Origin: Terriglobales bacterium | GTDB lineage: Bacteria; Acidobacteriota; Terriglobia; Bryobacterales; Bryobacteraceae | DNA: 64,000 bases | Reading direction: 5' to 3' | Assembly: GCA_021372245.1 (NCBI GenBank) | Contig: JAJFUV010000174.1 | Location: forward strand, 1-64,000 | In this document: positions 1-64,000 of the stretch, one piece after another | How positions within the stretch are numbered: the stretch's first letter is position 1 | Layout of the letters: the number at the start of each line of letters is the position of its first letter | The notes under the pieces: model-generated | The model's database searches: none | What the model was told of the DNA's origin: nothing | Seen by the model: the letters and a program-made list of their open reading frames with translations, nothing else | Program-made: the position numbers and the translations under genes

Positions 1-396
1 ATCGTCAACATGTCCAGCATCTCCGCGTTCATCGCCCAGCCCAACCGCTGGACTTACAACGCCGCCAAGGGCGCGGTGAACACGCTGACCAAGTGCATGG
101 CGCTGGACCTGGCGACGTACAACATCCGGGTGAACAGCGTGAGCCCTGGCTGGATCTGGACGCGCGAAGTGGATAAGGCCGCCGGCGGCGACCGCGCGAA
201 GTGGGAGCCCGTCTGGGGCCAGTTTCACATGCTGGAGCGCTGCGGCGAGCCGGTGGAGTGCGCGGGCCCGATCCTGTTTCTGCTGAGCGACGACGCGTCC
301 TTCATCACCGCCGCCGACCTTCCCATAGACGGCGGCTACCAGGGACTGGGCAGCGAAGGCATCGGCAAGGCCAGCAAGTTCGCGGGCTCGGTTTGA
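1..396 (+). CDS. SDR family oxidoreductase, C-terminal part (5' end outside window)
   Basis: The reading frame is open from the first base, so the N terminus with the Rossmann glycine motif lies upstream of the window. What remains is the second half of a classical short-chain dehydrogenase/reductase: a catalytic Ser in MSSIS, the YNAAK form of the YxxxK active-site motif, the N-I-R-V-N-S-V-S-P-G segment after the active site, and the usual C-terminal FLLSDDASFITAADLPIDGGY block. Such enzymes are cytosolic NAD(P)-dependent alcohol or sugar dehydrogenases; the substrate cannot be read from the sequence. The gene runs convergent with the sialidase-like gene, with only three bases between the stop codons. 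The family call is secure, the substrate is unknown. Confidence 0.93.
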   Translation: MVNMSSISAFIAQPNRWTYNAAKGAVNTLTKCMALDLATYNIRVNSVSPGWIWTREVDKAAGGDRAKWEPVWGQFHMLERCGEPVECAGPILFLLSDDASFITAADLPIDGGYQGLGSEGIGKASKFAGSV

Positions 397-399
397 AGG

Positions 400-1533
400 T
401 TAGTGACTGTAGAACCAGTCCAGCTTCACCCTGGCTACTTGGATGCCCAGGAGCGAATGGTAGTTGATCAGCGCGACGTCGTCGGTGAAGGCGATGCCCG
501 CGTAACCATAGTCGCCCTTGGGATCAGATGTCAGGTTGCGGATGTGCTCCCAGGTTTTGCCTTCGTCGCGTGAGATGGCAGCGGCAAGGGGCGCGCGGAC
601 CGCTCCCGACGGCCGCTTGATCTCGCCGATCTGCAGGATGGGCTGCGGCGCCTTGCGGGCCGCGGCGGGCGCGTCCGCGTTGTTGAGCCACACGAGCAGC
701 AGATCGCCGGTCTTTGGGATGCGCTTGATGGTCTGCGGCGCGAGCGGACTGGGCAGGTCCAGGTAGCCGACGTCGGTCCACGTGTCGCCCTGGTCGCTCG
801 AATAAGCGCGGCCCACGTAGCCGTTGCGGTTGCGGAAGACCATGAACAGCCGGCCGTCCTTGAGTTCGACGATACCGGGCTCCTCGGTCGTAGTGCCCAC
901 GTCCACGAAGCCCTTGCCGCGGACCCAGGTGTAGCCGTCGCCGGACCAGTAGCACATCGACACCATGTGCCCCGCCTCGCCGCCGCCAAGTTCGCGGGTC
1001 CACTCCACCGGCACCACGATGCGGCCCGAGGCCAGTTGGATGACGCGGTCCGGGTTCACGGTGTGATAGCCCTCGTGCGGCGTGGCGCACACTGGATCGC
1101 TCCAGGTCTTGCCCTCGTCCGATGAGCGGCGCACATAGAACTTGCCGTCATACAGGCGCAGTTCTTTTCCTTCGTAGCGGTTCAGCACGTTGTAGCCGAA
1201 CAGGATCTCGCCGTTCTTCAAGCGCAGCAGGCTGGGCTGGAGCGTGGCCAGGCGGGCGACGTGCTTCTGCAGGATGAACGCTTCGCCCCACGTGCGGCCA
1301 CGGTCGCGGGAGACGCGCGCCACGACGCCGGACCGCGTGTTGTCGGTCCAGTGCTCCGGGTTGGCGTGCGCGAACAGCACGGAGCCGTCCCGCAGTTCGA
1401 TCATGCTGCCGGTGGAGCCGCGATGCGTGCGGTTGGGGACCATGGGCACCACCAGGAAATCTTCGAGCAACGGACCGGCGCTCCGCGCGGCGCCGCACGC
1501 CGCGCCCGCGATCAGGAAGTTCCGACGGTTCAT
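400..1533 (-). CDS. Secreted sialidase-like Asp-box (BNR) beta-propeller protein
   Basis: A 377-residue protein. The open frame extends far upstream on this strand, but the start chosen is the ATG at 1533, which begins MNRRNFLIAGAACGAARS, a Tat-type twin-arginine leader; the extension runs antisense through the next gene. Four Asp-box motifs of the form S-x-D-x-G-x-T-W are visible (SRDRGRTW, SSDEGKTW, SSDQGDTW, SRDEGKTW), spaced as in a six-bladed sialidase propeller. The family includes exo-alpha-sialidases and other glycan hydrolases as well as non-enzymatic propellers; the arginine triad was not assigned, so activity is uncertain. It sits head to head with the FAD oxidoreductase (54 bases between starts). 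Confidence 0.85.
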   Translation of the reverse strand: MNRRNFLIAGAACGAARSAGPLLEDFLVVPMVPNRTHRGSTGSMIELRDGSVLFAHANPEHWTDNTRSGVVARVSRDRGRTWGEAFILQKHVARLATLQPSLLRLKNGEILFGYNVLNRYEGKELRLYDGKFYVRRSSDEGKTWSDPVCATPHEGYHTVNPDRVIQLASGRIVVPVEWTRELGGGEAGHMVSMCYWSGDGYTWVRGKGFVDVGTTTEEPGIVELKDGRLFMVFRNRNGYVGRAYSSDQGDTWTDVGYLDLPSPLAPQTIKRIPKTGDLLLVWLNNADAPAAARKAPQPILQIGEIKRPSGAVRAPLAAAISRDEGKTWEHIRNLTSDPKGDYGYAGIAFTDDVALINYHSLLGIQVARVKLDWFYSH

Positions 1534-1574
1534 CAGGAGAAACGGTATCACAACAGAGCGCGGTCTGCCGCTCC

Positions 1575-1580
1575 TATAAT
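1575..1580 (+). promoter_or_regulatory. -10 box (TATAAT) 7 bases before the FAD oxidoreductase start
   Basis: A perfect TATAAT lies at 1575-1580 and the ATG at 1588 follows after seven bases. Transcription would start at or next to the start codon, so the mRNA is probably leaderless. No good -35 box is seen. The same spacing occurs at several other genes in this window. Confidence 0.5.
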
Positions 1581-1587
1581 GGCTTCC

Positions 1588-3231
1588 ATGCGTACTCGTA
1601 TCGTTCTTATTCTTCTCGCCGCCGCCGTGGCGGGCCTGGCGCAGCAGTCCTACGACCTGGTGGTGTACGGCGGCACGGCGGGCGGCGTGATGACCGCGGT
1701 GGCCGGCGCGCGGCAGGGCCTGCGCACGGTGCTGATTGAACCGCGCGCGCACGTGGGCGGCATGGCTACCGGCGGCCTTTCCCGCACCGACGTCGGAAGG
1801 CGCGAAGTGATCGGCGGGCTGGCGCTCGAATTCTACATGCGCATCGGCGAGCGCTACGAGATGCACCGCTTCCTGCATGAGATGGGGTGGCAGTACGAAC
1901 CTCGCGTAGGCGAAAGCGTGATGCGCGAGATGCTGAAGAACGCCGGCGTCGACGTCGTCTTCAACCGGCGCCTGCGCGAAAAGACGGGCGTAGTGAAGCA
2001 GGGGAACACCGTCACCGGAATCGTGATGCAGAACGGGGAGACCTACCGGGGGAAGGTCTTCGCCGACTGCACTTACGAAGGCGACCTGATGGCGCAGGCC
2101 AAGGTAACTTACACCTACGGGCGCGAGAGCGTCGCGCAGTACGGCGAGTCGCTGGCGGGCATTCGCGAACGCACGCCGTATCACCAGTTCCAGGTGGACA
2201 TCCCGGCGCGCGACGCGCAGGGCAACCTTCTGCCGGAGATTACGACCGAACCTCGCGGCGTTGCCGGCGCGGCCGACCACCGCATACAGGCGTACAACTT
2301 CCGGCTCATCACCACCAACAATCCCGCTATCCGGCGTCCGTGGCCCAAGCCAGCCAACTACGACGCCAAACGCTACGAACTGCTGGCGCGCATGGTCGTC
2401 GCTATGCAGGCCAAACTCGGACGCGCGCAGATCCTGAATGAGGTGACGCAGTTGGCTGAAATCCCCAACCGAAAGGCAGACTTCAACAACTCCGGCGCCT
2501 TCTCCACCGATTACATCGGGAAAAATTACGACTATCCCGACGGCAGCTACGCCGTGCGCGAGCGCATCTGGCAAGAGCACATCGACTACGTGAAGGGGTA
2601 CTTCTACTTCCTGGCCAACGATCCGCGCGTCCCGGCGGCGCTCCAGCGCGAGGTGCGCCAGTGGGGCCTGGCCAAGGACGAATTCGAGGACACCGACAAC
2701 TGGCCCCACCAGCTTTACATCCGCGAGGCGCGCCGCATGGTGGGTGAGTACGTCCTGGTGCAGAAAGACATGCAGACCGATCTGATGAAGCCCGACGTGA
2801 TCGGCATGGGCAGTTACAACAGCGATTCGCACAACGTGCGGCGCTTCGTGAACGAAAAAGGCTTCGCAGAAAACGAGGGAGATATGCAGGTGGCCGTAAA
2901 GCCGTACCAGATCCCTTACCGAATGCTGCTGCCCAAGCGCGCTGAAGCCGCGAACCTGCTGGTGCCGGTGTGCTTCTCGGCGAGCCACGTGGCCTACTCC
3001 TCGGCCCGCATGGAGCCGCAGTACATGATCCTGGGCCACGCCGCCGGAGTGGCGGCCTCGCTCGCCGTCCGCGCGGCAAAACCCGTGCAGGACATCAGCG
3101 TTTCAGATCTGCAAAAGACACTGAAGACGCAGGGGGCTGTGTTCGAATACGCACCCAACCAGCAGCAGAACGCGCTCGGTATCCTGCACCGTCTCCTGAG
3201 CAAGCCGGGACCGCGCGACATCGACTGGTAG
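1588..3231 (+). CDS. Secreted FAD-dependent oxidoreductase
   Basis: A 547-residue protein. The N terminus MRTRIVLILLAAAVAGLAQQ is a Sec signal peptide, followed directly by a dinucleotide-binding fold (YDLVVYGGTAGGVMTAVAGA...VLIEP, with VGGMATGGLS just after). This is the layout of the FAD-dependent oxidoreductase family (FAD_oxidored, PF12831) common in Planctomycetes and Acidobacteria next to sugar genes; the substrate is unknown. An ATG nine bases upstream (1579) overlaps a TATAAT box, so the ATG at 1588 is preferred. The last codons encode GPRDIDW, and the final 19 bases are repeated at 4985-5003. Probably extracytoplasmic. Confidence 0.85.
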   Translation: MRTRIVLILLAAAVAGLAQQSYDLVVYGGTAGGVMTAVAGARQGLRTVLIEPRAHVGGMATGGLSRTDVGRREVIGGLALEFYMRIGERYEMHRFLHEMGWQYEPRVGESVMREMLKNAGVDVVFNRRLREKTGVVKQGNTVTGIVMQNGETYRGKVFADCTYEGDLMAQAKVTYTYGRESVAQYGESLAGIRERTPYHQFQVDIPARDAQGNLLPEITTEPRGVAGAADHRIQAYNFRLITTNNPAIRRPWPKPANYDAKRYELLARMVVAMQAKLGRAQILNEVTQLAEIPNRKADFNNSGAFSTDYIGKNYDYPDGSYAVRERIWQEHIDYVKGYFYFLANDPRVPAALQREVRQWGLAKDEFEDTDNWPHQLYIREARRMVGEYVLVQKDMQTDLMKPDVIGMGSYNSDSHNVRRFVNEKGFAENEGDMQVAVKPYQIPYRMLLPKRAEAANLLVPVCFSASHVAYSSARMEPQYMILGHAAGVAASLAVRAAKPVQDISVSDLQKTLKTQGAVFEYAPNQQQNALGILHRLLSKPGPRDIDW

Positions 3232-3232
3232 A
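3214..3232 (+). repeat. 19-bp direct repeat, copy 1 (end of FAD oxidoreductase gene)
   Basis: CGCGACATCGACTGGTAGA spans the codons RDIDW, the stop and one further base. An identical copy in the same orientation lies at 4985-5003. The two copies flank about 1.75 kb holding two minus-strand genes of visibly lower GC content. Confidence 0.9.
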
Positions 3233-3240
3233 TGCCGGTG

Positions 3241-3270
3241 CCTAATCACACTTATCGTGAGATAGGTGGA
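3241..3270. terminator. Imperfect hairpin between convergent genes
   Basis: CCTAATCAC and GTGAGATAGG can pair around a short loop, between the convergent ends of the FAD oxidoreductase and the small membrane protein. There is no U run, so a role in termination is only suggested by the position. Confidence 0.3.
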
Positions 3271-3282
3271 GTGGAGACCGCG

Positions 3283-3747
3283 TCAGACACTATCCGCTCT
3301 GGCAGCGCCGGCGACAACGATGTTAGTCGTGCTGCAGGTAGAAGGCGTTGTGGCCCGTCCGGCCAAATTCATCCTCACTTTTGATTGTCCTTCGATCTTG
3401 AGACCGCGATCCGGGTCCGCTTCAAGGATACGAAGTAGAAACTTGGTACGATGACCCTCCGAACCGAGTTCCTGGATGACAACTAGTGCGAGCACGAACA
3501 TCGCTGTGACCGCGAACGTGGCGATGTCAGTCCAACCACTAGCATTAGCTGGCATCCAGATGCCCGCTTGCATCAGGATTTTGAGCCCTTCGTAAATCGC
3601 AATTAGTCCGACAAATCCGGCGATGAATCGCTCCGAGCCGCCCTTGAGTCTTCGAATCAGTCGAATCGCTACTGCGATTGCGAGTAAGCACAAAGTGACA
3701 GAACAGGCAAGGAGCGGATCACGCAAAAGAAGTCTATACAGGGCCAT
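3283..3747 (-). CDS. Hypothetical small membrane protein
   Basis: A 154-residue protein not matched to a known family. Three hydrophobic stretches can be seen: residues about 10-30 (LLACSVTLCLLAIAVAIRLI), 42-62 (FIAGFVGLIAIYEGLKILM) and 70-92 (WTDIATFAVTAMFVLALVVIQEL), then a polar tail. Codon use is less GC-biased than in neighbouring genes. With the PilZ-DnaJ gene it lies inside the block bounded by the 19-bp repeat, which suggests shared acquisition. The ATG at 3747 starts just before the first membrane segment. The 172 bases upstream, to the next gene, hold no convincing signal. Confidence 0.6.
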   Translation of the reverse strand: MALYRLLLRDPLLACSVTLCLLAIAVAIRLIRRLKGGSERFIAGFVGLIAIYEGLKILMQAGIWMPANASGWTDIATFAVTAMFVLALVVIQELGSEGHRTKFLLRILEADPDRGLKIEGQSKVRMNLAGRATTPSTCSTTNIVVAGAARADSV

Positions 3748-3919
3748 TTAAGCGCCTTTCTCATTGACAACCGGCTCACAGGCGGCCAGAAGTCCGACTG
3801 CACCTACGCAGTAGCTTATACTGCCAACTTGTTGTGTGGAATAGCTTTCCAGTACTAATCAAGCCCTAAAAATGACAGTACGGTCTTAGCTTGTCATTCG
3901 GGTGAACACCTGTACAAAT

Positions 3920-4858
3920 CTACATAGAGCCGGTAGCAGGAGACTGCGCTCGACCTGAAAGCCCGACGTTCGCGCCTGGCAGGAGGTGGGGACGGGGCGC
4001 GGAACTCGGTTCGCGCTCAAGAGTCTCAGCGGCATCCACACCGTCGACCGTGATGGAATAGCGCCCGTTGTCGCTGCGGGCGACGTGGCCGCGTTCCTTC
4101 AAGTACCAGAGACTGAATTCGAGGTGTTCTTTAGGACATCCGAGGAGATCTTCCAGCTCGCGGATCGTCATCGTCGGCTGATGCAGGTCGCTTATCCGCT
4201 TGGTATAGAGTAGAGACAAAATGCCGAGGCGCTTGCGGCGTTCACCTTCGGAACCCTGTGTCGTTTGCGCGTTGTTGAAGATCTTCCAACGAGTCGTGCG
4301 GGTCGCCGTGTGGCGGGCGTCGTAGGCAGCACGCTTTTCAGGGTCACTGAGAACCGCATACGCGGTCATCAGTTGATGGAACATGTCCGCATCGCCCGTC
4401 TCCTGGTTGTCAGGATGATAGCGTTGCGCGAGGATGCGGAAGACTCTCTGTACGGTCTCCTGGTCCGCCTTGGCGTTCAACTGCATAATTTCGTAGTGGT
4501 CCGAAAAGTCCTGATCGTCCGCGCTCTGTGCGGTGGCTGTGCCGTCTCCATCCTGCTTTGCGGACGCCGTCTCCAGGCGCGCTCCGGCACGAAAGCCGCC
4601 GCTCTTTTCGGCCGAACAGTACCGGACACGGGCCCGTTTTCCAATCAAGTGTGTGGGAAGCTTTGAGCCACTCCCATCCCGGACCGTGATTAAAGTCTCT
4701 TTAGGTAGCTGCACGGGTGACGCGAAACAGAAGCCCTCATCGCCTTCGTCGATGAGTTTCACCGATGCAGTCCTGAGGGTGGATCGGGCATCGGAGTAAG
4801 TGATGCCGAATGTCACGTCGCCAACAACAGTTCTTCGAGAACTCCGTCTACGCTCCAT
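3920..4858 (-). CDS. PilZ-DnaJ-winged-helix fusion protein
   Basis: A 312-residue protein starting at ATG 4858 (MERRRSSRR); a TTG three codons earlier is less likely. Residues 1 to about 100 look like a PilZ-type beta domain (basic RRxxxR start, then a strand-rich segment ending in GGFRAGARLE). Residues about 120-185 are a J domain with the HPD motif at 148-150 (QRYHPDNQ) and the usual LSDPEKRAAYD end. Residues about 205-285 resemble a winged helix (MTIRELEDLLGCPKEHLEFSLWYLKERGHVARSDNGRYSIT). PilZ domains often bind cyclic di-GMP and J domains stimulate Hsp70 ATPase; combining them with a DNA-binding-like fold is unusual. The classical PilZ DxSxxG motif is not evident, so ligand binding is doubtful. 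Confidence 0.8.
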   Translation of the reverse strand: MERRRSSRRTVVGDVTFGITYSDARSTLRTASVKLIDEGDEGFCFASPVQLPKETLITVRDGSGSKLPTHLIGKRARVRYCSAEKSGGFRAGARLETASAKQDGDGTATAQSADDQDFSDHYEIMQLNAKADQETVQRVFRILAQRYHPDNQETGDADMFHQLMTAYAVLSDPEKRAAYDARHTATRTTRWKIFNNAQTTQGSEGERRKRLGILSLLYTKRISDLHQPTMTIRELEDLLGCPKEHLEFSLWYLKERGHVARSDNGRYSITVDGVDAAETLEREPSSAPRPHLLPGANVGLSGRAQSPATGSM

Positions 4859-4984
4859 GGGAAACAACTCCAGCTTATTGACTATCGACGTAAGCTATAG
4901 AATCTTTAGCAAGGTTCCACTTGCAATTGCTTCGCCGAACACCACTTTCTGAGGCCGGAGCGCCCCCCGTAAACCGCCGGCCCA

Positions 4985-5003
4985 CGCGACATCGACTGGT
5001 AGA
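4985..5003 (+). repeat. 19-bp direct repeat, copy 2, with GPRDIDW-stop relic
   Basis: Identical to 3214-3232. Reading on, bases 4979-5002 encode G-P-R-D-I-D-W-stop, as at the end of the FAD oxidoreductase, but the Gly and Pro codons differ at third positions (GGC CCA here, GGA CCG there). An in-frame stop lies just upstream, so no gene remains. The rest of the 4868-5028 gap holds nothing recognisable. Confidence 0.85.
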
Positions 5004-5028
5004 AAGTGAGAGAGGCCTCAACCGGTCA

Positions 5029-6015
<987 letters not shown>

Positions 6016-6040
6016 GACTTCAATCTAGCGCAGTATCGAA

Positions 6041-7408
6041 TCAGGACAGCGTCCACGGCTTGCGCATTGGGCGGTAAATCATCTTGCGGGCCGCATCGTC
6101 GCCGGTGATGGTTTCTTTCACGGGGTCCCAGTGAATAGTGCGGCCGGTGCGCACGGCGATGTCGCACAGGTGGCTGACCAAGTCGCTGCGCACGGCGCTC
6201 TCGACCAAGCCCACGGGATCTCTCCGCTCGCGCACCGCGCGCACCCAGCTCAACTGGTGCGATTCACTCTGCATCAGGCGCTTCTCGTTCGGTCCGATTT
6301 CGGACGCCGCGAGCGACGCGGGTTCCGTGGCGACCTTCTCGTAAGCGATGGCGACCCAACCTTTCGACCCGATGAAGATGGCCGCGTTGTGCACGAAGTG
6401 CACGCCGGGCCGCGCCAGATCCGGATGCGGCGCATCGGTGTACTTCTTGTAAGTCTCGTTGTCCACCATGTGCAGCACCAGCCCGTTCGAGTAAGTGCAT
6501 TGGACGTCCCACTCATAAACGCAGTTGAACAGGCCACTGGTGGGGAGCTTGCCCTTGCCTTCATACTTCACCGGCATGGTGAGCCCGGCGTTGTCCGCCC
6601 ACCACTGCACCTGGTCGAGCGGATGCGCGGCCCATCCGGCGATGAATCCGATGCAGTAGTCGTAAATGTGGAAGATGCCGTTGCGCTGGCCGCTGACCAG
6701 GCAGCGGTCGTGGCAGAAGGGAGCCTCGAGCGCGGGACCCAGCCACAGGTCGTAGTCGAAACCCTTGGGCACGGGGAGCACAGGCGTGGGCGAGCCGCCG
6801 ATTTCGGAACACGGCGCCACCACCCAGATCTTGCGCACCTCGCCGATGCGCCCGTTCAACACAAGTTCGACGGCGTGTCGCGCTTCGGCCGTGGAGCGCC
6901 GCTCGGCGCCGTATTGGAAGACGCGCCGGCGCGCACGCACGGCCTTGCGGGCGGCCAGGTCCTGCTCGATGGAAACGCCCAGCGGTTTCTCGGTGTGCAT
7001 GTCCTTGCCCGCCTTGGCGGCCGCGATGGTGATGGGCACGTGCCAGTGGTCCGGCGTGGCGATGTGCACGGCGTCGATGTCTTTGCGGCGCAGCACGTCG
7101 CGGAAATCGGCGTAAGCCTGAATGCCCTGGTAGACACCGCTGCGCTTCTGCTCGCCGTAGATCTTCTCGAAGACAGCCTTGGCGTTCAGCCGGCGGTCCT
7201 CGCGCGGGTCGCACAGGGCCACGAATTCGCACTCGGTGGACTTCGTGTAGAGGCGGCCTTCGCCGACGCCGCGCCCGCCCGAACCGATCAGCGCCAGCGT
7301 GACGCGGTCGCTGGGCGGCGTGGCGCCGCGGCCGAGCGCGCGAGCCGGGACAACCAGCGGAGCAACGGCGGCGCCGGTCAATACCTGGCGTCGGGTAAGT
7401 GTGCGCAT
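6041..7408 (-). CDS. Gfo/Idh/MocA family oxidoreductase with twin-arginine leader
   Basis: A 455-residue protein. Residues 1-28 (MRTLTRRQVLTGAAVAPLVVPARA) form a Tat signal, as in many secreted Gfo/Idh/MocA enzymes of this phylum. The NAD(P)-binding motif GSGGRG lies at 42-47 and the family EKP motif at 140-142. The long C-terminal domain (about 180-440) is of the kind seen in bacterial oxidoreductases with Tat leaders. A strong ribosome site AAGGAGG (7414-7420) precedes the ATG. The gene is the first of a pair with the aldo/keto reductase. The reaction is probably sugar or sugar-acid dehydrogenation, possibly periplasmic. Confidence 0.9.
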   Translation of the reverse strand: MRTLTRRQVLTGAAVAPLVVPARALGRGATPPSDRVTLALIGSGGRGVGEGRLYTKSTECEFVALCDPREDRRLNAKAVFEKIYGEQKRSGVYQGIQAYADFRDVLRRKDIDAVHIATPDHWHVPITIAAAKAGKDMHTEKPLGVSIEQDLAARKAVRARRRVFQYGAERRSTAEARHAVELVLNGRIGEVRKIWVVAPCSEIGGSPTPVLPVPKGFDYDLWLGPALEAPFCHDRCLVSGQRNGIFHIYDYCIGFIAGWAAHPLDQVQWWADNAGLTMPVKYEGKGKLPTSGLFNCVYEWDVQCTYSNGLVLHMVDNETYKKYTDAPHPDLARPGVHFVHNAAIFIGSKGWVAIAYEKVATEPASLAASEIGPNEKRLMQSESHQLSWVRAVRERRDPVGLVESAVRSDLVSHLCDIAVRTGRTIHWDPVKETITGDDAARKMIYRPMRKPWTLS

Positions 7409-7434
7409 GAAAGCCTCCTTCTGAGTAATGACAT

Positions 7435-8082
7435 CTATCGCATGACGACCTTATGCACCGCACTGGCGAGTTTCTTGAACTCCAGGCGGGAAACCGAGTT
7501 GGGATCGTACTCCATCACGGTGAGGCCACTCATCACCGCTTCGGCCACCACGATCCGCTGGCCGATCGGGGGCAGCACTTTCCGTCCCATCTCCTCCAGA
7601 GATGAGGAGAGGCCGCGTCCCAGGTTGGTATGCAGGAGCACCTTGGAGGGGACGAAGCGGATGCGCGGCCGCTTGGAGCGCCGTTGGGCACGCGCCTTGA
7701 GGGCCAGCGACAAGGGTTCCTTCAGGGAGAAAAGATCCAGCGGAGAAGGGCCGCACGGCAGGAGAACAAGGTCTGCCACCAGCGCGGCCTGGAAGGCGGT
7801 ATCGGGCGCCCCCGGAGGCGTGTCGATGAGAACGAGGTTGCCGTCCTTCTCCGCCGCGCGAGCCTTGGCCCGTAGCGAATCGGCGTGGTCGTTCTTAATC
7901 TTCTCGACGCAGCGCGAGAGCATCCCCTTACCTTGGGACGCCCAGGCTGAGAGGCTGTGCTGAGGGTCCGCATCCAGCGCGGTGACGCTCAAACCCATGT
8001 CGGCGAACTCGGCAGCAAGATTCCCCACGATCGTCGACTTCCCAACGCCGCCCTTCCGCCCCAGGACCGCGATGATCGCCAT
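7435..8082 (-). CDS. ParA-family ATPase
   Basis: A 215-residue, single-domain P-loop ATPase of the MinD/ParA/Soj class. It starts MAIIAVLGRKGGVGKST, with the deviant Walker A motif KGGVGKS at 10-16 and Walker A' LIDTPPG near residue 75. The longer open frame upstream was rejected because the family always begins a few residues before the P loop. No parB or centromere-like gene is adjacent, so this is an orphan; such proteins position plasmids, chemoreceptors or other cargo. A TATAGT box seven bases before the ATG suggests a leaderless message. It lies 26 bases upstream of the Gfo/Idh/MocA gene on the same strand. Confidence 0.9.
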   Translation of the reverse strand: MAIIAVLGRKGGVGKSTIVGNLAAEFADMGLSVTALDADPQHSLSAWASQGKGMLSRCVEKIKNDHADSLRAKARAAEKDGNLVLIDTPPGAPDTAFQAALVADLVLLPCGPSPLDLFSLKEPLSLALKARAQRRSKRPRIRFVPSKVLLHTNLGRGLSSSLEEMGRKVLPPIGQRIVVAEAVMSGLTVMEYDPNSVSRLEFKKLASAVHKVVMR

Positions 8083-8187
8083 AGACAGTACTATAGTTGA
8101 AATCCGGCGGGAGGATACTGCGCCGCCGGCCGAGCGAGTCTGAATTCGGCGGAATGAGATGCTTCCGTCGCACGGGATGGAGGCCTC

Positions 8188-8216
8188 TTGACACGGTAGA
8201 GCGAGAGGATTAGCTT
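8188..8216 (+). promoter_or_regulatory. Predicted promoter for the secreted two-domain protein
   Basis: TTGACA at 8188-8193 and TAGCTT at 8211-8216 with a 17-base spacer. It faces the gene starting at 8380 and would give a 5' UTR of about 155 bases. The 297-base gap (8083-8379) otherwise holds only the parA start region and a self-complementary CCTCGCGAGG at 8225-8234. Confidence 0.45.
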
Positions 8217-8379
8217 CATAATTGCCTCGCGAGGAACACGAGAACCACATATCTCACCGCACACTTAGACGCGGGGCAGATGCACTCCCTCCCACTTGAA
8301 GGGCCTCTACAGGAGAGATTCCAAACCTTCTGCAACCCAGGTGTAAACAGGCCAGGAAACCCATATGGAGCTACACACT

Positions 8380-9228
8380 ATGAATGCGCTTCGATTGTTC
8401 GGGCTCGGGACGGTGCTCGCGGTTTCAGCGGCGGCCCAACCCTACGTTCAGGTTACAACCGTGAAAGTGAAATCCGGTCTCATGCCGGCGTTCACGGAGG
8501 TCATGCAAAAGTTCATCCAGGCGAACCAGAAACACAAAGGCAGCACATGGATCGCGGGCATTTCGGTGTTCGGGGAGTGGAACAAAGTCAAGTTTTTCGC
8601 CGTGCGCGATAACCTGGCCGCGGTGGAAGAGGCGAACAAGGCTTTCGACGCCGCGCTGGTGGCGGCGCTGGGTAGGGAGGGATACGGCAAACTCACGTCT
8701 GCGTTAGGTGGAATGGTGGCCGATTCGTGGCGCAGTGACCTGTCTCGAATGCGTCCGAAGTTGGGGTACCTCATGCCTGACGACAAAGCCGGGTTGCTGA
8801 AGATGTTTGGCCAGTCGCGCTGGCTGATGTTGATGGTGGTCCAGGTGAGGCCGCCTGCCCAGATGGAATACCTTGAGGGATGGAGCGAGTACAGGAAAGT
8901 GCTTGAGAGGTCGGGCTCTCGGTCGCCGATCGGAGTCTCAACGGCGCTGACCGGTCCCGCGGTTGTTTCTTTTACCAGTTGGGCCAAGATGCTGGGCGAT
9001 TGGGACATCAAGTCCCCGATGAAGCCGCCGGCCAAGGAAGAACTGGAGAAACTCCGGGATCTGTCCCGCAAGGGGATGCCGCTGGTCCAAGGTTCCGAAG
9101 TGGAAATCTACCGGCTGGCACCGTCCCTGAGCAACCCGGCCCAGGAAATCATCGAGGCGGATCCGGCTTTCTGGACACCGAAGCCCCCGGCGCCGCCCAA
9201 GCCGAAACCGCCGGCCGCGAAGAAGTGA
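8380..9228 (+). CDS. Secreted hypothetical protein with duplicated alpha/beta fold
   Basis: A 282-residue protein starting MNALRLFGLGTVLAVSAAAQ, a Sec signal peptide; an ATG 15 bases upstream would only extend the leader. The mature part seems to contain two related halves, each opening with a strand-helix-strand pattern like dimeric alpha/beta-barrel (antibiotic-monooxygenase-type) domains: PYVQVTTVKVKSGLMPAFTEV at residue 20 on, and LMLMVVQVRPPAQMEYLEGWS near residue 150. The C terminus is a proline-lysine-rich tail (PKPPAPPKPKPPAAKK) that could contact the cell wall or membrane. No catalytic motif was recognised; the function is unknown. Confidence 0.75.
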   Translation: MNALRLFGLGTVLAVSAAAQPYVQVTTVKVKSGLMPAFTEVMQKFIQANQKHKGSTWIAGISVFGEWNKVKFFAVRDNLAAVEEANKAFDAALVAALGREGYGKLTSALGGMVADSWRSDLSRMRPKLGYLMPDDKAGLLKMFGQSRWLMLMVVQVRPPAQMEYLEGWSEYRKVLERSGSRSPIGVSTALTGPAVVSFTSWAKMLGDWDIKSPMKPPAKEELEKLRDLSRKGMPLVQGSEVEIYRLAPSLSNPAQEIIEADPAFWTPKPPAPPKPKPPAAKK

Positions 9229-9251
9229 CACGGAAGCCCCCGGAGGACAGG

Positions 9252-9282
9252 CCGCCGGATGTTGGGCTCTGACACCCGGCGG
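9252..9282. terminator. Hairpin between convergent genes
   Basis: CCGCCGG (9252-9258) and CCGGCGG (9276-9282) are perfect 7-bp arms in the gap between two convergent genes. There is no U run; this may be a Rho-type end or simply a stable stem. Confidence 0.3.
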
Positions 9283-9332
9283 GGATCGAAAAGCGTCGAT
9301 GATAGCCAGACGCGTGGATCCGCCCGCCCCCC

Positions 9333-11711
9333 TTACCAAACCCGCCCCGTCTGTATCTTCGGCAGCGGGGAGAACACCTTCTCGAAGGGTACCGGGTTCA
9401 GGTACGGCTTTCCGTGGTGGAAGTTCACGATGTTCTCCATGAACTTCTCCACGATGTCGAAGCCGTACACCAGGAAGATGTTGATGCGGTATAGGACGCC
9501 GAGGTCGGACGGATCGTCAATCACCTCGGCGAACTTCGTTCCCATGGCCCTTGAGCCGTGGCTCGCGCCGCGGAACATTTTCATGCTACGGTCCAGCCTT
9601 TCCATGAACTCCGCGTTGCGGTCGGCGTTGCGCGCTTTGAAGGCCTCGTCGAATTCCATGTACGCTTCGCGGATCCGGATCAGTCCCTCCAAGTGCATGG
9701 CGTAAGCTTCGGTCTTGTTCCTCAAGTAGGCCAGTTCGGTTCGGCCGCCCTCGGAGACCGCGCCTTGCGCCCGCGCGAAAATTTCCGCCGCCTGGCGCAG
9801 CAATTCCATGCTGCGCCGGTAGTACAGGATCTTGGCGCGGCTACTCTCCAGAAATCCCGGCCACCCTGAGAACGTCGGGCCGTCGTGCGGGTTGCCCTGT
9901 TCCGAGTAGCTCTTGACGATGCCGATCTCGGAAATCGGACCACAGCAACCGAAGTTGCCCTGCTGCGTCCAGCCCATCTCCTCTTCGTTCTTCTCCAGGA
10001 TCTGGTAGGCGCGGAAGATCTCCGGAGCCGCCTGCTCGCCGAAGATACGCTTCACGTAATCGCGGTAGAACTCCTCGGGCGTCATCTTCGGCTTCCAGGC
10101 CGCGTCGGCGAGGAACTTCTCGTTGTGCTCCTGGCCGCGCGCGCGGTTCACCTGCATGGCGTGGCCCGCGACGCCGTGCTCCAGCGCGCCGTCGTACAGG
10201 CGGTCCTTGTAATACATGGTGACGTTGAACTGCATTCCGAGCATGCCGCTGTCGTCGTCCGAGCGCGATATGAGCGTCCGCTCGCGCTCGCCCATCCCGC
10301 CGAATTGATAGAGAGGCACTCCCATGGGCGTCCAGATGCCGCGGCTCACCATGTCTGTGAACGGCACGTCCTTGGGGAAAATACGGTCGATGATCGGATA
10401 GACGAAGCTCCGCCCGAATGCGCCGACGCCCACGTTCGGTTTCGGATTCATGCGGTCGCGCGCCTCGATTGCTTTCTTCATCAGGTAGATGGCCGCGTTG
10501 TTGCTGTCGACAACGCGGTCGGCGACGCGCGCGTATCCGGTGTAATGCTTCCAGTGGCGGAGTTGCTCGGCGTAGTCCTTGGGGCGCTGTTCGAGCAGAT
10601 ACTCCTTGCTCTTCTCGTCCTCGCAAACCGGATAGAGTTCCGGGAACCACAGGAAATAACCTTCGGCCCCCGGATAAGTGCTCACCAAGCTCTTCAGGCG
10701 GTTCTCGTTGATCTCGTCCACTACCGGGTCCACCGGACAGACGTAGACGCCGCCCATGATGGGATGGAAGGGCAGATCGCCTGTACGCGCCCGTGCGTGA
10801 CGCGCCAGGTTCGCGGGCAGGCTCACCGGGTCGATTGCCAGCCAAGTTTTGATCTTCTTCGTCTTGGCGTAGGCAATCACCTGGCGCAGCATGTTCTGCG
10901 CGACGGCGAAGGCCTGCTCCGGCGATTCGACATTCTGAAACTCGGGTGGGGCCAGGCGCGGCTGGGTGAAGTGCTCGCGGCCCACCACCATGTCGCGCGC
11001 CAGATGCGAGCCGAAGCCCGTGGCCCACAGCAGGTACCCGCTCTCCTTGGTCGAAACGTCGCCCAGGAAATTCTTCTCACCCTTGTAGTCGTAAGTGAGG
11101 AACGGGGCGTAGGGGAACCAGAAAACCTGCAGGTAGTTCATGCGCATGCGCGCCATGCGGTCGATGAACTTCTTCCAATAATCGAGCGACCAGATGGTCT
11201 GGTTCGGATAGCAGAAATCGACGTGCACTCCGCGACGCTGGTAGGACGGTTCGACGCGCTCGTCGAGCGCTGGCATCCGCACGTCGATCTGCCTTTTCGG
11301 CACGATGTCCTTGGTGAGCAGGAAGACGAAGCCGAGCCGCTCGAGCAGATCGTAAGCGGCGTACATGGTGCCGGCCTCGTCTTTGCCGCTCACGACCAGC
11401 GCGGGCTGCCCGTCGCGCGTCGTTCTCTTCAGAACGTAACCGCCCTCCTTAAGGCCCGTGGCCGCTGTCTTACTGCCCACCGACACCAACGGTTTGCCTT
11501 TCGGCGCCGTCGCGACGATCTCCAGCCGCGCACCGGAAAGCGTCGCAATGTATTGCTGCAGTTCCTTGGCGACGAAGCCGTTGAACTCTCCGCCGCCCGG
11601 CACGATCACGGCCTCTGGCTGCCCGTTCCGGACCAGAAATACTTCTGCCGCCCGAGCGAGTCCAGCCGGCAGTAAAGTGATCAAAATCGCAACGCCGATC
11701 AGTACCTTCAT
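9333..11711 (-). CDS. Secreted DUF4838 / alpha-glucuronidase-like protein
   Basis: A 792-residue protein with a Sec signal peptide (MKVLIGVAILITLLPAGLARA). Residues about 25-140 resemble the N-terminal beta/alpha domain of GH67 alpha-glucuronidases and GH20-like enzymes (GGGEFNGFVAKELQQYIATLSG; later GTMYAAYDLLERLGF). The central region (about 170-480) looks like a TIM barrel (RGVHVDFCYPNQ, YLQVFWFPYAPF, YFLWFPELYP), in line with the DUF4838 family. The C-terminal 150 residues are helical. It probably acts on uronic-acid-containing polysaccharides outside the cytoplasm; glucuronate isomerase encoded at 18 kb would fit, though it is not adjacent. An AGGTGG ribosome site precedes the ATG. Exact activity is not proven by the sequence. 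Confidence 0.75.
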   Translation of the reverse strand: MKVLIGVAILITLLPAGLARAAEVFLVRNGQPEAVIVPGGGEFNGFVAKELQQYIATLSGARLEIVATAPKGKPLVSVGSKTAATGLKEGGYVLKRTTRDGQPALVVSGKDEAGTMYAAYDLLERLGFVFLLTKDIVPKRQIDVRMPALDERVEPSYQRRGVHVDFCYPNQTIWSLDYWKKFIDRMARMRMNYLQVFWFPYAPFLTYDYKGEKNFLGDVSTKESGYLLWATGFGSHLARDMVVGREHFTQPRLAPPEFQNVESPEQAFAVAQNMLRQVIAYAKTKKIKTWLAIDPVSLPANLARHARARTGDLPFHPIMGGVYVCPVDPVVDEINENRLKSLVSTYPGAEGYFLWFPELYPVCEDEKSKEYLLEQRPKDYAEQLRHWKHYTGYARVADRVVDSNNAAIYLMKKAIEARDRMNPKPNVGVGAFGRSFVYPIIDRIFPKDVPFTDMVSRGIWTPMGVPLYQFGGMGERERTLISRSDDDSGMLGMQFNVTMYYKDRLYDGALEHGVAGHAMQVNRARGQEHNEKFLADAAWKPKMTPEEFYRDYVKRIFGEQAAPEIFRAYQILEKNEEEMGWTQQGNFGCCGPISEIGIVKSYSEQGNPHDGPTFSGWPGFLESSRAKILYYRRSMELLRQAAEIFARAQGAVSEGGRTELAYLRNKTEAYAMHLEGLIRIREAYMEFDEAFKARNADRNAEFMERLDRSMKMFRGASHGSRAMGTKFAEVIDDPSDLGVLYRINIFLVYGFDIVEKFMENIVNFHHGKPYLNPVPFEKVFSPLPKIQTGRVW

Positions 11712-11876
11712 TCAGGCCACCTCGTCTATCCGAGTACAGTATCTTGCCAGTGGGTCCGGCGTCCACCTCACTTATTGGAGGGCGGGTTTCAAGGCGTAGG
11801 CAGATAGTCCATGCCAGCCAACACCCCGCCCTCCCGGCCTTTGGTACAATTCCAGACGCGGAGGTCCACTCGTTCC

Positions 11877-12116
11877 ATGTACCGCTTCAGACCAAGGGGC
11901 ATCGGGTGCTTCGGGTGCCTGCCTTTCGGCGGATTGCTTATCGGGGTGCTGCCGCTGATCGCGATCGGCTTCCTGATTTACTGGCTGGTGAACCGCCAGA
12001 GTCCCGCCGCGCCTCCGCCGGCCAAGCCCGCCGGAGGCCTCTTCTGCTCGCATTGCGGGAAGCCCATGCAGGCGGGCGAGAAGTTTTGCGCCAACTGTGG
12101 AAGTAGCGTGGGCTGA
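11877..12116 (+). CDS. Small membrane protein with C-terminal zinc ribbon
   Basis: A 79-residue protein. The start at ATG 11877 is preceded by a GGAGG ribosome site; the longer frame adds 22 unlikely residues. A glycine-rich membrane segment at about 15-38 (GGLLIGVLPLIAIGFLIYWLV) is followed by a proline-alanine linker and a zinc ribbon with two C-x2-C pairs (FCSHCGKPMQAGEKFCANCGS). Such proteins are common and mostly uncharacterised. It lies 24 bases upstream of tRNA-Val. Confidence 0.8.
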   Translation: MYRFRPRGIGCFGCLPFGGLLIGVLPLIAIGFLIYWLVNRQSPAAPPPAKPAGGLFCSHCGKPMQAGEKFCANCGSSVG

Positions 12117-12140
12117 CGCCTCTGCTAAAATGAAGCCAGC

Positions 12141-12217
12141 GGCCCTGTAGCTCAGTTGGTTAGAGCGCATCCCTTACAAGGATGAGGTCCACAGTTCGAG
12201 CCTGTGCGGGGCCACCA
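12141..12217 (+). tRNA. tRNA-Val (anticodon UAC)
   Basis: A full cloverleaf can be folded: acceptor GGCCCTG with CGGGGCC, D arm GCTCAGTTGGTTAGAGC, anticodon stem CATCC/GGATG with loop CTTACAA (anticodon TAC at 12175-12177), and T arm CACAG-TTCGAGC-CTGTG. The 3' CCA is encoded (12215-12217). Confidence 0.97.
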
Positions 12218-12227
12218 TCTCCATCTT

Positions 12228-12677
12228 TCAGTGTTCGCCGCCCGATTCAAGAGAATTCAGATTGTCCAATATCCGGCGGAGACACTCCTCAAACCGGACG
12301 ATCTCTTCACTCCCGAAGTCCCGGTAAAACACCTGCGTCATTTCGCGGGATACTTCCTCGTAAAGCTTGTGGAGCGCCTGGTTCTCCGGCGTCAGTTTGA
12401 CGAGGATTTTCCGCCGGTCGTCCACGCAACGCACGCGCTCCACCTGCTTGCGGCGCTCCAGGCGGTCCAGCGTGCTGGTGAGCGTCGATTTGCCTAGCGA
12501 CACTCGTCTGGCGAGTTCGTGGATCGTCATCGGTCCCTGTTCCCACAGCACGAACAGGATGCGGCCATGAGCGGGATTAGTGTCGATCTGCCTCTCCCGG
12601 AGCATGCGAGCGAAGATACGGCCCGCGGTGAGGTGGATCTTGCTGATAAGGAACCCGCCTTGGCGCTGACGTTTCAC
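12228..12677 (-). CDS. MarR-family transcriptional regulator
   Basis: A 149-residue MarR-type winged-helix repressor. It contains the family core: TNPAHGRILFVLWEQGPMTIHELARRVSLGKSTLTSTLDRLERRKQVERV, then DDRRKILVKLTPENQALHKLYEEV. The start chosen is the GTG at 12677, which overlaps the stop of the upstream gene as GTGA; this implies translational coupling and avoids the long overlapping N terminus of the full open frame. It is the last gene of a three-gene operon (NTF2-like, PNPOx-like, MarR). The operator-like repeats before the first gene suggest autoregulation. Confidence 0.9.
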   Translation of the reverse strand: MKRQRQGGFLISKIHLTAGRIFARMLRERQIDTNPAHGRILFVLWEQGPMTIHELARRVSLGKSTLTSTLDRLERRKQVERVRCVDDRRKILVKLTPENQALHKLYEEVSREMTQVFYRDFGSEEIVRFEECLRRILDNLNSLESGGEH

Positions 12678-13126
12678 GGCACGCTCACATCGAAACGAAA
12701 CGGCGATGTTCCCCACCATCCCGATGCGCGGGTGGGTTTCAGGCGCAGGACCACGTAGTCGGGATCGGCGGCGCCCGTTGGCCAGTAGATGCGCCACTCG
12801 TCCCGCCACAAGGCCGCCTTCAGGTCCGCGCCGGTGAGGATTTCCATTTCCCCGGATAACTCGACTCCATGAACCTTGCCCGAGTCGGCATAGTAAACGG
12901 AAACAGCGGGATTGGCGCGGATCTCGCGAACCTTGTCCGAGGCGAGCGAGGTGGCAAAATACGAGGTGAGACCTTCTCTGCAGCAGGACGGGCCGGCAGC
13001 CGCGCCCGGCCCAAGGCGCCTCAAATTGGTCACAGCACGGATACGGGGACGATTGTCAGCCACCGTCGCGATGTAGGCGGCGTCGGCCTGATTCATCAGT
13101 TCGAGCAGTGCTTGTTTATCGATCAT
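12674..13126 (-). CDS. Pyridoxamine 5'-phosphate oxidase-like FMN-binding protein
   Basis: A 150-residue protein with the split-barrel fold of the PNPOx-like general-stress group: an N-terminal helix (IDKQALLELMNQADAAYIATV), then strands with RPRIRAVTNLRR, the helix-plus-strand segment SDKVREIRANPAVSVYYAD and a GEMEILTGADLKAALW region. Members bind FMN or F420 and reduce small molecules; the substrate is unknown. It is coupled to the downstream MarR gene and starts seven bases after the NTF2-like gene ends. An insertion (GPGAAAGPSCCREG) after the second strand is atypical. Confidence 0.8.
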   Translation of the reverse strand: MIDKQALLELMNQADAAYIATVADNRPRIRAVTNLRRLGPGAAAGPSCCREGLTSYFATSLASDKVREIRANPAVSVYYADSGKVHGVELSGEMEILTGADLKAALWRDEWRIYWPTGAADPDYVVLRLKPTRASGWWGTSPFRFDVSVP

Positions 13127-13132
13127 GTGTAG

Positions 13133-13612
13133 CTATTGCGGCTGTACCAGGCTCGGCTTGAGGAAGGACCAGTGGGTGTGGATAATGCGCCAGCCATCCC
13201 TGGTGCGCCGGTACACTTCCGTAGTGTTCCAGCGAGTAATGCGCTGGCTTGGCTGCCTCTTCGAAATGTAATTGAAGGTGAGCACGGCCACGTCGCCCAT
13301 GACTTGCACCTTGGGATGGATCATCTCGCCCGAAGCCTGTTCGGAGCCAAAGCCCTTGTGATAATACGCGCGAAGCGCTTCGAGGCCATAGATGGGTTCT
13401 TCGAGGGATGGATCGAAATACACCACGCCCGGATCTGAGATCTCCAGGAAACCATCTGCATCGCCTTTGTCCGAGCGGTTCAGCGCCGCGCGTTCCATTG
13501 CGATGATGGTGGATGCTACGTCGGAATCCGCCGGCCGTTTAGACTTCGACCGCGGCGCCGCCACTGTGGCGAAGGCCAGTAGAGAGGTTACGAGCCATAC
13601 GAGTTTGGACAT
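13133..13612 (-). CDS. Secreted NTF2-like / SnoaL-like protein (DUF4440 type)
   Basis: A 159-residue protein. It starts MSKLVWLVTSLLAFATVAAP, a signal peptide, followed by an NTF2-like cone fold: helix ASTIIAMERAALNRSDKGDADGFLEI, then the strand-rich segment VVYFDPSL...RRTRDGWRIIHTHWSF. The family holds ketosteroid-isomerase-like enzymes and many binding proteins; no catalytic assignment is possible. An AAAGGATG ribosome site precedes the ATG. It is the first gene of the MarR operon, directly behind an operator-embedded promoter. Confidence 0.85.
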   Translation of the reverse strand: MSKLVWLVTSLLAFATVAAPRSKSKRPADSDVASTIIAMERAALNRSDKGDADGFLEISDPGVVYFDPSLEEPIYGLEALRAYYHKGFGSEQASGEMIHPKVQVMGDVAVLTFNYISKRQPSQRITRWNTTEVYRRTRDGWRIIHTHWSFLKPSLVQPQ

Positions 13613-13629
13613 GCTGACATCCTTTCGAA

Positions 13630-13671
13630 ATAGTTCGATATAGAATAGAACTATATAGAACTAATTGTCAA
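13630..13671 (-). promoter_or_regulatory. Promoter and operator of the NTF2-PNPOx-MarR operon
   Basis: On the minus strand TTGACA (13671-13666) and TATTCT (13647-13642) are 18 bases apart. They overlap half-sites TAGTTC (13631-13636), GAACTA (13648-13653) and a second GAACTA (13658-13663), so a bound dimer would cover the -10 box. The region is AT-rich against a GC-rich background, as expected of a MarR-type operator. Confidence 0.65.
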
Positions 13672-13723
13672 ACGGGAACGGCTCGTCTATGGATAGGCAG
13701 GGAGCGCGGATACCCCTCCGCGC

Positions 13724-14173
13724 TTACTTCTTCCGCAACAGTTTCTCTTTGGTGTAGATCAGCGTGGACGTGTCGTAGCTGGCGATTTCGAAATCGTGGC
13801 CGTGGGTGATGGCGTCGGTCGGACAGGCCTCCACGCAATAGCCGCAGAAGATGCAGCGGTTGTAATCGATGTTGTACACCCTGGCGTAACGCTCGCCGCC
13901 GCTGAAGCGCTCGGCGGCGGTGTTCTCCGCCGCTTCGGTGTAAATGCAGTCTGACGGGCAGGCGGCCGCGCACAGGAAGCAGGCCACGCACTTCTCCAGA
14001 CCGTTTTCGTCGCGTTCCAGAACATGCACGCCACGGTAGCGCGGTTGGAGTTTCGCCGGACCGTCGGGGTAATCCTCGGTGAGCGTGGGCGAGAGCATCT
14101 CCTTGAAGGTGACACCCATGCCTCGCGTGACGGCTGCCGCGGAATCGATAATCTGACTGATTTTCGATGGCAT
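13724..14173 (-). CDS. nuoI: NuoI-like 4Fe-4S ferredoxin subunit
   Basis: A 149-residue protein of the 23-kDa subunit family of complex I (NuoI). Two 4Fe-4S motifs are complete: CVACFLCAAACPSDC and CIFCGYCVEACPTDA. The N terminus MPSKISQIIDSAAAVTRGMGVTFKEML is the membrane-edge helix seen in NuoI. The start is ATG 14173; the longer frame overlaps fabI antisense-free but shows no family similarity. In the enzyme it passes electrons towards quinone at the inner face of the membrane. It stands alone here, 52 bases after fabI, without other nuo genes, so it may be a second copy or serve another oxidoreductase. Confidence 0.9.
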   Translation of the reverse strand: MPSKISQIIDSAAAVTRGMGVTFKEMLSPTLTEDYPDGPAKLQPRYRGVHVLERDENGLEKCVACFLCAAACPSDCIYTEAAENTAAERFSGGERYARVYNIDYNRCIFCGYCVEACPTDAITHGHDFEIASYDTSTLIYTKEKLLRKK

Positions 14174-14225
14174 CGTCGCTTCCCGGCTGAGACCGGCCCT
14201 CTTGATTCGAGTGTAGCAGAACCTT

Positions 14226-14996
14226 CTACAGCGCCATGATCTGGAAACCCGCGTCGACGTAAAGGATGTTACCGGTGACGCCGCGTCCCAGATCGCTGGC
14301 CAGGAATACCGCCGTGTCCGCCACTTCGCCCGGTTCCGCATTGCGCCGGAACGGGGCGCGTTCCGCGACGTCGTTCAGTGCCTTCGAGAAATTCTTGATA
14401 CCGCGCGCGGATGTCGTCTTGATAGGACCCGCCGAGATGGCGTTTACGCGGATGTTCGAGGGGCCCAGGTCGCTCGCCAGGTAGCGCACCGAGGCTTCCA
14501 GGGCGGCCTTCGCCGCGCCCATCACGTTGTAATTCGGCACTACGCGCGTGGCGCCCAGGTAAGTGAGCGCAGTGAGGCTCCCTCCCCGGTTCATCAACGG
14601 GGCCGTCGCGCGGGCCAGGCTGATCAACGAGTAGGCGCTCACCTCCTGCGCTAGCAGATATCCGGAGCGCGATGTTTGGATAAATGGCCGGCTCAAGTCT
14701 TCGCGATTTGCGAAAGCGACGCTGTGTACCACGGCGTCGAGCGGCCTGCCGGATTTCTCCAACACGCCGGTCAGGCTCTCCATGTCCTCCGGCACGGTCA
14801 CATCGCAATTCAGCACATGCGCGTCTTCCATTTCCTCGGCCAACTCTTCCACGGTGTCGCGCCGGCGCTCACCCCGGCAGGCGAGAAAGAGCCTGGCGCC
14901 CTCGCGTGCAAATGCCTGCGCAATCGCGTAGGCCAGACTCCATCGATTGGCGACTCCCAGAATCAGGGCAGAACGCCCTTCAAGCAACTTGGGCAT
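14226..14996 (-). CDS. fabI: Enoyl-[acyl-carrier-protein] reductase (NADH)
   Basis: A 256-residue FabI, the cytosolic enzyme for the last reduction in each round of type II fatty acid synthesis. It shows the divergent FabI signatures: GVANRWSLAYAIAQ nucleotide loop near residue 14, HSVAFA, the Y-x6-K active site near residue 156 (Y-N-V-M-G-A-A-K), and RVNAISAGPIKTTSARGI. The C terminus GRGVTGNILYVDAGFQIM is typical. A TAGAAT box (15011-15006) nine bases before the ATG suggests its own promoter and a very short leader. It is cotranscribed, or nearly so, with the NuoI-like gene. Confidence 0.95.
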   Translation of the reverse strand: MPKLLEGRSALILGVANRWSLAYAIAQAFAREGARLFLACRGERRRDTVEELAEEMEDAHVLNCDVTVPEDMESLTGVLEKSGRPLDAVVHSVAFANREDLSRPFIQTSRSGYLLAQEVSAYSLISLARATAPLMNRGGSLTALTYLGATRVVPNYNVMGAAKAALEASVRYLASDLGPSNIRVNAISAGPIKTTSARGIKNFSKALNDVAERAPFRRNAEPGEVADTAVFLASDLGRGVTGNILYVDAGFQIMAL

Positions 14997-15019
14997 GTTA
15001 GCACCATTCTATCGCGGCG

Positions 15020-16129
15020 TCACAAATCCTCGGCCAAACGGTAGCTCGTACTCCGTCCGCCCTCAGCCCCCCGAACGAGCAGGCCGGCTTTCACCAGTTC
15101 GGAAATGTCCCGCAGCGCGGTGTCGTGAGAACATTTTGCGAGTTTCCCCCACTTGGAACTCGTGAGTTTACCTTCGAAGCCGTCCAACATGCGGTTAAGC
15201 ACCAGGCGCTGACGCGGATTGATCGTGATAGCACTGGCGGCTTCCCAAAAACGGGCTTTTCGGAGTACGGCGTCGAGAACTAACCGCGCTCCGAAAATCG
15301 CTCGCGCCAAGCAATCCAGAAACCAGTCGACCCAAGGCGTGACGTCGAGCGTCCCCTTTTGCGTTCGTTCCAGGACCTCGTAATAGGCGCCGCGTTCGTC
15401 GCGGATCTGCGCCGACATGCTGTAGAACCGCTGCGAACTCTGTTCGGATCGCGCCAGACACATGTCGGAGATAGCCCGCGCGATGCGGCCGTTGCCGTCA
15501 TCGAAAGGGTGTATGGTAACGAACCAAAGATGCGCCAGCGCGGCTTTCAGCACTAAGTCCGCGCCGGTTTCTTCGTTGAACCAGGCGATAAAGCTGGTCA
15601 TTTCGGCTTCCAGTCTTGCCGCCACAGGCGCAACAAAGTGCACGACCTCACGACCAGTCGGGCCCGAGACGACGCGCATGGGCCCGCCGGTATCCGTACG
15701 CCAGGCACCCACCCGGATGGGTGTCATGCCGCTGTGCCCCGTGGGAAAAAGAGCAGCGTGCCATGCGTGAAGCCTCTCCGCAGTCAACGGTAGGTCGTAC
15801 TGCCGCGTGGCATTCATCATCATTTCAACAATCCCATCCACATGACGGTCCGCGGGCCTGAGTCCGCCGATGTCCACGCCCAGTCTCCGCGCCACTGATG
15901 AGCGCACTGAATCGGCATCCAGACGCTCACCTTCAATCTCGCTGCTTCTCAGCACGTCTTCGGTCAGCGTGCGCAATTCGGCTTCCTGACGGAGACCGAA
16001 ACCCAGCGCCTCCATCCGGCCGGTCAGCCGTCCCTGGCTGTGACGAACCTGGGCAAGCCGATCAGCCAATCTGCCAACATCCCACCGGAAATGGGGCCAG
16101 TCTTGCTGCAGGTGTATGTAGGGGCCCAT
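15020..16129 (-). CDS. Fic-family protein (DUF4172-Fic-winged helix)
   Basis: A 369-residue protein. Residues about 1-90 match the DUF4172 N-terminal domain, with the inhibitory helix motif S62-x3-E66-G67 (SSEIEG). The Fic core carries the complete active site HPFDDGNGR starting at His207. The C-terminal 70 residues look like a winged helix (RLVLNRMLDGFEGKLTSSKWGKLAKCSHDTALRDISELVKAGLLV). Fic proteins transfer AMP to target hydroxyl groups; the in-cis inhibitory Glu is the class with the helix N-terminal to the core. No antitoxin-like partner gene is next to it. A 12-bp-arm inverted repeat overlaps its promoter, so autoregulation by the winged helix is plausible. Confidence 0.93.
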   Translation of the reverse strand: MGPYIHLQQDWPHFRWDVGRLADRLAQVRHSQGRLTGRMEALGFGLRQEAELRTLTEDVLRSSEIEGERLDADSVRSSVARRLGVDIGGLRPADRHVDGIVEMMMNATRQYDLPLTAERLHAWHAALFPTGHSGMTPIRVGAWRTDTGGPMRVVSGPTGREVVHFVAPVAARLEAEMTSFIAWFNEETGADLVLKAALAHLWFVTIHPFDDGNGRIARAISDMCLARSEQSSQRFYSMSAQIRDERGAYYEVLERTQKGTLDVTPWVDWFLDCLARAIFGARLVLDAVLRKARFWEAASAITINPRQRLVLNRMLDGFEGKLTSSKWGKLAKCSHDTALRDISELVKAGLLVRGAEGGRSTSYRLAEDL

Positions 16130-16149
16130 TCAACGCTCTCTCTGCGTAC

Positions 16150-16189
16150 ATTATACAACCTATTCTACGCTTCGTGCGCGTAGAATAGG
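16150..16189 (-). promoter_or_regulatory. fic promoter -10 box and 12-bp inverted repeat
   Basis: A perfect minus-strand TATAAT lies at 16155-16150, 20 bases before the fic ATG. Directly upstream are perfect 12-bp arms CCTATTCTACGC (16159-16170) and GCGTAGAATAGG (16178-16189) around a 7-base spacer. The repeat occupies the -35 region, the position of a repressor operator. No U run follows, so a terminator is less likely. Confidence 0.6.
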
Positions 16190-16339
16190 CCCGTTATTCG
16201 ACGCAACACGGTTCGAGGCGATGAGCCAGCCGGTCGCCGTCTGTGATAGAAGTGAGTAGCCATGCTCACACGCCGCTGCATCCCACCGGCGCATCGTGGA
16301 TGCCGGATGGCGCGCGGCATTATAGCATCGGAGTAGATT

Positions 16340-18133
16340 ATGACGAACACGAACCGGCTAGCCTCATTGAGCCTCTGCCTCTCCGCGGTTCTGGCGATCT
16401 TGTTTGCGTGGGGCGCCCATGCTCAACCCGGCGCCATCGAGAATGCCGAGCCCACGGTCGTCGGGTTCCCCACCGATTGGCCGGCCGGCCCCGCCCGCGA
16501 CGCGCAACCCATCTGGGCCGCGCCAGGCAAGATCCGGTTCGCGCGCTGGGACGGAGGACGCATCGAAACCGCCAAGGCGATGCTGTCGGGTTGGGTGGGA
16601 TTCAATCCGCCGATCCCGGATTATGTGGACAGCATGACCAACTGGTACACGCCGCACACCGTCCGTCTGCTCAAAGAAGCGGGGGTTAATACCATAACGG
16701 TCACGTTCTCGAACGGGTTCTCGAATCCCACCGAGCGCAACCACCAGGAGCAACTCAAGGAGTACATCGCGCTGTGCCACCGCGAAGGGATTCGGGTTCT
16801 CGCCTACGAATCCATCGCCAACATGTTTTGGGAAGACATGTTCCAGAATGTCCCGGAATCGAAGGACTGGGTGCGCATGGGCCCGGGCGGCAAGCCAACG
16901 CCGTACGGCGCGGGCAGTTACGCCAAGATGGGCCGCATCACGCGCTACATGGCGCGACTGGCGCATCCGGGCTGGCGCGAGTACCTGAAGAAGCGGATTG
17001 ACCTGGCCATCGACGCCGGCGCGGACGGCATCTTCTATGACAACAACTTCAACGAGTACCTGTTCGAAACCTATCGTGAAATGTACCGGTACGGCCTGTC
17101 GCGCAAACGCGACTTCGTGCTGAGCGGCAATTTCCACTCGAACACTTACGTGCTGAACCGCATCACGAATTTGATCAGCACCGAGGACGGGGCCGAGCCC
17201 GGCATTTACGCACCGGCAAACGTCCCGGAGCGCGACGCGGCGAAGAAGCGACTAGCCGGTGTGGGCGACGGTTACCTGGTCACCAACCTGGGGCTCTATC
17301 GTGTGCTCAATGCGCTCAGTAATGGCTGGAAACCGGTCATCGTGGAAGACGGCAAGCGCGAAACCAGTGACCGCCTTGCGCGCCCGATCCCCGCTCGCCG
17401 GCATCAACTGGCGTTGGCCGAGTCTTGGCCTTTGGGCGCGTCCATGCAACTGTTCAGCGAAGGCGCTTTCGCCGACGGCCTCTACCGCGCGCGGCCCGCA
17501 GCCATGGAGATCTGGCAGGCCATAGGCCGCTACAATCGCTTCCACGCCGCGAACGAATTGCTATACCTGAACGCGGCCCCCTGGGCGAACGTGGCAGTGG
17601 TGCTGGACGAATCGAGCGCGGGGGTGGCGGCGTTGAACGCGCTGGCAGCGCGCAACGTGGGCTACCGCGTGATCTATGAGCACGATCTGACTGCAGATCA
17701 CCTCCGGAGCGCACGGGCGGTGGTGGTTGCGGCGGTAGACATGCGCCCCAAGGCCGAAGCGGCGATCGAGTCGTTCAAATCTTCAGGCGGCAAAGTCTTC
17801 CGGTTGAGCGAGAACCCTTCGATCGACGCGCTCGCGCGACAGGTGGCCGCCGCGGCGCCTGCGCCTTTCACTCTCGAAGCCCCGGCCGGTGTTCTGGCGG
17901 TCGCGACGACGCAGAATGCCGGCCAGCGCCTGCTTATCCATCTGCTCAACTACACGGCGCAACCCGCCGGCAAAGTGGGCATCGTGATTCGCGGTCAAGT
18001 GAAGAGCGCGGCGCTGCACAGCCCGGACGAGACCCACGGCGCCATGCGGGTAGACGGCGCGAATATCGAATTACCCTGGCTCGACACTTACAGCGTGATC
18101 GTGGCCCAGATGGAGCGCGCGGTTCAGCCGTAA
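16340..18133 (+). CDS. Secreted TIM-barrel glycosidase-like protein
   Basis: A 597-residue protein with a Sec signal peptide ending near AWGAHA. The first 370 residues read like a TIM barrel of the GH-type clan: LLKEAGVNTITVTFSNGF, CHREGIRVLAYESIANMFWEDMF, DAGADGIFYDNNFNEYLFE. The Asp in FYDN and the Glu in STEDG are candidates for the acid/base pair but are unproven. Residues about 410-500 look like a beta-galactosidase-trimerisation (flavodoxin-like) fold and the end is a small beta domain, as in GH42-like enzymes. A GGAG ribosome site precedes the ATG. It lies 36 bases before glucuronate isomerase, suggesting a role in uronic-acid-containing glycan use. Confidence 0.7.
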   Translation: MTNTNRLASLSLCLSAVLAILFAWGAHAQPGAIENAEPTVVGFPTDWPAGPARDAQPIWAAPGKIRFARWDGGRIETAKAMLSGWVGFNPPIPDYVDSMTNWYTPHTVRLLKEAGVNTITVTFSNGFSNPTERNHQEQLKEYIALCHREGIRVLAYESIANMFWEDMFQNVPESKDWVRMGPGGKPTPYGAGSYAKMGRITRYMARLAHPGWREYLKKRIDLAIDAGADGIFYDNNFNEYLFETYREMYRYGLSRKRDFVLSGNFHSNTYVLNRITNLISTEDGAEPGIYAPANVPERDAAKKRLAGVGDGYLVTNLGLYRVLNALSNGWKPVIVEDGKRETSDRLARPIPARRHQLALAESWPLGASMQLFSEGAFADGLYRARPAAMEIWQAIGRYNRFHAANELLYLNAAPWANVAVVLDESSAGVAALNALAARNVGYRVIYEHDLTADHLRSARAVVVAAVDMRPKAEAAIESFKSSGGKVFRLSENPSIDALARQVAAAAPAPFTLEAPAGVLAVATTQNAGQRLLIHLLNYTAQPAGKVGIVIRGQVKSAALHSPDETHGAMRVDGANIELPWLDTYSVIVAQMERAVQP

Positions 18134-18169
18134 CAGCATCACGCGCCCGGCTCATGCGAAAATTTCTTC

Positions 18170-19565
<1,396 letters not shown>

Positions 19566-19573
<8 letters not shown>

Positions 19574-20648
19574 ACGGACCGTAATCGGGCGACACGCATT
19601 TCCACTGCCGTCCACCGGCCTTTCGAGGCGGGCGTTGCTGGCCGGAACGTGTGGCGCGTGGGGAGCGCACGCCCAGTCGAGGGACATCCCTTCGGATCTC
19701 AAGACCCCTTATAAACTGGACCGGCTCGTGGTTGCACCGGGCAACCGCGAAGGCGAGTTCGACTCGAAGGGCGTCGATTGCCCGTTCGTCTACTACCACG
19801 GCGGCCTGTACTGGATGACGTATATCGGCTTCGACGGCACGGGTTACCAAACGGGACTGGCATCATCCACCGACCTCATGCGGTGGCGCAAAGAAGGGTT
19901 GATCCTTCGGCGCGATCCCTCCAGTCCCGTGACGCGCCATAACGTGGCGCTGACCTGGATCATGCGGGAAAACGACCTGTTCGACCGGGGACACTTAAGG
20001 AAGGTGAACGGGCGCTACCTGGGCACCTATCACGCCTATCCGAACGCCGGTTACGAGGAGGGCCCGGCGGTGATCGGCCTGGCCTGGAGCGAGGACAAGC
20101 GCGAGTGGAAGCTCGATCCGCCGTGCCTCACCAGTGAGGACGCCGCGGACTGGGAACGCGGCGGCTTGTACAAGTCCTGTCTCCTAGAGAACGATGGCAC
20201 GTACTACATGTTCTACAACGCCAAGAACAAGGCGACGCCCTGGCACGAACAGATCGGCGTGGCTACATCCTGCGACCTGAAGACCTGGACGCGGTATCCG
20301 GGCAATCCGATCCTGGCGAACGGGCCGGCCGGCAGCCTGGACGAGATCTTCGCCAGCGACCCCTGCGTGCTGCGCTACGGGGATGTGTGGACGCTCTTCT
20401 ATTACAGCCTGGACAAGCGCGGAGTGGCCCGGGACCTGCTGGCCATGTCGAAGGATTTGAAGTCGGTCACGAAGTGCGACGGCATCCTGGTGGATGTGGG
20501 CCAGCCCGGATCGGTCGACTCCCGATACGCGCACAAACCGTCCATCGTGTGGCGCGACGGAGTGCTGTACCATTTCTATTGCGCCGTGTCGAAAGAACGC
20601 GGACGCGGCATCTCGGTGGCGGCTTCCAAGCCGTGGCCGAAATCTTAG
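19566..20648 (+). CDS. Beta-propeller glycosidase-like protein (GH43/GH130-like)
   Basis: A 360-residue protein. The only suitable start is TTG at 19566, which overlaps the end of uxaC by eight bases and gives a twin-arginine-type leader (LSRRALLAGTCGAWGAHAQS). The rest has the repeating FVYYHGGLYWMTYIG, KVNGRYLGTYHAY, LENDGTYYMFYNAK, YGDVWTLFYYSL, WRDGVLYHFYCAV pattern of a five-bladed propeller, with Asp in VDCPF and Asp/Glu in LDEIFASDPC as possible active-site acids. The family includes arabinanases, xylosidases and mannoside phosphorylases; the substrate is unknown. Placement after uxaC suggests uronate-linked sugar use. Confidence 0.75.
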
Positions 20649-20668
20649 CAGCGGCAGGAGAGTGCGGA

Positions 20669-21673
20669 ATGGCCATTTTTGTGACTGGGGGCGCGGGTTT
20701 CATCGGCTCGCAGTTCGTGCGGGATTGGGTCCGGCTGCACCCGGACCAGCCGCTGATCAACTTCGACAAGCTCACTTACGCCGGCAACCTCGACAACCTC
20801 GCGGAGGTGGCGGCGAGCGCCTCCTACCGTTTCGTGCGCGGCGATATCTGCGATGCCGAGGCGGTGGCCGCAGCCATGCCGGACGGCTGTGACGCCGTGG
20901 TGCACTTCGCCGCCGAATCGCACGTGGACCGCAGCATTCTGAGCGCGGCCGAGTTCGTGACCACCAACGTCCTGGGCACCCAGGTGATGCTGGATGTCGC
21001 GCGCGCCAAAGGCGTAAAGCGTTTCCTGCACATATCGACCGACGAGGTCGGCGGCAGCATCGAACCGGAGCTGTGGTTCGCCGAGGATTCCCCGCTAGCT
21101 CCCAGCAGTCCTTATGCGGCCAGCAAGGCAGCGGCGGAGCATCTGGTGCGCGCGGCCGCGCACACCTTCGGCATGGACGCCGTTATCACCCGCACCAGCA
21201 ACAACTACGGGCCGTACCAGTTTCCCGAAAAACTGATCCCGCTGGCCCTGGCTAACGCGCTGGAGAATCGTCCGATTCCGGTTTACGGGGATGGAATGCA
21301 GGTGCGCGACTGGATTCACGTGGCCGACAACTGCGCGGCGCTGCGCAAAGTGATCGAGAGCGGCAAACCGGGGGAAACCTATCATATAGGAGGTCTTCAC
21401 CCGGTTCCGAACCTGGAACTGTTGCGGCGCCTGCTGGCCGTCCTGGGCAAGAGCGACAGCCTCCTGACCCATGTGAAGGATCGCCTGGGGCACGACCGCC
21501 GTTACGCGGTGGACTGTTCGAAGATCCAGCGAGAGTTAGGTTGGCACCCTACCATCAGCCTGGACGAGGGCTTGCGCGCTACCGTAGCCTGGTACAGCGA
21601 TAACGACGCTTGGGTCCGTCGCGCCCGCAGCGGCGAATACCGTCAATACTACGAACGGGTCTACGGGGCCTGA
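20669..21673 (+). CDS. rfbB: dTDP-glucose 4,6-dehydratase-like epimerase/dehydratase
   Basis: A 334-residue extended SDR. The start at ATG 20669 is followed by the Rossmann motif GGAGFIG (7-13). The catalytic set Thr124-Asp125-Glu126 and Tyr149-x3-Lys153 (YAASK) is complete, with SNNYGPYQFPEKLIPL and IHVADNCAAL as in RmlB. The usual STDEVYG segment here reads STDEVGG, so one conserved Tyr is lost. The enzyme makes dTDP-4-keto-6-deoxyglucose for rhamnose and related sugars; the other rml genes are not adjacent. It follows the propeller gene by 20 bases. Confidence 0.9.
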   Translation: MAIFVTGGAGFIGSQFVRDWVRLHPDQPLINFDKLTYAGNLDNLAEVAASASYRFVRGDICDAEAVAAAMPDGCDAVVHFAAESHVDRSILSAAEFVTTNVLGTQVMLDVARAKGVKRFLHISTDEVGGSIEPELWFAEDSPLAPSSPYAASKAAAEHLVRAAAHTFGMDAVITRTSNNYGPYQFPEKLIPLALANALENRPIPVYGDGMQVRDWIHVADNCAALRKVIESGKPGETYHIGGLHPVPNLELLRRLLAVLGKSDSLLTHVKDRLGHDRRYAVDCSKIQRELGWHPTISLDEGLRATVAWYSDNDAWVRRARSGEYRQYYERVYGA

Positions 21674-21744
21674 TCATTTTCCACTTTCTGCCCGCGCCGT
21701 CTGGGTCTACACTGTAGGTGGACGTTTTCCGTGGACCCTCGTCG

Positions 21745-21759
21745 CGGCCAAATTGGCCG
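21745..21759. promoter_or_regulatory. 15-bp palindrome next to a ribosome site
   Basis: CGGCCAA-A-TTGGCCG is a perfect palindrome that ends four bases before the AAGGAGGA ribosome site (21763-21770) of the YbaK-like gene. It could be an operator or a hairpin in the mRNA leader. Confidence 0.35.
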
Positions 21760-21775
21760 TTGAAGGAGGACTGTG

Positions 21776-22252
21776 ATGGCCCTGCTGGAACGGCTTCTCG
21801 ACTTCCTGGCCCAGAGCCAGGTAGCCTACACGCATCATAGGCACCCCACTGCATTTACAGCGCGAGAGGTGGCGTCGCTCGAGCATCTGCCGCCGCACGA
21901 ATTCGCCAAGACCATCGTATTCCATGGCGACAGCGGGTATGCCATGGCGGTCGTGCCGGCCGACCGGAAAATCGACCTTCAGGAACTCCGCGCCCTGCTT
22001 GGAATGAACCGCATCCGGTTAGCCACCGAGGGCGAACTCGCCGGCCTGTTCTGCGAATGCGACCTGGGCGCCATGCCGCCGTTCGGCAACCTCTGTGGGA
22101 TGAGCGTGTACGTCGATGCGCAACTGGCCGCCGAGGAGTACATCGCCTTCAATGCCGGTACGCATCGGGATGTAATCCTGATGAAGTTCCGGGATTATGA
22201 AAGGATCGTGGGCCCGTCCATCGTGCACATGGCGCGCAGCGCTGCAGCTTAG
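21776..22252 (+). CDS. YbaK/EbsC-type aminoacyl-tRNA deacylase
   Basis: A 158-residue single-domain protein of the YbaK/ProX family, which hydrolyses mischarged aminoacyl-tRNA (for example Cys-tRNAPro or Ala-tRNAPro) in trans. Visible family segments are AYTHHRHPTAFTAREVAS at the N terminus, HEFAKTIVFHG with the conserved Lys, AMAVVPADRKIDLQELR, and LGAMPPFGNLCGMSVYVDA with the GxxPPFG loop. The ATG at 21776 has a strong AAGGAGGA site; a GTG just before it is less likely. The stop overlaps the convergent gene by four bases. Confidence 0.9.
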   Translation: MALLERLLDFLAQSQVAYTHHRHPTAFTAREVASLEHLPPHEFAKTIVFHGDSGYAMAVVPADRKIDLQELRALLGMNRIRLATEGELAGLFCECDLGAMPPFGNLCGMSVYVDAQLAAEEYIAFNAGTHRDVILMKFRDYERIVGPSIVHMARSAAA

Positions 22253-23352
22253 GCCGGGGTGCGGAACGGCCCGCTACGTAATGCGTCGAACAGTTCGGGC
22301 GTGAACGCGCCCCCGTGGAACAGCGCGAAGCCCGCGGCGCCCGCTTCTCGCGCGGCGTCTATCTGGCGCAGAATTTCGGCTGTCGTGTTCTTACCGCCGC
22401 TCCAGACAAAACCCAGACCCGCGTAAACCGGGCAATCCGAACCGATGTCCCGGATGGTCATGCCCAGGCGCTCGCGGAATCTGGCTGTGTCGCTGACATA
22501 GACCTGCGCGGCGTAATAGTCCAGCCAGCCGGCTCGAGCCCAGCGGCCCCAGTCGCGACCCTGGGCGCGCTCGCGGCGGTAATTGAAGCCGCCGTTCGCG
22601 GAGAAGGTGAGCTTCGGGAAGCGCTCTTTGAGCGCCGCGCGCAGTTCGGTCATGAAAGCGCTTGTCCCCAGGCAGCGGAAATTCTCGGCTTCCTGCGAGG
22701 CTAACCGCCCCACCAGCGGCACGCCGTGGAGCTTCTCGAATACCTCCCGGCACAGGTCGCAGAGGCAGTTGTCCGGGTAATCGTACCCCGGTTCCTCGAT
22801 GTGTACACCTGCGAGCTTCGGGTAGCGGGCGCAGATCCGCAGCAACAGTTCGCGCTGCCAGCGCCGGGCAGGGTAATACTGCGGGCAGCAATCGTTCCAT
22901 CGCCGGGGCACCTTGACCCCGGTCTTCGGGTCCGGACGGTATTCGTCCAGGCGAACGGCGGCCCACTGCGGATCTCCGCCCACCCGAGGATCGAAGTCCG
23001 AACTCCCCCGATTCCGGTAGGCGGTGAAGGAATACCAGATCTCGACCGGGATGCCGCGCGCGGCCGCCTCATCGATCAGAACACTGAGCACGTCCCAGCG
23101 GGCCGTGGGATGCGCCTCGCGGTACAGATCGTTCTCCAGGGCGACCAGGAAATCGCTCGGAACCCAGGGCAGAATCAGGTTGAAGTTGGCGGAGGCGAAG
23201 CGCGCCACAGCCTCCCGCACGAGCTTGCGGCCCTCGGCTTCGGGGGCCTTGAACATATTCTCCGGATGAATCCAGACGGCCCGTGCCTCCCGCTTCGAAG
23301 TGGGGGCGGCTACAGCCGCCGCCGGCAGTGTAAGGAAGCTACGCCGTTGCAT
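22249..23352 (-). CDS. Family-10-like glycosyl hydrolase (GHL10/DUF187-type), secreted
   Basis: A 367-residue protein with a short leader (MQRRSFLTLPAAAVAAP). The body resembles the GHL10 glycoside-hydrolase-like family: REARAVWIHPENMF, FNLILPWVPSDFLVALENDLYR, AAARGIPVEIWYSF, PKLAGVHIEEPGYDYP, YYAAQVYVSDTARFRERLG, and AAGFALFHGGAFTPEL. The Glu in IEEPG is the best candidate catalytic residue. The C-D-L-C pair in DNCLCDLCREVFE suggests a metal site or disulfide. Probably acts on cell-wall or environmental polysaccharide; exact substrate unknown. Confidence 0.75.
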   Translation of the reverse strand: MQRRSFLTLPAAAVAAPTSKREARAVWIHPENMFKAPEAEGRKLVREAVARFASANFNLILPWVPSDFLVALENDLYREAHPTARWDVLSVLIDEAAARGIPVEIWYSFTAYRNRGSSDFDPRVGGDPQWAAVRLDEYRPDPKTGVKVPRRWNDCCPQYYPARRWQRELLLRICARYPKLAGVHIEEPGYDYPDNCLCDLCREVFEKLHGVPLVGRLASQEAENFRCLGTSAFMTELRAALKERFPKLTFSANGGFNYRRERAQGRDWGRWARAGWLDYYAAQVYVSDTARFRERLGMTIRDIGSDCPVYAGLGFVWSGGKNTTAEILRQIDAAREAGAAGFALFHGGAFTPELFDALRSGPFRTPA

Positions 23353-23380
23353 GCTCCCAATGGTACTATGCGGATGCCGG

Positions 23381-26300
23381 CTAAGGCTCCACGGCGATGG
23401 TGGTAACCTTCATCCCCTGCTCGAGGCTGAACGTGTTCCGGTACTGGAGCAACACGATCACTGCATTGGGAGATACCGGCACAAAGAGCTTGGGAATCCG
23501 CACGTTGATCTGCCAGACACCGACCAAGCCGGGCGCCAGGCCCGAGTACTCAATGGCGTTCGCCGCGACAGGTATTCCGTCCAGGGACACCTGCAAGGTC
23601 CCCTCCGTTGGGACCAATCCACTGGAAAGTGTCCCGTCCGGCGGAGAGTTGGGGACCTTACCCGGACCAGTACCAAACAACTGTATCACCTGGTCTTTCT
23701 TGGCCCGGTTCGTCGGAGAATTGCGGGAATTGTCCTGGTTCAACGCGGCCACTTGTCCGCCACCCGATCCGTCATTCGTGAACAGGGCGGGAGAGGAATT
23801 CCGGACAGTAATCGTCTGCGCACCCAGGATCTGGTCTTTGGAAGGATTTACCACCTGCACTTCGACAGTGCCCGAATCGGCAATGTTAGAAGGCATTTGA
23901 AAATTGATCTGGCCGGGAGAGACGAAAAACAGGGGTGCGGGACTGTCATTTACCAACACCTGGATGTCGGCGAGCGTGGTGGGCAACGGCAGTGGGTTGG
24001 CCAGCTCGTTGAAGCTCTTGATCACGGACCCATAAGTGTTGCCCGCCGGCCAGATCGACCCAATCATGCCCGCCGTTGCCCGCGTACTGTAATTGGCTGC
24101 ATTCGTGACAGTGAGGGCTGGAAAAAAGAAGTCCACGCGGTTGGTGGCCTCCGCCGCCAGCAGGTTGTCGAATCCATCCATGGTAACTGCCGTGGAAGTG
24201 GCGGCGTACACGTAGCCATTGCTCGCGTAGCCCCCCGTGTACAGGTTGTCATAGCTGGGCCAGCGGCGTAGTTGCGTCGTATTGCCTGGATCCGCGATCC
24301 AGATCGCCCCTGTCGTTCGGCTCACAAAAACGCCTTGCGGCTGGCTCAAGCCCTTGATGGATTCGGCAGCCGAACCACCGAACGTAGGCTGTTGCCAGAC
24401 AGCGCCGAAGATCGAGACCCGGTAATTGCCCCTATCGCACACGTACAGGCGGTCGCCCGTGTCGAACGCGATGCCGCGCGGCGAATTGAACTTATTGTCC
24501 GCCGGCCCGGAACCAGTACTAGCCGCGTCGATCTGGCCGTAGACTTTCGCGGCGGACTGCCCGTTCTGGAATCCATTGGTGGGGTCGTTTTGGAACAGGA
24601 GCACGCGGTTGTGCGCCATATCGGAAACCGCCAGGCTCCCATCATTGGAGAACGCCACGCCAAAGGGCCGGTACAAAGTGCGCATATTGGCCACGTTCCC
24701 CAATTGACTTGTAAAACTTGTCTGGCCAAGCACCATATTGGCGGCCTGCTCCTGCTTCTGGAAGGGAGTCGGGAAGCGCAACACCCGGCCATTGCCGTAA
24801 TCGGCCACCCACAGATTTCCGCCGGAATCCACGGCTAAGCCCATGGGGCTGTTCAGCCCGAACTGGTTCGGCTTGGTGGAATCGTCCGTAGGATAGTTGA
24901 TCAACGACCTTTGGAAGCGGTAGTCGTCGTTGCCCTGGCCGATCACAAGGTCGGCTTTCTGGCCGGGCCGCACTTTACGGGCATCCTTGAACCCCAGGAT
25001 GCGGTTGTTCCCCGTGTCGGCGACGTAGAGCCGCGGCGGGTCGGACTTGGCGTCCACCGCAATCCCGCCACCGGAGTTGAAGCGGAACTCGCGGCCTTCG
25101 ATGAGATTCACTGTATCGAACTGAAAGCCGTCCTGCCCCAGTACGCGCTGGGCTGCGAAACTGGGCAGATCGCTCGAATTGCTCGGATCGCTAAAGACGA
25201 GCACACGATGGTTGTCCGAATCGGCGACGAACAGCATGCCTCCGGCGTATGCGGCCGCGATTGGTCCGGCCAGAGTGAAAGCGTTCGGCTCGGTAAGGCC
25301 GCGGTTAGGGGTAGTAGAGTTGAAGTCCACTTGACCGATTACACCGCTGGCAGCGGGCGACATCACCGTTGGCGTCTCCGCCGGCCAGGAATCGAAATTC
25401 GAGAACCGCAGGATGCGGCTATTGTACGTGTCGATGACGAAGGGCAGATACCCGATGGTGAACACACCTTCGGGCGGGTAGTAGGAATTGTTCGCCACCG
25501 CGCCAAGGCTGGTGTTGCTGGGCACATACGAGTCGGGGACAACGCCCATGACACGGGAGGCGGATTTTCCGGTGGAGTACGGCGGGGTATACACGAGGAC
25601 GCGGTTCAACGCGTCGCACACGAACAGGCGCCCCGCCTGGTCCAGCGCCAGGCCCGACGGATTCGCGAGGCCACCTTTGATCCTCCGGTCGCCGCCCGTG
25701 ACCTGGCTGTTCTTGGCATCAAACGAGACCTGTCCCAAAACCATGTCCGCCGCCGGCCCATTCGACCCGTAATCCAGCAAGGCGGTGGGGTAGCGGAGTA
25801 CGCGGTGGTTGCCGGGATCGGAGGCATACAGATTGCCTTGGCTATCGAACGCCAGGCCGCTACGGTACACATAGCTGCTGCCTTGGTTGAGCGCAAGAGT
25901 CTTGGCCGACGGCAGCGTCAGGCCCTGGTTGGTAGAGTTGGCGCTGAATGTGTTCTGGCCAATCACCATGTCGGGCAAAATGGAATCGGCCGGCTGCTCG
26001 AACGGCTTGGGGAAACGCAGGATGCGGTTGTTGCCGGAATCCGCCACGTAAAGGTTCCCTTTGGCGTCCACCGCGATCCCGGTCGGGGAAGTCATGCCCG
26101 TACTTACACTGGTACTCGGCCCCAGCGCGCTGGTAGCATACTTGCTTGCCTGCCCGATGACGAGATCCGCGAACGCACCGTTGGCGAAAGTGGCCGCGTT
26201 ACGCCAAGCCAGGATCCGGTTGTTGCCGGTATCGGCGACATAGAGGATGGGAGGCGTCACACTCGTATCCGCCGCAATGCCCTGCGGAGAGTTGAATTCA

Positions 26301-26455
26301 CGGCCTTCCACCAGGTTCGAGGCACCAGTCACCAGGGTAAGCTGTGGGTGACCTACAATGCGCGAAGGATTCGGGTTAAACGTCGTCTCTGCACAGAGCC
26401 GTCCTGTGGCGAGAGCCGAAACCAGAACGATAGCGGCAAGTTGCAGTCTTTTCAT
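23381..26455 (-). CDS. Secreted NHL-repeat protein with TIGR03437 C-terminal domain
   Basis: A 1024-residue protein with a Sec signal peptide. About ten NHL-type blades occur between residues 40 and 770, each with a version of G-I-A-V-D-x-x-G-N-L-Y-V-A-D-x-x-N-N-R-I-L-R-F, giving one or two six-bladed propellers. Residues about 785-1020 match the TIGR03437 domain typical of Solibacter-group secreted proteins: APLFFVSPGQINFQMPSN, ALNQDNSRNSPTNRA, QLFGTGPGKVP, GLAPGLVGVWQINVRIP. NHL propellers bind proteins, nucleic acids or glycans; the function here is unknown. It is divergent from mqnA; a perfect GCCTCCGGAGGC palindrome lies between them at 26506-26517. Confidence 0.85.
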   Translation of the reverse strand: MKRLQLAAIVLVSALATGRLCAETTFNPNPSRIVGHPQLTLVTGASNLVEGREFNSPQGIAADTSVTPPILYVADTGNNRILAWRNAATFANGAFADLVIGQASKYATSALGPSTSVSTGMTSPTGIAVDAKGNLYVADSGNNRILRFPKPFEQPADSILPDMVIGQNTFSANSTNQGLTLPSAKTLALNQGSSYVYRSGLAFDSQGNLYASDPGNHRVLRYPTALLDYGSNGPAADMVLGQVSFDAKNSQVTGGDRRIKGGLANPSGLALDQAGRLFVCDALNRVLVYTPPYSTGKSASRVMGVVPDSYVPSNTSLGAVANNSYYPPEGVFTIGYLPFVIDTYNSRILRFSNFDSWPAETPTVMSPAASGVIGQVDFNSTTPNRGLTEPNAFTLAGPIAAAYAGGMLFVADSDNHRVLVFSDPSNSSDLPSFAAQRVLGQDGFQFDTVNLIEGREFRFNSGGGIAVDAKSDPPRLYVADTGNNRILGFKDARKVRPGQKADLVIGQGNDDYRFQRSLINYPTDDSTKPNQFGLNSPMGLAVDSGGNLWVADYGNGRVLRFPTPFQKQEQAANMVLGQTSFTSQLGNVANMRTLYRPFGVAFSNDGSLAVSDMAHNRVLLFQNDPTNGFQNGQSAAKVYGQIDAASTGSGPADNKFNSPRGIAFDTGDRLYVCDRGNYRVSIFGAVWQQPTFGGSAAESIKGLSQPQGVFVSRTTGAIWIADPGNTTQLRRWPSYDNLYTGGYASNGYVYAATSTAVTMDGFDNLLAAEATNRVDFFFPALTVTNAANYSTRATAGMIGSIWPAGNTYGSVIKSFNELANPLPLPTTLADIQVLVNDSPAPLFFVSPGQINFQMPSNIADSGTVEVQVVNPSKDQILGAQTITVRNSSPALFTNDGSGGGQVAALNQDNSRNSPTNRAKKDQVIQLFGTGPGKVPNSPPDGTLSSGLVPTEGTLQVSLDGIPVAANAIEYSGLAPGLVGVWQINVRIPKLFVPVSPNAVIVLLQYRNTFSLEQGMKVTTIAVEP

Positions 26456-26559
26456 GGAATTATGATTAGCGCCCGCGGGATGCGCCCTCCTAGAACCTTA
26501 TCACGGCCTCCGGAGGCGCGCAATCGCGTATTTACCCGAGCCAATGATAAACTTGTGGC

Positions 26560-27342
26560 TTGAAACACCTCGAATTCTCCTCCCTTCGACGCCGCGTGAG
26601 CGCTGTCAGTTACCTGAATACAGTACCGTTAGTCTGGGGCATGCTGCACGGAGCCCAGAAGGGCCTCTTCGACCTCACGTTCGATATCCCGGCCGATTGC
26701 GCGCGGCGACTGGGGGCAAACGAGGCCGACATCGGTATTGTCCCGGTAGCGGCGCTGGCGGAACTGGGGCTCGACGTACTTCCCGGCGCAGGCATCGCCG
26801 CGTACGGCCCAGTGCGTAGCATCCTACTGATTTCAAAGGTCCCCGTCAAGGAGATCCGGACGCTGTCGCTGGACACGAGTTCCCGCACCAGCGTTAAGCT
26901 GGTCCGCATCATCCTGCGCGACCGCTACGGCGTCACGCCGCGTTGCGTCAGCATGCCGCCGGATCTTCCGGCCATGCTCGCCGAGGCCGACGCCGCGCTG
27001 GTGATCGGCGATCCGGCGCTGCACATCGATCCACGCCAAGCCCCGCACACGGCGCTCGACCTGAGCGAAGAATGGCTCGAAATGACCGGTCTGCCGATGG
27101 TCTTCGCCGTGTGGGCCGGACGGCCGGGAACCGTCACACCCGAGATCGAGCAGGCTTTCCGCGATTCGGCCCGCTTCGGCGTCGAGCACATCGAAGACAT
27201 CGTAGTGTGCGAAAGTGAACCTAGGGGGTTCAGTCAGGAATTCGTGCGCGAGTACTTCGCCCACAACATCATCAATGAGTTGACCGAGCGGGAATATGCG
27301 GGGCTGCGCCGGTTCCTGGAACTTGCCGGGACACTCGAATGA
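26560..27342 (+). CDS. mqnA: Chorismate dehydratase, menaquinone biosynthesis
   Basis: A 260-residue protein of the MqnA family, a periplasmic-binding-protein-like fold that converts chorismate to 3-enolpyruvyl-benzoate, the first step of the futalosine route to menaquinone. Landmarks are VSYLNTVPLVWGML, FDIPADCARRLGANEADIGIVPVAAL, LDTSSRTSVKLVRIIL, DAALVIGDPAL and the C-terminal YAGLRRFLELAG. The open frame starts at a TTG (26560); a GTG at 26596 (giving MSAVSYLNT) is an equal or better start. The stop overlaps the ATG of mqnC by four bases, so the two are translationally coupled. Confidence 0.93.
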   Translation: MKHLEFSSLRRRVSAVSYLNTVPLVWGMLHGAQKGLFDLTFDIPADCARRLGANEADIGIVPVAALAELGLDVLPGAGIAAYGPVRSILLISKVPVKEIRTLSLDTSSRTSVKLVRIILRDRYGVTPRCVSMPPDLPAMLAEADAALVIGDPALHIDPRQAPHTALDLSEEWLEMTGLPMVFAVWAGRPGTVTPEIEQAFRDSARFGVEHIEDIVVCESEPRGFSQEFVREYFAHNIINELTEREYAGLRRFLELAGTLE

Positions 27343-28367
27343 CACGCCAGGAAGCGCTTGACCTGTTTCGAAGCGACGACTTGATCGGAATCGGCATGGC
27401 GGCCGATGCTGTGCGCCGACGCCATCATCCCGAAGGGGTCGCGACTTACATCATCGACCGCAACATCAACTACACGAACTTCTGCACCGAATACTGTACC
27501 TTCTGCGCCTTCTACCGTCCGCTGGGCCATGCCGAAGGCTACGTGCTCCCCAAGGAGACCATCTGGGAAAAGATTCGGGAGACTATCGAACTCGGCGGCA
27601 CCGGCGTGCTCATGCAGGGCGGATTGCACCCGGAACTGAAGATCGAATGGTATGAGGACATGCTGCGGTCGATCAAGGAGCGCTTCCGCATCCACCTGCA
27701 CTGCTTCTCTTCACCGGAGATACTGAACATCGCCGAAGTGAGCGGTCTTTCCCTTCGCGACACCATCGTGCGGTTGCGCGACACCGGACTGGATTCGATC
27801 CCCGGCGGCGGCGCGGAAATCCTGGACGACGAAGTGCGCCAGCGCATCAGCCGCCTGAAGTGCAATACGAAGGAATGGCTGGAGGTTCATCGCGTGGCGC
27901 ATTCGCTCGGCATGCGCACCACAGCCACCATGATGTTCGGGGCCGGCGAGACCATCGAGCACCGCCTGAACCACCTGGACCATATCCGGCGCCTGCAGGA
28001 AGAAACCGGCGGATTCACCGCGTTCATCCCGTGGACGTTCCAGGCGGGAAACACCTCGCTTGGCCGCTCGGTACACGAAGAGGCCACGGCCGTCGAGTAC
28101 CTGAAGACGCTGGCGATTTCGCGGCTCTACCTGGATAACGTCGAGAACATCCAGTGTTCCTGGGTGACGCAGGGACTGAAGACCTGCCAGGTCGGCCTGC
28201 GCTTCGGCGCCAACGACGTGGGCAGCACCATGATCGAGGAGAACGTGGTCTCAGCCGCCGGCGCACACCACTCGGCAGAGGAAGAAGATCTGCGCCGCCT
28301 GATCCGGGACGCGGGCTTCATCCCCAAGCAGCGCGACACGCTGTACCGCTCGCTGTTCTTGAATTAG
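27339..28367 (+). CDS. mqnC: Cyclic dehypoxanthinyl futalosine synthase (radical SAM)
   Basis: A 342-residue radical-SAM enzyme. The cluster motif C-x3-C-x2-C is at Cys49, Cys53 and Cys56 (NFCTEYCTFCAFYR). Other family segments are GGLHPELKIEWYEDMLRSIKERF, LHCFSSPEI, GLDSIPGGGAEIL and TTATMMFGAGET. MqnC cyclises dehypoxanthinyl futalosine. MqnE and MqnC are related; the SIPGGGAEIL block and length favour MqnC. With mqnA it forms a coupled pair; mqnB, mqnD and mqnE are not in the window. The end overlaps the convergent PfkB gene by four bases. Confidence 0.92.
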   Translation: MTRQEALDLFRSDDLIGIGMAADAVRRRHHPEGVATYIIDRNINYTNFCTEYCTFCAFYRPLGHAEGYVLPKETIWEKIRETIELGGTGVLMQGGLHPELKIEWYEDMLRSIKERFRIHLHCFSSPEILNIAEVSGLSLRDTIVRLRDTGLDSIPGGGAEILDDEVRQRISRLKCNTKEWLEVHRVAHSLGMRTTATMMFGAGETIEHRLNHLDHIRRLQEETGGFTAFIPWTFQAGNTSLGRSVHEEATAVEYLKTLAISRLYLDNVENIQCSWVTQGLKTCQVGLRFGANDVGSTMIEENVVSAAGAHHSAEEEDLRRLIRDAGFIPKQRDTLYRSLFLN

Positions 28368-29314
28368 CGGCGCGGGGCAGTTTTCGCCCAATCCAGGGTA
28401 TCCCGGTAGCCGCGCAAGCCTGAAGTGGCACCCAGGCACTGCACGTTGAGTGCGCCCACGGCGTTGGCGAAGCGGGCGGCTCCGTGCCATCCTTCCCCGT
28501 GGTGGAGGGCGGCCAGGAATCCCGCGACGAAGCAATCGCCGGCGCCCGTGGTGTCGATCACCGTCACGTCGAAGGCGGGCTCGACGAACTCTTCCTCAGC
28601 GGAGAATACGGCGCAACCCGCCCCGCCCAGCTTCAGCACGACGGCGCTCGGACCCGCTTCGCGCAGACGGTGCCCCGCGGAGGTGTAGTCCGTGGCGCCG
28701 CTCAGATGCAGCGCTTCCGCCTCGTTCGCGAACAGCACGTAGAGCTTGTCCAGGCACGGCGCGAGCACGCTCATCCACTCGCCGCGCGAATCCCAGCCCG
28801 TGTCGAGCGAAGTGGTCATGCCCGCCGCACGCGCGGCATCGAGCAGCGCAGCCGTGTGCCGGCGAAGGTTGGGAACCCCGTAAGGATTGGCGACATGCAG
28901 GTGCGTCGCCGGGCCGATGGCATCTTTCGTGAGCGTCACAGGCGCCGGGAACGCGACCGCGCTCGCGCCGGGCCGGTGCAGGAAAGCGCGGCGTCCTTCG
29001 TCGTTTACCAATGCGATGGTCGTTGCGGTGGCCGCTTCGCAGCGCACCACGTGAGCCGTGTCGACGCCGGCGGCAGCCAGTCTTGCCAGCAGGAAGTCGC
29101 CGAACGCGTCGCGGCCGGCCCACGCCATTAGACGCACCGGCACGCCCAAAGCGCCCAGGGCCGTGGCCGTACTCGCGCCATTGCCGCCCAAGTTCGGTTC
29201 GACGGATTCCACCCACGTGGTGGTGTCCCATTCGACGTGATCGACGGGGCGGACGAGCACGTCGTAGACCATGTTACCGGCACAGACGACCGCGCCCGGA
29301 ATCGACAGGGACAT
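28364..29314 (-). CDS. PfkB-family carbohydrate kinase
   Basis: A 316-residue ribokinase-like sugar kinase. The N-terminal glycine pair is in PNLGGNGASTATALGALG and the ATP/catalytic signature DTTGAGDCFVAGFL holds the catalytic Asp. It phosphorylates a sugar or nucleoside in the cytosol; substrate specificity cannot be read. The gene is third in the aroF operon, three bases after the 308-residue membrane protein. A link to aromatic biosynthesis is not obvious; cotranscription may be incidental. Confidence 0.9.
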   Translation of the reverse strand: MSLSIPGAVVCAGNMVYDVLVRPVDHVEWDTTTWVESVEPNLGGNGASTATALGALGVPVRLMAWAGRDAFGDFLLARLAAAGVDTAHVVRCEAATATTIALVNDEGRRAFLHRPGASAVAFPAPVTLTKDAIGPATHLHVANPYGVPNLRRHTAALLDAARAAGMTTSLDTGWDSRGEWMSVLAPCLDKLYVLFANEAEALHLSGATDYTSAGHRLREAGPSAVVLKLGGAGCAVFSAEEEFVEPAFDVTVIDTTGAGDCFVAGFLAALHHGEGWHGAARFANAVGALNVQCLGATSGLRGYRDTLDWAKTAPRR

Positions 29315-29317
29315 GGT

Positions 29318-30244
29318 CTAGAGCGAACCTCCGGCCAGGGCTTCCAGGAACTCGGTGGGCACGGTCCAGCGGCCATGCACGACGCGCCCCTCCGCCTGGA
29401 AAACGCCGCCCACCAAGACTCCGCTGAGGTCGCGGGGATTCGCCGTCTTGCCTTCCTTGGTCAACAGGTCTCGCAGCAAGGCCGTGATTCCCTGTAGTTC
29501 GGTGACCAGCACCGAAGCAGCCTCGGGGGTCTTACAAGTTGCGTCGAGGAAGGCGCTCAGCGAGAGTTTGTCGCGGCCGAGCGAGAGCATCACGTCCTCG
29601 GAGTCCTGCATGGCTCTGACGAACAGGCGCGCGCCGGCCGGCAGATCGCGATCCTTGCGCAGAGCGGCGGACGGGATGTGCATCCACGCCGGACGGTCCG
29701 GCACCACGAACGGCAGCGGTCCGCGACGCTTCGTCTGGAGAGTTCCAGCCGCCCACTCATCCGTGCCGACACCGAGCGCCATCATATCCGAGCGCATCGG
29801 AAAGAATGAAATCTGGCGATTGGGCTGGCTGCCAGCCATGCGGCAAAACGAGTTCCGGCACACTCCCTGCTGCGCGGCCACGTAATCGCGTAGGGTGCGC
29901 CACTGAAAACGGCCGCGTGCCAACGCCAGCATCCCGTCTCCCTGGAATGCCACCGCCACGTTGTCCAGATCCTGCCGGTAGTCGAAGCCGCTCTGCTGGA
30001 CGAACAGCTTGTACTCGGGCTCCTCGGTCACGCGGTTGCCGGCGACCGCGTCCAGTACTCCCACGCGGCGCAAAGCGGCAAGATCGATGTAGAGAACCAC
30101 GGCGTCGGGGCGCGCGGATTGAAGCAGCCGCTGCGCGCTGCTTTCCACCGCACGCGACCGCAAATAGGTGGCGACGGCCACGACGCCGACGCAGACAGCG
30201 ACCAGCAGTGCAACCAGCCACCAGGGAGAGAAACGCTTTTTCAC
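29318..30244 (-). CDS. Hypothetical single-pass membrane protein in the aroF operon
   Basis: A 308-residue protein starting at GTG 30244. An N-terminal membrane anchor (WWLVALLVAVCVGVVAVATYL, about 8-28) is followed by an all-soluble region with strands such as DAVVLYIDLAALRRVGVLDAVAG and DNVAVAFQGDGMLALARGRFQW, which resembles periplasmic domains that measure protein or lipid load, but no family was recognised. It starts 13 bases after the aroF stop and ends three bases before the PfkB kinase start, so it is in the same transcription unit. Function unknown. Confidence 0.7.
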   Translation of the reverse strand: MKKRFSPWWLVALLVAVCVGVVAVATYLRSRAVESSAQRLLQSARPDAVVLYIDLAALRRVGVLDAVAGNRVTEEPEYKLFVQQSGFDYRQDLDNVAVAFQGDGMLALARGRFQWRTLRDYVAAQQGVCRNSFCRMAGSQPNRQISFFPMRSDMMALGVGTDEWAAGTLQTKRRGPLPFVVPDRPAWMHIPSAALRKDRDLPAGARLFVRAMQDSEDVMLSLGRDKLSLSAFLDATCKTPEAASVLVTELQGITALLRDLLTKEGKTANPRDLSGVLVGGVFQAEGRVVHGRWTVPTEFLEALAGGSL

Positions 30245-30256
30245 AATATGTTCAGG

Positions 30257-31297
30257 TTACAACGCCGGTGCGGTCTCGGCAGCCCGCACCTGCTTCCAGA
30301 TCTCCAGGTAAGGCTTCAGGTCCCGCATCATATCGCGGAATTGCGGGATGGTCAGCGATTGCGCGCCGTCGCTGAAAGCCTTCTCCGGATGCGGATGGAC
30401 TTCGACGATCAGGCCGTCGGCGCCGATGGCCACCGCCGCTCGCGCAAGCGCAGGCACGAGGCTGCGTTTGCCTGTGGCGTGGCTCGGGTCCACCAGAACC
30501 GGCAGGTGGGTCAGTTCGTTCAGCACGGGCACCGCCGCGATGTCGCAGGTGTTCCTGGTTTCGGTCTCGAAGGTCCGGATTCCGCGCTCGCACAGCACCA
30601 CGTTAGGGTTGCCGTTCGCGACGATGTACTCGGCCGACATCAACAGTTCCCTGATGGTCGAGCTCATGCCGCGCTTCAGCACGATGGGCCTGCCGGCGTG
30701 ACCGACCGCCTTGAGAAGCGCGAAGTTCTGCATGTTGCGCGCCCCGATCTGAATGATGTCGGAATACTCGGCGACCACGTCGATGTCGCTGTCCGACATA
30801 AGTTCCGTGACGACAGGCAGGCCGGTGGCCTCCTTGGCCTTGCGAAGCAGTTTGAGGCCCTCCACTTCCAGCCCCTGGAAGTCGTAGGGCGAGGTTCGCG
30901 GCTTGAACGCGCCGCCGCGTAACATCTTGGCGCCGGCGGCAGCCACCGCTTCGGCCGTCTCCATGATCTGCTTTTCGCTCTCCACCGAGCACGGGCCCGC
31001 GATCATCATGAACTCATCGCCCCCGATGACCGAGCCGTTGGCGCGAATCTGCGACTTGTGCGGCCGGAACTCGCGGCTCACGAACTTGTAAGGAGCCGAG
31101 ATGCGAACGGCCTTCTCAACCTGTGACATAGCTTCGAGTGACTCCAGGCACGGGGTAACATCCCCGACACCCACCGCGCCGATCACGACGCGTTCCTCGC
31201 CCTCGATGGAATGGACCTTGTAGCCGAATTCCCGAATCCGGTCGCAGACTTCATCAATTTCGGCCTGTGTGGCGTGCAGACGCATGGAAACGATCAT
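30257..31297 (-). CDS. aroF: 3-deoxy-7-phosphoheptulonate (DAHP) synthase, type I-beta
   Basis: A 346-residue DAHP synthase, the first enzyme of the shikimate route (erythrose 4-phosphate plus phosphoenolpyruvate). Residues about 1-70 form the ferredoxin-like regulatory domain of the AroA(I-beta) type ([33 protein letters not shown]...). The barrel follows with [66 protein letters not shown] and the C-terminal [17 protein letters not shown]. The start at ATG 31297 has a GGGGAAG ribosome site; an earlier frame start lies inside the terminator. Expression is very likely controlled by the attenuator at 31327-31463. Confidence 0.95.
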
Positions 31298-31326
31298 GGT
31301 GGTGCTTCCCCATTTCCGGCCGTCCA

Positions 31327-31360
31327 TAAACAAAAACCCACTCTTCCGAGTGGGTCGGTC
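31327..31360 (-). terminator. Intrinsic terminator of the aroF attenuator
   Basis: On the minus strand ACCCACTC-GGAA-GAGTGGGT (31355-31336) is an 8-bp perfect stem with a GNRA tetraloop, followed at once by TTTTTG (31336-31331). It lies upstream of the aroF start and downstream of the leader peptide. Bases 31348-31360 can instead pair with 31387-31400, which would destroy this stem. Confidence 0.85.
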
Positions 31361-31386
31361 GGCCTGATTTTTCCTGATGCCCTTTG

Positions 31387-31400
31387 GACCAACGCCACTC
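31387..31400 (-). promoter_or_regulatory. Antiterminator 5' arm of the aroF attenuator
   Basis: The RNA segment GAGUGGCGUUGGUC starts one base after the leader stop codon. It pairs with GACCGACCCACUC (31360-31348) in 13 base pairs with a single bulged C, including one G-U. A ribosome on the stop codon would mask this arm; a ribosome stalled at the aromatic codons upstream would leave it free. Confidence 0.75.
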
Positions 31401-31463
31401 TTAACGAGCAGACGTAAATCGCCAGTAATAAAAGCTAAACGAGCTGGCGATGGCCAAATGCAT
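31401..31463 (-). CDS. aroF attenuator leader peptide (20 residues, Phe/Tyr/Trp-rich)
   Basis: ATG at 31463 to TAA at 31403-31401, 20 codons. The segment FSFYYWRF (codons 9-16) holds three Phe, two Tyr and one Trp, the three end products that normally control DAHP synthase. An 8-bp pairing ATCGCCAG (31451-31444) with CTGGCGAT (31425-31418) encloses these codons and could act as the pause hairpin. The TATAAT at 31477-31472 is only eight bases before the ATG, so translation would begin at or close to the 5' end. The meaning as a leader peptide rests on position, composition and the matched terminator/antiterminator; it has not been tested. Confidence 0.8.
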
Positions 31464-31471
31464 CAAATCCG

Positions 31472-31500
31472 ATTATAGGACGGGGCCGGCGAGGCGCGCA
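31472..31500 (-). promoter_or_regulatory. Promoter of the aroF leader
   Basis: Minus-strand TATAAT at 31477-31472 with TTGCGC 18 bases upstream as a weak -35. The -35 region falls inside a GCCGGCG/CGCCGGC stem (31485-31491 with 31510-31516) just after the TonB-receptor gene end. Confidence 0.55.
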
Positions 31501-31516
31501 ATGGCGCTCCGCCGGC
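31485..31516 (-). terminator. Stem after the TonB-receptor gene
   Basis: GCCGGCG (31485-31491) pairs with CGCCGGC (31510-31516). On the minus strand it directly follows the receptor stop codon but has no U run; it may mark the receptor mRNA end. It overlaps the aroF leader -35 region. Confidence 0.35.
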
Positions 31517-31522
31517 TTTTGT

Positions 31523-34500
31523 CTACCAGAGCAGCTTGACCCCGAGTTGGATGTACCGCATCGAGCTGATACCGCCCACCTGGCCGAAGGCACTGCTGCC
31601 GAGCGTGGTATTGAGGTCCGTCCAGTATGGGTGATTGGGCGCGTTGAACGCCTCCACGCGCAGTTGTAACTTCAACCGTTCGTACATCTTGACGTCTTTC
31701 AGGGCGAAAGCGCTCAGGTCGAAGGCGCCTGGACCGCGCAACACCCACTTGCCCGCGTTGCCGTACGTCCAGTCCTTGGGCCGTGCGAAGGCTTCCTTCC
31801 TGAACCAGCGGAACGGAGTCCGTTCGGAACTGTCCAGGCTCCACTCGCCCACTACGTCGGGCCTCGATGCGACCTGGCGCTGAGCGCTGGTGAGGCCGGG
31901 CGCGTAAAGCCTTCCCGTATTCCACGTCCAGATTCCGGAGACGCTCCATCCGCCGAGCACACGACCGATGGGACCGCGCTGGGCCTTGAACCATGGCAGT
32001 TCATATGTATGCAGCAGCACGATGTTCTGACGGCGGCTTTCCTCGAGCTCCGATCTCTCCGAACGGCGGTCCAGCGGATTCTGCATGCCTCCGGCCACAC
32101 CCTCGTTGCCGTAACCGATGATCTTGCCGAACGTGTAAGCCAGGCTGTATGTGAGATCGCCGCTGCGCCGGGTGACGCCAACCTGTAGTGAGTTATAGCT
32201 TGACGTTGCCGACGGTTCGACGATGTTTAGTCCACCCAGGCCGCGGTACGGCAGGAAGGGACGCGTGTCCACGCCCACGTGCGCGGCGGCCTCGGTAGGG
32301 GTCAGGAAGTTCAGCGGACGGCTCATCGAAAGCTGCCGGCCGGTATTGCCGACATAGCTAACATCGAGCGCGGTCTTGAACGGCAACTGACGCTGAATGC
32401 CAAGGCTATAGATGTAAACAGTCGGAATCTTGTAATCGACCGGAAGTGAACCGGCGTCGATGGGGAACCTGGTTGTGTTGGGAATCCCGCCGCTGGGATT
32501 GTCCGCCGTGCCATTCGTGATTGTGGAACTGAGCACCAGCGGCGCCCGGCTGCCGCCGAGATACCAGCCTGAATAGGCGATGCCGGTTACGCCGTGGAAG
32601 ACGCCGCCTCCGCCGCGGACCGCCATCTTGCCGTCGCCGAAGACATCCCAGGCGAAGCTCAGCCGGGGTTGGAAGTTGGTTTTGCGGAGCGGATTGAAGT
32701 ATTTCGGAATGCCGTGGAAAAGCCTGGCGATGTCGGAGTCGCCCGCCACGGCCACACGCCCCTTGGCCGAGTCCGGCCAGCCATCGCCAGGCAGGACCAG
32801 ACCGTTGTAGATGTCGCCGGTGCCCGCGATGATCGATCCGTTCGCCGCCAGTTGCGGGGCCTTGGCCGGATCCCAGAACCGTTGCATGAAGACTACCATG
32901 TTGTTCCACTTGGCCCACCACGGCGAAATGAGCGAATACCGCATGCCGTACTCGATGGTGAATCGCCGGCTCAAGCGCCAACTGTCCTGGATATAGAATT
33001 CGCGGGCATATGCCTTGTAAACGGTCTGCGCGGGGGGGCCGCTTTCGCTGTAGGCATCGAAGTTGCCGAGCAGAGCGTTGGCCCAGGAATTGCCGGAGTT
33101 GCGAGGATTGCTCGAACTGTTGCCGAAACTGAACGAACCGTTGTCGTTGGCGGTGTTGAGTTCGTTCATGTTCATGGCTTCCCAGTAGAAGCCAGCCTTG
33201 AGGCTATGGCTGCCCATGATCCGCGTGAAGTTGTCACGGAAGGTAAATGTGGGCGTCCGGACGTAACTGGGCTGACCCGATCCGCTGATTCCCTGGTAGC
33301 CGGAGATACTCACGTTGGGGATGCGGTCTTCGCGGTTGCCGGGGTAAATCTCGGGGAAAGCGAAGCCGTAGGTCGAACGCTTCACCCCATCCCCGATGAT
33401 GCGGAAGTCCTCGCGGAAGTCGGAGTAACCGAATGTGAATTCATTGACCGTCGTCGGGCTGAAAGTTGTATTGAGCGCCAGGCTGTAATTGTTCCCGCGG
33501 CGATCACGATAGACCTCGAACAGCGGGATGTTGTTGCCCGTATTGTCGAACGGTGAGGTGAAGTCTTGCTGGCCCTTGAGCACCCTGGCCGACAACTGCC
33601 AGTTGGGCTTGATGTTGTAATCGACGCGAACCATCGGGTCGCGGTTCTCAGTGGGCTGGTTGCGGACGGCGTAATAATTGCCGCCGGGGCCGGGCCAGTT
33701 AGGATCGGGATAAATCTTCTGCAACGCCTTGCCAAAGCTGCCGATGCGGCTGGCCGGGATCAGGTTACTGGGGAAAGGCGCCTTGGTATCCGGATCGAGC
33801 GGCTTCACCGCGCTGGCGCTGAAATCGCCGCTTCGTTCGAGTGGCGTGGGCAGGACGGCGGCCTTCGCATTGAAACCGGCCGAGTAGCGAGCCTCCACGC
33901 CCACAAAGAAGAACAACCGGCTCTTGTCGGTGTTCCACTTCCCAGGAATATAGACGGGGCCGCCCAACGTCCCGCCATAGTTGTGGTAGCGTGTGCGCGG
34001 TTTGGTGGTTTGCAGGAACGGCGTAGCTGCGAACTGGTCGGTGACGAAGAACTCATAGAGAGCGCCGTGGAAGTCGCTGGTGCCGCGGCGCGTGATGAAC
34101 ATCAGATGCGCGCCGGTGGTACGGCCGTATTCCGGCGCGTAGTGGCTTGTCTGGATCTTCACTTCCTCGATGAAGTCGACACCGAGGATGTTGTTGACCT
34201 GCACGCCGTCGCGGTTGCGCGTGTTGCTGACTCCGTCCAATGTCATGAAGTTCGTATCTTTTCGCTGGCCGTTGATCTGCAAACCGCCCATCGAATAACT
34301 GCCGCCACGCATATCGGTGGCGAAGTTACCGTAACGGGAAACCACCCCCGGCAGGATACCCAACATGTAGTAGGGATTGCGTCCCGGCAGTGCGTAGTTC
34401 TGCATCTGTGTCGAACTAAGCAGGCGTGAAACCTCCCCGTTGGAGACTTCCACCGGCGGCGCTTCCCCTGTCACCTCAACCCGTTCAGTAACTTGGCCGA

Positions 34501-34810
34501 CCTCCAACTGGAGTCTGAGCGTCAACACCAGATCGACGTCCAGACGGACGTCCGTGCGCGTCAGGGACTTGAAGCCGGTAGCCTCCACGGCGACTTCATA
34601 GACGGCTGCCGGCAGGTTCGGCACCGTGAAGAAACCGGCCGCGTTGGAAGTCGTATCACGCTCCAGGCCGATTGCGACGCCCCTCACTTTCACCTTGGCA
34701 CCGGGAATAACTGAACCGGTAGCGTCGGTAAGTTCGCCGTTGATGGTGCCGCGATACTGCGCCAACAGTGGCAGCGCGGCAAGGATACACACAAGAATTG
34801 GTCGAAACAT
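31523..34810 (-). CDS. Oar-like TonB-dependent outer-membrane receptor
   Basis: A 1095-residue protein with a signal peptide (MFRPILVCILAALPLLAQ). Residues about 20-105 are a carboxypeptidase-regulatory-like domain (YRGTINGELTDATGSVIPGAKVKV...), then a plug domain (VEVSNGEVSRLLSSTQMQNYALPGRNPYYMLGILPGV, GGLQINGQRKDTNFMTLDGV) and a large beta barrel with many aromatic-ended strands. This is the layout of the Oar-like receptors abundant in Acidobacteriota, which import oligosaccharides or other large ligands with TonB energy. No TonB-box was assigned. The start is ATG 34810 rather than GTG 34816, just after a GGGGGTG site. No SusD partner is adjacent. Confidence 0.9.
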   Translation of the reverse strand: MFRPILVCILAALPLLAQYRGTINGELTDATGSVIPGAKVKVRGVAIGLERDTTSNAAGFFTVPNLPAAVYEVAVEATGFKSLTRTDVRLDVDLVLTLRLQLEVGQVTERVEVTGEAPPVEVSNGEVSRLLSSTQMQNYALPGRNPYYMLGILPGVVSRYGNFATDMRGGSYSMGGLQINGQRKDTNFMTLDGVSNTRNRDGVQVNNILGVDFIEEVKIQTSHYAPEYGRTTGAHLMFITRRGTSDFHGALYEFFVTDQFAATPFLQTTKPRTRYHNYGGTLGGPVYIPGKWNTDKSRLFFFVGVEARYSAGFNAKAAVLPTPLERSGDFSASAVKPLDPDTKAPFPSNLIPASRIGSFGKALQKIYPDPNWPGPGGNYYAVRNQPTENRDPMVRVDYNIKPNWQLSARVLKGQQDFTSPFDNTGNNIPLFEVYRDRRGNNYSLALNTTFSPTTVNEFTFGYSDFREDFRIIGDGVKRSTYGFAFPEIYPGNREDRIPNVSISGYQGISGSGQPSYVRTPTFTFRDNFTRIMGSHSLKAGFYWEAMNMNELNTANDNGSFSFGNSSSNPRNSGNSWANALLGNFDAYSESGPPAQTVYKAYAREFYIQDSWRLSRRFTIEYGMRYSLISPWWAKWNNMVVFMQRFWDPAKAPQLAANGSIIAGTGDIYNGLVLPGDGWPDSAKGRVAVAGDSDIARLFHGIPKYFNPLRKTNFQPRLSFAWDVFGDGKMAVRGGGGVFHGVTGIAYSGWYLGGSRAPLVLSSTITNGTADNPSGGIPNTTRFPIDAGSLPVDYKIPTVYIYSLGIQRQLPFKTALDVSYVGNTGRQLSMSRPLNFLTPTEAAAHVGVDTRPFLPYRGLGGLNIVEPSATSSYNSLQVGVTRRSGDLTYSLAYTFGKIIGYGNEGVAGGMQNPLDRRSERSELEESRRQNIVLLHTYELPWFKAQRGPIGRVLGGWSVSGIWTWNTGRLYAPGLTSAQRQVASRPDVVGEWSLDSSERTPFRWFRKEAFARPKDWTYGNAGKWVLRGPGAFDLSAFALKDVKMYERLKLQLRVEAFNAPNHPYWTDLNTTLGSSAFGQVGGISSMRYIQLGVKLLW

Positions 34811-34820
34811 GATCACCCCC

Positions 34821-34839
34821 AGAGCTTGCCCAAAGCTCT
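34821..34839 (-). promoter_or_regulatory. 5' UTR hairpin of the TonB-receptor gene
   Basis: AGAGCTT (34839-34833) pairs with AAGCTCT (34827-34821) around a 5-base loop, four bases before the GGGGGTG ribosome site. A short stem at this place can affect translation or mRNA stability. Confidence 0.35.
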
Positions 34840-34845
34840 TGTTGC

Positions 34846-34874
34846 AGTATGTACGAGGAGTCGAGACGTGTCAA
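34846..34874 (-). promoter_or_regulatory. Promoter of the TonB-receptor gene
   Basis: Minus-strand TTGACA (34874-34869), a 17-base spacer and CATACT (34851-34846). This is the best sigma-70-type match in the window and gives a leader of about 30 bases. Confidence 0.65.
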
Positions 34875-34888
34875 CCGGGATGAGGACC

Positions 34889-35848
34889 CTATTTCGCAAT
34901 AAACGCGAGCATGTCCAGGTCCACATTCCCGCCCGACAGGATCACACCCACGTTCCGGATATCGTGCGGCAATTTGCCGGACAGGACCGCGGCGGCCGGC
35001 ACCGCCCCACTGGGCTCGGCCAGGATCTTCATTCGGCTGAGCAGGAAACGCACCGCTTCCTTGATCTCATCTTCACTCACCAGAACAACAGCCTCAAGGT
35101 GCGACTTCAGGATGGGGAAAGTGATTTCTCCCGGATGCGGGCTGCGCAGGCCGTCGGCGATAGTCGCCGGAGGCGGGATTTCGATGCGCCGGCCGGCCTG
35201 GAGCGACAGGTACGTATCGTTGGCCAGTTCGGGTTCGACACCGAACAGACGGATGCGCGGGCTCAAGGCGCGAGCGGCGATGGCACAACCCGCCAGCAAG
35301 CCGCCACCGCCAATCGGGGCAATGAGCGCATCCAGGTCTGGCACATCTTCCAGCAATTCGAGGGCGGTGGTTCCTTGCCCCACGATAGTCCACGGATGGT
35401 CGTAGGGAGGCACCAGCGTCGCGCCGGTCTGGCGGGCTATCTTCGCTCCCAGTGCTTCACGGTCCTCGCGCAGCCGGTCGTAAAGCACGATCTCCGCGCC
35501 CCGGGCACGCGTGGCTTCGATCTTTGAACGCGGCGCGTCGGTGGGCATCACCAGCGTGGCGTGCGTTCCCACGTGCGCGGCGGCGATGGCCACCGCCTGC
35601 GCGTGATTGCCACTCGAAAACGCCACCACGCCTTTGGACAGATCCTCCGGCGGGATCGACAGGATGAAGTTCGCGGCGCCGCGGATCTTGAAGGCCCCGC
35701 CGCGCTGCAGGTTTTCACACTTAAAGAACACGTGCGCGCCGCAGGCGGCGTCCACCAGGCGCGACGTCATCACCGGCGTGCGGTGCGCAATTCCGCGAAT
35801 ACGCGCCGCGGCCGCGCGGATGTCAGGCAGACAGAGCGGGACGGTCAT
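34889..35848 (-). CDS. Threonine/serine dehydratase (PLP fold type II)
   Basis: A 319-residue PLP enzyme. The lysine that holds the cofactor is in GGAFKIRGAANF, the phosphate-binding Gly loop is IGGGGLLAG, and SSGNHAQAVAIAA is also present. At this length it lacks the C-terminal ACT-like regulatory domain of biosynthetic IlvA, so it is more like catabolic threonine dehydratase, serine racemase or hydroxyaspartate dehydratase. Its start overlaps the end of the symporter gene by 26 bases, so the symporter may feed it an amino acid. Cytosolic. Confidence 0.9.
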   Translation of the reverse strand: MTVPLCLPDIRAAAARIRGIAHRTPVMTSRLVDAACGAHVFFKCENLQRGGAFKIRGAANFILSIPPEDLSKGVVAFSSGNHAQAVAIAAAHVGTHATLVMPTDAPRSKIEATRARGAEIVLYDRLREDREALGAKIARQTGATLVPPYDHPWTIVGQGTTALELLEDVPDLDALIAPIGGGGLLAGCAIAARALSPRIRLFGVEPELANDTYLSLQAGRRIEIPPPATIADGLRSPHPGEITFPILKSHLEAVVLVSEDEIKEAVRFLLSRMKILAEPSGAVPAAAVLSGKLPHDIRNVGVILSGGNVDLDMLAFIAK

Positions 35849-37256
35849 TTGGTTTTCCCAACAACGACCCGATAATCATCCCCAGCGCCGCAGCCGTGAA
35901 GGCGCCGAATCCGGCCCAGTTGGCCGGGACCTTGAAGAAGAAGAACGTCACCGAAACAGCCGCGCCGGCGATCATGGCGCAGTAGCCGCCGGTCGTGTTC
36001 GCGCGCTTCCAGTACAGGCCTGCGATCACGGCGGAGAAGGCTCCGGCCAGGAAGATAGTCCCCGTGATGTTGAGATAGAAATATGTGGGGCCGGGCAGCG
36101 TGTACCAGACTCCCCAGAACAACACGAACAGGCTGACAAAGACATTCGCCACGCGGTTCAACAGCACCTGCGACCGCGGCGTAAGCGGCTTCTTGCGCAG
36201 CGGCAGCACGATGTCCTGCGCGATGATGCTCGACCAGCCGAGCAGGTAAGAACTGTTCACCGACATGGTCGCCGCGAGCATACCCGCCACCACCATCCCC
36301 AGGATTCCTGGCGGGAGGATCTTCGAGAGCATGATCGGCATGGCGTTCAGCGAGGATTCCTTGGTGCCGAGGAAGGCCAGTGCGGCGATGCCCCAGATCA
36401 TCGGCATCATGCCGCGGCCTAAGTAGATGAAACCGGTCCAGGAAAAGACCTTGCGGCTGGTTTCCGGATCGCGCGTCGAGAAGGTGCGCATCGCGGTGGT
36501 CTGCCAGCAGGTATCCACGGCCATCCACAGCAGGATTTGGAAGATGATGTAGCTCCAGCCGTAGTCGGGGTTGGTGAACGGATCGAAGCCGGCCTCGCCC
36601 ATGGTGTTGGAGACCACGTTGTACATCTTGTCCAACCCCACCACCCAAACCGAGTAAATCGTGATCAGGATGGTCCCGATGCTGAGCGCCACGAATTGGA
36701 TGAAGTCCGTGATGACGATGGAGATCATGCCACCCAGAACCGTGTAAACCAGTTCGAGCAGCAGAATGCCCGTCATGATGGCCTTCAGGTAGTCCAGCGA
36801 CACTCCGCTCATCAGCGCCAGGAATGTGCCTTCCACCTTCAGGAACACGCCCATGTTGAGGATGCCGCCGGTGGCCACGAGGATCCCGGTGAGCACGCGC
36901 AGCCTCCGGCTGTACTTGACTTCGAAGAACTCCGGCACGGTCATCAAACCCAGCGCGCGCAAGCGCTTGACGATGAAACCCGTCCGGCCGATAAAGATCA
37001 TCGCCGCACCGGCGATGAGCCCGTTGATGAAGGAAGCGTACCCGGTCTTGTAACCGAGTTCGGCGTAGTACATGAACGTGATGGTGCCGATCTCGGTGGC
37101 TGCCAGCGTGGCGATGCCGATGAATGTGCCAAGTTCGCGGCCCGCGACCAGGAACTCGCTCAATCCCGAGACAAACCTCTTGCCGTACAAGCCAGCCGCC
37201 AACGTGGCGGCCAGATACAGGACGACGATGCCCCAATCCAGACCGGTGAAATTCAA
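35823..37256 (-). CDS. Sodium:solute symporter (SSF family)
   Basis: A 477-residue polytopic membrane protein, about 13 membrane helices. Family segments include SEFLVAGRELGTFIGIATLAATEIGTITFMYYAELGYKTG near the N terminus and ILGMVVAGMLAATMSVNSSYLLGWSSIIAQDIVLPL near the middle, where the Na-binding Ser/Thr residues of SSF proteins lie. It starts at TTG 37256 with a GGAAGG site five bases upstream; no ATG fits. It is first in a pair with the dehydratase, which suggests amino acid uptake. A promoter TTGACA (37311-37306) / TATCCA (37287-37282) is likely. Confidence 0.9.
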   Translation of the reverse strand: MNFTGLDWGIVVLYLAATLAAGLYGKRFVSGLSEFLVAGRELGTFIGIATLAATEIGTITFMYYAELGYKTGYASFINGLIAGAAMIFIGRTGFIVKRLRALGLMTVPEFFEVKYSRRLRVLTGILVATGGILNMGVFLKVEGTFLALMSGVSLDYLKAIMTGILLLELVYTVLGGMISIVITDFIQFVALSIGTILITIYSVWVVGLDKMYNVVSNTMGEAGFDPFTNPDYGWSYIIFQILLWMAVDTCWQTTAMRTFSTRDPETSRKVFSWTGFIYLGRGMMPMIWGIAALAFLGTKESSLNAMPIMLSKILPPGILGMVVAGMLAATMSVNSSYLLGWSSIIAQDIVLPLRKKPLTPRSQVLLNRVANVFVSLFVLFWGVWYTLPGPTYFYLNITGTIFLAGAFSAVIAGLYWKRANTTGGYCAMIAGAAVSVTFFFFKVPANWAGFGAFTAAALGMIIGSLLGKPNDRPALSA

Positions 37257-37281
37257 GTTGACCTTCCGAGTGTAAATACCC

Positions 37282-37311
37282 TGGATACTGCGGCGGCGGC
37301 ACGGCTGTCAA
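37282..37311 (-). promoter_or_regulatory. Promoter of the symporter-dehydratase operon
   Basis: Minus-strand TTGACA (37311-37306), 18-base spacer, TATCCA (37287-37282), in the divergent gap before the histidine kinase. On the other strand a TTGACA at 37336-37341, overlapping a GACAC-A-GTGTC palindrome (37338-37348), may serve the kinase. Confidence 0.45.
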
Positions 37312-37414
37312 GCGACGCGGAGTGGTGCATGGCGCTTGACACAGTGTCTTTGCGGTACAGCAATGTGGTATCTATCTTTGTGCGAAACTACGTTGATGTT
37401 CTTGGGATGCTGAC

Positions 37415-40400
37415 ATGGAGCCCGCACCTCATCGATCTCCTTACATACCGGTAGCCCTCTTCCTGTTGGTCTCGGCCGCGATCACCATCGGGGCATACCG
37501 GTACAATGCGGACGAGCGCACGGTCATCGATAGGGAGGTCCACAATCAACTGCTCACCATCGCGGATCTTAAGGTCCAACAACTGACCGACTGGCGGAGA
37601 GAACGTTTTGGCGACGCCCACGCGTTGATGTCCAACAGGATGATGATGCCGGCCCTGGAGCGCCTGATAAATGGAGAGGCCGGCAGACGAGAACGCGAGG
37701 AAGTTCTGGCCTGGATGCAGGAGATCCGCGAGCAGCTTCGCTACACGAATGTGTTTCTGACCGACCGCAAAGGCACGGTCGTGTTGCAGGTGGGCCAACC
37801 CATGGGGTCCGAGGGGCACTTCGAACAGGCCGCCCGGGAGGTGATTTCGACGGGGGCCCCTGTTCTGCGGGACTTCCATGCCGGCGGTGGCACTCGCATC
37901 CATCTGGGCCTGAACCTGCCACTCTCCAGGAGCCCGCAATCTCCCGAATTCGGCTTCTTGATGTTGGGGATCGATCCCGCGGAGCATCTTGACAGGATCA
38001 TTCAGTCCTGGCCGGCGCCCAGCGATTCAGCGGAGACACTCCTGGTGCGCCGCGATGGAGATGATGTCGTCTTTCTAAACGAATTGCGCCATCGCAAGGG
38101 CACCGCGCTCGCTCTGCGGATCCCATTGAGCCGTACAGAGGTAGCCGCTGTCCAGGGTGTCCTGGGGAAAGAAGGCGCTATCTCGGCAGTGGACTATCGT
38201 GGCGTGCCGATCCTGGCTGCCATCCGTCGAGTGCCTGACTCGCCCTGGATCCTGGTGGCCAAGGTCGACCAGGACGAGGTGTACGAGCCGATCCGTCAGC
38301 GGTCCATCACTATGGCGCTCATCGTAGCCCTGATGATCTTCGCTGCCGGAGCCGTTGTGCTGCTGCTCTGGCGAAGGCAGCAGGTCCGCTTCTACAGGGA
38401 GAAGTACGAAGCCGAAATCGAGCGTCGTGCGCTGCTGGGCCACTTTGACTACCTCACGCGATTCGCGAACGACATCATCCTGCTGTCGGACGAATCCGGC
38501 CGCATCGTCGAAGCCAACGACCGCGCTGTCGCCGCTTACGGCTATCCTCGCGAGGAGCTGATAGGAATGATGGCCCGCGACTTGCGGCACCCGTCCGCAG
38601 TGGACAGTTTCGAAGACGACTGGCACTGCGCAGCCCGGCAGGGCGACGCCATCTTCGAGACTGTCCACCGGCGCAAAGACGGCAGCCCCCTGCAGATCGA
38701 AGTCAGTACGCGGACCATCGAGGTGGAGGGCCGGAAATTCTTCCAGGGCATCTTCCGCGACATCAGCGAACGCAATGCGATTGTGGAGAAGCTGCGCAAG
38801 ACCGTCAGCACGCTGAACGCCCTCGTGGACGCCTCTCCGGCCGCCATCATCGCGCTGACTGTTACCGGCGAAGTGACCCTGTGGAACCGGTCGGCGGAGA
38901 AGATCTTCGGCTATCGTTCCGAGGAATTGCTTGGTCGTCCTCTGCCGGAACAGTTCGTGACAGCCGAGGACTGGACTCAACGGCGGCAGGCGCTATTGGC
39001 CGGAAAATCCACCGGCCCGGCAGAGATACGGCGTCCGCGCAAGGACGGGACTATCGTCGACCTGAGCGTCTCCGCGGCACCGGTGCTCGACGCGCAGGGC
39101 ACGGTAGTAAGCACTGTAAGCGTCATGCTGGACATCACCGAGCAGAAGCGCATCCAGCGGGAGCAGCGGATCCTGGGCGAAACTTTGGCTGCCAGCTTGA
39201 ATGAGATTTACCTGTTCAATAGTGATACGCTGCGCTTCCGCTACGTGAACCAAGCCGCCCTCGACAACCTTGGGTACACGCTCGAGCAAATGCAGAGCAT
39301 GACGCCGCTGGACATTAAGCCGGACTTCACCCGGGAACAGTACGAGGTGTTGCTGCGGCCCCTGTTGACCGGTGAGGTAAAGCTACAGATCTTCGAGGCG
39401 GTGTATCGCCGCGCCGACGGCAGCACCTATCCCGTCGAGGTCCACCTGCAACTGTTCGAGCACGACGGCGTCCGCGTTTTCCTCGCCTTGGTCCTGGACA
39501 TCACCGAGCGCCGGCGCGCCGAGGAGGCGCTGCGCCGCAGCGAAGCGCAACTGGTGCATTCACAAAGAATGGAGGGAATCGGACGGCTCGCCGGAGGGGT
39601 GGCGCACGATTTCAATAACTACCTCACGGTGATCAACGGCTACTGCGAGATGATGCTCAGGAAGTTGCCGGCCGGCGACGCGCTGCACGAGCAGATTTCC
39701 CATGTCCGGCAGGCTGGCGAGCAAGCCGCCCGCCTCACGAAGCAGCTCCTGGCTTTCAGCCGCAAGCAGGTTCTGGAACCGCGCGTCATCAATCTGAACG
39801 GCGTCATCACGGAGACGCAGCGGATGCTCCAGCGGTTGATTGGCGAGGACATCGAGTTGATTACCCGGCTCGATCCGGCCCTGGACACCGTCACGGCTGA
39901 TCCTGGGCAGATGGGCCAGGTGTTGATGAACCTGCTGGTGAACGCTCGCGACGCCATGCCGCACGGTGGCAAAGTCATTATCGAAACCGCCAACGTGGAA
40001 CTCGATAAGGCCTATGTCGAGCGGCATCCGCAAGTGAAACCCGGCGCGTACGTGTTGCTCGCGGTAAGCGACACTGGTGTCGGCATGGACCCGGAAACGC
40101 AGAAGCGCGTCTTCGAGCCGTTCTTTACCACCAAGAACCCGGGCGAAGGCACCGGGCTCGGCCTGGCTACGGTGTACGGCATCGTGCGGCAGAGCGGCGG
40201 ATGGATCTGGCTGTACAGCGAGCCGGGGCGCGGAACAACTTTCAAGATCTACCTGGCCAGGACGGCCGCCGGCGCCCAGCCCGCACCCGAAGTGAAGGCG
40301 CCGGAATTCGTGCGCGGTTCAGAAACGGTGCTGGTAGTCGAGGATCAGCCGGACGTTCGCAAACTGACAGTCTCGGTTCTGCGCGATGCCGGATACCGGG

Positions 40401-40714
40401 TTCTGGAAGCGGCAAACGGAGCGGCCGCACTACAGCATTTCGCCGAAGGGAACGCGCCCATCGATCTGCTGTTCACCGACGTGATTATGCCGGGGATGAC
40501 GGGCCGGGACCTTGCCGCTCGCGTCGCCGAACTCAGCCCTGCGACCCGTTTGCTGTACACATCGGGCTACACCGCCAACATCATCGCCCAGCGCGGAATA
40601 CTCGAGGAGGGCGTAGACTACCTTCCCAAGCCTTTCACACCGAACCGTCTGTTGACCGCCGTCCGCGAGATTCTGGACCGCGCTCCGGCGCCGGGCGCGC
40701 CCAGAGCGCTATAA
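37415..40714 (+). CDS. Hybrid sensor histidine kinase/response regulator with three PAS domains
   Basis: A 1099-residue membrane sensor. N-terminal membrane helix about 10-30, extracytoplasmic sensor (Cache-like) to about 295, second helix 298-319, three PAS domains (starting about 343, 457 and 582), HisKA with the phospho-accepting His731 in GGVAHDFNNYL, HATPase c (about 845-955, with DTGVGMD and GEGTGLGLATVYGIV), and a C-terminal receiver with phospho-accepting Asp1022 (LLFTDVIMPG), acidic pair VVEDQ and Lys in YLPKPF. The signal is unknown and no separate regulator is adjacent. The start is ATG 37415 in the divergent gap with the symporter. Confidence 0.93.
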   Translation: MEPAPHRSPYIPVALFLLVSAAITIGAYRYNADERTVIDREVHNQLLTIADLKVQQLTDWRRERFGDAHALMSNRMMMPALERLINGEAGRREREEVLAWMQEIREQLRYTNVFLTDRKGTVVLQVGQPMGSEGHFEQAAREVISTGAPVLRDFHAGGGTRIHLGLNLPLSRSPQSPEFGFLMLGIDPAEHLDRIIQSWPAPSDSAETLLVRRDGDDVVFLNELRHRKGTALALRIPLSRTEVAAVQGVLGKEGAISAVDYRGVPILAAIRRVPDSPWILVAKVDQDEVYEPIRQRSITMALIVALMIFAAGAVVLLLWRRQQVRFYREKYEAEIERRALLGHFDYLTRFANDIILLSDESGRIVEANDRAVAAYGYPREELIGMMARDLRHPSAVDSFEDDWHCAARQGDAIFETVHRRKDGSPLQIEVSTRTIEVEGRKFFQGIFRDISERNAIVEKLRKTVSTLNALVDASPAAIIALTVTGEVTLWNRSAEKIFGYRSEELLGRPLPEQFVTAEDWTQRRQALLAGKSTGPAEIRRPRKDGTIVDLSVSAAPVLDAQGTVVSTVSVMLDITEQKRIQREQRILGETLAASLNEIYLFNSDTLRFRYVNQAALDNLGYTLEQMQSMTPLDIKPDFTREQYEVLLRPLLTGEVKLQIFEAVYRRADGSTYPVEVHLQLFEHDGVRVFLALVLDITERRRAEEALRRSEAQLVHSQRMEGIGRLAGGVAHDFNNYLTVINGYCEMMLRKLPAGDALHEQISHVRQAGEQAARLTKQLLAFSRKQVLEPRVINLNGVITETQRMLQRLIGEDIELITRLDPALDTVTADPGQMGQVLMNLLVNARDAMPHGGKVIIETANVELDKAYVERHPQVKPGAYVLLAVSDTGVGMDPETQKRVFEPFFTTKNPGEGTGLGLATVYGIVRQSGGWIWLYSEPGRGTTFKIYLARTAAGAQPAPEVKAPEFVRGSETVLVVEDQPDVRKLTVSVLRDAGYRVLEAANGAAALQHFAEGNAPIDLLFTDVIMPGMTGRDLAARVAELSPATRLLYTSGYTANIIAQRGILEEGVDYLPKPFTPNRLLTAVREILDRAPAPGAPRAL

Positions 40715-40745
40715 TGCGAACTCGGTCTCCGAGGATAGGCCCGGC

Positions 40746-40901
40746 ATGAAATATTGGTATTGGTTCTGGATGATCAATTTTGCCGTCGCCAGCACGGCCT
40801 TCGCCGTGATTGCGGCCATCGTGATGGTCCGCGGCATCCAGGATCTGCGCCACATGTTCGCGCGCCTGCGGAACCAGCCGGCTCCCCCGGCGCGCGGATA
40901 G
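40746..40901 (+). CDS. 51-residue tryptophan-rich membrane peptide
   Basis: ATG 40746 to TAG 40901. The N terminus MKYWYWFWMINFAVASTA is followed by a hydrophobic helix (FAVIAAIVMV) and a basic tail (RGIQDLRHMFARLRNQPAPPARG). It has its own -10 box TATAAT at 40710-40715 and a GAGGA ribosome site, so it is likely a real small gene rather than a chance frame. It lies between the kinase end and the convergent deacetylase. No family was recognised. Confidence 0.6.
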   Translation: MKYWYWFWMINFAVASTAFAVIAAIVMVRGIQDLRHMFARLRNQPAPPARG

Positions 40902-40902
40902 A

Positions 40903-41697
40903 CTACGCGCGCTTCAACCTTACGATGACCTCGTCGCCCAGCAGTTCTTCGAGCAGCGGCGTTTCCGGATAGGGGTGTCCTTTATAACGCCGGAATCCTT
41001 CGGCCAGTTCCAGGCCGCCCAACGCGCCGCGCTCCCTGGCGCCCCGTTCCATCATCATCAAATACTCGTCCACGCCATGATGCTTACGCAGCCAGTTGCG
41101 CTGGCTCTCGTGCTGCGAGAGCGCTTCGCGCTTCTTCTCGAAGACGTCCTTGATGTCGACCAGGAAATCCGGCATCACCACGTTGAAATCGCGGTCCCGG
41201 TTCGAGTTCGGATCCGTGAAGTACAAGTGCGGCATGACGGCGAGCGGTGCAGCCGGGTGCGGATCGCGCGTGTCGTAGTTCGGAATGGGAGCGGCGAAGA
41301 CGGCGTCGCGAACCAGTTGGCTGGTGGCCTCGTGATCGCACATGTAGTCAACGGGCGGGGCCGTGATAATCAGGTCCGGGCGCGTTTTGCGCAAAACCTC
41401 GACCACGCGCCGCCGCGATGGATCGTCGCTGAAGATGGCCACATCGCGGAACTCGGCGCAGAAGTACTCGGCGCCGATCACGGCGGCGGACCGGGCGGCC
41501 TCCTTGCGCCTCACGGCCGCTATTTCCTCCGGCCCCATTTCGGCCGTGCCGCAATCCCCCGGGGCTAGAGTCACCATGGTGATATGGTGCCCGAGCGCCG
41601 CCAGGCGGTTCAGCGTGCCGCCCGAAGTGATCTCCAGATCGTCCGGATGGGCGTGAATCGCCAGGATGCGCTTAGGTGTCTTCGTTTTTGGTTCCAT
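40903..41697 (-). CDS. PIG-L family deacetylase
   Basis: A 264-residue protein. The zinc site motif AHPDD is at residues 15-19 (ILAIHAHPDDLEI) and later the DHEAT His pair ligand (YMCDHEATSQLV). The family removes acetyl groups from N-acetylglucosamine-type sugars, including bacillithiol and mycothiol precursors and glycan intermediates; the particular substrate is not clear. Divergent from mscS, with 52 bases between. Cytosolic. Confidence 0.9.
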   Translation of the reverse strand: MEPKTKTPKRILAIHAHPDDLEITSGGTLNRLAALGHHITMVTLAPGDCGTAEMGPEEIAAVRRKEAARSAAVIGAEYFCAEFRDVAIFSDDPSRRRVVEVLRKTRPDLIITAPPVDYMCDHEATSQLVRDAVFAAPIPNYDTRDPHPAAPLAVMPHLYFTDPNSNRDRDFNVVMPDFLVDIKDVFEKKREALSQHESQRNWLRKHHGVDEYLMMMERGARERGALGGLELAEGFRRYKGHPYPETPLLEELLGDEVIVRLKRA

Positions 41698-41749
41698 CGG
41701 ACCATATTCTACCGCGCTGTCATCATGAGAGAATCAAAAGGTGCCGGGT

Positions 41750-42775
41750 ATGTCCATGATTGAAGCGCGTTGGGAACCGTATCAACGTGCGCTGTTTGCT
41801 ATCGCGCCCGCGCTGATCGCCTTCGCCGTCACGCTTGCCGTGGCGTGGCTCATCCGCCGGCTCATGCTGCACTGGCTGGGCCGCGTCTCAACCGGGCCCG
41901 CCTCATTCGCCGCGGTTGCCGCGGATACCCTTGCCACGCCCTCCCTGCTCTGGTGCTTAGCGGCGGCATTGGACGTCGCCCTGCGCTTCGCCGCGCTCAA
42001 CGCAGTTTACACGGAACGGGCGGGCGATGGCATCGAGATTTTCGTCATCGTCAGTTTCAGCATGGTGGCCGCTTCGATCGGTGTGCGCCTGGTGGCGAGT
42101 TACGGCGAGCGGCGCGATCTCTCGCTGGTGTTGTCGGGCATGTCGAAGACCCTGATCCGCGTCTTCGTGTTCAGCATCGGCGCGATGATTCTGATGCACA
42201 AACTGGGAGTCTCCATCACGCCGCTGTTGACCGCGTTGGGCGTGGGCGGCTTAGCCGTCGCACTAGCCCTTCAGGACACCTTGGCCAACTTCTTCGCCGG
42301 CGTCCACATCCTGGTGGAGCAGCCCATTTCGGTGGGAGATTACATCAAGATCTCCACTGGCGAGGAGGGCATTGTCAGCGATATAGGGTGGCGCACCACC
42401 CGCCTGCAGTCGCTCAACAGCCTGGTTGTGATTCCGAATACGAAGGTGACATCGAGCATCCTCACCAACTTTTCGCTGCCCGATACGCAGGTGATCGGCG
42501 ACGTCGGGATCGTCGCGGCGCTCGATGCCGATCCGGCCGCAATCGCTCACATCGCGATGGAAACCGCCTCTTCAACCGAAGGGGTGCTGAAAGACCCCGC
42601 GCCGTTGTTCCTGTTCGAGCCCGGCGTCACTCCGACACACATTCAGGCGAAGCTCTTCTTCACCAGCAGCAGCAAGCTTCAGCAAGGGACAGTGGCATCC
42701 GCCATCCGCATGCGGATGCTCGAGCGTTTCCGCCAGGAAGGCATCCCGCTTCCCCCTCCCACCTTGCGCGTCTGA
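41750..42775 (+). CDS. Small-conductance mechanosensitive channel (MscS)
   Basis: A 341-residue inner-membrane protein. Several N-terminal helices lead to the pore-lining helix and beta domain: VSITPLLTALGVGGLAVALALQDTLANFFAGVHILVEQPISVGDYIKI, the MscS signature, then DIGWRTTRLQSLNSLVVIPNTKVTSSILTNFS. A GTG three codons upstream is possible, but ATG 41750 has AAGGTG in the right place. The family releases solutes on osmotic downshift. It ends convergent with the DUF3467 gene. Confidence 0.92.
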   Translation: MSMIEARWEPYQRALFAIAPALIAFAVTLAVAWLIRRLMLHWLGRVSTGPASFAAVAADTLATPSLLWCLAAALDVALRFAALNAVYTERAGDGIEIFVIVSFSMVAASIGVRLVASYGERRDLSLVLSGMSKTLIRVFVFSIGAMILMHKLGVSITPLLTALGVGGLAVALALQDTLANFFAGVHILVEQPISVGDYIKISTGEEGIVSDIGWRTTRLQSLNSLVVIPNTKVTSSILTNFSLPDTQVIGDVGIVAALDADPAAIAHIAMETASSTEGVLKDPAPLFLFEPGVTPTHIQAKLFFTSSSKLQQGTVASAIRMRMLERFRQEGIPLPPPTLRV

Positions 42776-42787
42776 TCGGAAGGTCCC

Positions 42788-43078
42788 TTATTGGACCACG
42801 CCCGGCTGCTGAGCTTCCAGACGAAGCTCTCCGAACGTGGCTTCGTACTGCGCGAGATTCTGCTGCAGGATGTTGAACAGCGCCTTGGCCTGCTGCGGGC
42901 TGAGGTAGATGCCCTGGAAATTCTGGATCGAAACGCCCTCGGGAGAAGCCTGGTCGAGCACGCCGAAGCTGAGGAAGAAGTCCCAGAGGTTGGCGCGCAC
43001 CTGCACACTGTTGGAATAGCTCTCCCGGTAGTCGGCGCGCTGCGTGATGCGAATCTGCGGTTGGGGTGTCTGGTTCAT
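42788..43078 (-). CDS. DUF3467 protein
   Basis: A 96-residue protein. The core RADYRESYSNSVQVRANLWDFFLSFGVLD and IYLSPQQAKALFNILQQNLAQYEATFGEL is the DUF3467 pattern. The function is unknown. It starts 15 bases after the EF-P-like gene and is cotranscribed with it. Confidence 0.85.
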   Translation of the reverse strand: MNQTPQPQIRITQRADYRESYSNSVQVRANLWDFFLSFGVLDQASPEGVSIQNFQGIYLSPQQAKALFNILQQNLAQYEATFGELRLEAQQPGVVQ

Positions 43079-43093
43079 AGTTGTCGGTCTTCC

Positions 43094-43666
43094 TCACTTC
43101 GCGGCGGGCTTGGCCCGCACCGCGTACTTCAAGGTTTGCATATCCAGGCGGATCATGTCTCCCTTCTTTATGAACTGCGGAACCATGATCTCGATGCCGT
43201 TTTCCAGCCGCGCGGGCTTCCACGTGCTGTCCTCGTGGGCATGCGAGGACGGCGCGGTGTCGGCGACGCGCACTTCCACGATGTCGGGAAACTGCACGCT
43301 CACCGCGGCGCCGTCGATGAATTCGACCGGCAGCCGCATGGCGGGCGTGAGAAAACGCGACGCCGGACCGATCAGTGCCGCCGGGATCGCCACCTGGTCG
43401 TACGTTTCCGGATTCATGAAGTGGCAGTTTTCGTTGTCCGCGTAAAGGAACTCCATCGGCTGCCGCTCGATGGGCAGTTCCTCCATCTTCAGGTCCGATC
43501 GGAAGCTGTGCTCCCATTGCGTTCCGGTGGAGATGTTCTTGAGGCGGGTGTGCGTCGTACCTCCCATCCTGCCCTGACCCGGATGGTATTCGGCGGAGAG
43601 GATCCGGTACAGTTGCCCCTCGAAGCGGATGGCCATTCCCACGCGCAGTTGCGATGCGAACACCAT
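43094..43666 (-). CDS. efp: Elongation factor P-like protein
   Basis: A 190-residue protein with the three-domain size of EF-P: the KOW-like N-terminal domain (MVFASQLRVGMAIRFEGQLYRILSAEYHPGQG), the OB fold with FLYADNENCHFMNPETYDQVAIP, and a C-terminal domain (RLDMQTLKYAVRA). EF-P relieves stalling at polyproline. The tip loop, normally P-G-K-G with the modified Lys, reads P-G-Q31-G-R33-M-G-G and is about two residues longer before the conserved RLKN. A GGGAGG ribosome site precedes the ATG. No modification gene is adjacent. Divergent from the ferredoxin. Confidence 0.85.
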   Translation of the reverse strand: MVFASQLRVGMAIRFEGQLYRILSAEYHPGQGRMGGTTHTRLKNISTGTQWEHSFRSDLKMEELPIERQPMEFLYADNENCHFMNPETYDQVAIPAALIGPASRFLTPAMRLPVEFIDGAAVSVQFPDIVEVRVADTAPSSHAHEDSTWKPARLENGIEIMVPQFIKKGDMIRLDMQTLKYAVRAKPAAK

Positions 43667-43750
43667 GGCTGCCTCCCGGCGGCGGCTCGCCGCGTAGACA
43701 GAATACTACACCCAGGGCCAGTCGCGAGTCGAGCACGCCGGCAAGGAATT

Positions 43751-43783
43751 TGGGACCGTTTTGGTCTCATATTGAGCTATAAT
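43751..43783 (+). promoter_or_regulatory. Ferredoxin promoter with inverted repeat and -10 box
   Basis: TGGGACC and GGTCTCA (43751-43757 and 43763-43769) match in six of seven pairs around GTTTT. The box TATAAT (43778-43783) is six bases before the GTG start. The repeat is placed like a regulator site. Confidence 0.45.
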
Positions 43784-43789
43784 GGATTC

Positions 43790-44179
43790 GTGCCACGAGT
43801 CACCTTCCTGCCAGCCAACATTACCGTGGATGTCGATACGGACAAGATGCCCTATAGCGGGCACGGCAAGCCGATGTCATTGCTGGACATAGCGCTGAAC
43901 TATGGGATTCATCTCGAACACGCTTGCGGCGGCAACTGCGCCTGTACGACCTGCCACGTGGTCGTCAAGGAGGGCGACGCCAATCTCTCGCCCATGGACG
44001 ACGACGAAGCGGACCGCCTGGACATGGCCGCGGACCTGACCTTGCGCTCCCGGCTGGGTTGCCAGACCGTGGTGAAGGGCGACGTCGTGGTCGAGATCCC
44101 CGCCTGGAACCGCAATTACGTGAGCGAAGGCGGCGGGTCGATGAATCTGGGCGACGCCATCCCCGCGGCGAAGAAATAA
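43790..44179 (+). CDS. 2Fe-2S ferredoxin (ISC/adrenodoxin type)
   Basis: A 129-residue protein starting at GTG 43790 (VPRVTFLPAN). The cluster ligands are Cys46, Cys52, Cys55 and Cys91, in the C-x5-C-x2-C...C pattern of ISC-type ferredoxins (ACGGNCACTTCHVVV; RLGCQTV); Cys50 is extra. It passes single electrons, for example in iron-sulfur assembly. The iscS/iscU genes are not adjacent. A TATAAT box six bases before the GTG suggests a leaderless message. The longer open frame upstream is not supported. Confidence 0.93.
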   Translation: MPRVTFLPANITVDVDTDKMPYSGHGKPMSLLDIALNYGIHLEHACGGNCACTTCHVVVKEGDANLSPMDDDEADRLDMAADLTLRSRLGCQTVVKGDVVVEIPAWNRNYVSEGGGSMNLGDAIPAAKK

Positions 44180-44194
44180 CCTATCCTGATAGCT

Positions 44195-44983
44195 ATGAAG
44201 ATCACGTTCGCGATCATGGGATTGCTCTCGCTGTCCGGAGTGTTGCTCGCGCAGTTGTCCGCGCCGAACGCCTCTGGCGTGTCGATGGGACACGTTCACG
44301 TCCGTACGCAGGACATCGCCACGCACGAAAAGTTCTGGAACATTCTGCTTGAAACCACGCCGGTCACACACGGACCGCTCCAGGTCTACCGGTTCAAGGA
44401 CGGCTTGCTGCTGCTGCAGAAAGCCGACTCCTCGGGCGCTTCGGAAGGCTCGGTGGTGAACCACTTCGCCGTCGAAGTGCGCGACATGGGCGCCACGCTG
44501 AAGAAGTTGAAGGCGGCGGGCTTCGACATGCCGACCCCGAAACCAGGCGCGGCGGGCGTCTTCATCTATGGCCCCGGTGGTGTGAAGGTGGAGGTGATGC
44601 ACAACCCGGCCCTGAAAGCGAATGCCGCCAGCCACCACATTCATTTCTGCCAGGCGGACACCGTGGCCATGCAGAAGTGGTACGCCAAGACTTTCGGCGG
44701 CAAGCCGGCCATGCGTAACAAGTTCGAAGCGGTTGAGATGCCGGGCGTGAATCTCACCTTCACGGATTTCAAGGCCGGTTCGGCGCCCACGCGCGGGCGT
44801 ACCCTCGACCACATCGGCTTCGAAGTGAAGAACCTCGAAGCATTCTGCAAGAAACTGGAGGCCGCGGGCGTCAAGTTCGACGTGCCGTACAAGCGGGTCG
44901 ATTCCCTGAACATCAGTCTGGCGTTCCTCACCGATCCCTGGGGCACGTACATCGAACTGACCGACGGTTTGAACCGCTGGTAA
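44195..44983 (+). CDS. Secreted VOC-fold (glyoxalase-like) protein
   Basis: A 262-residue protein. After a signal peptide (MKITFAIMGLLSLSGVLLAQ) there are two vicinal-oxygen-chelate halves: GHVHVRTQDIATHEKFWN...VKVEVMHNP and HHIHFCQADTVAMQKWYAKTFG...YIELTDGLNRW. His and Glu residues at strand ends could bind a metal. The family includes glyoxalases, dioxygenases and resistance proteins; the substrate is unknown. It starts 15 bases after the ferredoxin gene. Convergent with the CDF exporter. Confidence 0.85.
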   Translation: MKITFAIMGLLSLSGVLLAQLSAPNASGVSMGHVHVRTQDIATHEKFWNILLETTPVTHGPLQVYRFKDGLLLLQKADSSGASEGSVVNHFAVEVRDMGATLKKLKAAGFDMPTPKPGAAGVFIYGPGGVKVEVMHNPALKANAASHHIHFCQADTVAMQKWYAKTFGGKPAMRNKFEAVEMPGVNLTFTDFKAGSAPTRGRTLDHIGFEVKNLEAFCKKLEAAGVKFDVPYKRVDSLNISLAFLTDPWGTYIELTDGLNRW

Positions 44984-44998
44984 CCGTCGCGAGCAGCC

Positions 44999-45946
44999 TT
45001 AGGACGGCGGTTCGTAAGGAATCGCGCAGCCGTTGGTGAATGCGCAGCAGTTGGTGCGCTCGAATTGCACGGTCGTGTGGTTTATGCCATAGCGCTTGCG
45101 CAAAGTGTCGTTCAAGCGCTTCAGGATGCCCTCACTCTCCGAAGGCGGAAGGTCCTTGATCAGCACATGGCAACTCAGCGCGCTAATGTTCGATCCCAGG
45201 CTCCAGATATGCAAGTCGTGCACGCCCAACACTCCGTCCACCCCTTGCATAGCCGCTAACACGTTGTTCAGCTTCATCCCCTTGGGCAGGCCTTCCAGCA
45301 GGATGTTGAGCGACTCCTTGGTGATATCCCAGGCTGTCCAGATGATCAACAGAGCAATGAGAATGGAAAGGATCGGATCGATGTGCTGCCAGCCGGTATA
45401 ACGGATCCCGATTGCTCCCACAATAATGGCGATCGAGCCCAGCGCATCGCCCATCATGTGAAGAAACGCGCTGCGAATGTTGAGGTCGTGCGCGCTGTCG
45501 CGCCGGAGCCCCAGCATGATGGCGCCATTCACCAGCAACCCCAGGGTGGCCACAAGAATCATGGTTGTTTCGTTCACGGTGGGCGGCGCCATCAGCCTGT
45601 GATAGCTCTCATAGAAGATGAAACCGGAGAGCAGCATCAGGGCCAGGGCGTTTACGAAAGCCGCCAGCACGCCCGCACGGTGGTAGCCGTAAGTTTTCAC
45701 CTCGTCGGGCGGCTTCATCTCGAAGCGAAAGGCGAACCAGGCCAGCAGCAGCGCCAGCGCGTCCGTCAGGTTGTGGCCGGCGTCGGATAGGAGCGCCAGG
45801 CTGTGCGCCTCCAACCCGGCGGAGAACTCCACGACGACGAACGCGACGGTGAGCGCGAGCGACCACTTCAGGACCCTGCCGGTGGTACGCGGCTGATGCT
45901 CGGTGTGCAATGAGCCTCCGAAAACTCCAGTGTACAGCGCTATCAT
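44999..45946 (-). CDS. Cation diffusion facilitator (CDF) metal exporter
   Basis: A 315-residue protein with six membrane helices and a C-terminal cytosolic domain. The metal site DAGHNLTDA (D-x2-H...D in helix 2) and a second HMMGDALG segment in helix 5 fit Zn/Co/Fe exporters of the CzcD/ZitB type. The start is ATG 45946; a TTG two codons before is less likely. The C terminus holds Cys and His (NCCAFTNGCAIP). It is divergent from the S9 peptidase. Confidence 0.93.
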   Translation of the reverse strand: MIALYTGVFGGSLHTEHQPRTTGRVLKWSLALTVAFVVVEFSAGLEAHSLALLSDAGHNLTDALALLLAWFAFRFEMKPPDEVKTYGYHRAGVLAAFVNALALMLLSGFIFYESYHRLMAPPTVNETTMILVATLGLLVNGAIMLGLRRDSAHDLNIRSAFLHMMGDALGSIAIIVGAIGIRYTGWQHIDPILSILIALLIIWTAWDITKESLNILLEGLPKGMKLNNVLAAMQGVDGVLGVHDLHIWSLGSNISALSCHVLIKDLPPSESEGILKRLNDTLRKRYGINHTTVQFERTNCCAFTNGCAIPYEPPS

Positions 45947-45961
45947 GAGCAAATCGGTCTC

Positions 45962-48109
45962 ATGCGATTTCTCGTCACTCTGCTTTTCATCACCGCCTTG
46001 AGCTTTGCGCAGGATTGGTCTCTAAAGCGCCTCTACACGCGTCCTTTCGTCTGGGGCACGCCCCCCTCCGATCTCACCTGGTCAAAGAAGGGGCACACGC
46101 TGGTTTTCACGTGGAATGCCGGCGGTGGCAGTTTCATGGACCTGTACGCGTATCACCCTGACCAGCGCAAACTCGTCCGGTTGACGGATCTCGAGAAGGT
46201 GAAGGACGAGCTGAACGCGGGCGAGGACGAAAAGGACGCCCGGTTGCGCAATTACCTGGCGCCGGCGAGTGGAATCCGGGATTTCGACGTAGCGAGCGAC
46301 GGGGCCCGCGTGGTTTTCAGCTACCGGGGCGATCTCTACCTGGTAGGCACCAATGGCCTGCAGCCGCCCTTCCGGCTCACGCGCACGAAAGTTGGAGAGA
46401 ACTCCCCAAGATTCTCGCCCGATGGAACTAAAATCGCCTACTTGCGGGGCGGCGAACTATACGTTCAGGAGGTGGTGAACGGCCGGCTTTGGCAGGCTAC
46501 CGACATCGAAGCAGGACGTCTGGCTGGATGGCAGTGGTCTTTCGACGGGCGCTGGTTCGTCTACATGGTGCAGCGTGGCGAGGGCCGCCAGGCGCTGATC
46601 CCGAAGTATTCGGGACGCTTCGCCGTGACTCGCCCATTCCCGCGCACTGTGGCGGGCGACCAACCACAGGAAACGGAGCTGTTCGTGGTCGGAGCCGAAG
46701 GCGGCAAACCCACGCGCCTCGAAAGCGGGCCGCTGGGGAACCGCGTCTACATGGACCTGCCGGACTGGTCGCCGGACTCATCCAAGCTACTGCTGCGCGC
46801 CACACACCCCGCCATGAAGCGGCGCCAGGTGCTGGTGATCGATCGCGTGACGGGACAGGCCACCCTCGTGCATGAAGAGAAAGACGAGAAATGGGTGAGC
46901 CAATCCTTCGCCGCGTGGAGTCCGGATTCCCGCGAGGTGCTGTTCTCGAGCGAGCGGGACGGCTGGTCGCACCTGTATGTCGTGGCCGCCGCCGGCGGTG
47001 CGGCGCGGCAGTTGACCAGCGGCGCGTTCGAGGTCCGCGCCGAGATGTTCTCCTTCGATCCGCAATGGATCGGTGAATACATCTACTTCCCTTCGACGGA
47101 GGTAAGCCCCAGCGAGCGGCATCTTTACCGCATGAAGCCGGACGGCTCGGACAAGCGGAAGCTCTCGACGCGCGCCGGGCTCAATATCGCGCAGGTCTCC
47201 GAGGACGGGCAGCATATCGCCTGGCTGGTCGCCGGCCTGAAGAGCCCTTTTGATCTGTATGTGGACGAACGCCGTGTGACTACTTCGCCGCGCGAGGAGT
47301 TCGCAAAGTACGACTGGCCGGAAACGCGGTTCGTTCAGTTCCCTTCCCGCGGCGACGGCAAAGTGGTTTCCGCCAAGGTGCTCCTGCCGCCCGGTTACCG
47401 CATTGAGGAAAAGGGCGCATCGCCGCGTCCCGCGGTGTTCTTCATACACGGCGCGGGGTACGCGACAAGCGTCTTGAAGCAGTGGGGCAGTTACGACGAA
47501 AAACGTTTCGCGTTCAACTGCTACCTGGCGCATCAGGGCTACGTGGTACTAGACATGGATTACCGCGGCAGTTCCGGATACGGCCGCACTTGGCGCACGG
47601 ACGTCTACCTGCACATGGGAGGGCCGGACCTGGACGATGTTCTCGGCGGCGTCGATTACCTCCGCGGCCTGGGCAACGTGGACATGAAACGCATCGGCAT
47701 CTGGGGCGTAAGCTACGGCGGGTTCATGACTAACGCGGCCATGTTCCAGTCGCCCGGCACCTTCCGCGCCGGCGCCGGGTGGGCCGCGGTGAACGATTGG
47801 GAGTACTACAACGCCTACTACACTACCGAACGGCTGAACACTCCCGAGCGAAACCCGGAAGCCTATCGCCGCAGTTCGCCCGTTCACTTCTCCTCGCGCC
47901 TCAAAGACGCGTTGCTCGTCGTGCACGGCATGGTTGATAACAATGTCCTTTTCCAGGACGCCGTACAGCTCACCGAGAAACTGATCCACGAAGGCAAGAG
48001 CTTCGACGAAATCTACTATCCGCAGGAGAACCACGGCTTCATGCGGGATGAAACGCTTATTGACGCTTACAGCCGCACCGCCGCGTGGTTCGACAAACAT
48101 CTGAACTAA
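45962..48109 (+). CDS. S9-family serine peptidase (DPP4-like), secreted
   Basis: A 715-residue protein. A signal peptide (MRFLVTLLFITALSFA) is followed by a DPP4-type beta propeller with blades such as FSPDGTKIAYLRGGELY and an alpha/beta-hydrolase domain. The catalytic triad is Ser584 (GVSYGG), Asp659 (HGMVDNNV) and His691 (ENHGF). Members cut dipeptides or small peptides, often after proline. It lies upstream of two amino acid permease genes on the same strand, which suggests a peptide-use operon. A TATCAT box (45941-45946) is about 15 bases before the ATG. Confidence 0.93.
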   Translation: MRFLVTLLFITALSFAQDWSLKRLYTRPFVWGTPPSDLTWSKKGHTLVFTWNAGGGSFMDLYAYHPDQRKLVRLTDLEKVKDELNAGEDEKDARLRNYLAPASGIRDFDVASDGARVVFSYRGDLYLVGTNGLQPPFRLTRTKVGENSPRFSPDGTKIAYLRGGELYVQEVVNGRLWQATDIEAGRLAGWQWSFDGRWFVYMVQRGEGRQALIPKYSGRFAVTRPFPRTVAGDQPQETELFVVGAEGGKPTRLESGPLGNRVYMDLPDWSPDSSKLLLRATHPAMKRRQVLVIDRVTGQATLVHEEKDEKWVSQSFAAWSPDSREVLFSSERDGWSHLYVVAAAGGAARQLTSGAFEVRAEMFSFDPQWIGEYIYFPSTEVSPSERHLYRMKPDGSDKRKLSTRAGLNIAQVSEDGQHIAWLVAGLKSPFDLYVDERRVTTSPREEFAKYDWPETRFVQFPSRGDGKVVSAKVLLPPGYRIEEKGASPRPAVFFIHGAGYATSVLKQWGSYDEKRFAFNCYLAHQGYVVLDMDYRGSSGYGRTWRTDVYLHMGGPDLDDVLGGVDYLRGLGNVDMKRIGIWGVSYGGFMTNAAMFQSPGTFRAGAGWAAVNDWEYYNAYYTTERLNTPERNPEAYRRSSPVHFSSRLKDALLVVHGMVDNNVLFQDAVQLTEKLIHEGKSFDEIYYPQENHGFMRDETLIDAYSRTAAWFDKHLN

Positions 48110-48170
48110 TGCCTTTACGTCCGCACCAGGATTCCGGCACGGCGGTCGGCTTGCGCCAAAGGATGGAACG

Positions 48171-49571
48171 ATGCCAGTAGAAGGTCAAAAAGCAGAGACG
48201 GGGCTGGTCAAAGGTCTGGGCCTGGTCTCGGCAACAACCATTGTCATGGGGTCGATGATCGGTTCGGGCATCTTTATTGTGCCCGCCGATATCGCCCGGC
48301 AGGTCGATTCGCCCGCGCTCATGATGATGACGTGGGTGGTCACGGCCGTGCTCACCGTCATCGCCGCGTTGAGCTACGGGGAGCTCGCCGCGGCCATGCC
48401 CAAGGCGGGCGGCCAGTACGTTTATCTCCGCGAAGCCTTCGGACCGATGGCCGGTTTCCTCTACGGATGGACGCTGTTCACGGTCATTCAAACCGGGACT
48501 CTCGCCGCCGTGGCCGTGGCCTTCGCCAAGTTCACCGGCGTCTTCTTCCCGGCGATTTCGGCGAGCAACTGCCCGATTCAAGCCGGGCCGCTCCGCATCA
48601 GCACCCAACAACTGCTGGCCATCGCCGTCATCTCGCTGCTCTCCTGGGTGAACACGCGGGGCATCCGCACCGGGGCGGCGGTGCAAAACACCTTCACGTT
48701 CGCTAAGACAGCGGCCTTGCTCGGGTTGGTCGGTCTGGGCGTCGTCTTCGGACGTAATCCCGAAGCGGTCGCGGAGAATCTGGGCAATTTCACCCGCAAC
48801 GCGGACTGGTCGTGGAACGCCGTGCGCCTGACCGGGGTCGCCATGGTGGGCGCGCTGTTCTCCTCCGACGCCTGGAACAATGTGACGTTCACGGCGGGCG
48901 AGGTCCGCAATCCGCGACGTAACCTGCCCTTGTCTCTGGCTGTCGGCGTGGGCCTGGTTTCGTTGCTCTACCTGGCCACGAATTTCGTTTACCTCTATGT
49001 GCTGCCCTTCGGCGCCATCCAGTACGCCGCCGAGGACCGCGTGGCCACCGCCGCCGCGGGCACCATCCTGGGGCCCGTAGCCGTGCAGGTGATGGCCGCC
49101 GCGATCATGATCTCGACCTTCGGCTGCCTCAACGGCATGATCCTCGCCGGCGCGCGCGTCTATTACGCCATGGCGCTGGACGGACTGTTCTTCAAGCGCG
49201 TGGGGGAGCTTCACCCGAGCCGGCACACTCCCGTCGTCTCGCTCACCGTGCAGTGCGTCTGGGCCTCGCTGCTTACACTCACCGGCAGGTACAGCGATCT
49301 CCTCGATTATGTTATATTTGCAGTTTTACTTTTCTATATCCTGACGATCGCGGGCGTGTTCGTGCTCAGACGCACGAAGCCCGAGATGGAACGGCCGTAC
49401 CGGGCGATCGGCTATCCTGTCCTGCCGTCAATCTACATCCTGGTTGCCGGGATCATCGAGACGTTGTTGTTGTTCTATAAGCCGCACTACACGTGGCCGG
49501 GACTTCTATTAGTAGTGTTGGGGATTCCGGTCTACTGGATCTGGCATAGAAGAGAGGTTCGATCATCATGA
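48171..49571 (+). CDS. APC-family amino acid permease
   Basis: A 466-residue permease with about 12 membrane helices. GLVSATTIVMGSMIGSGIFIVPADIA holds the GSGIF motif of helix 1 in APC transporters. It has an AAGGATGG ribosome site. The stop overlaps the start of the second permease as ATGA, so the two are translationally coupled. Substrate not assigned. Confidence 0.93.
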   Translation: MPVEGQKAETGLVKGLGLVSATTIVMGSMIGSGIFIVPADIARQVDSPALMMMTWVVTAVLTVIAALSYGELAAAMPKAGGQYVYLREAFGPMAGFLYGWTLFTVIQTGTLAAVAVAFAKFTGVFFPAISASNCPIQAGPLRISTQQLLAIAVISLLSWVNTRGIRTGAAVQNTFTFAKTAALLGLVGLGVVFGRNPEAVAENLGNFTRNADWSWNAVRLTGVAMVGALFSSDAWNNVTFTAGEVRNPRRNLPLSLAVGVGLVSLLYLATNFVYLYVLPFGAIQYAAEDRVATAAAGTILGPVAVQVMAAAIMISTFGCLNGMILAGARVYYAMALDGLFFKRVGELHPSRHTPVVSLTVQCVWASLLTLTGRYSDLLDYVIFAVLLFYILTIAGVFVLRRTKPEMERPYRAIGYPVLPSIYILVAGIIETLLLFYKPHYTWPGLLLVVLGIPVYWIWHRREVRSS

Positions 49572-51031
49572 GTTTATTTGAGCGCAAGCCCTTGGAGCGT
49601 ATTCTCTCCGAGTCCGAAGGGGGTGAACATACTCTCAAGCGCTCATTGGGCCCTGCCAGCCTCGTGATGCTGGGCATCGGCGCGATCATCGGCGCCGGGC
49701 TCTTTTCCCTGACCGGGATCGCGGCCGCTGAAAACGCCGGGCCGGCCATTGCAATTTCGTTCGCGGTGGCGGCGATCGGTTGCACTTTCGCCGGCATGTG
49801 CTACAGCGAGTTTTCGACGATGATCCCCATCGCGGGAAGCGCTTACACTTACGCGTACTCCACCATGGGCGAGTTGCTGGCCTGGATCATCGGATGGGAC
49901 CTCGTACTCGAGTATGCGGTGGGGGCATCGACGGTATCCATCAGTTGGTCCGCCTACGTCGTCAGCCTGCTTCACGATTTCGGAATCGTCCTTCCCGCGC
50001 AACTGGTGGCTTCGCCGTGGCAACCCATGGTGCTCCCCAACGGGCACACGGTCTACGGCATCATCAACCTTCCCGCCGTCCTGATCGTTGTACTGATCTC
50101 CTTGCTTCTGATGCGGGGCATCAAGGAATCGGCAAACGTGAACGGCGTCATTGTGGTCGTCAAAGTGGCCGTCGTGCTGGTCTTCATATCCGTTGGTGTC
50201 TGGTACATCAAGGGGGCGAATTACACGCCCTTCATCCCGCAGAATACCGGCACCTTCGGCGAATACGGTTGGAGCGGCATCATGCGGGCGGCGGGCGTCA
50301 TTTTCTTCGCCTACATCGGCTTTGACGCTGTTTCGACAGCCGCGCAGGAAGCCAAGCAACCCCAGCGCGACATGCCTATCGGAATCATCGGCTCCCTGGT
50401 GATCTGCACCATACTCTATATCCTGTTCGCGCTGGTTCTCACCGGCCTGGTTCACTACACACAATTCCGCGGCGTGGCCGCGCCCGTGGCGCTGGCGATC
50501 GAACAGACGCCGTTCGCATGGCTCAAGATGGCGGTAAAGCTGGCCATCATCGCCGGCTTCACCTCGGTCATCCTGGTGATGCTGCTCGGCCAGTCCCGCG
50601 TTTTCTTCTCGATGTCGCGCGACGGACTACTACCTAAGCTGTTCTCAGACATCCATCCGAAATTCAGCACCCCCTGGCGGTCAAACCTGCTCTTCATGGT
50701 CTTCGTCAGCCTGTTCTCGGCGTTTTCACCCATCTCGGTGGTCGGCCATATGACCAGCATCGGCACACTGTTGGCCTTCGTGATTGTCTGCGCCGGCATC
50801 ATAGTGATGCGCAAGACCCAACCCGACCTACCGCGCCCCTTCCGGACGCCCTTCGTACCGGTTGTCCCCATTCTCGGAATGCTGGTCTGCTTTTCGATGA
50901 TGTATTCGCTCGGATGGGCGAACTGGGCGCGGCTAATTGTCTGGCTTGTGATCGGGCTGTGCGTCTACTTCGGCTACAGCCGCAAACATAGCCGCATCCG
51001 GCAGCATGTTGATCCCGTCACTCGTTCCTAG
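49568..51031 (+). CDS. APC-family amino acid permease (second copy)
   Basis: A 487-residue permease of the cationic-amino-acid (CAT/YfnA-like) branch: GIGAIIGAGLFSLTGIAAAENAGPAIAISF at helix 1 and VIFFAYIGFDAVSTAAQEAKQPQRDMPIGI at helix 6. About 12-14 membrane helices. It differs clearly from the preceding permease, so this is not a tandem duplication. Coupled to it by an ATGA overlap. With the S9 peptidase it may form a peptide and amino acid uptake unit. Confidence 0.93.
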   Translation: MSLFERKPLERILSESEGGEHTLKRSLGPASLVMLGIGAIIGAGLFSLTGIAAAENAGPAIAISFAVAAIGCTFAGMCYSEFSTMIPIAGSAYTYAYSTMGELLAWIIGWDLVLEYAVGASTVSISWSAYVVSLLHDFGIVLPAQLVASPWQPMVLPNGHTVYGIINLPAVLIVVLISLLLMRGIKESANVNGVIVVVKVAVVLVFISVGVWYIKGANYTPFIPQNTGTFGEYGWSGIMRAAGVIFFAYIGFDAVSTAAQEAKQPQRDMPIGIIGSLVICTILYILFALVLTGLVHYTQFRGVAAPVALAIEQTPFAWLKMAVKLAIIAGFTSVILVMLLGQSRVFFSMSRDGLLPKLFSDIHPKFSTPWRSNLLFMVFVSLFSAFSPISVVGHMTSIGTLLAFVIVCAGIIVMRKTQPDLPRPFRTPFVPVVPILGMLVCFSMMYSLGWANWARLIVWLVIGLCVYFGYSRKHSRIRQHVDPVTRS

Positions 51032-51073
51032 CGCCTCTGGCGGCCCCGCCAAAGCGCACCGGGTGTGTCGCGT

Positions 51074-51391
51074 TTATAGGCCTACGACGAGGGAGAATGT
51101 GCGCAAGCCGATGTAGACGAGGGTGAACATCTCGACGGTCCGGAATGCCTTGAGGATGATGCCGCCCATGAATTCGAAACGCAGGAACAAACCACAAACT
51201 ACGGCCACGTAAACCAGGTAAGGATTCAAGCCCCCATCAAAGGCTTTCAGGTACGCCACGACCATGAAGTAATAGACCAGCGGCCAGTTGCTTTCCAGGC
51301 CGCGCGTGAAGCGGCCGAGAACCATCCATACGGTCAGCACTAGCAGGATAAACGTAAGAAGAACGAACGTGGTGTCCGATGTGCCGCCCAT
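51074..51391 (-). CDS. Hypothetical small membrane protein
   Basis: A 105-residue protein with three or four membrane helices (TTFVLLTFILLVLTVWMVLG, LVYYFMVVAYLKAF, YLVYVAVVCGLFLRF, TVEMFTLVYIGLRTFSLVVGL). No family was recognised. It has its own TATAAT box (51418-51413). It lies after the tad genes on the same strand, but the 200-base gap suggests separate transcription. Confidence 0.65.
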   Translation of the reverse strand: MGGTSDTTFVLLTFILLVLTVWMVLGRFTRGLESNWPLVYYFMVVAYLKAFDGGLNPYLVYVAVVCGLFLRFEFMGGIILKAFRTVEMFTLVYIGLRTFSLVVGL

Positions 51392-51418
51392 GAGCGTACA
51401 ATCCCTTGGTCAATTATA

Positions 51419-51592
51419 GTGCGTCCGCCGCAGCCATCCCCCCTCTCAAGGGCGGCCCGGGAGGGACCCCAGGAAGGGGAAGTCCGAACCTGCCGCCGCT
51501 GGAACCGTCTTCGGCAGCCTGAAAACAAAGAACGCGGGGAAAGTCCACTGCTACCTCGCGGACTCCCCCGCATCCGATCTCGACTCAAATCG
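51419..51592. other. Gene-free GC-rich segment with possible RNA structure
   Basis: No open frame with family support. There are short complementary pieces such as CTGCCG (51490-51495) and CGGCAG (51512-51517). It could be a structured untranslated region or a non-coding RNA; no known RNA family was recognised. Confidence 0.25.
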
Positions 51593-51688
51593 TTACTCGT
51601 CGACGCTCTTGCGGCGCCGGAGCACGATGAGGCCTAAGAACGCGATCGCCAGAACGGCGCAAACGATGCGAACCAAAGTGGTATCCAT
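51593..51688 (-). CDS. 31-residue membrane peptide after tadC
   Basis: ATG 51688 to TAA 51595-51593. The peptide has one hydrophobic helix (VRIVCAVLAIAFLGLIVL) followed by RRRKSVDE. A strong AAAGGAG ribosome site is placed seven bases before the ATG. It lies 39 bases after the tadC stop, on the same strand, so it is likely cotranscribed. It does not show a Flp-pilin prepilin motif. Role unknown. Confidence 0.55.
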   Translation of the reverse strand: MDTTLVRIVCAVLAIAFLGLIVLRRRKSVDE

Positions 51689-51727
51689 AACCTTCTCCTT
51701 TCGACCCTACTCAAATGGGATGACTTC

Positions 51728-52648
51728 CTACATGTTGTTCATCATCGGGATCAACTCCCTGATGATGCGCATGACCACCGGACCAACCGTCACCACAAAC
51801 AGCGACGGAAGAATACAAAAAAAGATCGGAAATACCAATTTCACGCCCAGCTTGGCGGCCTTCTCCTCGGCCTGCTGCCGTATCTGCACCCGCATGAAGT
51901 CGGAGTGCGCGCGCAGGCTCTGGCTGATTCCCGTACCGAAACGGTCCGCCTGAATCAACACCGCCACCAGCTTCTTCAGGTCTTCCACACCGGTGCGCTC
52001 GGCCAAGTTCCGCAACGCCTCGACGCGCCTCTTGCCGGCCTTCAATTCGAGCGTCACCATGGCGAACTCTTCGCTGATTTCCGGATGCCCCGCTTCCAGT
52101 TCCTTGCAAACCTGCACCATCGCCTGATCGAGGCCCAAGCCTGATTCGACGCAGACTACCAGCAGATCCAGCGCGTTGGGCAATCCGCGGCTGAGTTTCT
52201 TCTGCCTCCGCCGAACGCGGCGGTTCACGTACTGGTTGGGGCCGAAAAAGCCGGCCGCCGCGGCGGCGAAAATAGCCATCCCCTTGTTGCTCGGATCGGC
52301 GTCGGAACCGCTCAACGCCAGAGCCATCATCAGCGGCATAACCAAGCCCAGGAACACCTTCGAACCGTACAGCAGCTTCAGCGCGTTAGGGGTACGGATG
52401 CCCGCCCGGATCAGGCGCCGCTGCATAACGGTGACATCTTTTGGTGAAGCCGGCAGGATCGACCCGATTTTGCTAAGGACCTCGTGGAACGCCAAGCTGG
52501 GATGCGACGGCATCTGCTCCGGCGGGCTGATTGTGGCGCCCGTCACGCGCTCGATGGCCGCCTTCGGTTGCGCCCACAGCTTCATCCCGGCCAGCGCCGC
52601 TACCAGCACCAGCAGGACAAACAGGGTGAGAGTCATCAATAGTGGCAC
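51728..52648 (-). CDS. tadC: Tad pilus inner-membrane protein TadC (type II secretion F family)
   Basis: A 306-residue T2SSF-family protein with an N-terminal helix, a central cytosolic helical domain (LPNALDLLVVCVESGLGLDQAMVQVCKELEAGHPEISEEFAMVTLELKAGKRRVEALRNLAERTG) and C-terminal helices. It forms the inner-membrane platform with TadB. It starts at GTG 52648, with GAGGTG five bases upstream, two bases after tadB. Confidence 0.93.
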   Translation of the reverse strand: MPLLMTLTLFVLLVLVAALAGMKLWAQPKAAIERVTGATISPPEQMPSHPSLAFHEVLSKIGSILPASPKDVTVMQRRLIRAGIRTPNALKLLYGSKVFLGLVMPLMMALALSGSDADPSNKGMAIFAAAAAGFFGPNQYVNRRVRRRQKKLSRGLPNALDLLVVCVESGLGLDQAMVQVCKELEAGHPEISEEFAMVTLELKAGKRRVEALRNLAERTGVEDLKKLVAVLIQADRFGTGISQSLRAHSDFMRVQIRQQAEEKAAKLGVKLVFPIFFCILPSLFVVTVGPVVMRIIRELIPMMNNM

Positions 52649-52650
52649 GG

Positions 52651-53634
52651 CTACACCTCGATCGCTACAATCTTGCGGATGATGGCGTAGCCGATTAACT
52701 GCAACCCCACGGCCGCTCCCATCATTAGCTGTCCGACTTCGTCAGTGAAGAAGAACTTCACGTAATCGGGATTAACCCAAAACATCATCACGGCCACGCC
52801 AATCGGAATGCACGTCAACGCGGTACCCGTCATCCGGCCGTGCGCACTGATAGCCCGGATGCGGCCGCGCAGCTTGAAGCGTTCGCGGATCACGTAAGCC
52901 AGTTTGTCCAGGATCTCGGCCAAGTTGCCGCCGGTGCGCTTCTGCAGCAGTACCGCGGAAACAAAGAAATGCACATCGAGCAGCGGCACGCGTTTGGAGA
53001 GCTTTTCGAGCGCCACATCGAGCGGCAGCCCCAGGTTATGCTCGTCGAAGGCGCGGCGGAACTCGCCGGCTAGCGGTTCCTGAAACTCGCGGTGGATCAT
53101 TTCGAGTGAAACGGAAAAGGCGTGTCCGGCCCTCATGCTGCGGGCTACGAACTCCAGGCTATCCGGAAACTGCTCTTCGAACTTCTTTATGCGCCGCTTG
53201 GCCTTGCTCATCACATACAACAGCGGCAGCGTACTCAAGACGGCGCCCACCAGAAAAGCGAACTGTTGGTACGCGCCGGGAATCGTGAACCAGGCGATGG
53301 CGAATCCAAGGAGGAACATCGCCAGGCAGGAATGCACCAGACGCGCCACGTTCCATTTCAGTCCGGCTTGTTCGAGCAGTCCCTGCAGACGGTCCTGCAG
53401 GCGGTATTTCTCCAGCAATCGCAGCGTTAGCTTGCCCGTCTTCTGGTCCACAGTCTGGATCAAAGGCGGGACGGCCTTGGCGGCGGCCTTCCCCCTCTTG
53501 GCGCGAGCCTGCTCGCCCAGCAACCGCGACTTGATCTTGTCGCTATCGACGCTCTTAAAGGAGCTCGACACGAAGGACCAGGCCGCGAAGCTGGCAATCC
53601 AGAGCACGACGACGACAACAACGAACGTTACCAT
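52651..53634 (-). CDS. tadB: Tad pilus inner-membrane protein TadB (type II secretion F family)
   Basis: A 327-residue T2SSF-family protein. N-terminal helix, helices near 105-150, the cytosolic domain FPDSLEFVARSMRAGHAFSVSLEMIHREFQEPLAGEFRRAFDEHNLGLPLDVALEKLSKRVP and two C-terminal helices. Partner of TadC and of the TadA/CpaF ATPase. It follows cpaF by 11 bases. Confidence 0.93.
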   Translation of the reverse strand: MVTFVVVVVVLWIASFAAWSFVSSSFKSVDSDKIKSRLLGEQARAKRGKAAAKAVPPLIQTVDQKTGKLTLRLLEKYRLQDRLQGLLEQAGLKWNVARLVHSCLAMFLLGFAIAWFTIPGAYQQFAFLVGAVLSTLPLLYVMSKAKRRIKKFEEQFPDSLEFVARSMRAGHAFSVSLEMIHREFQEPLAGEFRRAFDEHNLGLPLDVALEKLSKRVPLLDVHFFVSAVLLQKRTGGNLAEILDKLAYVIRERFKLRGRIRAISAHGRMTGTALTCIPIGVAVMMFWVNPDYVKFFFTDEVGQLMMGAAVGLQLIGYAIIRKIVAIEV

Positions 53635-53645
53635 GGCGCGACTCC

Positions 53646-55007
53646 TTAGACCTCCACCACCTCGTCGAACAGGTCCGGCCGCAGCCGGATGCCGGCCGAC
53701 AGAAGCTTCTCATAGAACTTGGGCCGGATACCCGTGGCCGCGAAACGGCCGATTACCTGGCCTTCCGGCGTCAGGCCGCGTTTTTCGAAGACAAATATGT
53801 CCTGTAGCGTAACGACTTCGCCTTCCATGCCAGTTACTTCCGTCACGTTGATGACCCGGCGCGAACCATCGCTAAGCCGCGCCGCTTGCACTATCAGGTG
53901 CACGGCGCTGGCAACCTGCTGACGGATCGAAACCAGTTGCATGTTAGCGTTGGCCAGCGAAACCATCACTTCCAGGCGCGAAATGGCGTCGCGGGGTGAG
54001 TTGGCGTGGATCGTGGTCAGCGAACCGTCATGGCCCGTGTTCATAGCCTGCAACATGTCCAGCGCCTCGCCTCCGCGCACCTCGCCCACCACGATGCGGT
54101 CCGGCCGCATACGCAGGCTGTTGATGAGCAGTTCTCGCTGGCGCACCGCTCCCTGGCCTTCCAGGTTCGGAGGCCGCGTTTCCAGACGCACCACGTGCGG
54201 CTGCTTGAGCTGCAATTCGGCCGCGTCCTCGATGGTGACGATGCGTTCTTTGGCGGAAATGAAAGCCGATAACGCATTGAGCAGCGTGGTCTTGCCGGCG
54301 CCGGTTCCACCCGAGATGATGATGTTCATGCGGGCCTTCACGGCGGCCTCCAGCAGTTCCATCATGCCGGCAGTCATAGAATTGCGTTCCACCAGGTCCG
54401 GAGGCATCAGCTTGTCGGTGGAAAACCGGCGGATCGACAGAATCGGGCCGTCCACGGCCAACGGTGGAATAATGGCGTTCACACGCGAGCCGTCGCTCAA
54501 TCGCGCATCCACCATGGGCGTGGATTCGTCAACGCGCCGGCCCACCTGGCTGACAATCTTGTCAATAATTCGCAGCAGATGCGCATCGTCGCGAAAACCG
54601 ACGCTGGTGAGTTCGAGTATGCCTTTGCGCTCGACGTAGACCTGTTTGTGTGTGTTCACCAGGATGTCGCTGATGGTCGAGTCCTGCAACAGCGGTTCGA
54701 GTGGCCCGAGCCCGAACACCTCATCGAGCACCTCGTCGCAGATCTGCTGTTTTTCGAGCGAACTGAGCAGCGTGGGCTCTTCATCAATAAGCGCAATGAG
54801 CGCCTGACGCACCTCGCCGCGCACTCGCTGGTTGTCGATGGTGGCCAGTGCCTCTAAATTGATCTTGTCCAGCAACTTCCGGTGCAGCGTGAACTTCAGC
54901 TCCTGGTATTCCGGCTTCAATATCCCCCGCGGTCGCGTGGAGTTGCGCAATAGGCGCTGGTCCCAGGTCAATTGCTGCGTCGGTCTGATGTCCAAAGTTG
55001 GCAACAT
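53646..55007 (-). CDS. cpaF: Tad pilus/type II secretion ATPase CpaF (TadA)
   Basis: A 453-residue hexameric secretion ATPase that drives pilus assembly. Walker A is [14 protein letters not shown], followed by the Asp box and [10 protein letters not shown], the His box ([25 protein letters not shown]) and the CpaF N-terminal helical domain. Located on the cytosolic face with TadB/TadC. Starts 17 bases after cpaE. Confidence 0.95.
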
Positions 55008-55024
55008 AACAATCCGCTCGTCAC

Positions 55025-56233
55025 CTACGTTTCGCTAAGAATGGGCGAGGCACCTAATACCAAGCCTGTGCCGCGCCGGGCCAGTGCCGTCGCGCCCGAC
55101 AGGCGCGAGGCGAGATTGTCCACGCTACGCCCCAATTCGGAGTCGGGCCCCAAAGGCTGGCCTAACGTCACAACCCGGTGCAGCGAAGAATAGTCGTTTG
55201 GGAAACAGGCGTGCAAGTGGCAGTTGAAGATCTTCTCGATGTCTCCGCTACCGATGCCGTCCCGTTTGTTCAGGCGGTTCACCACCAGATGAAAACGTTC
55301 CTTGCCGAACCCGAGTTGCGCGAGCAGGTTCACCGCCTTGCGCGCCAGGTGCAGGCTGGCCAGTTCTGAGGTCGTAACCAGATACGCCTGGTCGCACTCG
55401 GCCAGGGTCAGCAGACTGACGCGATGAAAGATCGCAGGCAGATCCACCACCACCCAGTCGTAGTTCTGACGGGCGAATTCGAGCAGATCGTGAATGCGCA
55501 CGGCGTCATCCAACTCCGCGCACGGCTCGGCAGGCGCGGGCAAAACGTCCACCCCCGAACATTCGCTCACCAGCGAGCACCAGAACGAAGGGCTCAGATG
55601 ATCGGAATGTTCGATCGCTTCCACGAGAGAGTGGCCGCTGTCCACCTTCAGGAAGAAGCCGACCGTACCGCCTAGCAGGTCGAAATCCATCAGGAGCACC
55701 TTGGAGTTCGTCAGCCTGTGCAGCGCTAACGACGTTTGCGTCGCCAGGGTGCTTGCGCCTGAACCGGGCTTGGCGCTCGAAAACAAAAGCACTTTGCCGC
55801 GCTCGGCGTTGACGGAGGGGCTCGGACGGCTCAATCTCTGCAGCCGAGCCACGGCTTCACGCTGTACCTCCACCTCGAATGGGGCGCACAGGAACTCGGT
55901 CGCGCCCATGCGGAGCGATCGCAACAACGCTTCTGAATCGTTGCGCGCGTGCAGACCCACGACATGAACATGCGGTTGCTCACCAATGACTGTGCGGATC
56001 ACTTCGCAGGCCGCGTCGAGATCCGACGCCAGGTCGAGCAGCACGACTTCGGGTTTCAGTTGCCGCAGCCGCATTTCCAGGGTCTGTTGCGGAGGGTAAG
56101 CCTTCAAGTCCGCCAGGATCTGGAAGGTGTGCGCGTGCGGCAGGGTCCTGGCGAACGTCTCCGCCAGGGCACGGTCCGGCGAGATCAGCAGTGCCGTCAA
56201 CTCGTTCGCCGTAGATGTTCTTAGGACTTCCAT
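55025..56233 (-). CDS. cpaE: Tad pilus localisation ATPase CpaE (TadZ)
   Basis: A 402-residue protein. Residues about 10-130 are an atypical receiver-like domain ([22 protein letters not shown]). The rest is a MinD/ParA-like ATPase with a deviant Walker A ([16 protein letters not shown]) and [13 protein letters not shown]. CpaE/TadZ places the Tad machinery at the cell pole. It follows the secretin gene by 53 bases. Confidence 0.92.
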
Positions 56234-56286
56234 CGACCCTTAATCCGCTTTGCCTACGCCCAAGTTCCTTCCAGCCACGCTTCGCG

Positions 56287-57651
56287 TTATTTCCGCCCTT
56301 CTGGAGCCGGCTTTGCCGTCGTGCCGCGCTGTTTGGCGGCCGGCAAAGGCGCCAGGAAAGTCTTCGGCATCACCGGATTCACGCCGTTCTTCACCGTCGC
56401 GGCCGCCGTCGTGATCTCAGGCGTGACCATCACAAGGAGCTCGGACTTGGTCTTGGTTTCCTTCTTGCTCTTGAACAACGCTCCCAGGATGGGGATGTTC
56501 GCCAATCCCGGAATCTTAGCGATGTTGTCGGTGACCCGGTCATCAATCAGTCCCGCGATGGCGAAGCTCTGCCCCTCGGCCAGTTCAATGTTGGTTTCCA
56601 TGCGGCGCGTGGCCAAGGCTGGAATCGTGAATCCATTGAAGACCACGCCGGCGGTCATATCGATGGTCGACACTTCGGGCTTCACGTAAAGTTTGATGGT
56701 CTTGTTCTCGGTTATGGTGGGCAGGAAAGTCAGCCGGATGCCGTACTCGCGGAACTGCACCGTGACAGCGCCGGAATTGCCGCCGCCCTGCAGCACGGGC
56801 ACGGGAAACTCACCGCCCACGAGGAAGCTGGCTTCCTTCCCGTTCGAGGTCACAAGGTTGGGCTCCGCGAGGATTTGCAGCACGCCCTGCCCCTGGAGTA
56901 ACGCAACAAAAGCTGCCAGGTTCAGATCCGGGCGGAACGCAAAAACGTTCAGCGCGTCCGACAGCGAATAAGTGGATTTTGTCCCCTCGATCCCACCCGG
57001 TATGGTCCCCGTGAGGGTATTCGGACTCGGCGCCATGAATTGTTGCGTGGTTGTACGGAACGGCGTGTTCAGGGCGCCCGTGCTGACTATGTTGGCGCCG
57101 AGATTGAGATTGTTTGAACGGCCGACCTCGGCAAACTTGACTCGCAGGATGATCTGCTTGTCGATGTTGGCGGGCGCCAGCCGAAGGTTATTCACAACTG
57201 ATTTGGCCAACGGTTTGACCAACTCCGTGGCCTTCTCGGCTACCTGCTTGCTTGACGCTGTTCCCACCAGCGAGACAGCGTCGCGCGCGGCTTCCACACG
57301 GATGTCCTCCTGGGGAAAAGTCGCTTTGAGCAAACTCCGGATGGGATCCAGGTTCTGATCAACCGTGATGTTATAGAAGGTGCGCTGTCCGTTCTTGGAC
57401 CAGACGATGACAGTGGCGGTGCCCAAGCCCTTGGCATGGAGCAGAATCTCGCGCTTGGTCACGGCCACGGCGTCCACCACGTCAGGATTGCTGGTCGAGA
57501 TGCGCCCGATCTCAGTCGGGTAATCGAGCACCAGGCTCCGGCCCAAGGTGGCGCGCACTTCCTCGGCGCTTTGGGCCCATAGTCCCGGCGCGAGACAGCC
57601 AGCCAGGACTAATGCCGCAAGCCGGCAACGTAATGCCATGAAAGTTTTCAT
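56287..57651 (-). CDS. cpaC: Tad outer-membrane secretin CpaC (RcpA)
   Basis: A 454-residue protein with a signal peptide (to about residue 27), an N-terminal pilus-secretin domain (LGRSLVLDYPTEIGRISTSNPDVVDAVAVTKREILLHAKGLGTATVIVWSKNGQRTFYNI), a BON-like segment with VEAARDAVSLVGTASSK, and the secretin core (VLQILAEPNLVTSNGKEASFLVGGEFPVPVLQ, PALATRRMETNIELAEGQSFAIAGLI, IPGLANIPILGALFKSKKE). It forms the outer-membrane pore. Overlaps cpaB by four bases (ATGA). Confidence 0.95.
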   Translation of the reverse strand: MKTFMALRCRLAALVLAGCLAPGLWAQSAEEVRATLGRSLVLDYPTEIGRISTSNPDVVDAVAVTKREILLHAKGLGTATVIVWSKNGQRTFYNITVDQNLDPIRSLLKATFPQEDIRVEAARDAVSLVGTASSKQVAEKATELVKPLAKSVVNNLRLAPANIDKQIILRVKFAEVGRSNNLNLGANIVSTGALNTPFRTTTQQFMAPSPNTLTGTIPGGIEGTKSTYSLSDALNVFAFRPDLNLAAFVALLQGQGVLQILAEPNLVTSNGKEASFLVGGEFPVPVLQGGGNSGAVTVQFREYGIRLTFLPTITENKTIKLYVKPEVSTIDMTAGVVFNGFTIPALATRRMETNIELAEGQSFAIAGLIDDRVTDNIAKIPGLANIPILGALFKSKKETKTKSELLVMVTPEITTAAATVKNGVNPVMPKTFLAPLPAAKQRGTTAKPAPEGRK

Positions 57652-58529
57652 TTGCTACCCCCTGCACCCAACACTTCAACCGTTTTCTTCGTGCCACGTA
57701 TCACCATGACCTCGTCCGGCGGTGGCGGAGGCGCCACAGGAGGAGCCACAACGACGGCCACCGGATGCGGCCGGACCCGTGGCCGCGCAACGCCCTCTGT
57801 CGGAGTCGTGCTCGCTCGGCGGCCGCCGTACAGTTCAGCAATGGCCCGGCCCTTGGTCTGGGGCGACAACTGATCGCTTCCGTTGCGCAGGACCAGTTGG
57901 ATTCGTCCCTCCGTACCGGCCAGCGTGAGCGTCTCGGCCTGTTCGGGCGTCACCAGCAACGTGACTACCGGCGCCGTGATAGCCTCCCCCTTCGGCTCCG
58001 GTTGGATCGTTTGGCCAGCGGATAGCACGAGGATGTTCTGAAGCACGGTGACGGTCACCGTGTCGTCTGACTTGGGAGGCCGACCGGTGACCAGAACATC
58101 GACGCGCATGCCCGGCAGCACGTATCCTGCCACGCCGACCACTTCGTTCACTCGAACCGATACGGCGCGCATTCCTACAGGTATGATGGGCGCCAATCCC
58201 GCACCCGCCCCGCGGGCTCCCAAACGGCCGTCCATCACAGGTTCGTCAAGCAGGATGTTGCCGACCACCGGCCGGTCTATCACCTCTTCCACCCGGCTGA
58301 AGGCGCCTTTCGGGAACTGGTCCGCGGACATCTTCGAGATCTTGACGTCCGCCGGTTTTATGGCGACCCCCATCGGCAACGGGCGGGCGGCGACTACCAC
58401 CTCCCGCTGTTCGACCTTTTCTTTCTTCGGCCTGCCGCCGGCGCGCGCGGTCATCTGGTAAAAGATGCTTGAGACCACCAGCGCGAACACCAAACTCACG
58501 CCGAGAACGGTTAGAAACCTTCGGTCCAT
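57648..58529 (-). CDS. cpaB: Tad pilus assembly protein CpaB (RcpC)
   Basis: A 293-residue protein with an N-terminal membrane helix (FLTVLGVSLVFALVVSSIFYQ), an SAF-like domain (VVVAARPLPMGVAIKPADVKISKMSADQFPKGAFSRVEEVIDRPVVGNILLDEPVM) and the CpaB C-terminal region (GMRAVSVRVNEVVGVAGYVLPGMRVDVLVTG). It ends in a proline-rich stretch. Likely periplasmic partner of the secretin. Confidence 0.93.
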   Translation of the reverse strand: MDRRFLTVLGVSLVFALVVSSIFYQMTARAGGRPKKEKVEQREVVVAARPLPMGVAIKPADVKISKMSADQFPKGAFSRVEEVIDRPVVGNILLDEPVMDGRLGARGAGAGLAPIIPVGMRAVSVRVNEVVGVAGYVLPGMRVDVLVTGRPPKSDDTVTVTVLQNILVLSAGQTIQPEPKGEAITAPVVTLLVTPEQAETLTLAGTEGRIQLVLRNGSDQLSPQTKGRAIAELYGGRRASTTPTEGVARPRVRPHPVAVVVAPPVAPPPPPDEVMVIRGTKKTVEVLGAGGSK

Positions 58530-58561
58530 CGCTTAATCTCCTTCAATTTCCCCGGCCGGCC

Positions 58562-59029
58562 TCATCCCCTTGGAATCAAAGCCAACCAAGCCCCTACCGT
58601 GATGGCGGGCGCATACGGAATCGATTCGGCCCGGAACCCGGGACCCGCCGTCCCGTCTCCGCGCCTCAACCTGCTCCTTATGGCACCCCACGCAATCACG
58701 GCGGCGGCTGCCAGACCGCCCACGGCGGCTGTCCATAATGCGGCCTCTAAGAGCCGGCCCGCGCCGAGCACGGCGCCAAAACCGGCCATCAGCTTCACAT
58801 CGCCTCCACCCATGCCGCCCAAAAGATAGAAGACGAGAAACACCGCCAAGCCACTGGCCGCTCCCGCCAGCGCCGTCAACGTTCCTCGCCAGCCGTCCCG
58901 GGCCGTGTGGAAAATCAAACCGGCCGCCAGGGCGGTCACGGGAATCCAATTCGAGATCCGGCGCCGAACAATGTCTTCCACGCTGGCGGCCAGCCCCACG
59001 ATCACGGCAATGCAAACTTGTGGAGTCAT
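58562..59029 (-). CDS. tadV: Prepilin peptidase TadV (CpaA, A24 family)
   Basis: A 155-residue aspartic prepilin peptidase with four or more membrane helices. Both catalytic Asp positions are visible: in VEDIVRRRISNWI and in LLGGMGGGDVKLMAG (the GGGD motif). It cuts the leader of Flp-type pilins. It overlaps the upstream membrane-protein gene by four bases (ATGA). Confidence 0.93.
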   Translation of the reverse strand: MTPQVCIAVIVGLAASVEDIVRRRISNWIPVTALAAGLIFHTARDGWRGTLTALAGAASGLAVFLVFYLLGGMGGGDVKLMAGFGAVLGAGRLLEAALWTAAVGGLAAAAVIAWGAIRSRLRRGDGTAGPGFRAESIPYAPAITVGAWLALIPRG

Positions 59030-60960
59030 CGGCGCACCCCTCCCCGCCTGCCCGCCCGCAGACCATCGAGCGGACGTATCTGGGAATCCAGCTCCAACAA
59101 TTGGGGCGCCAGAAAGCCCGATTCGAGCGCGAATTCGGGTAAAGTCTGACCTTGCGGCAAGCGCCAGCCACCGGCTAAAGCGGTCTCCTGAAACGGGGAT
59201 TCCACCTCGTCCGCAGGCATGCTCGTCCGCATCGAGTCTCCTCCCCTGCTGGCCCTGGCCGTACTCATAGTCGCCTCGAATCTCCCTTTTTCTCTTTCGG
59301 CAGGTTCAGGGTGTTTCATTAGACCATCAGGGTGGGATAGTACTGTTTCTACCGAGGGGCCGGGATCCGCTGCCGCAGCGCCCGGCACATCCCCGGCACG
59401 CCGCTCGAACAACAGCGTCGCGCCGCCGTCCTCCACCAGGCGCCATCCGGCGTCACGCTTGAGCAATGACGCGAGAGGCCATTCGACGGGGCACAGGACG
59501 ACATCGATCCGGTTGCGCTCAAGAATCGCGTCCCAGTCGTAGCGGCCCTGGTACAGGTGCAGGTACTGGTCTCCAATCTGCGGGCCGTAGAAGTCGCTGC
59601 GGCCATCGAAGAACACTTTCTGAGAAGGATAGAAGCGATAGATAAGGTAGTCTGCCCACTGATCCGAGGTGAACACCCGACCGTGCTTCAGAGTCTCGGC
59701 ATGCCGCGTCACCATGGAGACCGGGAACCGCTGTGTGGGGAAATCTTGCGGCCAGCGTCCGGCCGGAGTGGCTACGATCAGCAGTACTACCACCGCGAGT
59801 GGCCAAAATGAGACGCGGCGGAAACCGGGAGCGGAATCCGCGGCGAGCGACGACAGAATGCCGCGTAGGGAGCTCCGGCTTGCCGATGCGGTCCAACGAT
59901 CCCACAGGCGCGTCAACTCGCAGGCCACCACTGGAGCGGCCACGACAGCGAAGATGGGAACGTGACGTGCCGAATTCAGCGCCTGGTGACCCCAGAACAG
60001 GACCCACAAGACCTCCACGATCTGCTTGCGCGCCAGCAAAGAGCCTACGCACATGATCCCCAAGAACAGCAGGATCTCGAACTGCAAGAGGTTCTCACTG
60101 CGGAACCTGGGGGCCTGGAATTCCTGCACTAGTTCGCGAATCCAGTCCGAGCGCAGATAGCTGGCGATATGGACGTGGAGTTCAACGCCGTACGGGTTCG
60201 CCAAAGTGGCAAGTGAACAGGCTCCCGCCAGCAGCGTATACCGGCCCGCCCCGTACAACCTGGGGGAGTCGCCATGGAGGAACGCCTCCACCGCCGTGCC
60301 GGCGGCCATGAGCCCCACGCAGGCGATCAGAGCCAGGAAGCCCCCGTGCATGTTGGCCCACAACGCGGAGAGTGGCACCAGACACCAGATCCAGGGCGAA
60401 GGGACCTGCCGGTCCCGTCCGAGCATCCACATGGAGAACGTCACCAACAGCAGCGTGACAAGGTGCGGCCGAGCCAGGTAATGAACCGAAGAGGAACCTA
60501 CCGCCAGCAGCACCGCCACCAGGGCAACGAACGTGTTGGCTCCGCGCCGGAACACATCCCAGAGCAGCAGGGTCGAGGTCGCCGCGATCAACAGGCCGGC
60601 GACTAGCACGAGGGCCTGGAGCCCCCAAGCCCGGTGCAGCAAGGCCATGCAAACGTCCGAGAGCCACTCCCACGCGTACCAGGGTTGACCAGGCTTGGAG
60701 TACGAGAAAAAGTCGGTCTTTGGGACGGCTCCGTGGTCGAGGATGTACTCTCCGGTCCGAATGTGCCATCCTGCGTCGCCATCGGCCAGCAGCGCTGTCC
60801 AACCGCCACTGCCGGCGGCGAACAGCCATACCAGAACCGCAATGAAGAAACAATCGGAGAGCGAGGGTAGCCACCAATGGGAGCGCACGGCGGAGCGGGC
60901 GCGGGGGGCATTCTTCACGGCGACCGCAGGGGCAGGAAACACCGAAGGCACATCAGCCAT
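59026..60960 (-). CDS. Polytopic membrane protein, GT-C glycosyltransferase-like
   Basis: A 644-residue protein with about ten membrane helices. The first loop holds DGDAGWHIRTGEYILDHGAVPKTDFFSYS and AWEWLSDV, acidic and aromatic motifs seen in GT-C-type lipid-linked sugar transferases of the mannosyl/arabinosyl type. A C-terminal soluble part (about 460-644) has FTSDQWADYLIYRFYPSQKVFFDGRSDFYG and a low-complexity end. The start is ATG 60960, overlapping the upstream regulator gene by eight bases. It may glycosylate pilin or cell-surface protein, but this is an inference. Confidence 0.65.
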   Translation of the reverse strand: MADVPSVFPAPAVAVKNAPRARSAVRSHWWLPSLSDCFFIAVLVWLFAAGSGGWTALLADGDAGWHIRTGEYILDHGAVPKTDFFSYSKPGQPWYAWEWLSDVCMALLHRAWGLQALVLVAGLLIAATSTLLLWDVFRRGANTFVALVAVLLAVGSSSVHYLARPHLVTLLLVTFSMWMLGRDRQVPSPWIWCLVPLSALWANMHGGFLALIACVGLMAAGTAVEAFLHGDSPRLYGAGRYTLLAGACSLATLANPYGVELHVHIASYLRSDWIRELVQEFQAPRFRSENLLQFEILLFLGIMCVGSLLARKQIVEVLWVLFWGHQALNSARHVPIFAVVAAPVVACELTRLWDRWTASASRSSLRGILSSLAADSAPGFRRVSFWPLAVVVLLIVATPAGRWPQDFPTQRFPVSMVTRHAETLKHGRVFTSDQWADYLIYRFYPSQKVFFDGRSDFYGPQIGDQYLHLYQGRYDWDAILERNRIDVVLCPVEWPLASLLKRDAGWRLVEDGGATLLFERRAGDVPGAAAADPGPSVETVLSHPDGLMKHPEPAEREKGRFEATMSTARASRGGDSMRTSMPADEVESPFQETALAGGWRLPQGQTLPEFALESGFLAPQLLELDSQIRPLDGLRAGRRGGVRR

Positions 60961-61627
60961 TGAGGACCTCCATCGAGGAACCGTCCGCCGGCGGCACGCC
61001 TGAATTACCCGGTTTGCGGCTTCGCAGCGCGAGTTCATATCGATCTTTCACGCCCGTCTTTTCGAAAACGTGCATGAGATGGACTTTCACGGTACCGGGT
61101 GTGATGGAAAGTTCCTGGGCGATCTGCCGGTTCTTGTAGCCCCGGCACACTAACTGGACGATCTCCTGCTCGCGTGTGGTCAACCGGGGCCCAGTCTTCC
61201 GGTCCGGAAGTCCGGCGGCCTGGTTCGAAACCGTATTCTCGATCCAGAGGCTGCCCCCGGCCACCGCGCGCAGGCATTCGAGGAGAGTCTCGACGGGAAT
61301 GGCTCTCTTGACAATGCCGCGTACGCCGGCTTTCAATGCGCGCATCGAATCCACTTCGCCCAGGGCGTTCGCCCACAAAACGACCTGAGATTCCGGTGCG
61401 ACACCACGGAGTTCCGTGACGAACTGCAGAGCGCCTCGCAGGCCTCCTGTCTGGTCCACCAGAACCACCCGCGGGCGATTGGCCGCGACGAGCGGGAGAG
61501 CTTCGGTTGCCGACGCGGCGACACCCACAAGGTTTAGATCGGGGCAGCCGTTCAGGATCCCACGGAGTCCTTCAATCATGATGGGCAGGGACTCGCAGGC
61601 GAAGACAGTATAGGCCGGTACACTCAT
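60953..61627 (-). CDS. NarL/LuxR-family response regulator heading the tad operon
   Basis: A 224-residue protein. The receiver-like N-terminal domain retains Asp in VVLVDQTG, but the usual acidic pair near the N terminus is reduced (FACESLP), and the Thr/Ser and Lys positions are not all clear, so phosphorylation may be weak. The C-terminal HTH is complete: LTTREQEIVQLVCRGYKNRQIAQELSITPGTVKVHLMHVFEKTGVKDRYELAL. It overlaps the next gene of the tad locus, so it probably controls pilus expression. No partner kinase is adjacent. Confidence 0.9.
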   Translation of the reverse strand: MSVPAYTVFACESLPIMIEGLRGILNGCPDLNLVGVAASATEALPLVAANRPRVVLVDQTGGLRGALQFVTELRGVAPESQVVLWANALGEVDSMRALKAGVRGIVKRAIPVETLLECLRAVAGGSLWIENTVSNQAAGLPDRKTGPRLTTREQEIVQLVCRGYKNRQIAQELSITPGTVKVHLMHVFEKTGVKDRYELALRSRKPGNSGVPPADGSSMEVLNG

Positions 61628-61751
61628 TGCTAAGGGGAACCATCGGCGGGAGCGCTGCGGAGGATTAGGTCGATTGGTACTGAAGTTTCTATTACTGCTG
61701 CCAGACTAAGGAAAGCCACCCTGGAGCGTGTTGATCCCCGGCAATCCGTCC

Positions 61752-61757
61752 TATAAT
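61752..61757 (+). promoter_or_regulatory. -10 box upstream of the DUF1080 gene
   Basis: TATAAT at 61752-61757, with TTGATC 15 bases upstream (61731-61736), a tight spacing. The mRNA leader would be about 25 bases with an AGAGGAC ribosome site. The 162-base divergent gap holds nothing else clear. Confidence 0.4.
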
Positions 61758-61789
61758 GGCAAGGCAACGCGGGTGGAAAGAGGACAGCC

Positions 61790-62422
61790 ATGCTGAATAG
61801 GTTCCTTTTGTGGGGGATTCTGGCCGTAAGTGCCGCTTGGTGCGCCGGCCCCAAGTGGGTCAATCTATTGAACGGCAAGAACCTGGATGGATGGGAAACC
61901 GTAAACGACGGCTTTTGGAACGTGCTGAGCGATGGAACGCTGGTGGGGCAGCGCGATATGCGCACGGCCGAACATCAGGCCTGGATTTACACCAAGAAGG
62001 AATTCGGCGAGTTCGAACTCGAGGTCGAGTTCTGGACCCGCGCCCGCGGCAACAGTGGTATTTCGATTCTGGACACCAGCCGCGGCCATTTCTCATTCGG
62101 CCCTCAATTTGAGCGGATGAAGACGCCGTCTCACGTCGGCTACGAGATCCAGATCAGTTTCGGATACCCCGACGAGTACACAACCGGCAGCATCTACAAC
62201 TTCGTCAAGGCCAAGCCTGGTGCAGAGAGAGAAAACGACTGGAACACGATGAACATCGAGCACCGCGACGGCATGGTGCGCGTAAAGCTCAACGGGATAC
62301 TGGTGGCCGAGTGGGCGCGCGACTCGGACCGCGCCACCCGCGGCCCCATCGGTTTCCAGTTGCACGACAAGTACAGCGTGGTGATGTTCCGCCACCCGCG
62401 CATCCGCGAGTTCAACAAATAA
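61790..62422 (+). CDS. Secreted DUF1080 (3-keto-disaccharide hydrolase-like) protein
   Basis: A 210-residue protein with a signal peptide (MLNRFLLWGILAVSAAWCAG) and a concanavalin-like jelly-roll domain: WVNLLNGKNLDGWETVNDGFWNVLSDGTLVGQ, then EFGEFELEVEFWTRARGNSGISI, WNTMNIEHRDGMVRVKLNGILV and GPIGFQLHDKYSVVMFRHPRIRE. This is the DUF1080 pattern; members hydrolyse 3-keto-disaccharides or bind glycans. In other genomes they often occur with Gfo/Idh/MocA enzymes. Confidence 0.9.
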   Translation: MLNRFLLWGILAVSAAWCAGPKWVNLLNGKNLDGWETVNDGFWNVLSDGTLVGQRDMRTAEHQAWIYTKKEFGEFELEVEFWTRARGNSGISILDTSRGHFSFGPQFERMKTPSHVGYEIQISFGYPDEYTTGSIYNFVKAKPGAERENDWNTMNIEHRDGMVRVKLNGILVAEWARDSDRATRGPIGFQLHDKYSVVMFRHPRIREFNK

Positions 62423-62453
62423 AAGGCTTCTGTGGCTCAGGTTGTTGACTAAA

Positions 62454-62530
62454 TGGGGTGGGTGGTGGGGTTCGAACCCACGACCACTGGAACCACAATC
62501 CAGCGCTCTACCAGCTGAGCTACACCCACC
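62454..62530 (-). tRNA. tRNA-His (anticodon GUG)
   Basis: Read on the minus strand: acceptor GGTGGGTG (with the extra 5' G of tRNA-His) paired with CACCCACC, D arm GCTCAGCTGGTAGAGC, anticodon stem CTGGA/TCCAG with loop TTGTGGT, T arm GTGGG-TTCGAAC-CCCAC. The CCA end is encoded (62456-62454). Confidence 0.97.
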
Positions 62531-62563
62531 ATTGGGCGGGAACGATTCTATTCTATCAGATCT

Positions 62564-64000
62564 TCACAAACCGGCCCGGCGCCAAAGCTCATCCACTCGC
62601 GCTTTCACATCCTCCGTCATGCGGACCACGTCCGGCCAGGGGCGCGTGAAGCCCTCCTCTTTCCACTTGCGCGTGGCGTCGATGCCCATCTTCGAACCGT
62701 AATCCGGCAGGCGGCTGGCGTGGTCCAGCGAATCGACGGGACCCATCACAAACTCGATGTCGCGCTGGGGGTCGATATTATTCAGTGCGCGCCAGGCCAC
62801 CTCGCTCGCGTTCTTCACGTCCACATCTTCGTCCACCACCACGATCACCTTGCTGAACATCGCCTGGCCCATGCCCCAGATGGCGTGCATCAACTTGCGC
62901 GCGTGTCCCGGATAGGACTTGCGCATCGAAACCAGCATCAGGTTGTGAATCACGCCTTCAGCGGGCATCGCGACGTCGCGGATCTCCGGCAACTGCAGGC
63001 GCATGAGCGGCAGGAAGATCCGCCCGATGGCATCGCCCATGTAGAAATCCTCCATGGGCGGCACCCCGACGATGGTTGCCGGGTACACCGGCTTGGCGCG
63101 ATGCGTAACGCAGGTCATATGGAAGACCGGGTACTGGTCCTCGAGCGAATAATAGCCGGTGTGATCGCCGAACGGCCCTTCGGTGCGCAACTCACCCAGT
63201 TCGACATAGCCTTCCAGCACGATCTCGGCCTGCGCGGGCACTTCCAGATCGCAGGTTTCGCACTTGACCATCTCGACGGGTTGGTTGCGGAGGAAGCCCG
63301 CGATCATCATCTCGTCCAGATCCGGAGGCAGCGGCAGGATCGCCGAAAAGATGGTGGCCGGATCGCCGCCCAGCGCCACAGCCACGTCCATGCGCTTAGC
63401 GCGGCCTTCCTTCAGAAGCCGGCGGTAGTGTTCGGCGCCCTGCTTGTGCGTCTGCCAGTGCATGCCCGTGGTGCGCTCGTCGAACACCTGCATACGGTAC
63501 ATGCCGCAGTTGCGCTTGCCGGTCTCGGGGTTCTTCGAGAACACCAGCGGCAGCGTGATGAAGCGTCCGCCGTCTTGCGGCCAGCAGTGCAGGATCGGAA
63601 GCTCCAGCAGCGAAAATCCGTCCCGCTGGATGACCTCCTTCACCGGCCCACCCGATACCATCTTCGGGAAGAACGCGCCCATTTCAGCCAGCTTGGGGAG
63701 CATCTTGAGCTTGCCGATCAGGCCCTGCGGCATGCGCATTTCCAGGTACTCGGAGATCCGCTGCGCCACCTCGTCCACGGAGCCGACCTCCAGCGCCAGT
63801 TCCATCCGCCGCGCGCTGGCGAACAGGTTCATGGCCACTGGCACGCTGCTGCCCTTGGGCTTCTCGAACAGCAGCGCGGGCCCGCCGCCCTTCACCGAGC
63901 GGTCCGCAAACTCGGTCATCTCCAACACCGGATCCACTTCGAAGGGAATGCGTTTGAGTTCGTGGGCGGCTTCCAGTTTGCGCAGGAACTCGCCGAGATC
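62564..64000 (-). CDS. UbiD-family decarboxylase (5' end outside window)
   Basis: At least 478 residues; the frame stays open to the window edge and upstream of the internal GTG codes for DLGEFLRKLEAAHELKRIPFEVDP, a typical UbiD N terminus. The prenyl-FMN site region LRTEGPFGDHTGYYSLEDQYPVFH with the catalytic Glu is present, as is MHWQTHKQGAEHY. UbiD enzymes use prenylated FMN to remove carboxyl groups from aromatic or conjugated acids. It could be the UbiD-like decarboxylase of the futalosine menaquinone pathway, since mqnA and mqnC are in the window, or a UbiD for aromatic acids. No ubiX is visible. Confidence 0.93.
   Translation of the reverse strand, partial: DLGEFLRKLEAAHELKRIPFEVDPVLEMTEFADRSVKGGGPALLFEKPKGSSVPVAMNLFASARRMELALEVGSVDEVAQRISEYLEMRMPQGLIGKLKMLPKLAEMGAFFPKMVSGGPVKEVIQRDGFSLLELPILHCWPQDGGRFITLPLVFSKNPETGKRNCGMYRMQVFDERTTGMHWQTHKQGAEHYRRLLKEGRAKRMDVAVALGGDPATIFSAILPLPPDLDEMMIAGFLRNQPVEMVKCETCDLEVPAQAEIVLEGYVELGELRTEGPFGDHTGYYSLEDQYPVFHMTCVTHRAKPVYPATIVGVPPMEDFYMGDAIGRIFLPLMRLQLPEIRDVAMPAEGVIHNLMLVSMRKSYPGHARKLMHAIWGMGQAMFSKVIVVVDEDVDVKNASEVAWRALNNIDPQRDIEFVMGPVDSLDHASRLPDYGSKMGIDATRKWKEEGFTRPWPDVVRMTEDVKARVDELWRRAGL

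Follow-up and report, generated by a model that had tools for sequence, protein, structure and literature searches.

A recent insertion of 1.75 kb, located at the 3′ end of a gene, is the most likely reading of the window analysed here, a stretch of 64,000 nucleotides; events of this kind are known and ordinary. We hold with moderate confidence that a single, fairly recent event placed the segment at the 3′ end of an FAD-dependent oxidoreductase (FAD) gene, duplicating 19 bp and leaving an attL/attR layout. That an insertion took place, as well as its age, its direction and its recombinase, is what we infer from the following features.

1588-3231, plus strand: FAD-dependent oxidoreductase gene, the host gene (PF12831, E 9e-108); start ATG at 1588 or 1579, ends RDIDW-TAG
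3214-3232, plus strand: 19-bp direct repeat, copy 1, at the native 3′ end of the FAD gene
3233-4984, no strand: putative inserted block, 1752 bp, with low GC and atypical codon use, delimited by the repeat, the GC and codon profiles and segmentation
3283-3747, minus strand: small membrane protein, 154 aa, homologues in 4 of 60 relatives
3920-4867, minus strand: predicted PilZ-DnaJ-winged-helix protein (DnaJ 3e-17; PilZ from its family, fold from a structure model); likely start ATG near 4858
4985-5003, plus strand: 19-bp direct repeat, copy 2, at the right edge of the block
5029-6015, minus strand: aldo/keto reductase gene (PF00248, 1.2e-80), right flank, convergent with the FAD gene

The repeat and the composition of the block

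The original prediction was that the end of the FAD gene, RDIDW with the stop and one base, recurs at 4985-5003. This proved exact over 19 bp, and CGCGACATCGACTGGTAGA is found both at 3214-3232 and at 4985-5003. Copy 1 consists of the last five FAD codons, the stop and one further base. The Gly-Pro codons expected ahead of both copies, with other third bases at the second, are indeed there as GGA CCG (copy 1) and GGC CCA (copy 2). They agree in 4 of 6 bases, for which the chance is about 5% (binomial, 0.27 per base), and an in-frame TAA lies a few codons ahead of copy 2.

In the whole assembly (6,358,668 bases, 368 contigs) the exact 19-mer occurs at these 2 sites, and 2 other sites match with 3 mismatches. 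Since a reversed control pattern gave 7 matches at up to 3 mismatches in the same assembly, only the exact pair is meaningful. The repeat is thus rare in the genome, as the prediction needed. Whether spacings are limited to 3 kb or to 10 kb, it is the longest exact direct repeat of the window, and 60 simulated order-2 Markov sequences of 64 kb gave maxima of 13-17 bp at spacings up to 3 kb, against the 19 bp observed. The repeat is therefore longer than chance gives. The 19-mer core had no match in viral contigs.

The DNA between the two copies had been described as a lower-GC two-gene block with more than 60% GC outside, and this description held up. The GC content is 0.558 in the block compared with 0.638 in the FAD gene and 0.644 in the aldo/keto reductase gene. 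Only one of 1245 sliding windows of 1752 bp was as GC-poor, and that one overlaps the block, which makes it the GC minimum of the whole window. In the intergenic stretch 3841-3900 we counted 24 G+C in 60 bases (40%), close to the 38% given before. Codon use, for which a profile had been proposed as a check, is atypical in both block genes: GC3 is 0.55 in the membrane protein gene and 0.66 in the PilZ-DnaJ gene, whereas 46 crude gene calls of 120 aa or more average 0.78 (sd 0.05); at least one of these calls is spurious (400-3039, minus strand) and took the place of the true FAD gene. When the first 9.4 kb were divided at two change points by mono-, di- and trinucleotides, blind to the repeats, the edges fell at 3090-3240 and 4950.

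To put the coincidence of repeat and composition in proportion, we scanned 25 stretches of the host genome that total 489,788 bases and include the window, together with 118 related loci of 1,286,940 bases, some of which may overlap and several of which contain tandem FAD genes. Every other exact repeat of at least 17 bp at a spacing of 0.5-6 kb encloses DNA with a GC content within 0.046 of its flanks. The dip between the 19-bp copies is -0.087, and the next largest is -0.046.

These results bear on the possibility that the block is old and native, with the repeat arising by chance or by local duplication and the low GC due to the membrane protein gene and the spacers. Matches to the PilZ-DnaJ family are indeed characteristic of the host family, several being present per genome. 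However, the repeat exceeds those of all simulations, both genes are low in GC and atypical in codon use, and the repeats sit near the composition edges, so we regard a native block as unlikely.

Other repeats were seen as well. In the host genome, large repeats, nearly identical and up to 115 bp in size, recur at spacings of 1776, 3360 and 5136 bases (G000:C349; L239 4835-10286). At 24593-26245 of the window there are seven imperfect 42-nt repeats, about 200-400 bases apart, within a long minus-strand frame.

The FAD gene and the second copy of its 3′ end

Relatives of the FAD protein reach 76% identity, and their tails align with it through the Trp. The nine closest named relatives are 68-76% identical; the tail reads FNWE or FNWEY in six of them and differs in two, and one is cut short near a contig end. 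In this alignment, made by eye, the Trp coincides with that of the window's tail. Since the FNWE/FNWEY tails of the relatives align with copy 1, copy 1 is shown to be the FAD gene's own tail and the native copy. The reading frame of the FAD gene is left intact by the insert. When the block and one repeat are removed, the FAD and reductase stops come to lie about 25 bp apart, as a compact convergent pair.

Copy 2 had been interpreted as the tail of a diverged homologous gene. It would then stem from the second of two tandem FAD genes, with the two-gene block in place of that gene's body. FAD genes often occur in tandem in the family, at a spacing of about 1.69-1.74 kb that is near the 1.77 kb (1771) seen here, and Gly-Pro codons precede both copies. 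A relic requires FAD homology upstream of the shared tail, but the similarity ahead of copy 2 ends at the last seven codons. Apart from these codons, the best protein-level match between block and FAD had an E of 0.086, and at the DNA level the tail alone was significant. We compared ten neighbouring FAD pairs from six loci of relatives and this genome, some genes being incomplete at a contig edge. They are 41-76% identical gene-wide, yet nine of the ten share just 5-8 of their last 18 bases (14/18 in the other one). A relic would need the reverse, 18/18 at the tail and nothing before it. It would also take two events, the second of which ended within 19 bp of the stop. This part of the original prediction is therefore not supported, and we consider a relic improbable.

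Tandem arrays of two or more FAD genes were a recurrent sight among the loci, with tails that diverge and bodies that stay similar (L095 1619-6594; L036; L039 6130-9457; L100; L102). The last gene of such arrays often ends in FNWEY or FNWE.

The loci of relatives were also compared for synteny. Adjacency of the FAD and reductase genes was not found among the loci fetched for 60 FAD relatives, 150 reductase relatives and 80 named FAD genes; in the last set, all from outside the genus, the aldo/keto reductase flanked the FAD gene in 0 of 80. The relatives' loci compared, again all from outside the genus, gave neither an empty site nor a second filled site. At 34 other PilZ-DnaJ loci no comparable bracketing repeats were found, the longest being 16 bp compared with 17 bp in 350 control positions.

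The two genes of the block

The block had been said to encode a membrane protein and a PilZ-DnaJ fusion. The DnaJ part of the latter was found directly (Pfam PF00226, 3e-17). The PilZ part has no Pfam match in the window protein itself and rests on its family, where 17 of 24 aligned members match PF07238 at E ≤0.1. All 24 members have the J domain, with an invariant HPD motif (H148 P149 D150). The predicted structure (312 residues) shows a beta domain, the J helices and a winged-helix-like C-terminus. With a mean pLDDT of 84.6 and a pTM of 0.50, the individual domains can be trusted but not their placement relative to each other. J-domain and PilZ structures were among the Foldseek matches of the model with E of 0.0004-0.01; whole-chain ranks 1 and 2 were ignored, with an rmsd near 18-20. 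Judged from the domains only, the protein would act as a co-chaperone through its J domain, be linked to c-di-GMP through PilZ, and bind DNA or protein with its winged helix. Its N-terminal part resembles PilZ proteins of the YcgR/BcsA type (5y6g, 3kyf, 4p00) and its middle the J domains of DnaJ proteins. Unlike proteins of either kind, it would have both domains fused, plus the winged-helix-like C-terminus. A full-text literature search returned no paper joining the names PilZ and DnaJ.

Of the 91 host-family genomes, the window's own included, 61 have strong matches to this protein family (E <1e-20), as against 6 of 60 others. Several matches, at scattered positions, are seen in many host-family genomes (loci L171-L205). 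As most occurrences fall within the host's own family, the block need not have come from outside the lineage. The closest relatives of the window's protein share 47-49% identity with it along most of the length; among 396 sampled genomes of the phylum, only its own genome and one relative from the same family passed E 1e-55. The PilZ-DnaJ loci have few neighbours in common, shared only by small groups of 2-5 of the 35 loci compared, with no gene picked at the match in two loci and a wrong one in at least four.

The membrane protein has weak homologues in 4 of 60 genomes, with 19-43% identity over about residues 4-111. In two relatives its module forms the N-terminus of longer proteins (L192 5221 onward, L193 5066 onward), which by eye are PAS-like signalling proteins. 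The membrane protein of the window may be a cut-down sensor, but stand-alone homologues of similar length also exist.

Proposed mechanism of insertion and comparison with known elements

In the proposed insertion, the FAD and aldo/keto reductase genes would originally have lain tail to tail, with about 25 bp between their stops. A self-contained 1.75-kb segment would then have entered the FAD 3′ end, duplicating the last 18 bp of the gene and one more base; the FAD frame would have been kept and the displaced 3′ end would now form the right edge of the block. Site-specific recombination between the 19-bp core in the chromosome and that in a small circle would generate attL and attR. The repeated target flanks the block on both sides, as attL/attR elements require, and site-specific integration leaves just such a layout, an intact gene 3′ end and, beyond the insert, a displaced copy of it. 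That a coding and a non-coding copy agree at 19/19 bases points to a recent event. The cargo is less similar to its best relatives (47-49% for PilZ-DnaJ and 43% for the membrane protein) than the flanking genes are to theirs (75-76% for FAD and 71% for the reductase).

No integrase or transposase was recognised in 3233-4984, and the block hardly has room for one. This speaks against the attachment-site reading, as do the lack of further exact core sites in the genome and of any in viral contigs, the failure to find an empty or second filled site among the relatives' loci, the family-bound distribution of the cargo protein, and the 34 other PilZ-DnaJ loci with no comparable repeat. The recombinase would have acted in trans or since been lost. 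The host genome has 15 matches to tyrosine-recombinase domains, and these enzymes could act on the block in trans. A bolder version has little probability in our view. In it, a minimal integrative unit of about 1.77 kb that lacks an integrase would be mobilised in trans and target FAD-gene 3′ ends, the block being one of its copies. If it were true, such a unit would spread c-di-GMP-linked chaperone regulators among Bryobacteraceae.

Hairpins at the edges of the block were no better than those of shuffled sequences, a consensus search found no promoter-like sites within it, and no RNA family was found in 1-12000. The tRNA genes are far from the block. Against plasmid, phage and viral collections it showed J-domain similarity only.

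The repeat could instead be a target-site duplication, the product of a non-autonomous transposon or of DNA capture at a staggered break, with no site-specific recombination involved. This would fit a direct repeat that exactly flanks one copy of atypical DNA and an insert that starts with TG and finishes with CA. Nevertheless, two marks of transposon membership were absent: among the 25 longest of 32 inverted-repeat pairs none joins both ends, and a search of the block DNA against its own genome gave a single match with no further copies. A 19-bp target-site duplication is long for most transposons, and this also speaks against one. As for end-joining capture, the host genome had no Ku protein match; the same search was positive in only 1 of 14 control genomes, so Ku is often absent. 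Transposition or end-joining capture is therefore less likely, and the attachment-site mechanism fits the block best.

The locus adds a clean example, from a poorly studied phylum, of an apparent insertion where a protein-coding gene has its 3′ end. It also draws attention to the PilZ-DnaJ-winged-helix family, with an unusual three-part signalling protein as cargo.

Among known systems, transposon target-site duplications share with the window a short exact repeat around one insert, but here the repeat is 19 bp, the insert is a single copy and it has neither clear terminal inverted repeats nor a transposase. The tandem FAD arrays of Bryobacteraceae-like genomes have a similar spacing of repeated segments; unlike in those arrays, the DNA between the window's repeats has no FAD similarity. 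For Candidatus Solibacter usitatus, a related large genome, a published study describes ancient acquisition and many small duplications (PMC3174227). The integrated elements of Thaumarchaeota are a precedent for the layout: of 68 mapped elements, 14 are located in 3′ regions of protein-coding genes, sites of a kind that the authors confirmed against genomes without the insertion (PMC6563490). The block differs from the elements described there in its size of only 1.75 kb, in carrying no recognised integrase, and in belonging to another domain of life. Like them, it combines a repeat at a gene 3′ end, an intact host gene and a distinct insert.

Follow-up and report, generated by a model that had tools for sequence, protein, structure and literature searches.

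The aroF gene of this soil bacterium is, with high confidence, under the control of a classical ribosome-mediated transcription attenuator, an RNA switch that very probably turns aroF on when phenylalanine, tyrosine and tryptophan run short. The window analyzed is the whole stretch of 64,000 nucleotides. Within it aroF lies on the minus strand at 30257–31297 and encodes a 3-deoxy-7-phosphoheptulonate (DAHP) synthase of type I-beta, scoring 492 bits with NF006421 (cut-off 335) and 399 bits with TIGR01361 (cut-off 268), well above both curated cut-offs. The parts of the attenuator (−10 box, leader, antiterminator arm and intrinsic terminator) are found upstream of it on the same strand, between 31477 and 31331. 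On the opposite strand, about 2–5 kb from aroF, are mqnC (27339–28367, TIGR03699 above cut-off) and a gene judged by eye only to be mqnA (26560–27342); these belong to the futalosine route to menaquinone, for which chorismate is the starting compound.

Read along the minus strand, the element begins with the −10 box of a putative leader promoter, TATAAT (31477–31472), that ends 8 nt before the ATG (31463–31461) of a 20-codon open reading frame (31463–31401) with the stop codon TAA (31403–31401). The candidate regulatory codons F9, F11, Y12, Y13, W14 and F16 occupy 31439–31416, and their aromatic positions are kept in relatives. Region 1, CGCCAGCTC (31449–31441), is formed by Ala-Ser-Ser codons and is the partner of region 2, GAGTGGCGTTGGTC (31400–31387), the 5′ arm of the antiterminator with a conserved bulged C. 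Region 2 starts directly 3′ of the stop codon, and not one base after it as had been stated in a preliminary description. Region 3, GACCGACCCACTC (31360–31348), is common to antiterminator and terminator, as indicated by its sequence and covariation, and region 4, GAGTGGG with the U run of the intrinsic terminator (31343–31332), is supported by a terminator scan and by 3:4 pairing in relatives. The terminator reads CCCACTC-GGAA-GAGTGGG (31354–31337) followed by TTTTTG with five T nucleotides, and the scanner reports a 9-pair terminator-like site whose whole hairpin spans 31356–31335. The pairing of region 1 with region 2 completes, in the window, the set of four segments that make up a classical attenuator of the trp type.

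On folding the whole leader we obtained z = −3.9, none of 200 shuffled sequences being as stable. Folding of the RNA that begins just ahead of the leader stop gives the antiterminator as the best structure (−23.3 kcal/mol), and on omission of the first bases of the region 2 arm this changes to the terminator. The preliminary description had reported the TATAAT box, the 20-codon aromatic leader with its UAA stop, the pairing of 31387–31400 with 31348–31360, the GGAA-looped terminator with its U run, and the mutual exclusion of the two structures, and all of these are borne out here by sequence and folding. It had missed region 1, and with it the default terminating state, as well as the probable leaderless start and the conservation of the element throughout the family. 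In many relatives a smaller inner stem pairs the R-F-W codons (CGRTTY) with a segment at or after the stop. This stem is weak in the window, and folding replaces it by a local hairpin within the leader reading frame that is specific to the window (31451–31418), in which ATCGCCAG (31451–31444) pairs with CTGGCGAT (31425–31418).

Of 101 genomes, 97 have a relative of aroF. Nearly all of the close orthologs have a CCCACTC...GAGTGGG terminator shortly before the start codon, and on its 5′ side a short open reading frame in which F, Y and W codons are clustered. An alignment of 39 aroF upstream sequences (A1) was the source of a covariance model, R1. Within the family Bryobacteraceae R1 has matches in 171 of 237 genomes and 58 of 76 genera, nearly always in one copy, with no match in the other 66 genomes. 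In the fetched loci aroF is directly downstream of the match in 89 of 90, the exception being at a contig end. Named carriers are Bryobacterales MAGs, Candidatus Sulfopaludibacter sp. SbA3 and other Acidobacteriota MAGs. One genome (G626) has two aroF copies (L152 and L153), each with an attenuator of its own.

The upstream regions of 20 paralogous DAHP synthase genes from the same family, the one in this genome among them, have no terminator, and none was found before 22 trpE and 24 pheA genes. Of the genes tested, this aroF is thus the only one with the device, as would suit a control at the gateway that watches all three products. The arrangement of leader, antiterminator and terminator is judged to be far beyond chance because it recurs in most of the family and is absent before the 20 paralogs. 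The upstream gene (31523–34816) is on the same strand as aroF, as it should be if the hairpin were an ordinary terminator of that gene and the short reading frame a product of chance, but the retention of the element with aroF across 58 genera and its absence from the paralogous DAHP synthase genes refute this explanation, to which we assign negligible probability.

The preliminary description had read the region as an attenuator of the trp/phe type, and had named conservation of the alternative pairing and of the leader codons among the checks on this. Comparison with relatives supports the reading on both counts. In the 2:3 helix 94.6% of pairs are standard and 6 of the 11 have changed on both sides; sliding the helix by 1–3 columns reduces pairing to 32–46%. 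In the 1:2 helix 86% of cells are paired in the main part, and the 3:4 helix is 97.7% paired in the 39 relatives. In all three helices native arms out-pair arms exchanged among species (0 of 5000 permutations for each helix), although shared ancestry is not removed by this procedure and may contribute. Compensatory changes are seen in each of them. Locus L020 has GAGCGG, CCGCTC and GAGCGGG in regions 2, 3 and 4, where L047 has GGGTGG, CCACCC and GGGTGGG; in both the three regions have changed together and keep all the pairings. Region 1, again made of Ala-Ser-Ser codons, has the consensus ACGCCAgCTCG; with CGAGTGGCGT of region 2 it forms a helix interrupted by a single bulge. The bulged C of the antiterminator and the bulge of the 1:2 helix (A1 columns 91 and 23) are kept in almost every sequence.

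The strong conservation of GAGTGG and CCCACTC at the nucleotide level might suggest instead an RNA that is sensed directly, as a riboswitch, a T-box or the target of an RNA-binding protein, with an incidental reading frame. Arms would also be conserved where a single segment has to pair with two partners, and the aromatic enrichment described below is specific to one frame. A search with the Rfam families, among them the leaders (Trp_leader, Phe_leader and others), gave nothing near threshold in the window and nothing at gathering score in ten other loci, and the T-box riboswitch model had no match in any of these. We regard direct sensing as scarcely credible.

The codons of the leader have the composition expected of a sensor. 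In 118 homologous leaders F, Y and W make up 33.7% of residues in frame, compared with 9.8% and 6.4% in the two other frames; the means are 3.3 Phe, 1.7 Tyr and 1.25 Trp per 19.5 residues. Their placement also fits this role. The leader stop is mostly 1–12 nt before region 2 and the last aromatic codon mostly 14–20 nt before it, and 524 of 528 aromatic codons are at least 13 nt before it. With these distances and an assumed downstream footprint of 12 nt, region 2 would be covered by a ribosome at the stop and left free by one at the regulatory codons. At two Phe positions the substitute is Tyr in 32 cases and Leu, Ile, Val, Ser or Cys in a combined 14, the rows not being independent. Tyr is one of eight one-step non-synonymous routes from Phe, and the bias speaks for selection, at the coding level, of the aromatic class.

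The most conserved stretch of the peptide is R-F-W. This could point to arrest by the nascent peptide in the manner of TnaC, where RFW would stall the ribosome in response to a free aromatic amino acid rather than to uncharged tRNA. Yet the R codons (CGA/CGG) and the F/W codons can be explained by the inner stem, the aromatic residues at neighboring positions vary freely between F, Y and W, the distance from the motif to the stop varies, and many leaders have no RFW. Such arrest is therefore very improbable. The Trp codon, and the R-F-W codons generally, may be held in part by pairing of the RNA in the inner stem, a point that weighs against the main reading as well.

From the parts, their conservation and their covariation, which are directly observed, we infer a mechanism of ribosome stalling as follows. 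RNA polymerase would start at or beside the leader AUG and a ribosome would load on the leaderless end. With ample charged Phe-, Tyr- and Trp-tRNA the ribosome would reach the stop and cover region 2, so that regions 3 and 4 would pair and transcription would terminate. If any one of the three were scarce the ribosome would stall in the F/Y/W run, mostly 14–50 nt before region 2, and would cover or distort region 1. Region 2, being left free, would then join with region 3 ahead of the synthesis of region 4, and transcription would run on into aroF. Where no ribosome has loaded, regions 1 and 2 would pair and termination would be the default.

We have folded the RNA in these states, assuming the same footprint of 12 nt and leaving out the RNA upstream of the ribosome. 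For transcripts ended before region 4 the mean probability of the 2:3 helix is 0.93 with the ribosome stalled on an aromatic codon (0.93 each for F, Y and W), 0.32 with it at the stop and 0.46 without a ribosome. The corresponding values for the window itself are 1.0, 0 and 0.79. A strict criterion, a probability above 0.5 when stalled and below 0.3 at the stop, selects only 42 of 87 leaders. In the complete free RNA the terminator has a probability of 0.94–0.95 and the 1:2 helix one of 0.84. At equilibrium the complete leader favors the terminator in all states (0.77 stalled, 0.99 at the stop, 0.94 free); this calculation was rejected as a test of the switch, since the terminator wins in every state, and the truncated transcripts were used instead. 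The model thus needs the 2:3 helix to form first in time, because equilibrium favors the terminator even with a stalled ribosome. The same dependence on the order of synthesis applies to other attenuators.

That one leader senses all three aromatic amino acids had been put forward in the preliminary description; the composition of the leaders speaks for this, and falls short of proving it. Among 113 distinct peptides 91 contain all three aromatic residues, 14 contain Phe and Tyr, and 8 contain Phe and Trp. Independent draws at family frequencies would give 67.4 ± 5.1 with all three, a null that ignores position preferences, so that a favored Trp position may give part of the excess. The same attenuator could in effect be a sensor of Phe, with Tyr and Trp codons tolerated or kept by RNA pairing. 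Phe is present in 118 of 118 leaders, compared with 107 for Tyr and 102 for Trp, and the TGG at the conserved position can join the inner stem. There is also a precedent in AroR of Corynebacterium glutamicum, for which Phe limitation is described as acting and Tyr limitation as not acting, even though Tyr is in the leader (Neshat 2014, in the account given in PMC11802643). Against a restriction to Phe are the co-occurrence of the three residues above the independent expectation, the lack of a leader at trpE, and the equal probability of antiterminator formation for stalls at each type of codon. Moreover, leaders whose stop abuts region 2 (29 of 35 with Trp) and leaders whose stop is more distant (70 of 78) contain Trp equally often. 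We consider a Phe sensor unlikely, though much the most serious of the alternatives to be weighed against a response to all three amino acids.

The start of the leader has its own pattern. No two-hexamer promoter upstream of the leader in the window passed the scanner, so that only the −10 box is supported, by conservation. Among the relatives' leaders that have a −10-like hexamer it ends 8–10 nt before the ATG in 83 of 105; such a hexamer occurs in 13% of shuffled upstream sequences. Shine-Dalgarno-like words before the leader ATG are at the level of chance (6 of 114; 6.7% when shuffled), whereas before aroF itself they are common (131 of 157). Taking a transcript start about 7 nt after the −10 box, the mRNA would be leaderless or nearly so, and in the window it probably starts within about 0–3 nt of the leader ATG. 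The position of the box and the lack of a Shine-Dalgarno sequence thus indicate that the leader is probably read from leaderless mRNA. We lean, by a small degree, toward a reading in which the leader peptide on its leaderless mRNA acts as an OR gate for the three aromatic amino acids at the entry to the shikimate pathway. It would stand in for individual trp and phe attenuators, and would be the usual means by which one entire family of Acidobacteriota regulates aroF.

Across a sample of the phylum R1 matches 26 of 396 genomes, and most of the distant matches are not at aroF. Because phylum-wide matches are few and the distant ones mostly lie elsewhere, we take R1 to describe an element at the level of the family. 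Matches in family f11 and other distant families were considered as true elements and rejected; they are mostly not before aroF and near threshold, and were treated as chance. The distant matches that do stand before aroF are those of family f27 (L076–L078) and L083. Divergent aromatic leaders are present at aroF in other families of the class and phylum (L039, L054–L064, L077–L078). In L077 and L078, from the distant family f27 of Acidobacteriota, the leader is Trp-rich (WFWWPWHF), possibly a different weighting of the three amino acids. Outside the phylum, an uncultured Clostridia bacterium has MSFYFGFKFFWRGKSCSSKITSVLA and then a terminator before a DAHP synthase gene (L255, 740–1010, no Rfam match), possibly an independent aromatic leader.

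Some orthologs differ from this organization. In L019, L042, L044 and L052 the CCCACTC...GAGTGGG terminator is kept and the leader peptide is lost or degraded (e.g. MQSRANQFGIAP in L042), so these terminators are possible relics of an attenuator. Several orthologs of the same family that are free of the leader peptide (L005, L008, L045, L046, L053 and L055) have the palindrome ACACCA-N6-AGTGGTG, or something near it, upstream. It is exact at aroF in genomes G015, G005 and G011. The palindrome looks like a repressor operator, and a switch from attenuation to repression in orthologs without a leader is possible.

A survey found almost no Acidobacteriota attenuators with assigned functions (PMC2965389), and the present element would give a function to a class of them. 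No paper among those searched describes it, although Lopatovskaya 2010, a broad attenuation survey cited in PMC4833913, could contain it. For the specialist the interest lies in the predicted three-amino-acid specificity and the predicted leaderless start. The element suggests that a single leader, sitting at the shared first enzyme of a branched pathway, can hold codons for each of the end products, while trpE and pheA, the branch genes tested, carry none. More than 100 natural variants offer a good test bed for the way codon choice, stop position and helix strength tune how sensitive attenuation is, and for leaderless translation beyond the Actinobacteria.

In every feature that sequence can test the element belongs to the trp/phe class of attenuators, including a downstream gene, aroF, in the pathway of the amino acids it would sense. 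Like trpL and pheL of Enterobacteria it has regions 1–4 with region 2 near the stop, a coding region 1 and an intrinsic terminator. Each of those leaders senses one amino acid, controls a terminal branch, and has a 5′ UTR with a Shine-Dalgarno sequence, whereas here it is the gateway enzyme that would be controlled. In the ilvGMEDA type a single leader has codons for several of the amino acids that a common pathway produces. The present leader is multivalent in the same way, for aromatic rather than branched-chain amino acids. Leader peptides without a ribosome-binding site also have parallels, in the leaderless trpL, leuL and ilvL of Streptomyces lividans (PMC8079986) and in the ilvB leader of C. 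glutamicum (Morbach 2000, as cited in PMC4046766). In these systems the transcript starts were mapped by experiment, whereas the start here is deduced from the spacing of the −10 box.

The closest precedent is the aroR-aroF attenuator of C. glutamicum, in which a leader with Phe-Tyr-Phe precedes a DAHP synthase gene (Mentz 2013, PMC4046766). Both place a leader of aromatic codons before the gene for this enzyme under ribosome-mediated attenuation, a likeness drawn from the published description rather than from the AroR sequence. They differ in phylum, and in that most of the leaders here contain Trp where aroR has Phe-Tyr-Phe only. Searched loci from other phyla gave R1 no match better than E = 0.03. 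On its sequence, then, the element is a lineage-specific attenuator of a known kind, with an unusual leader for three amino acids.
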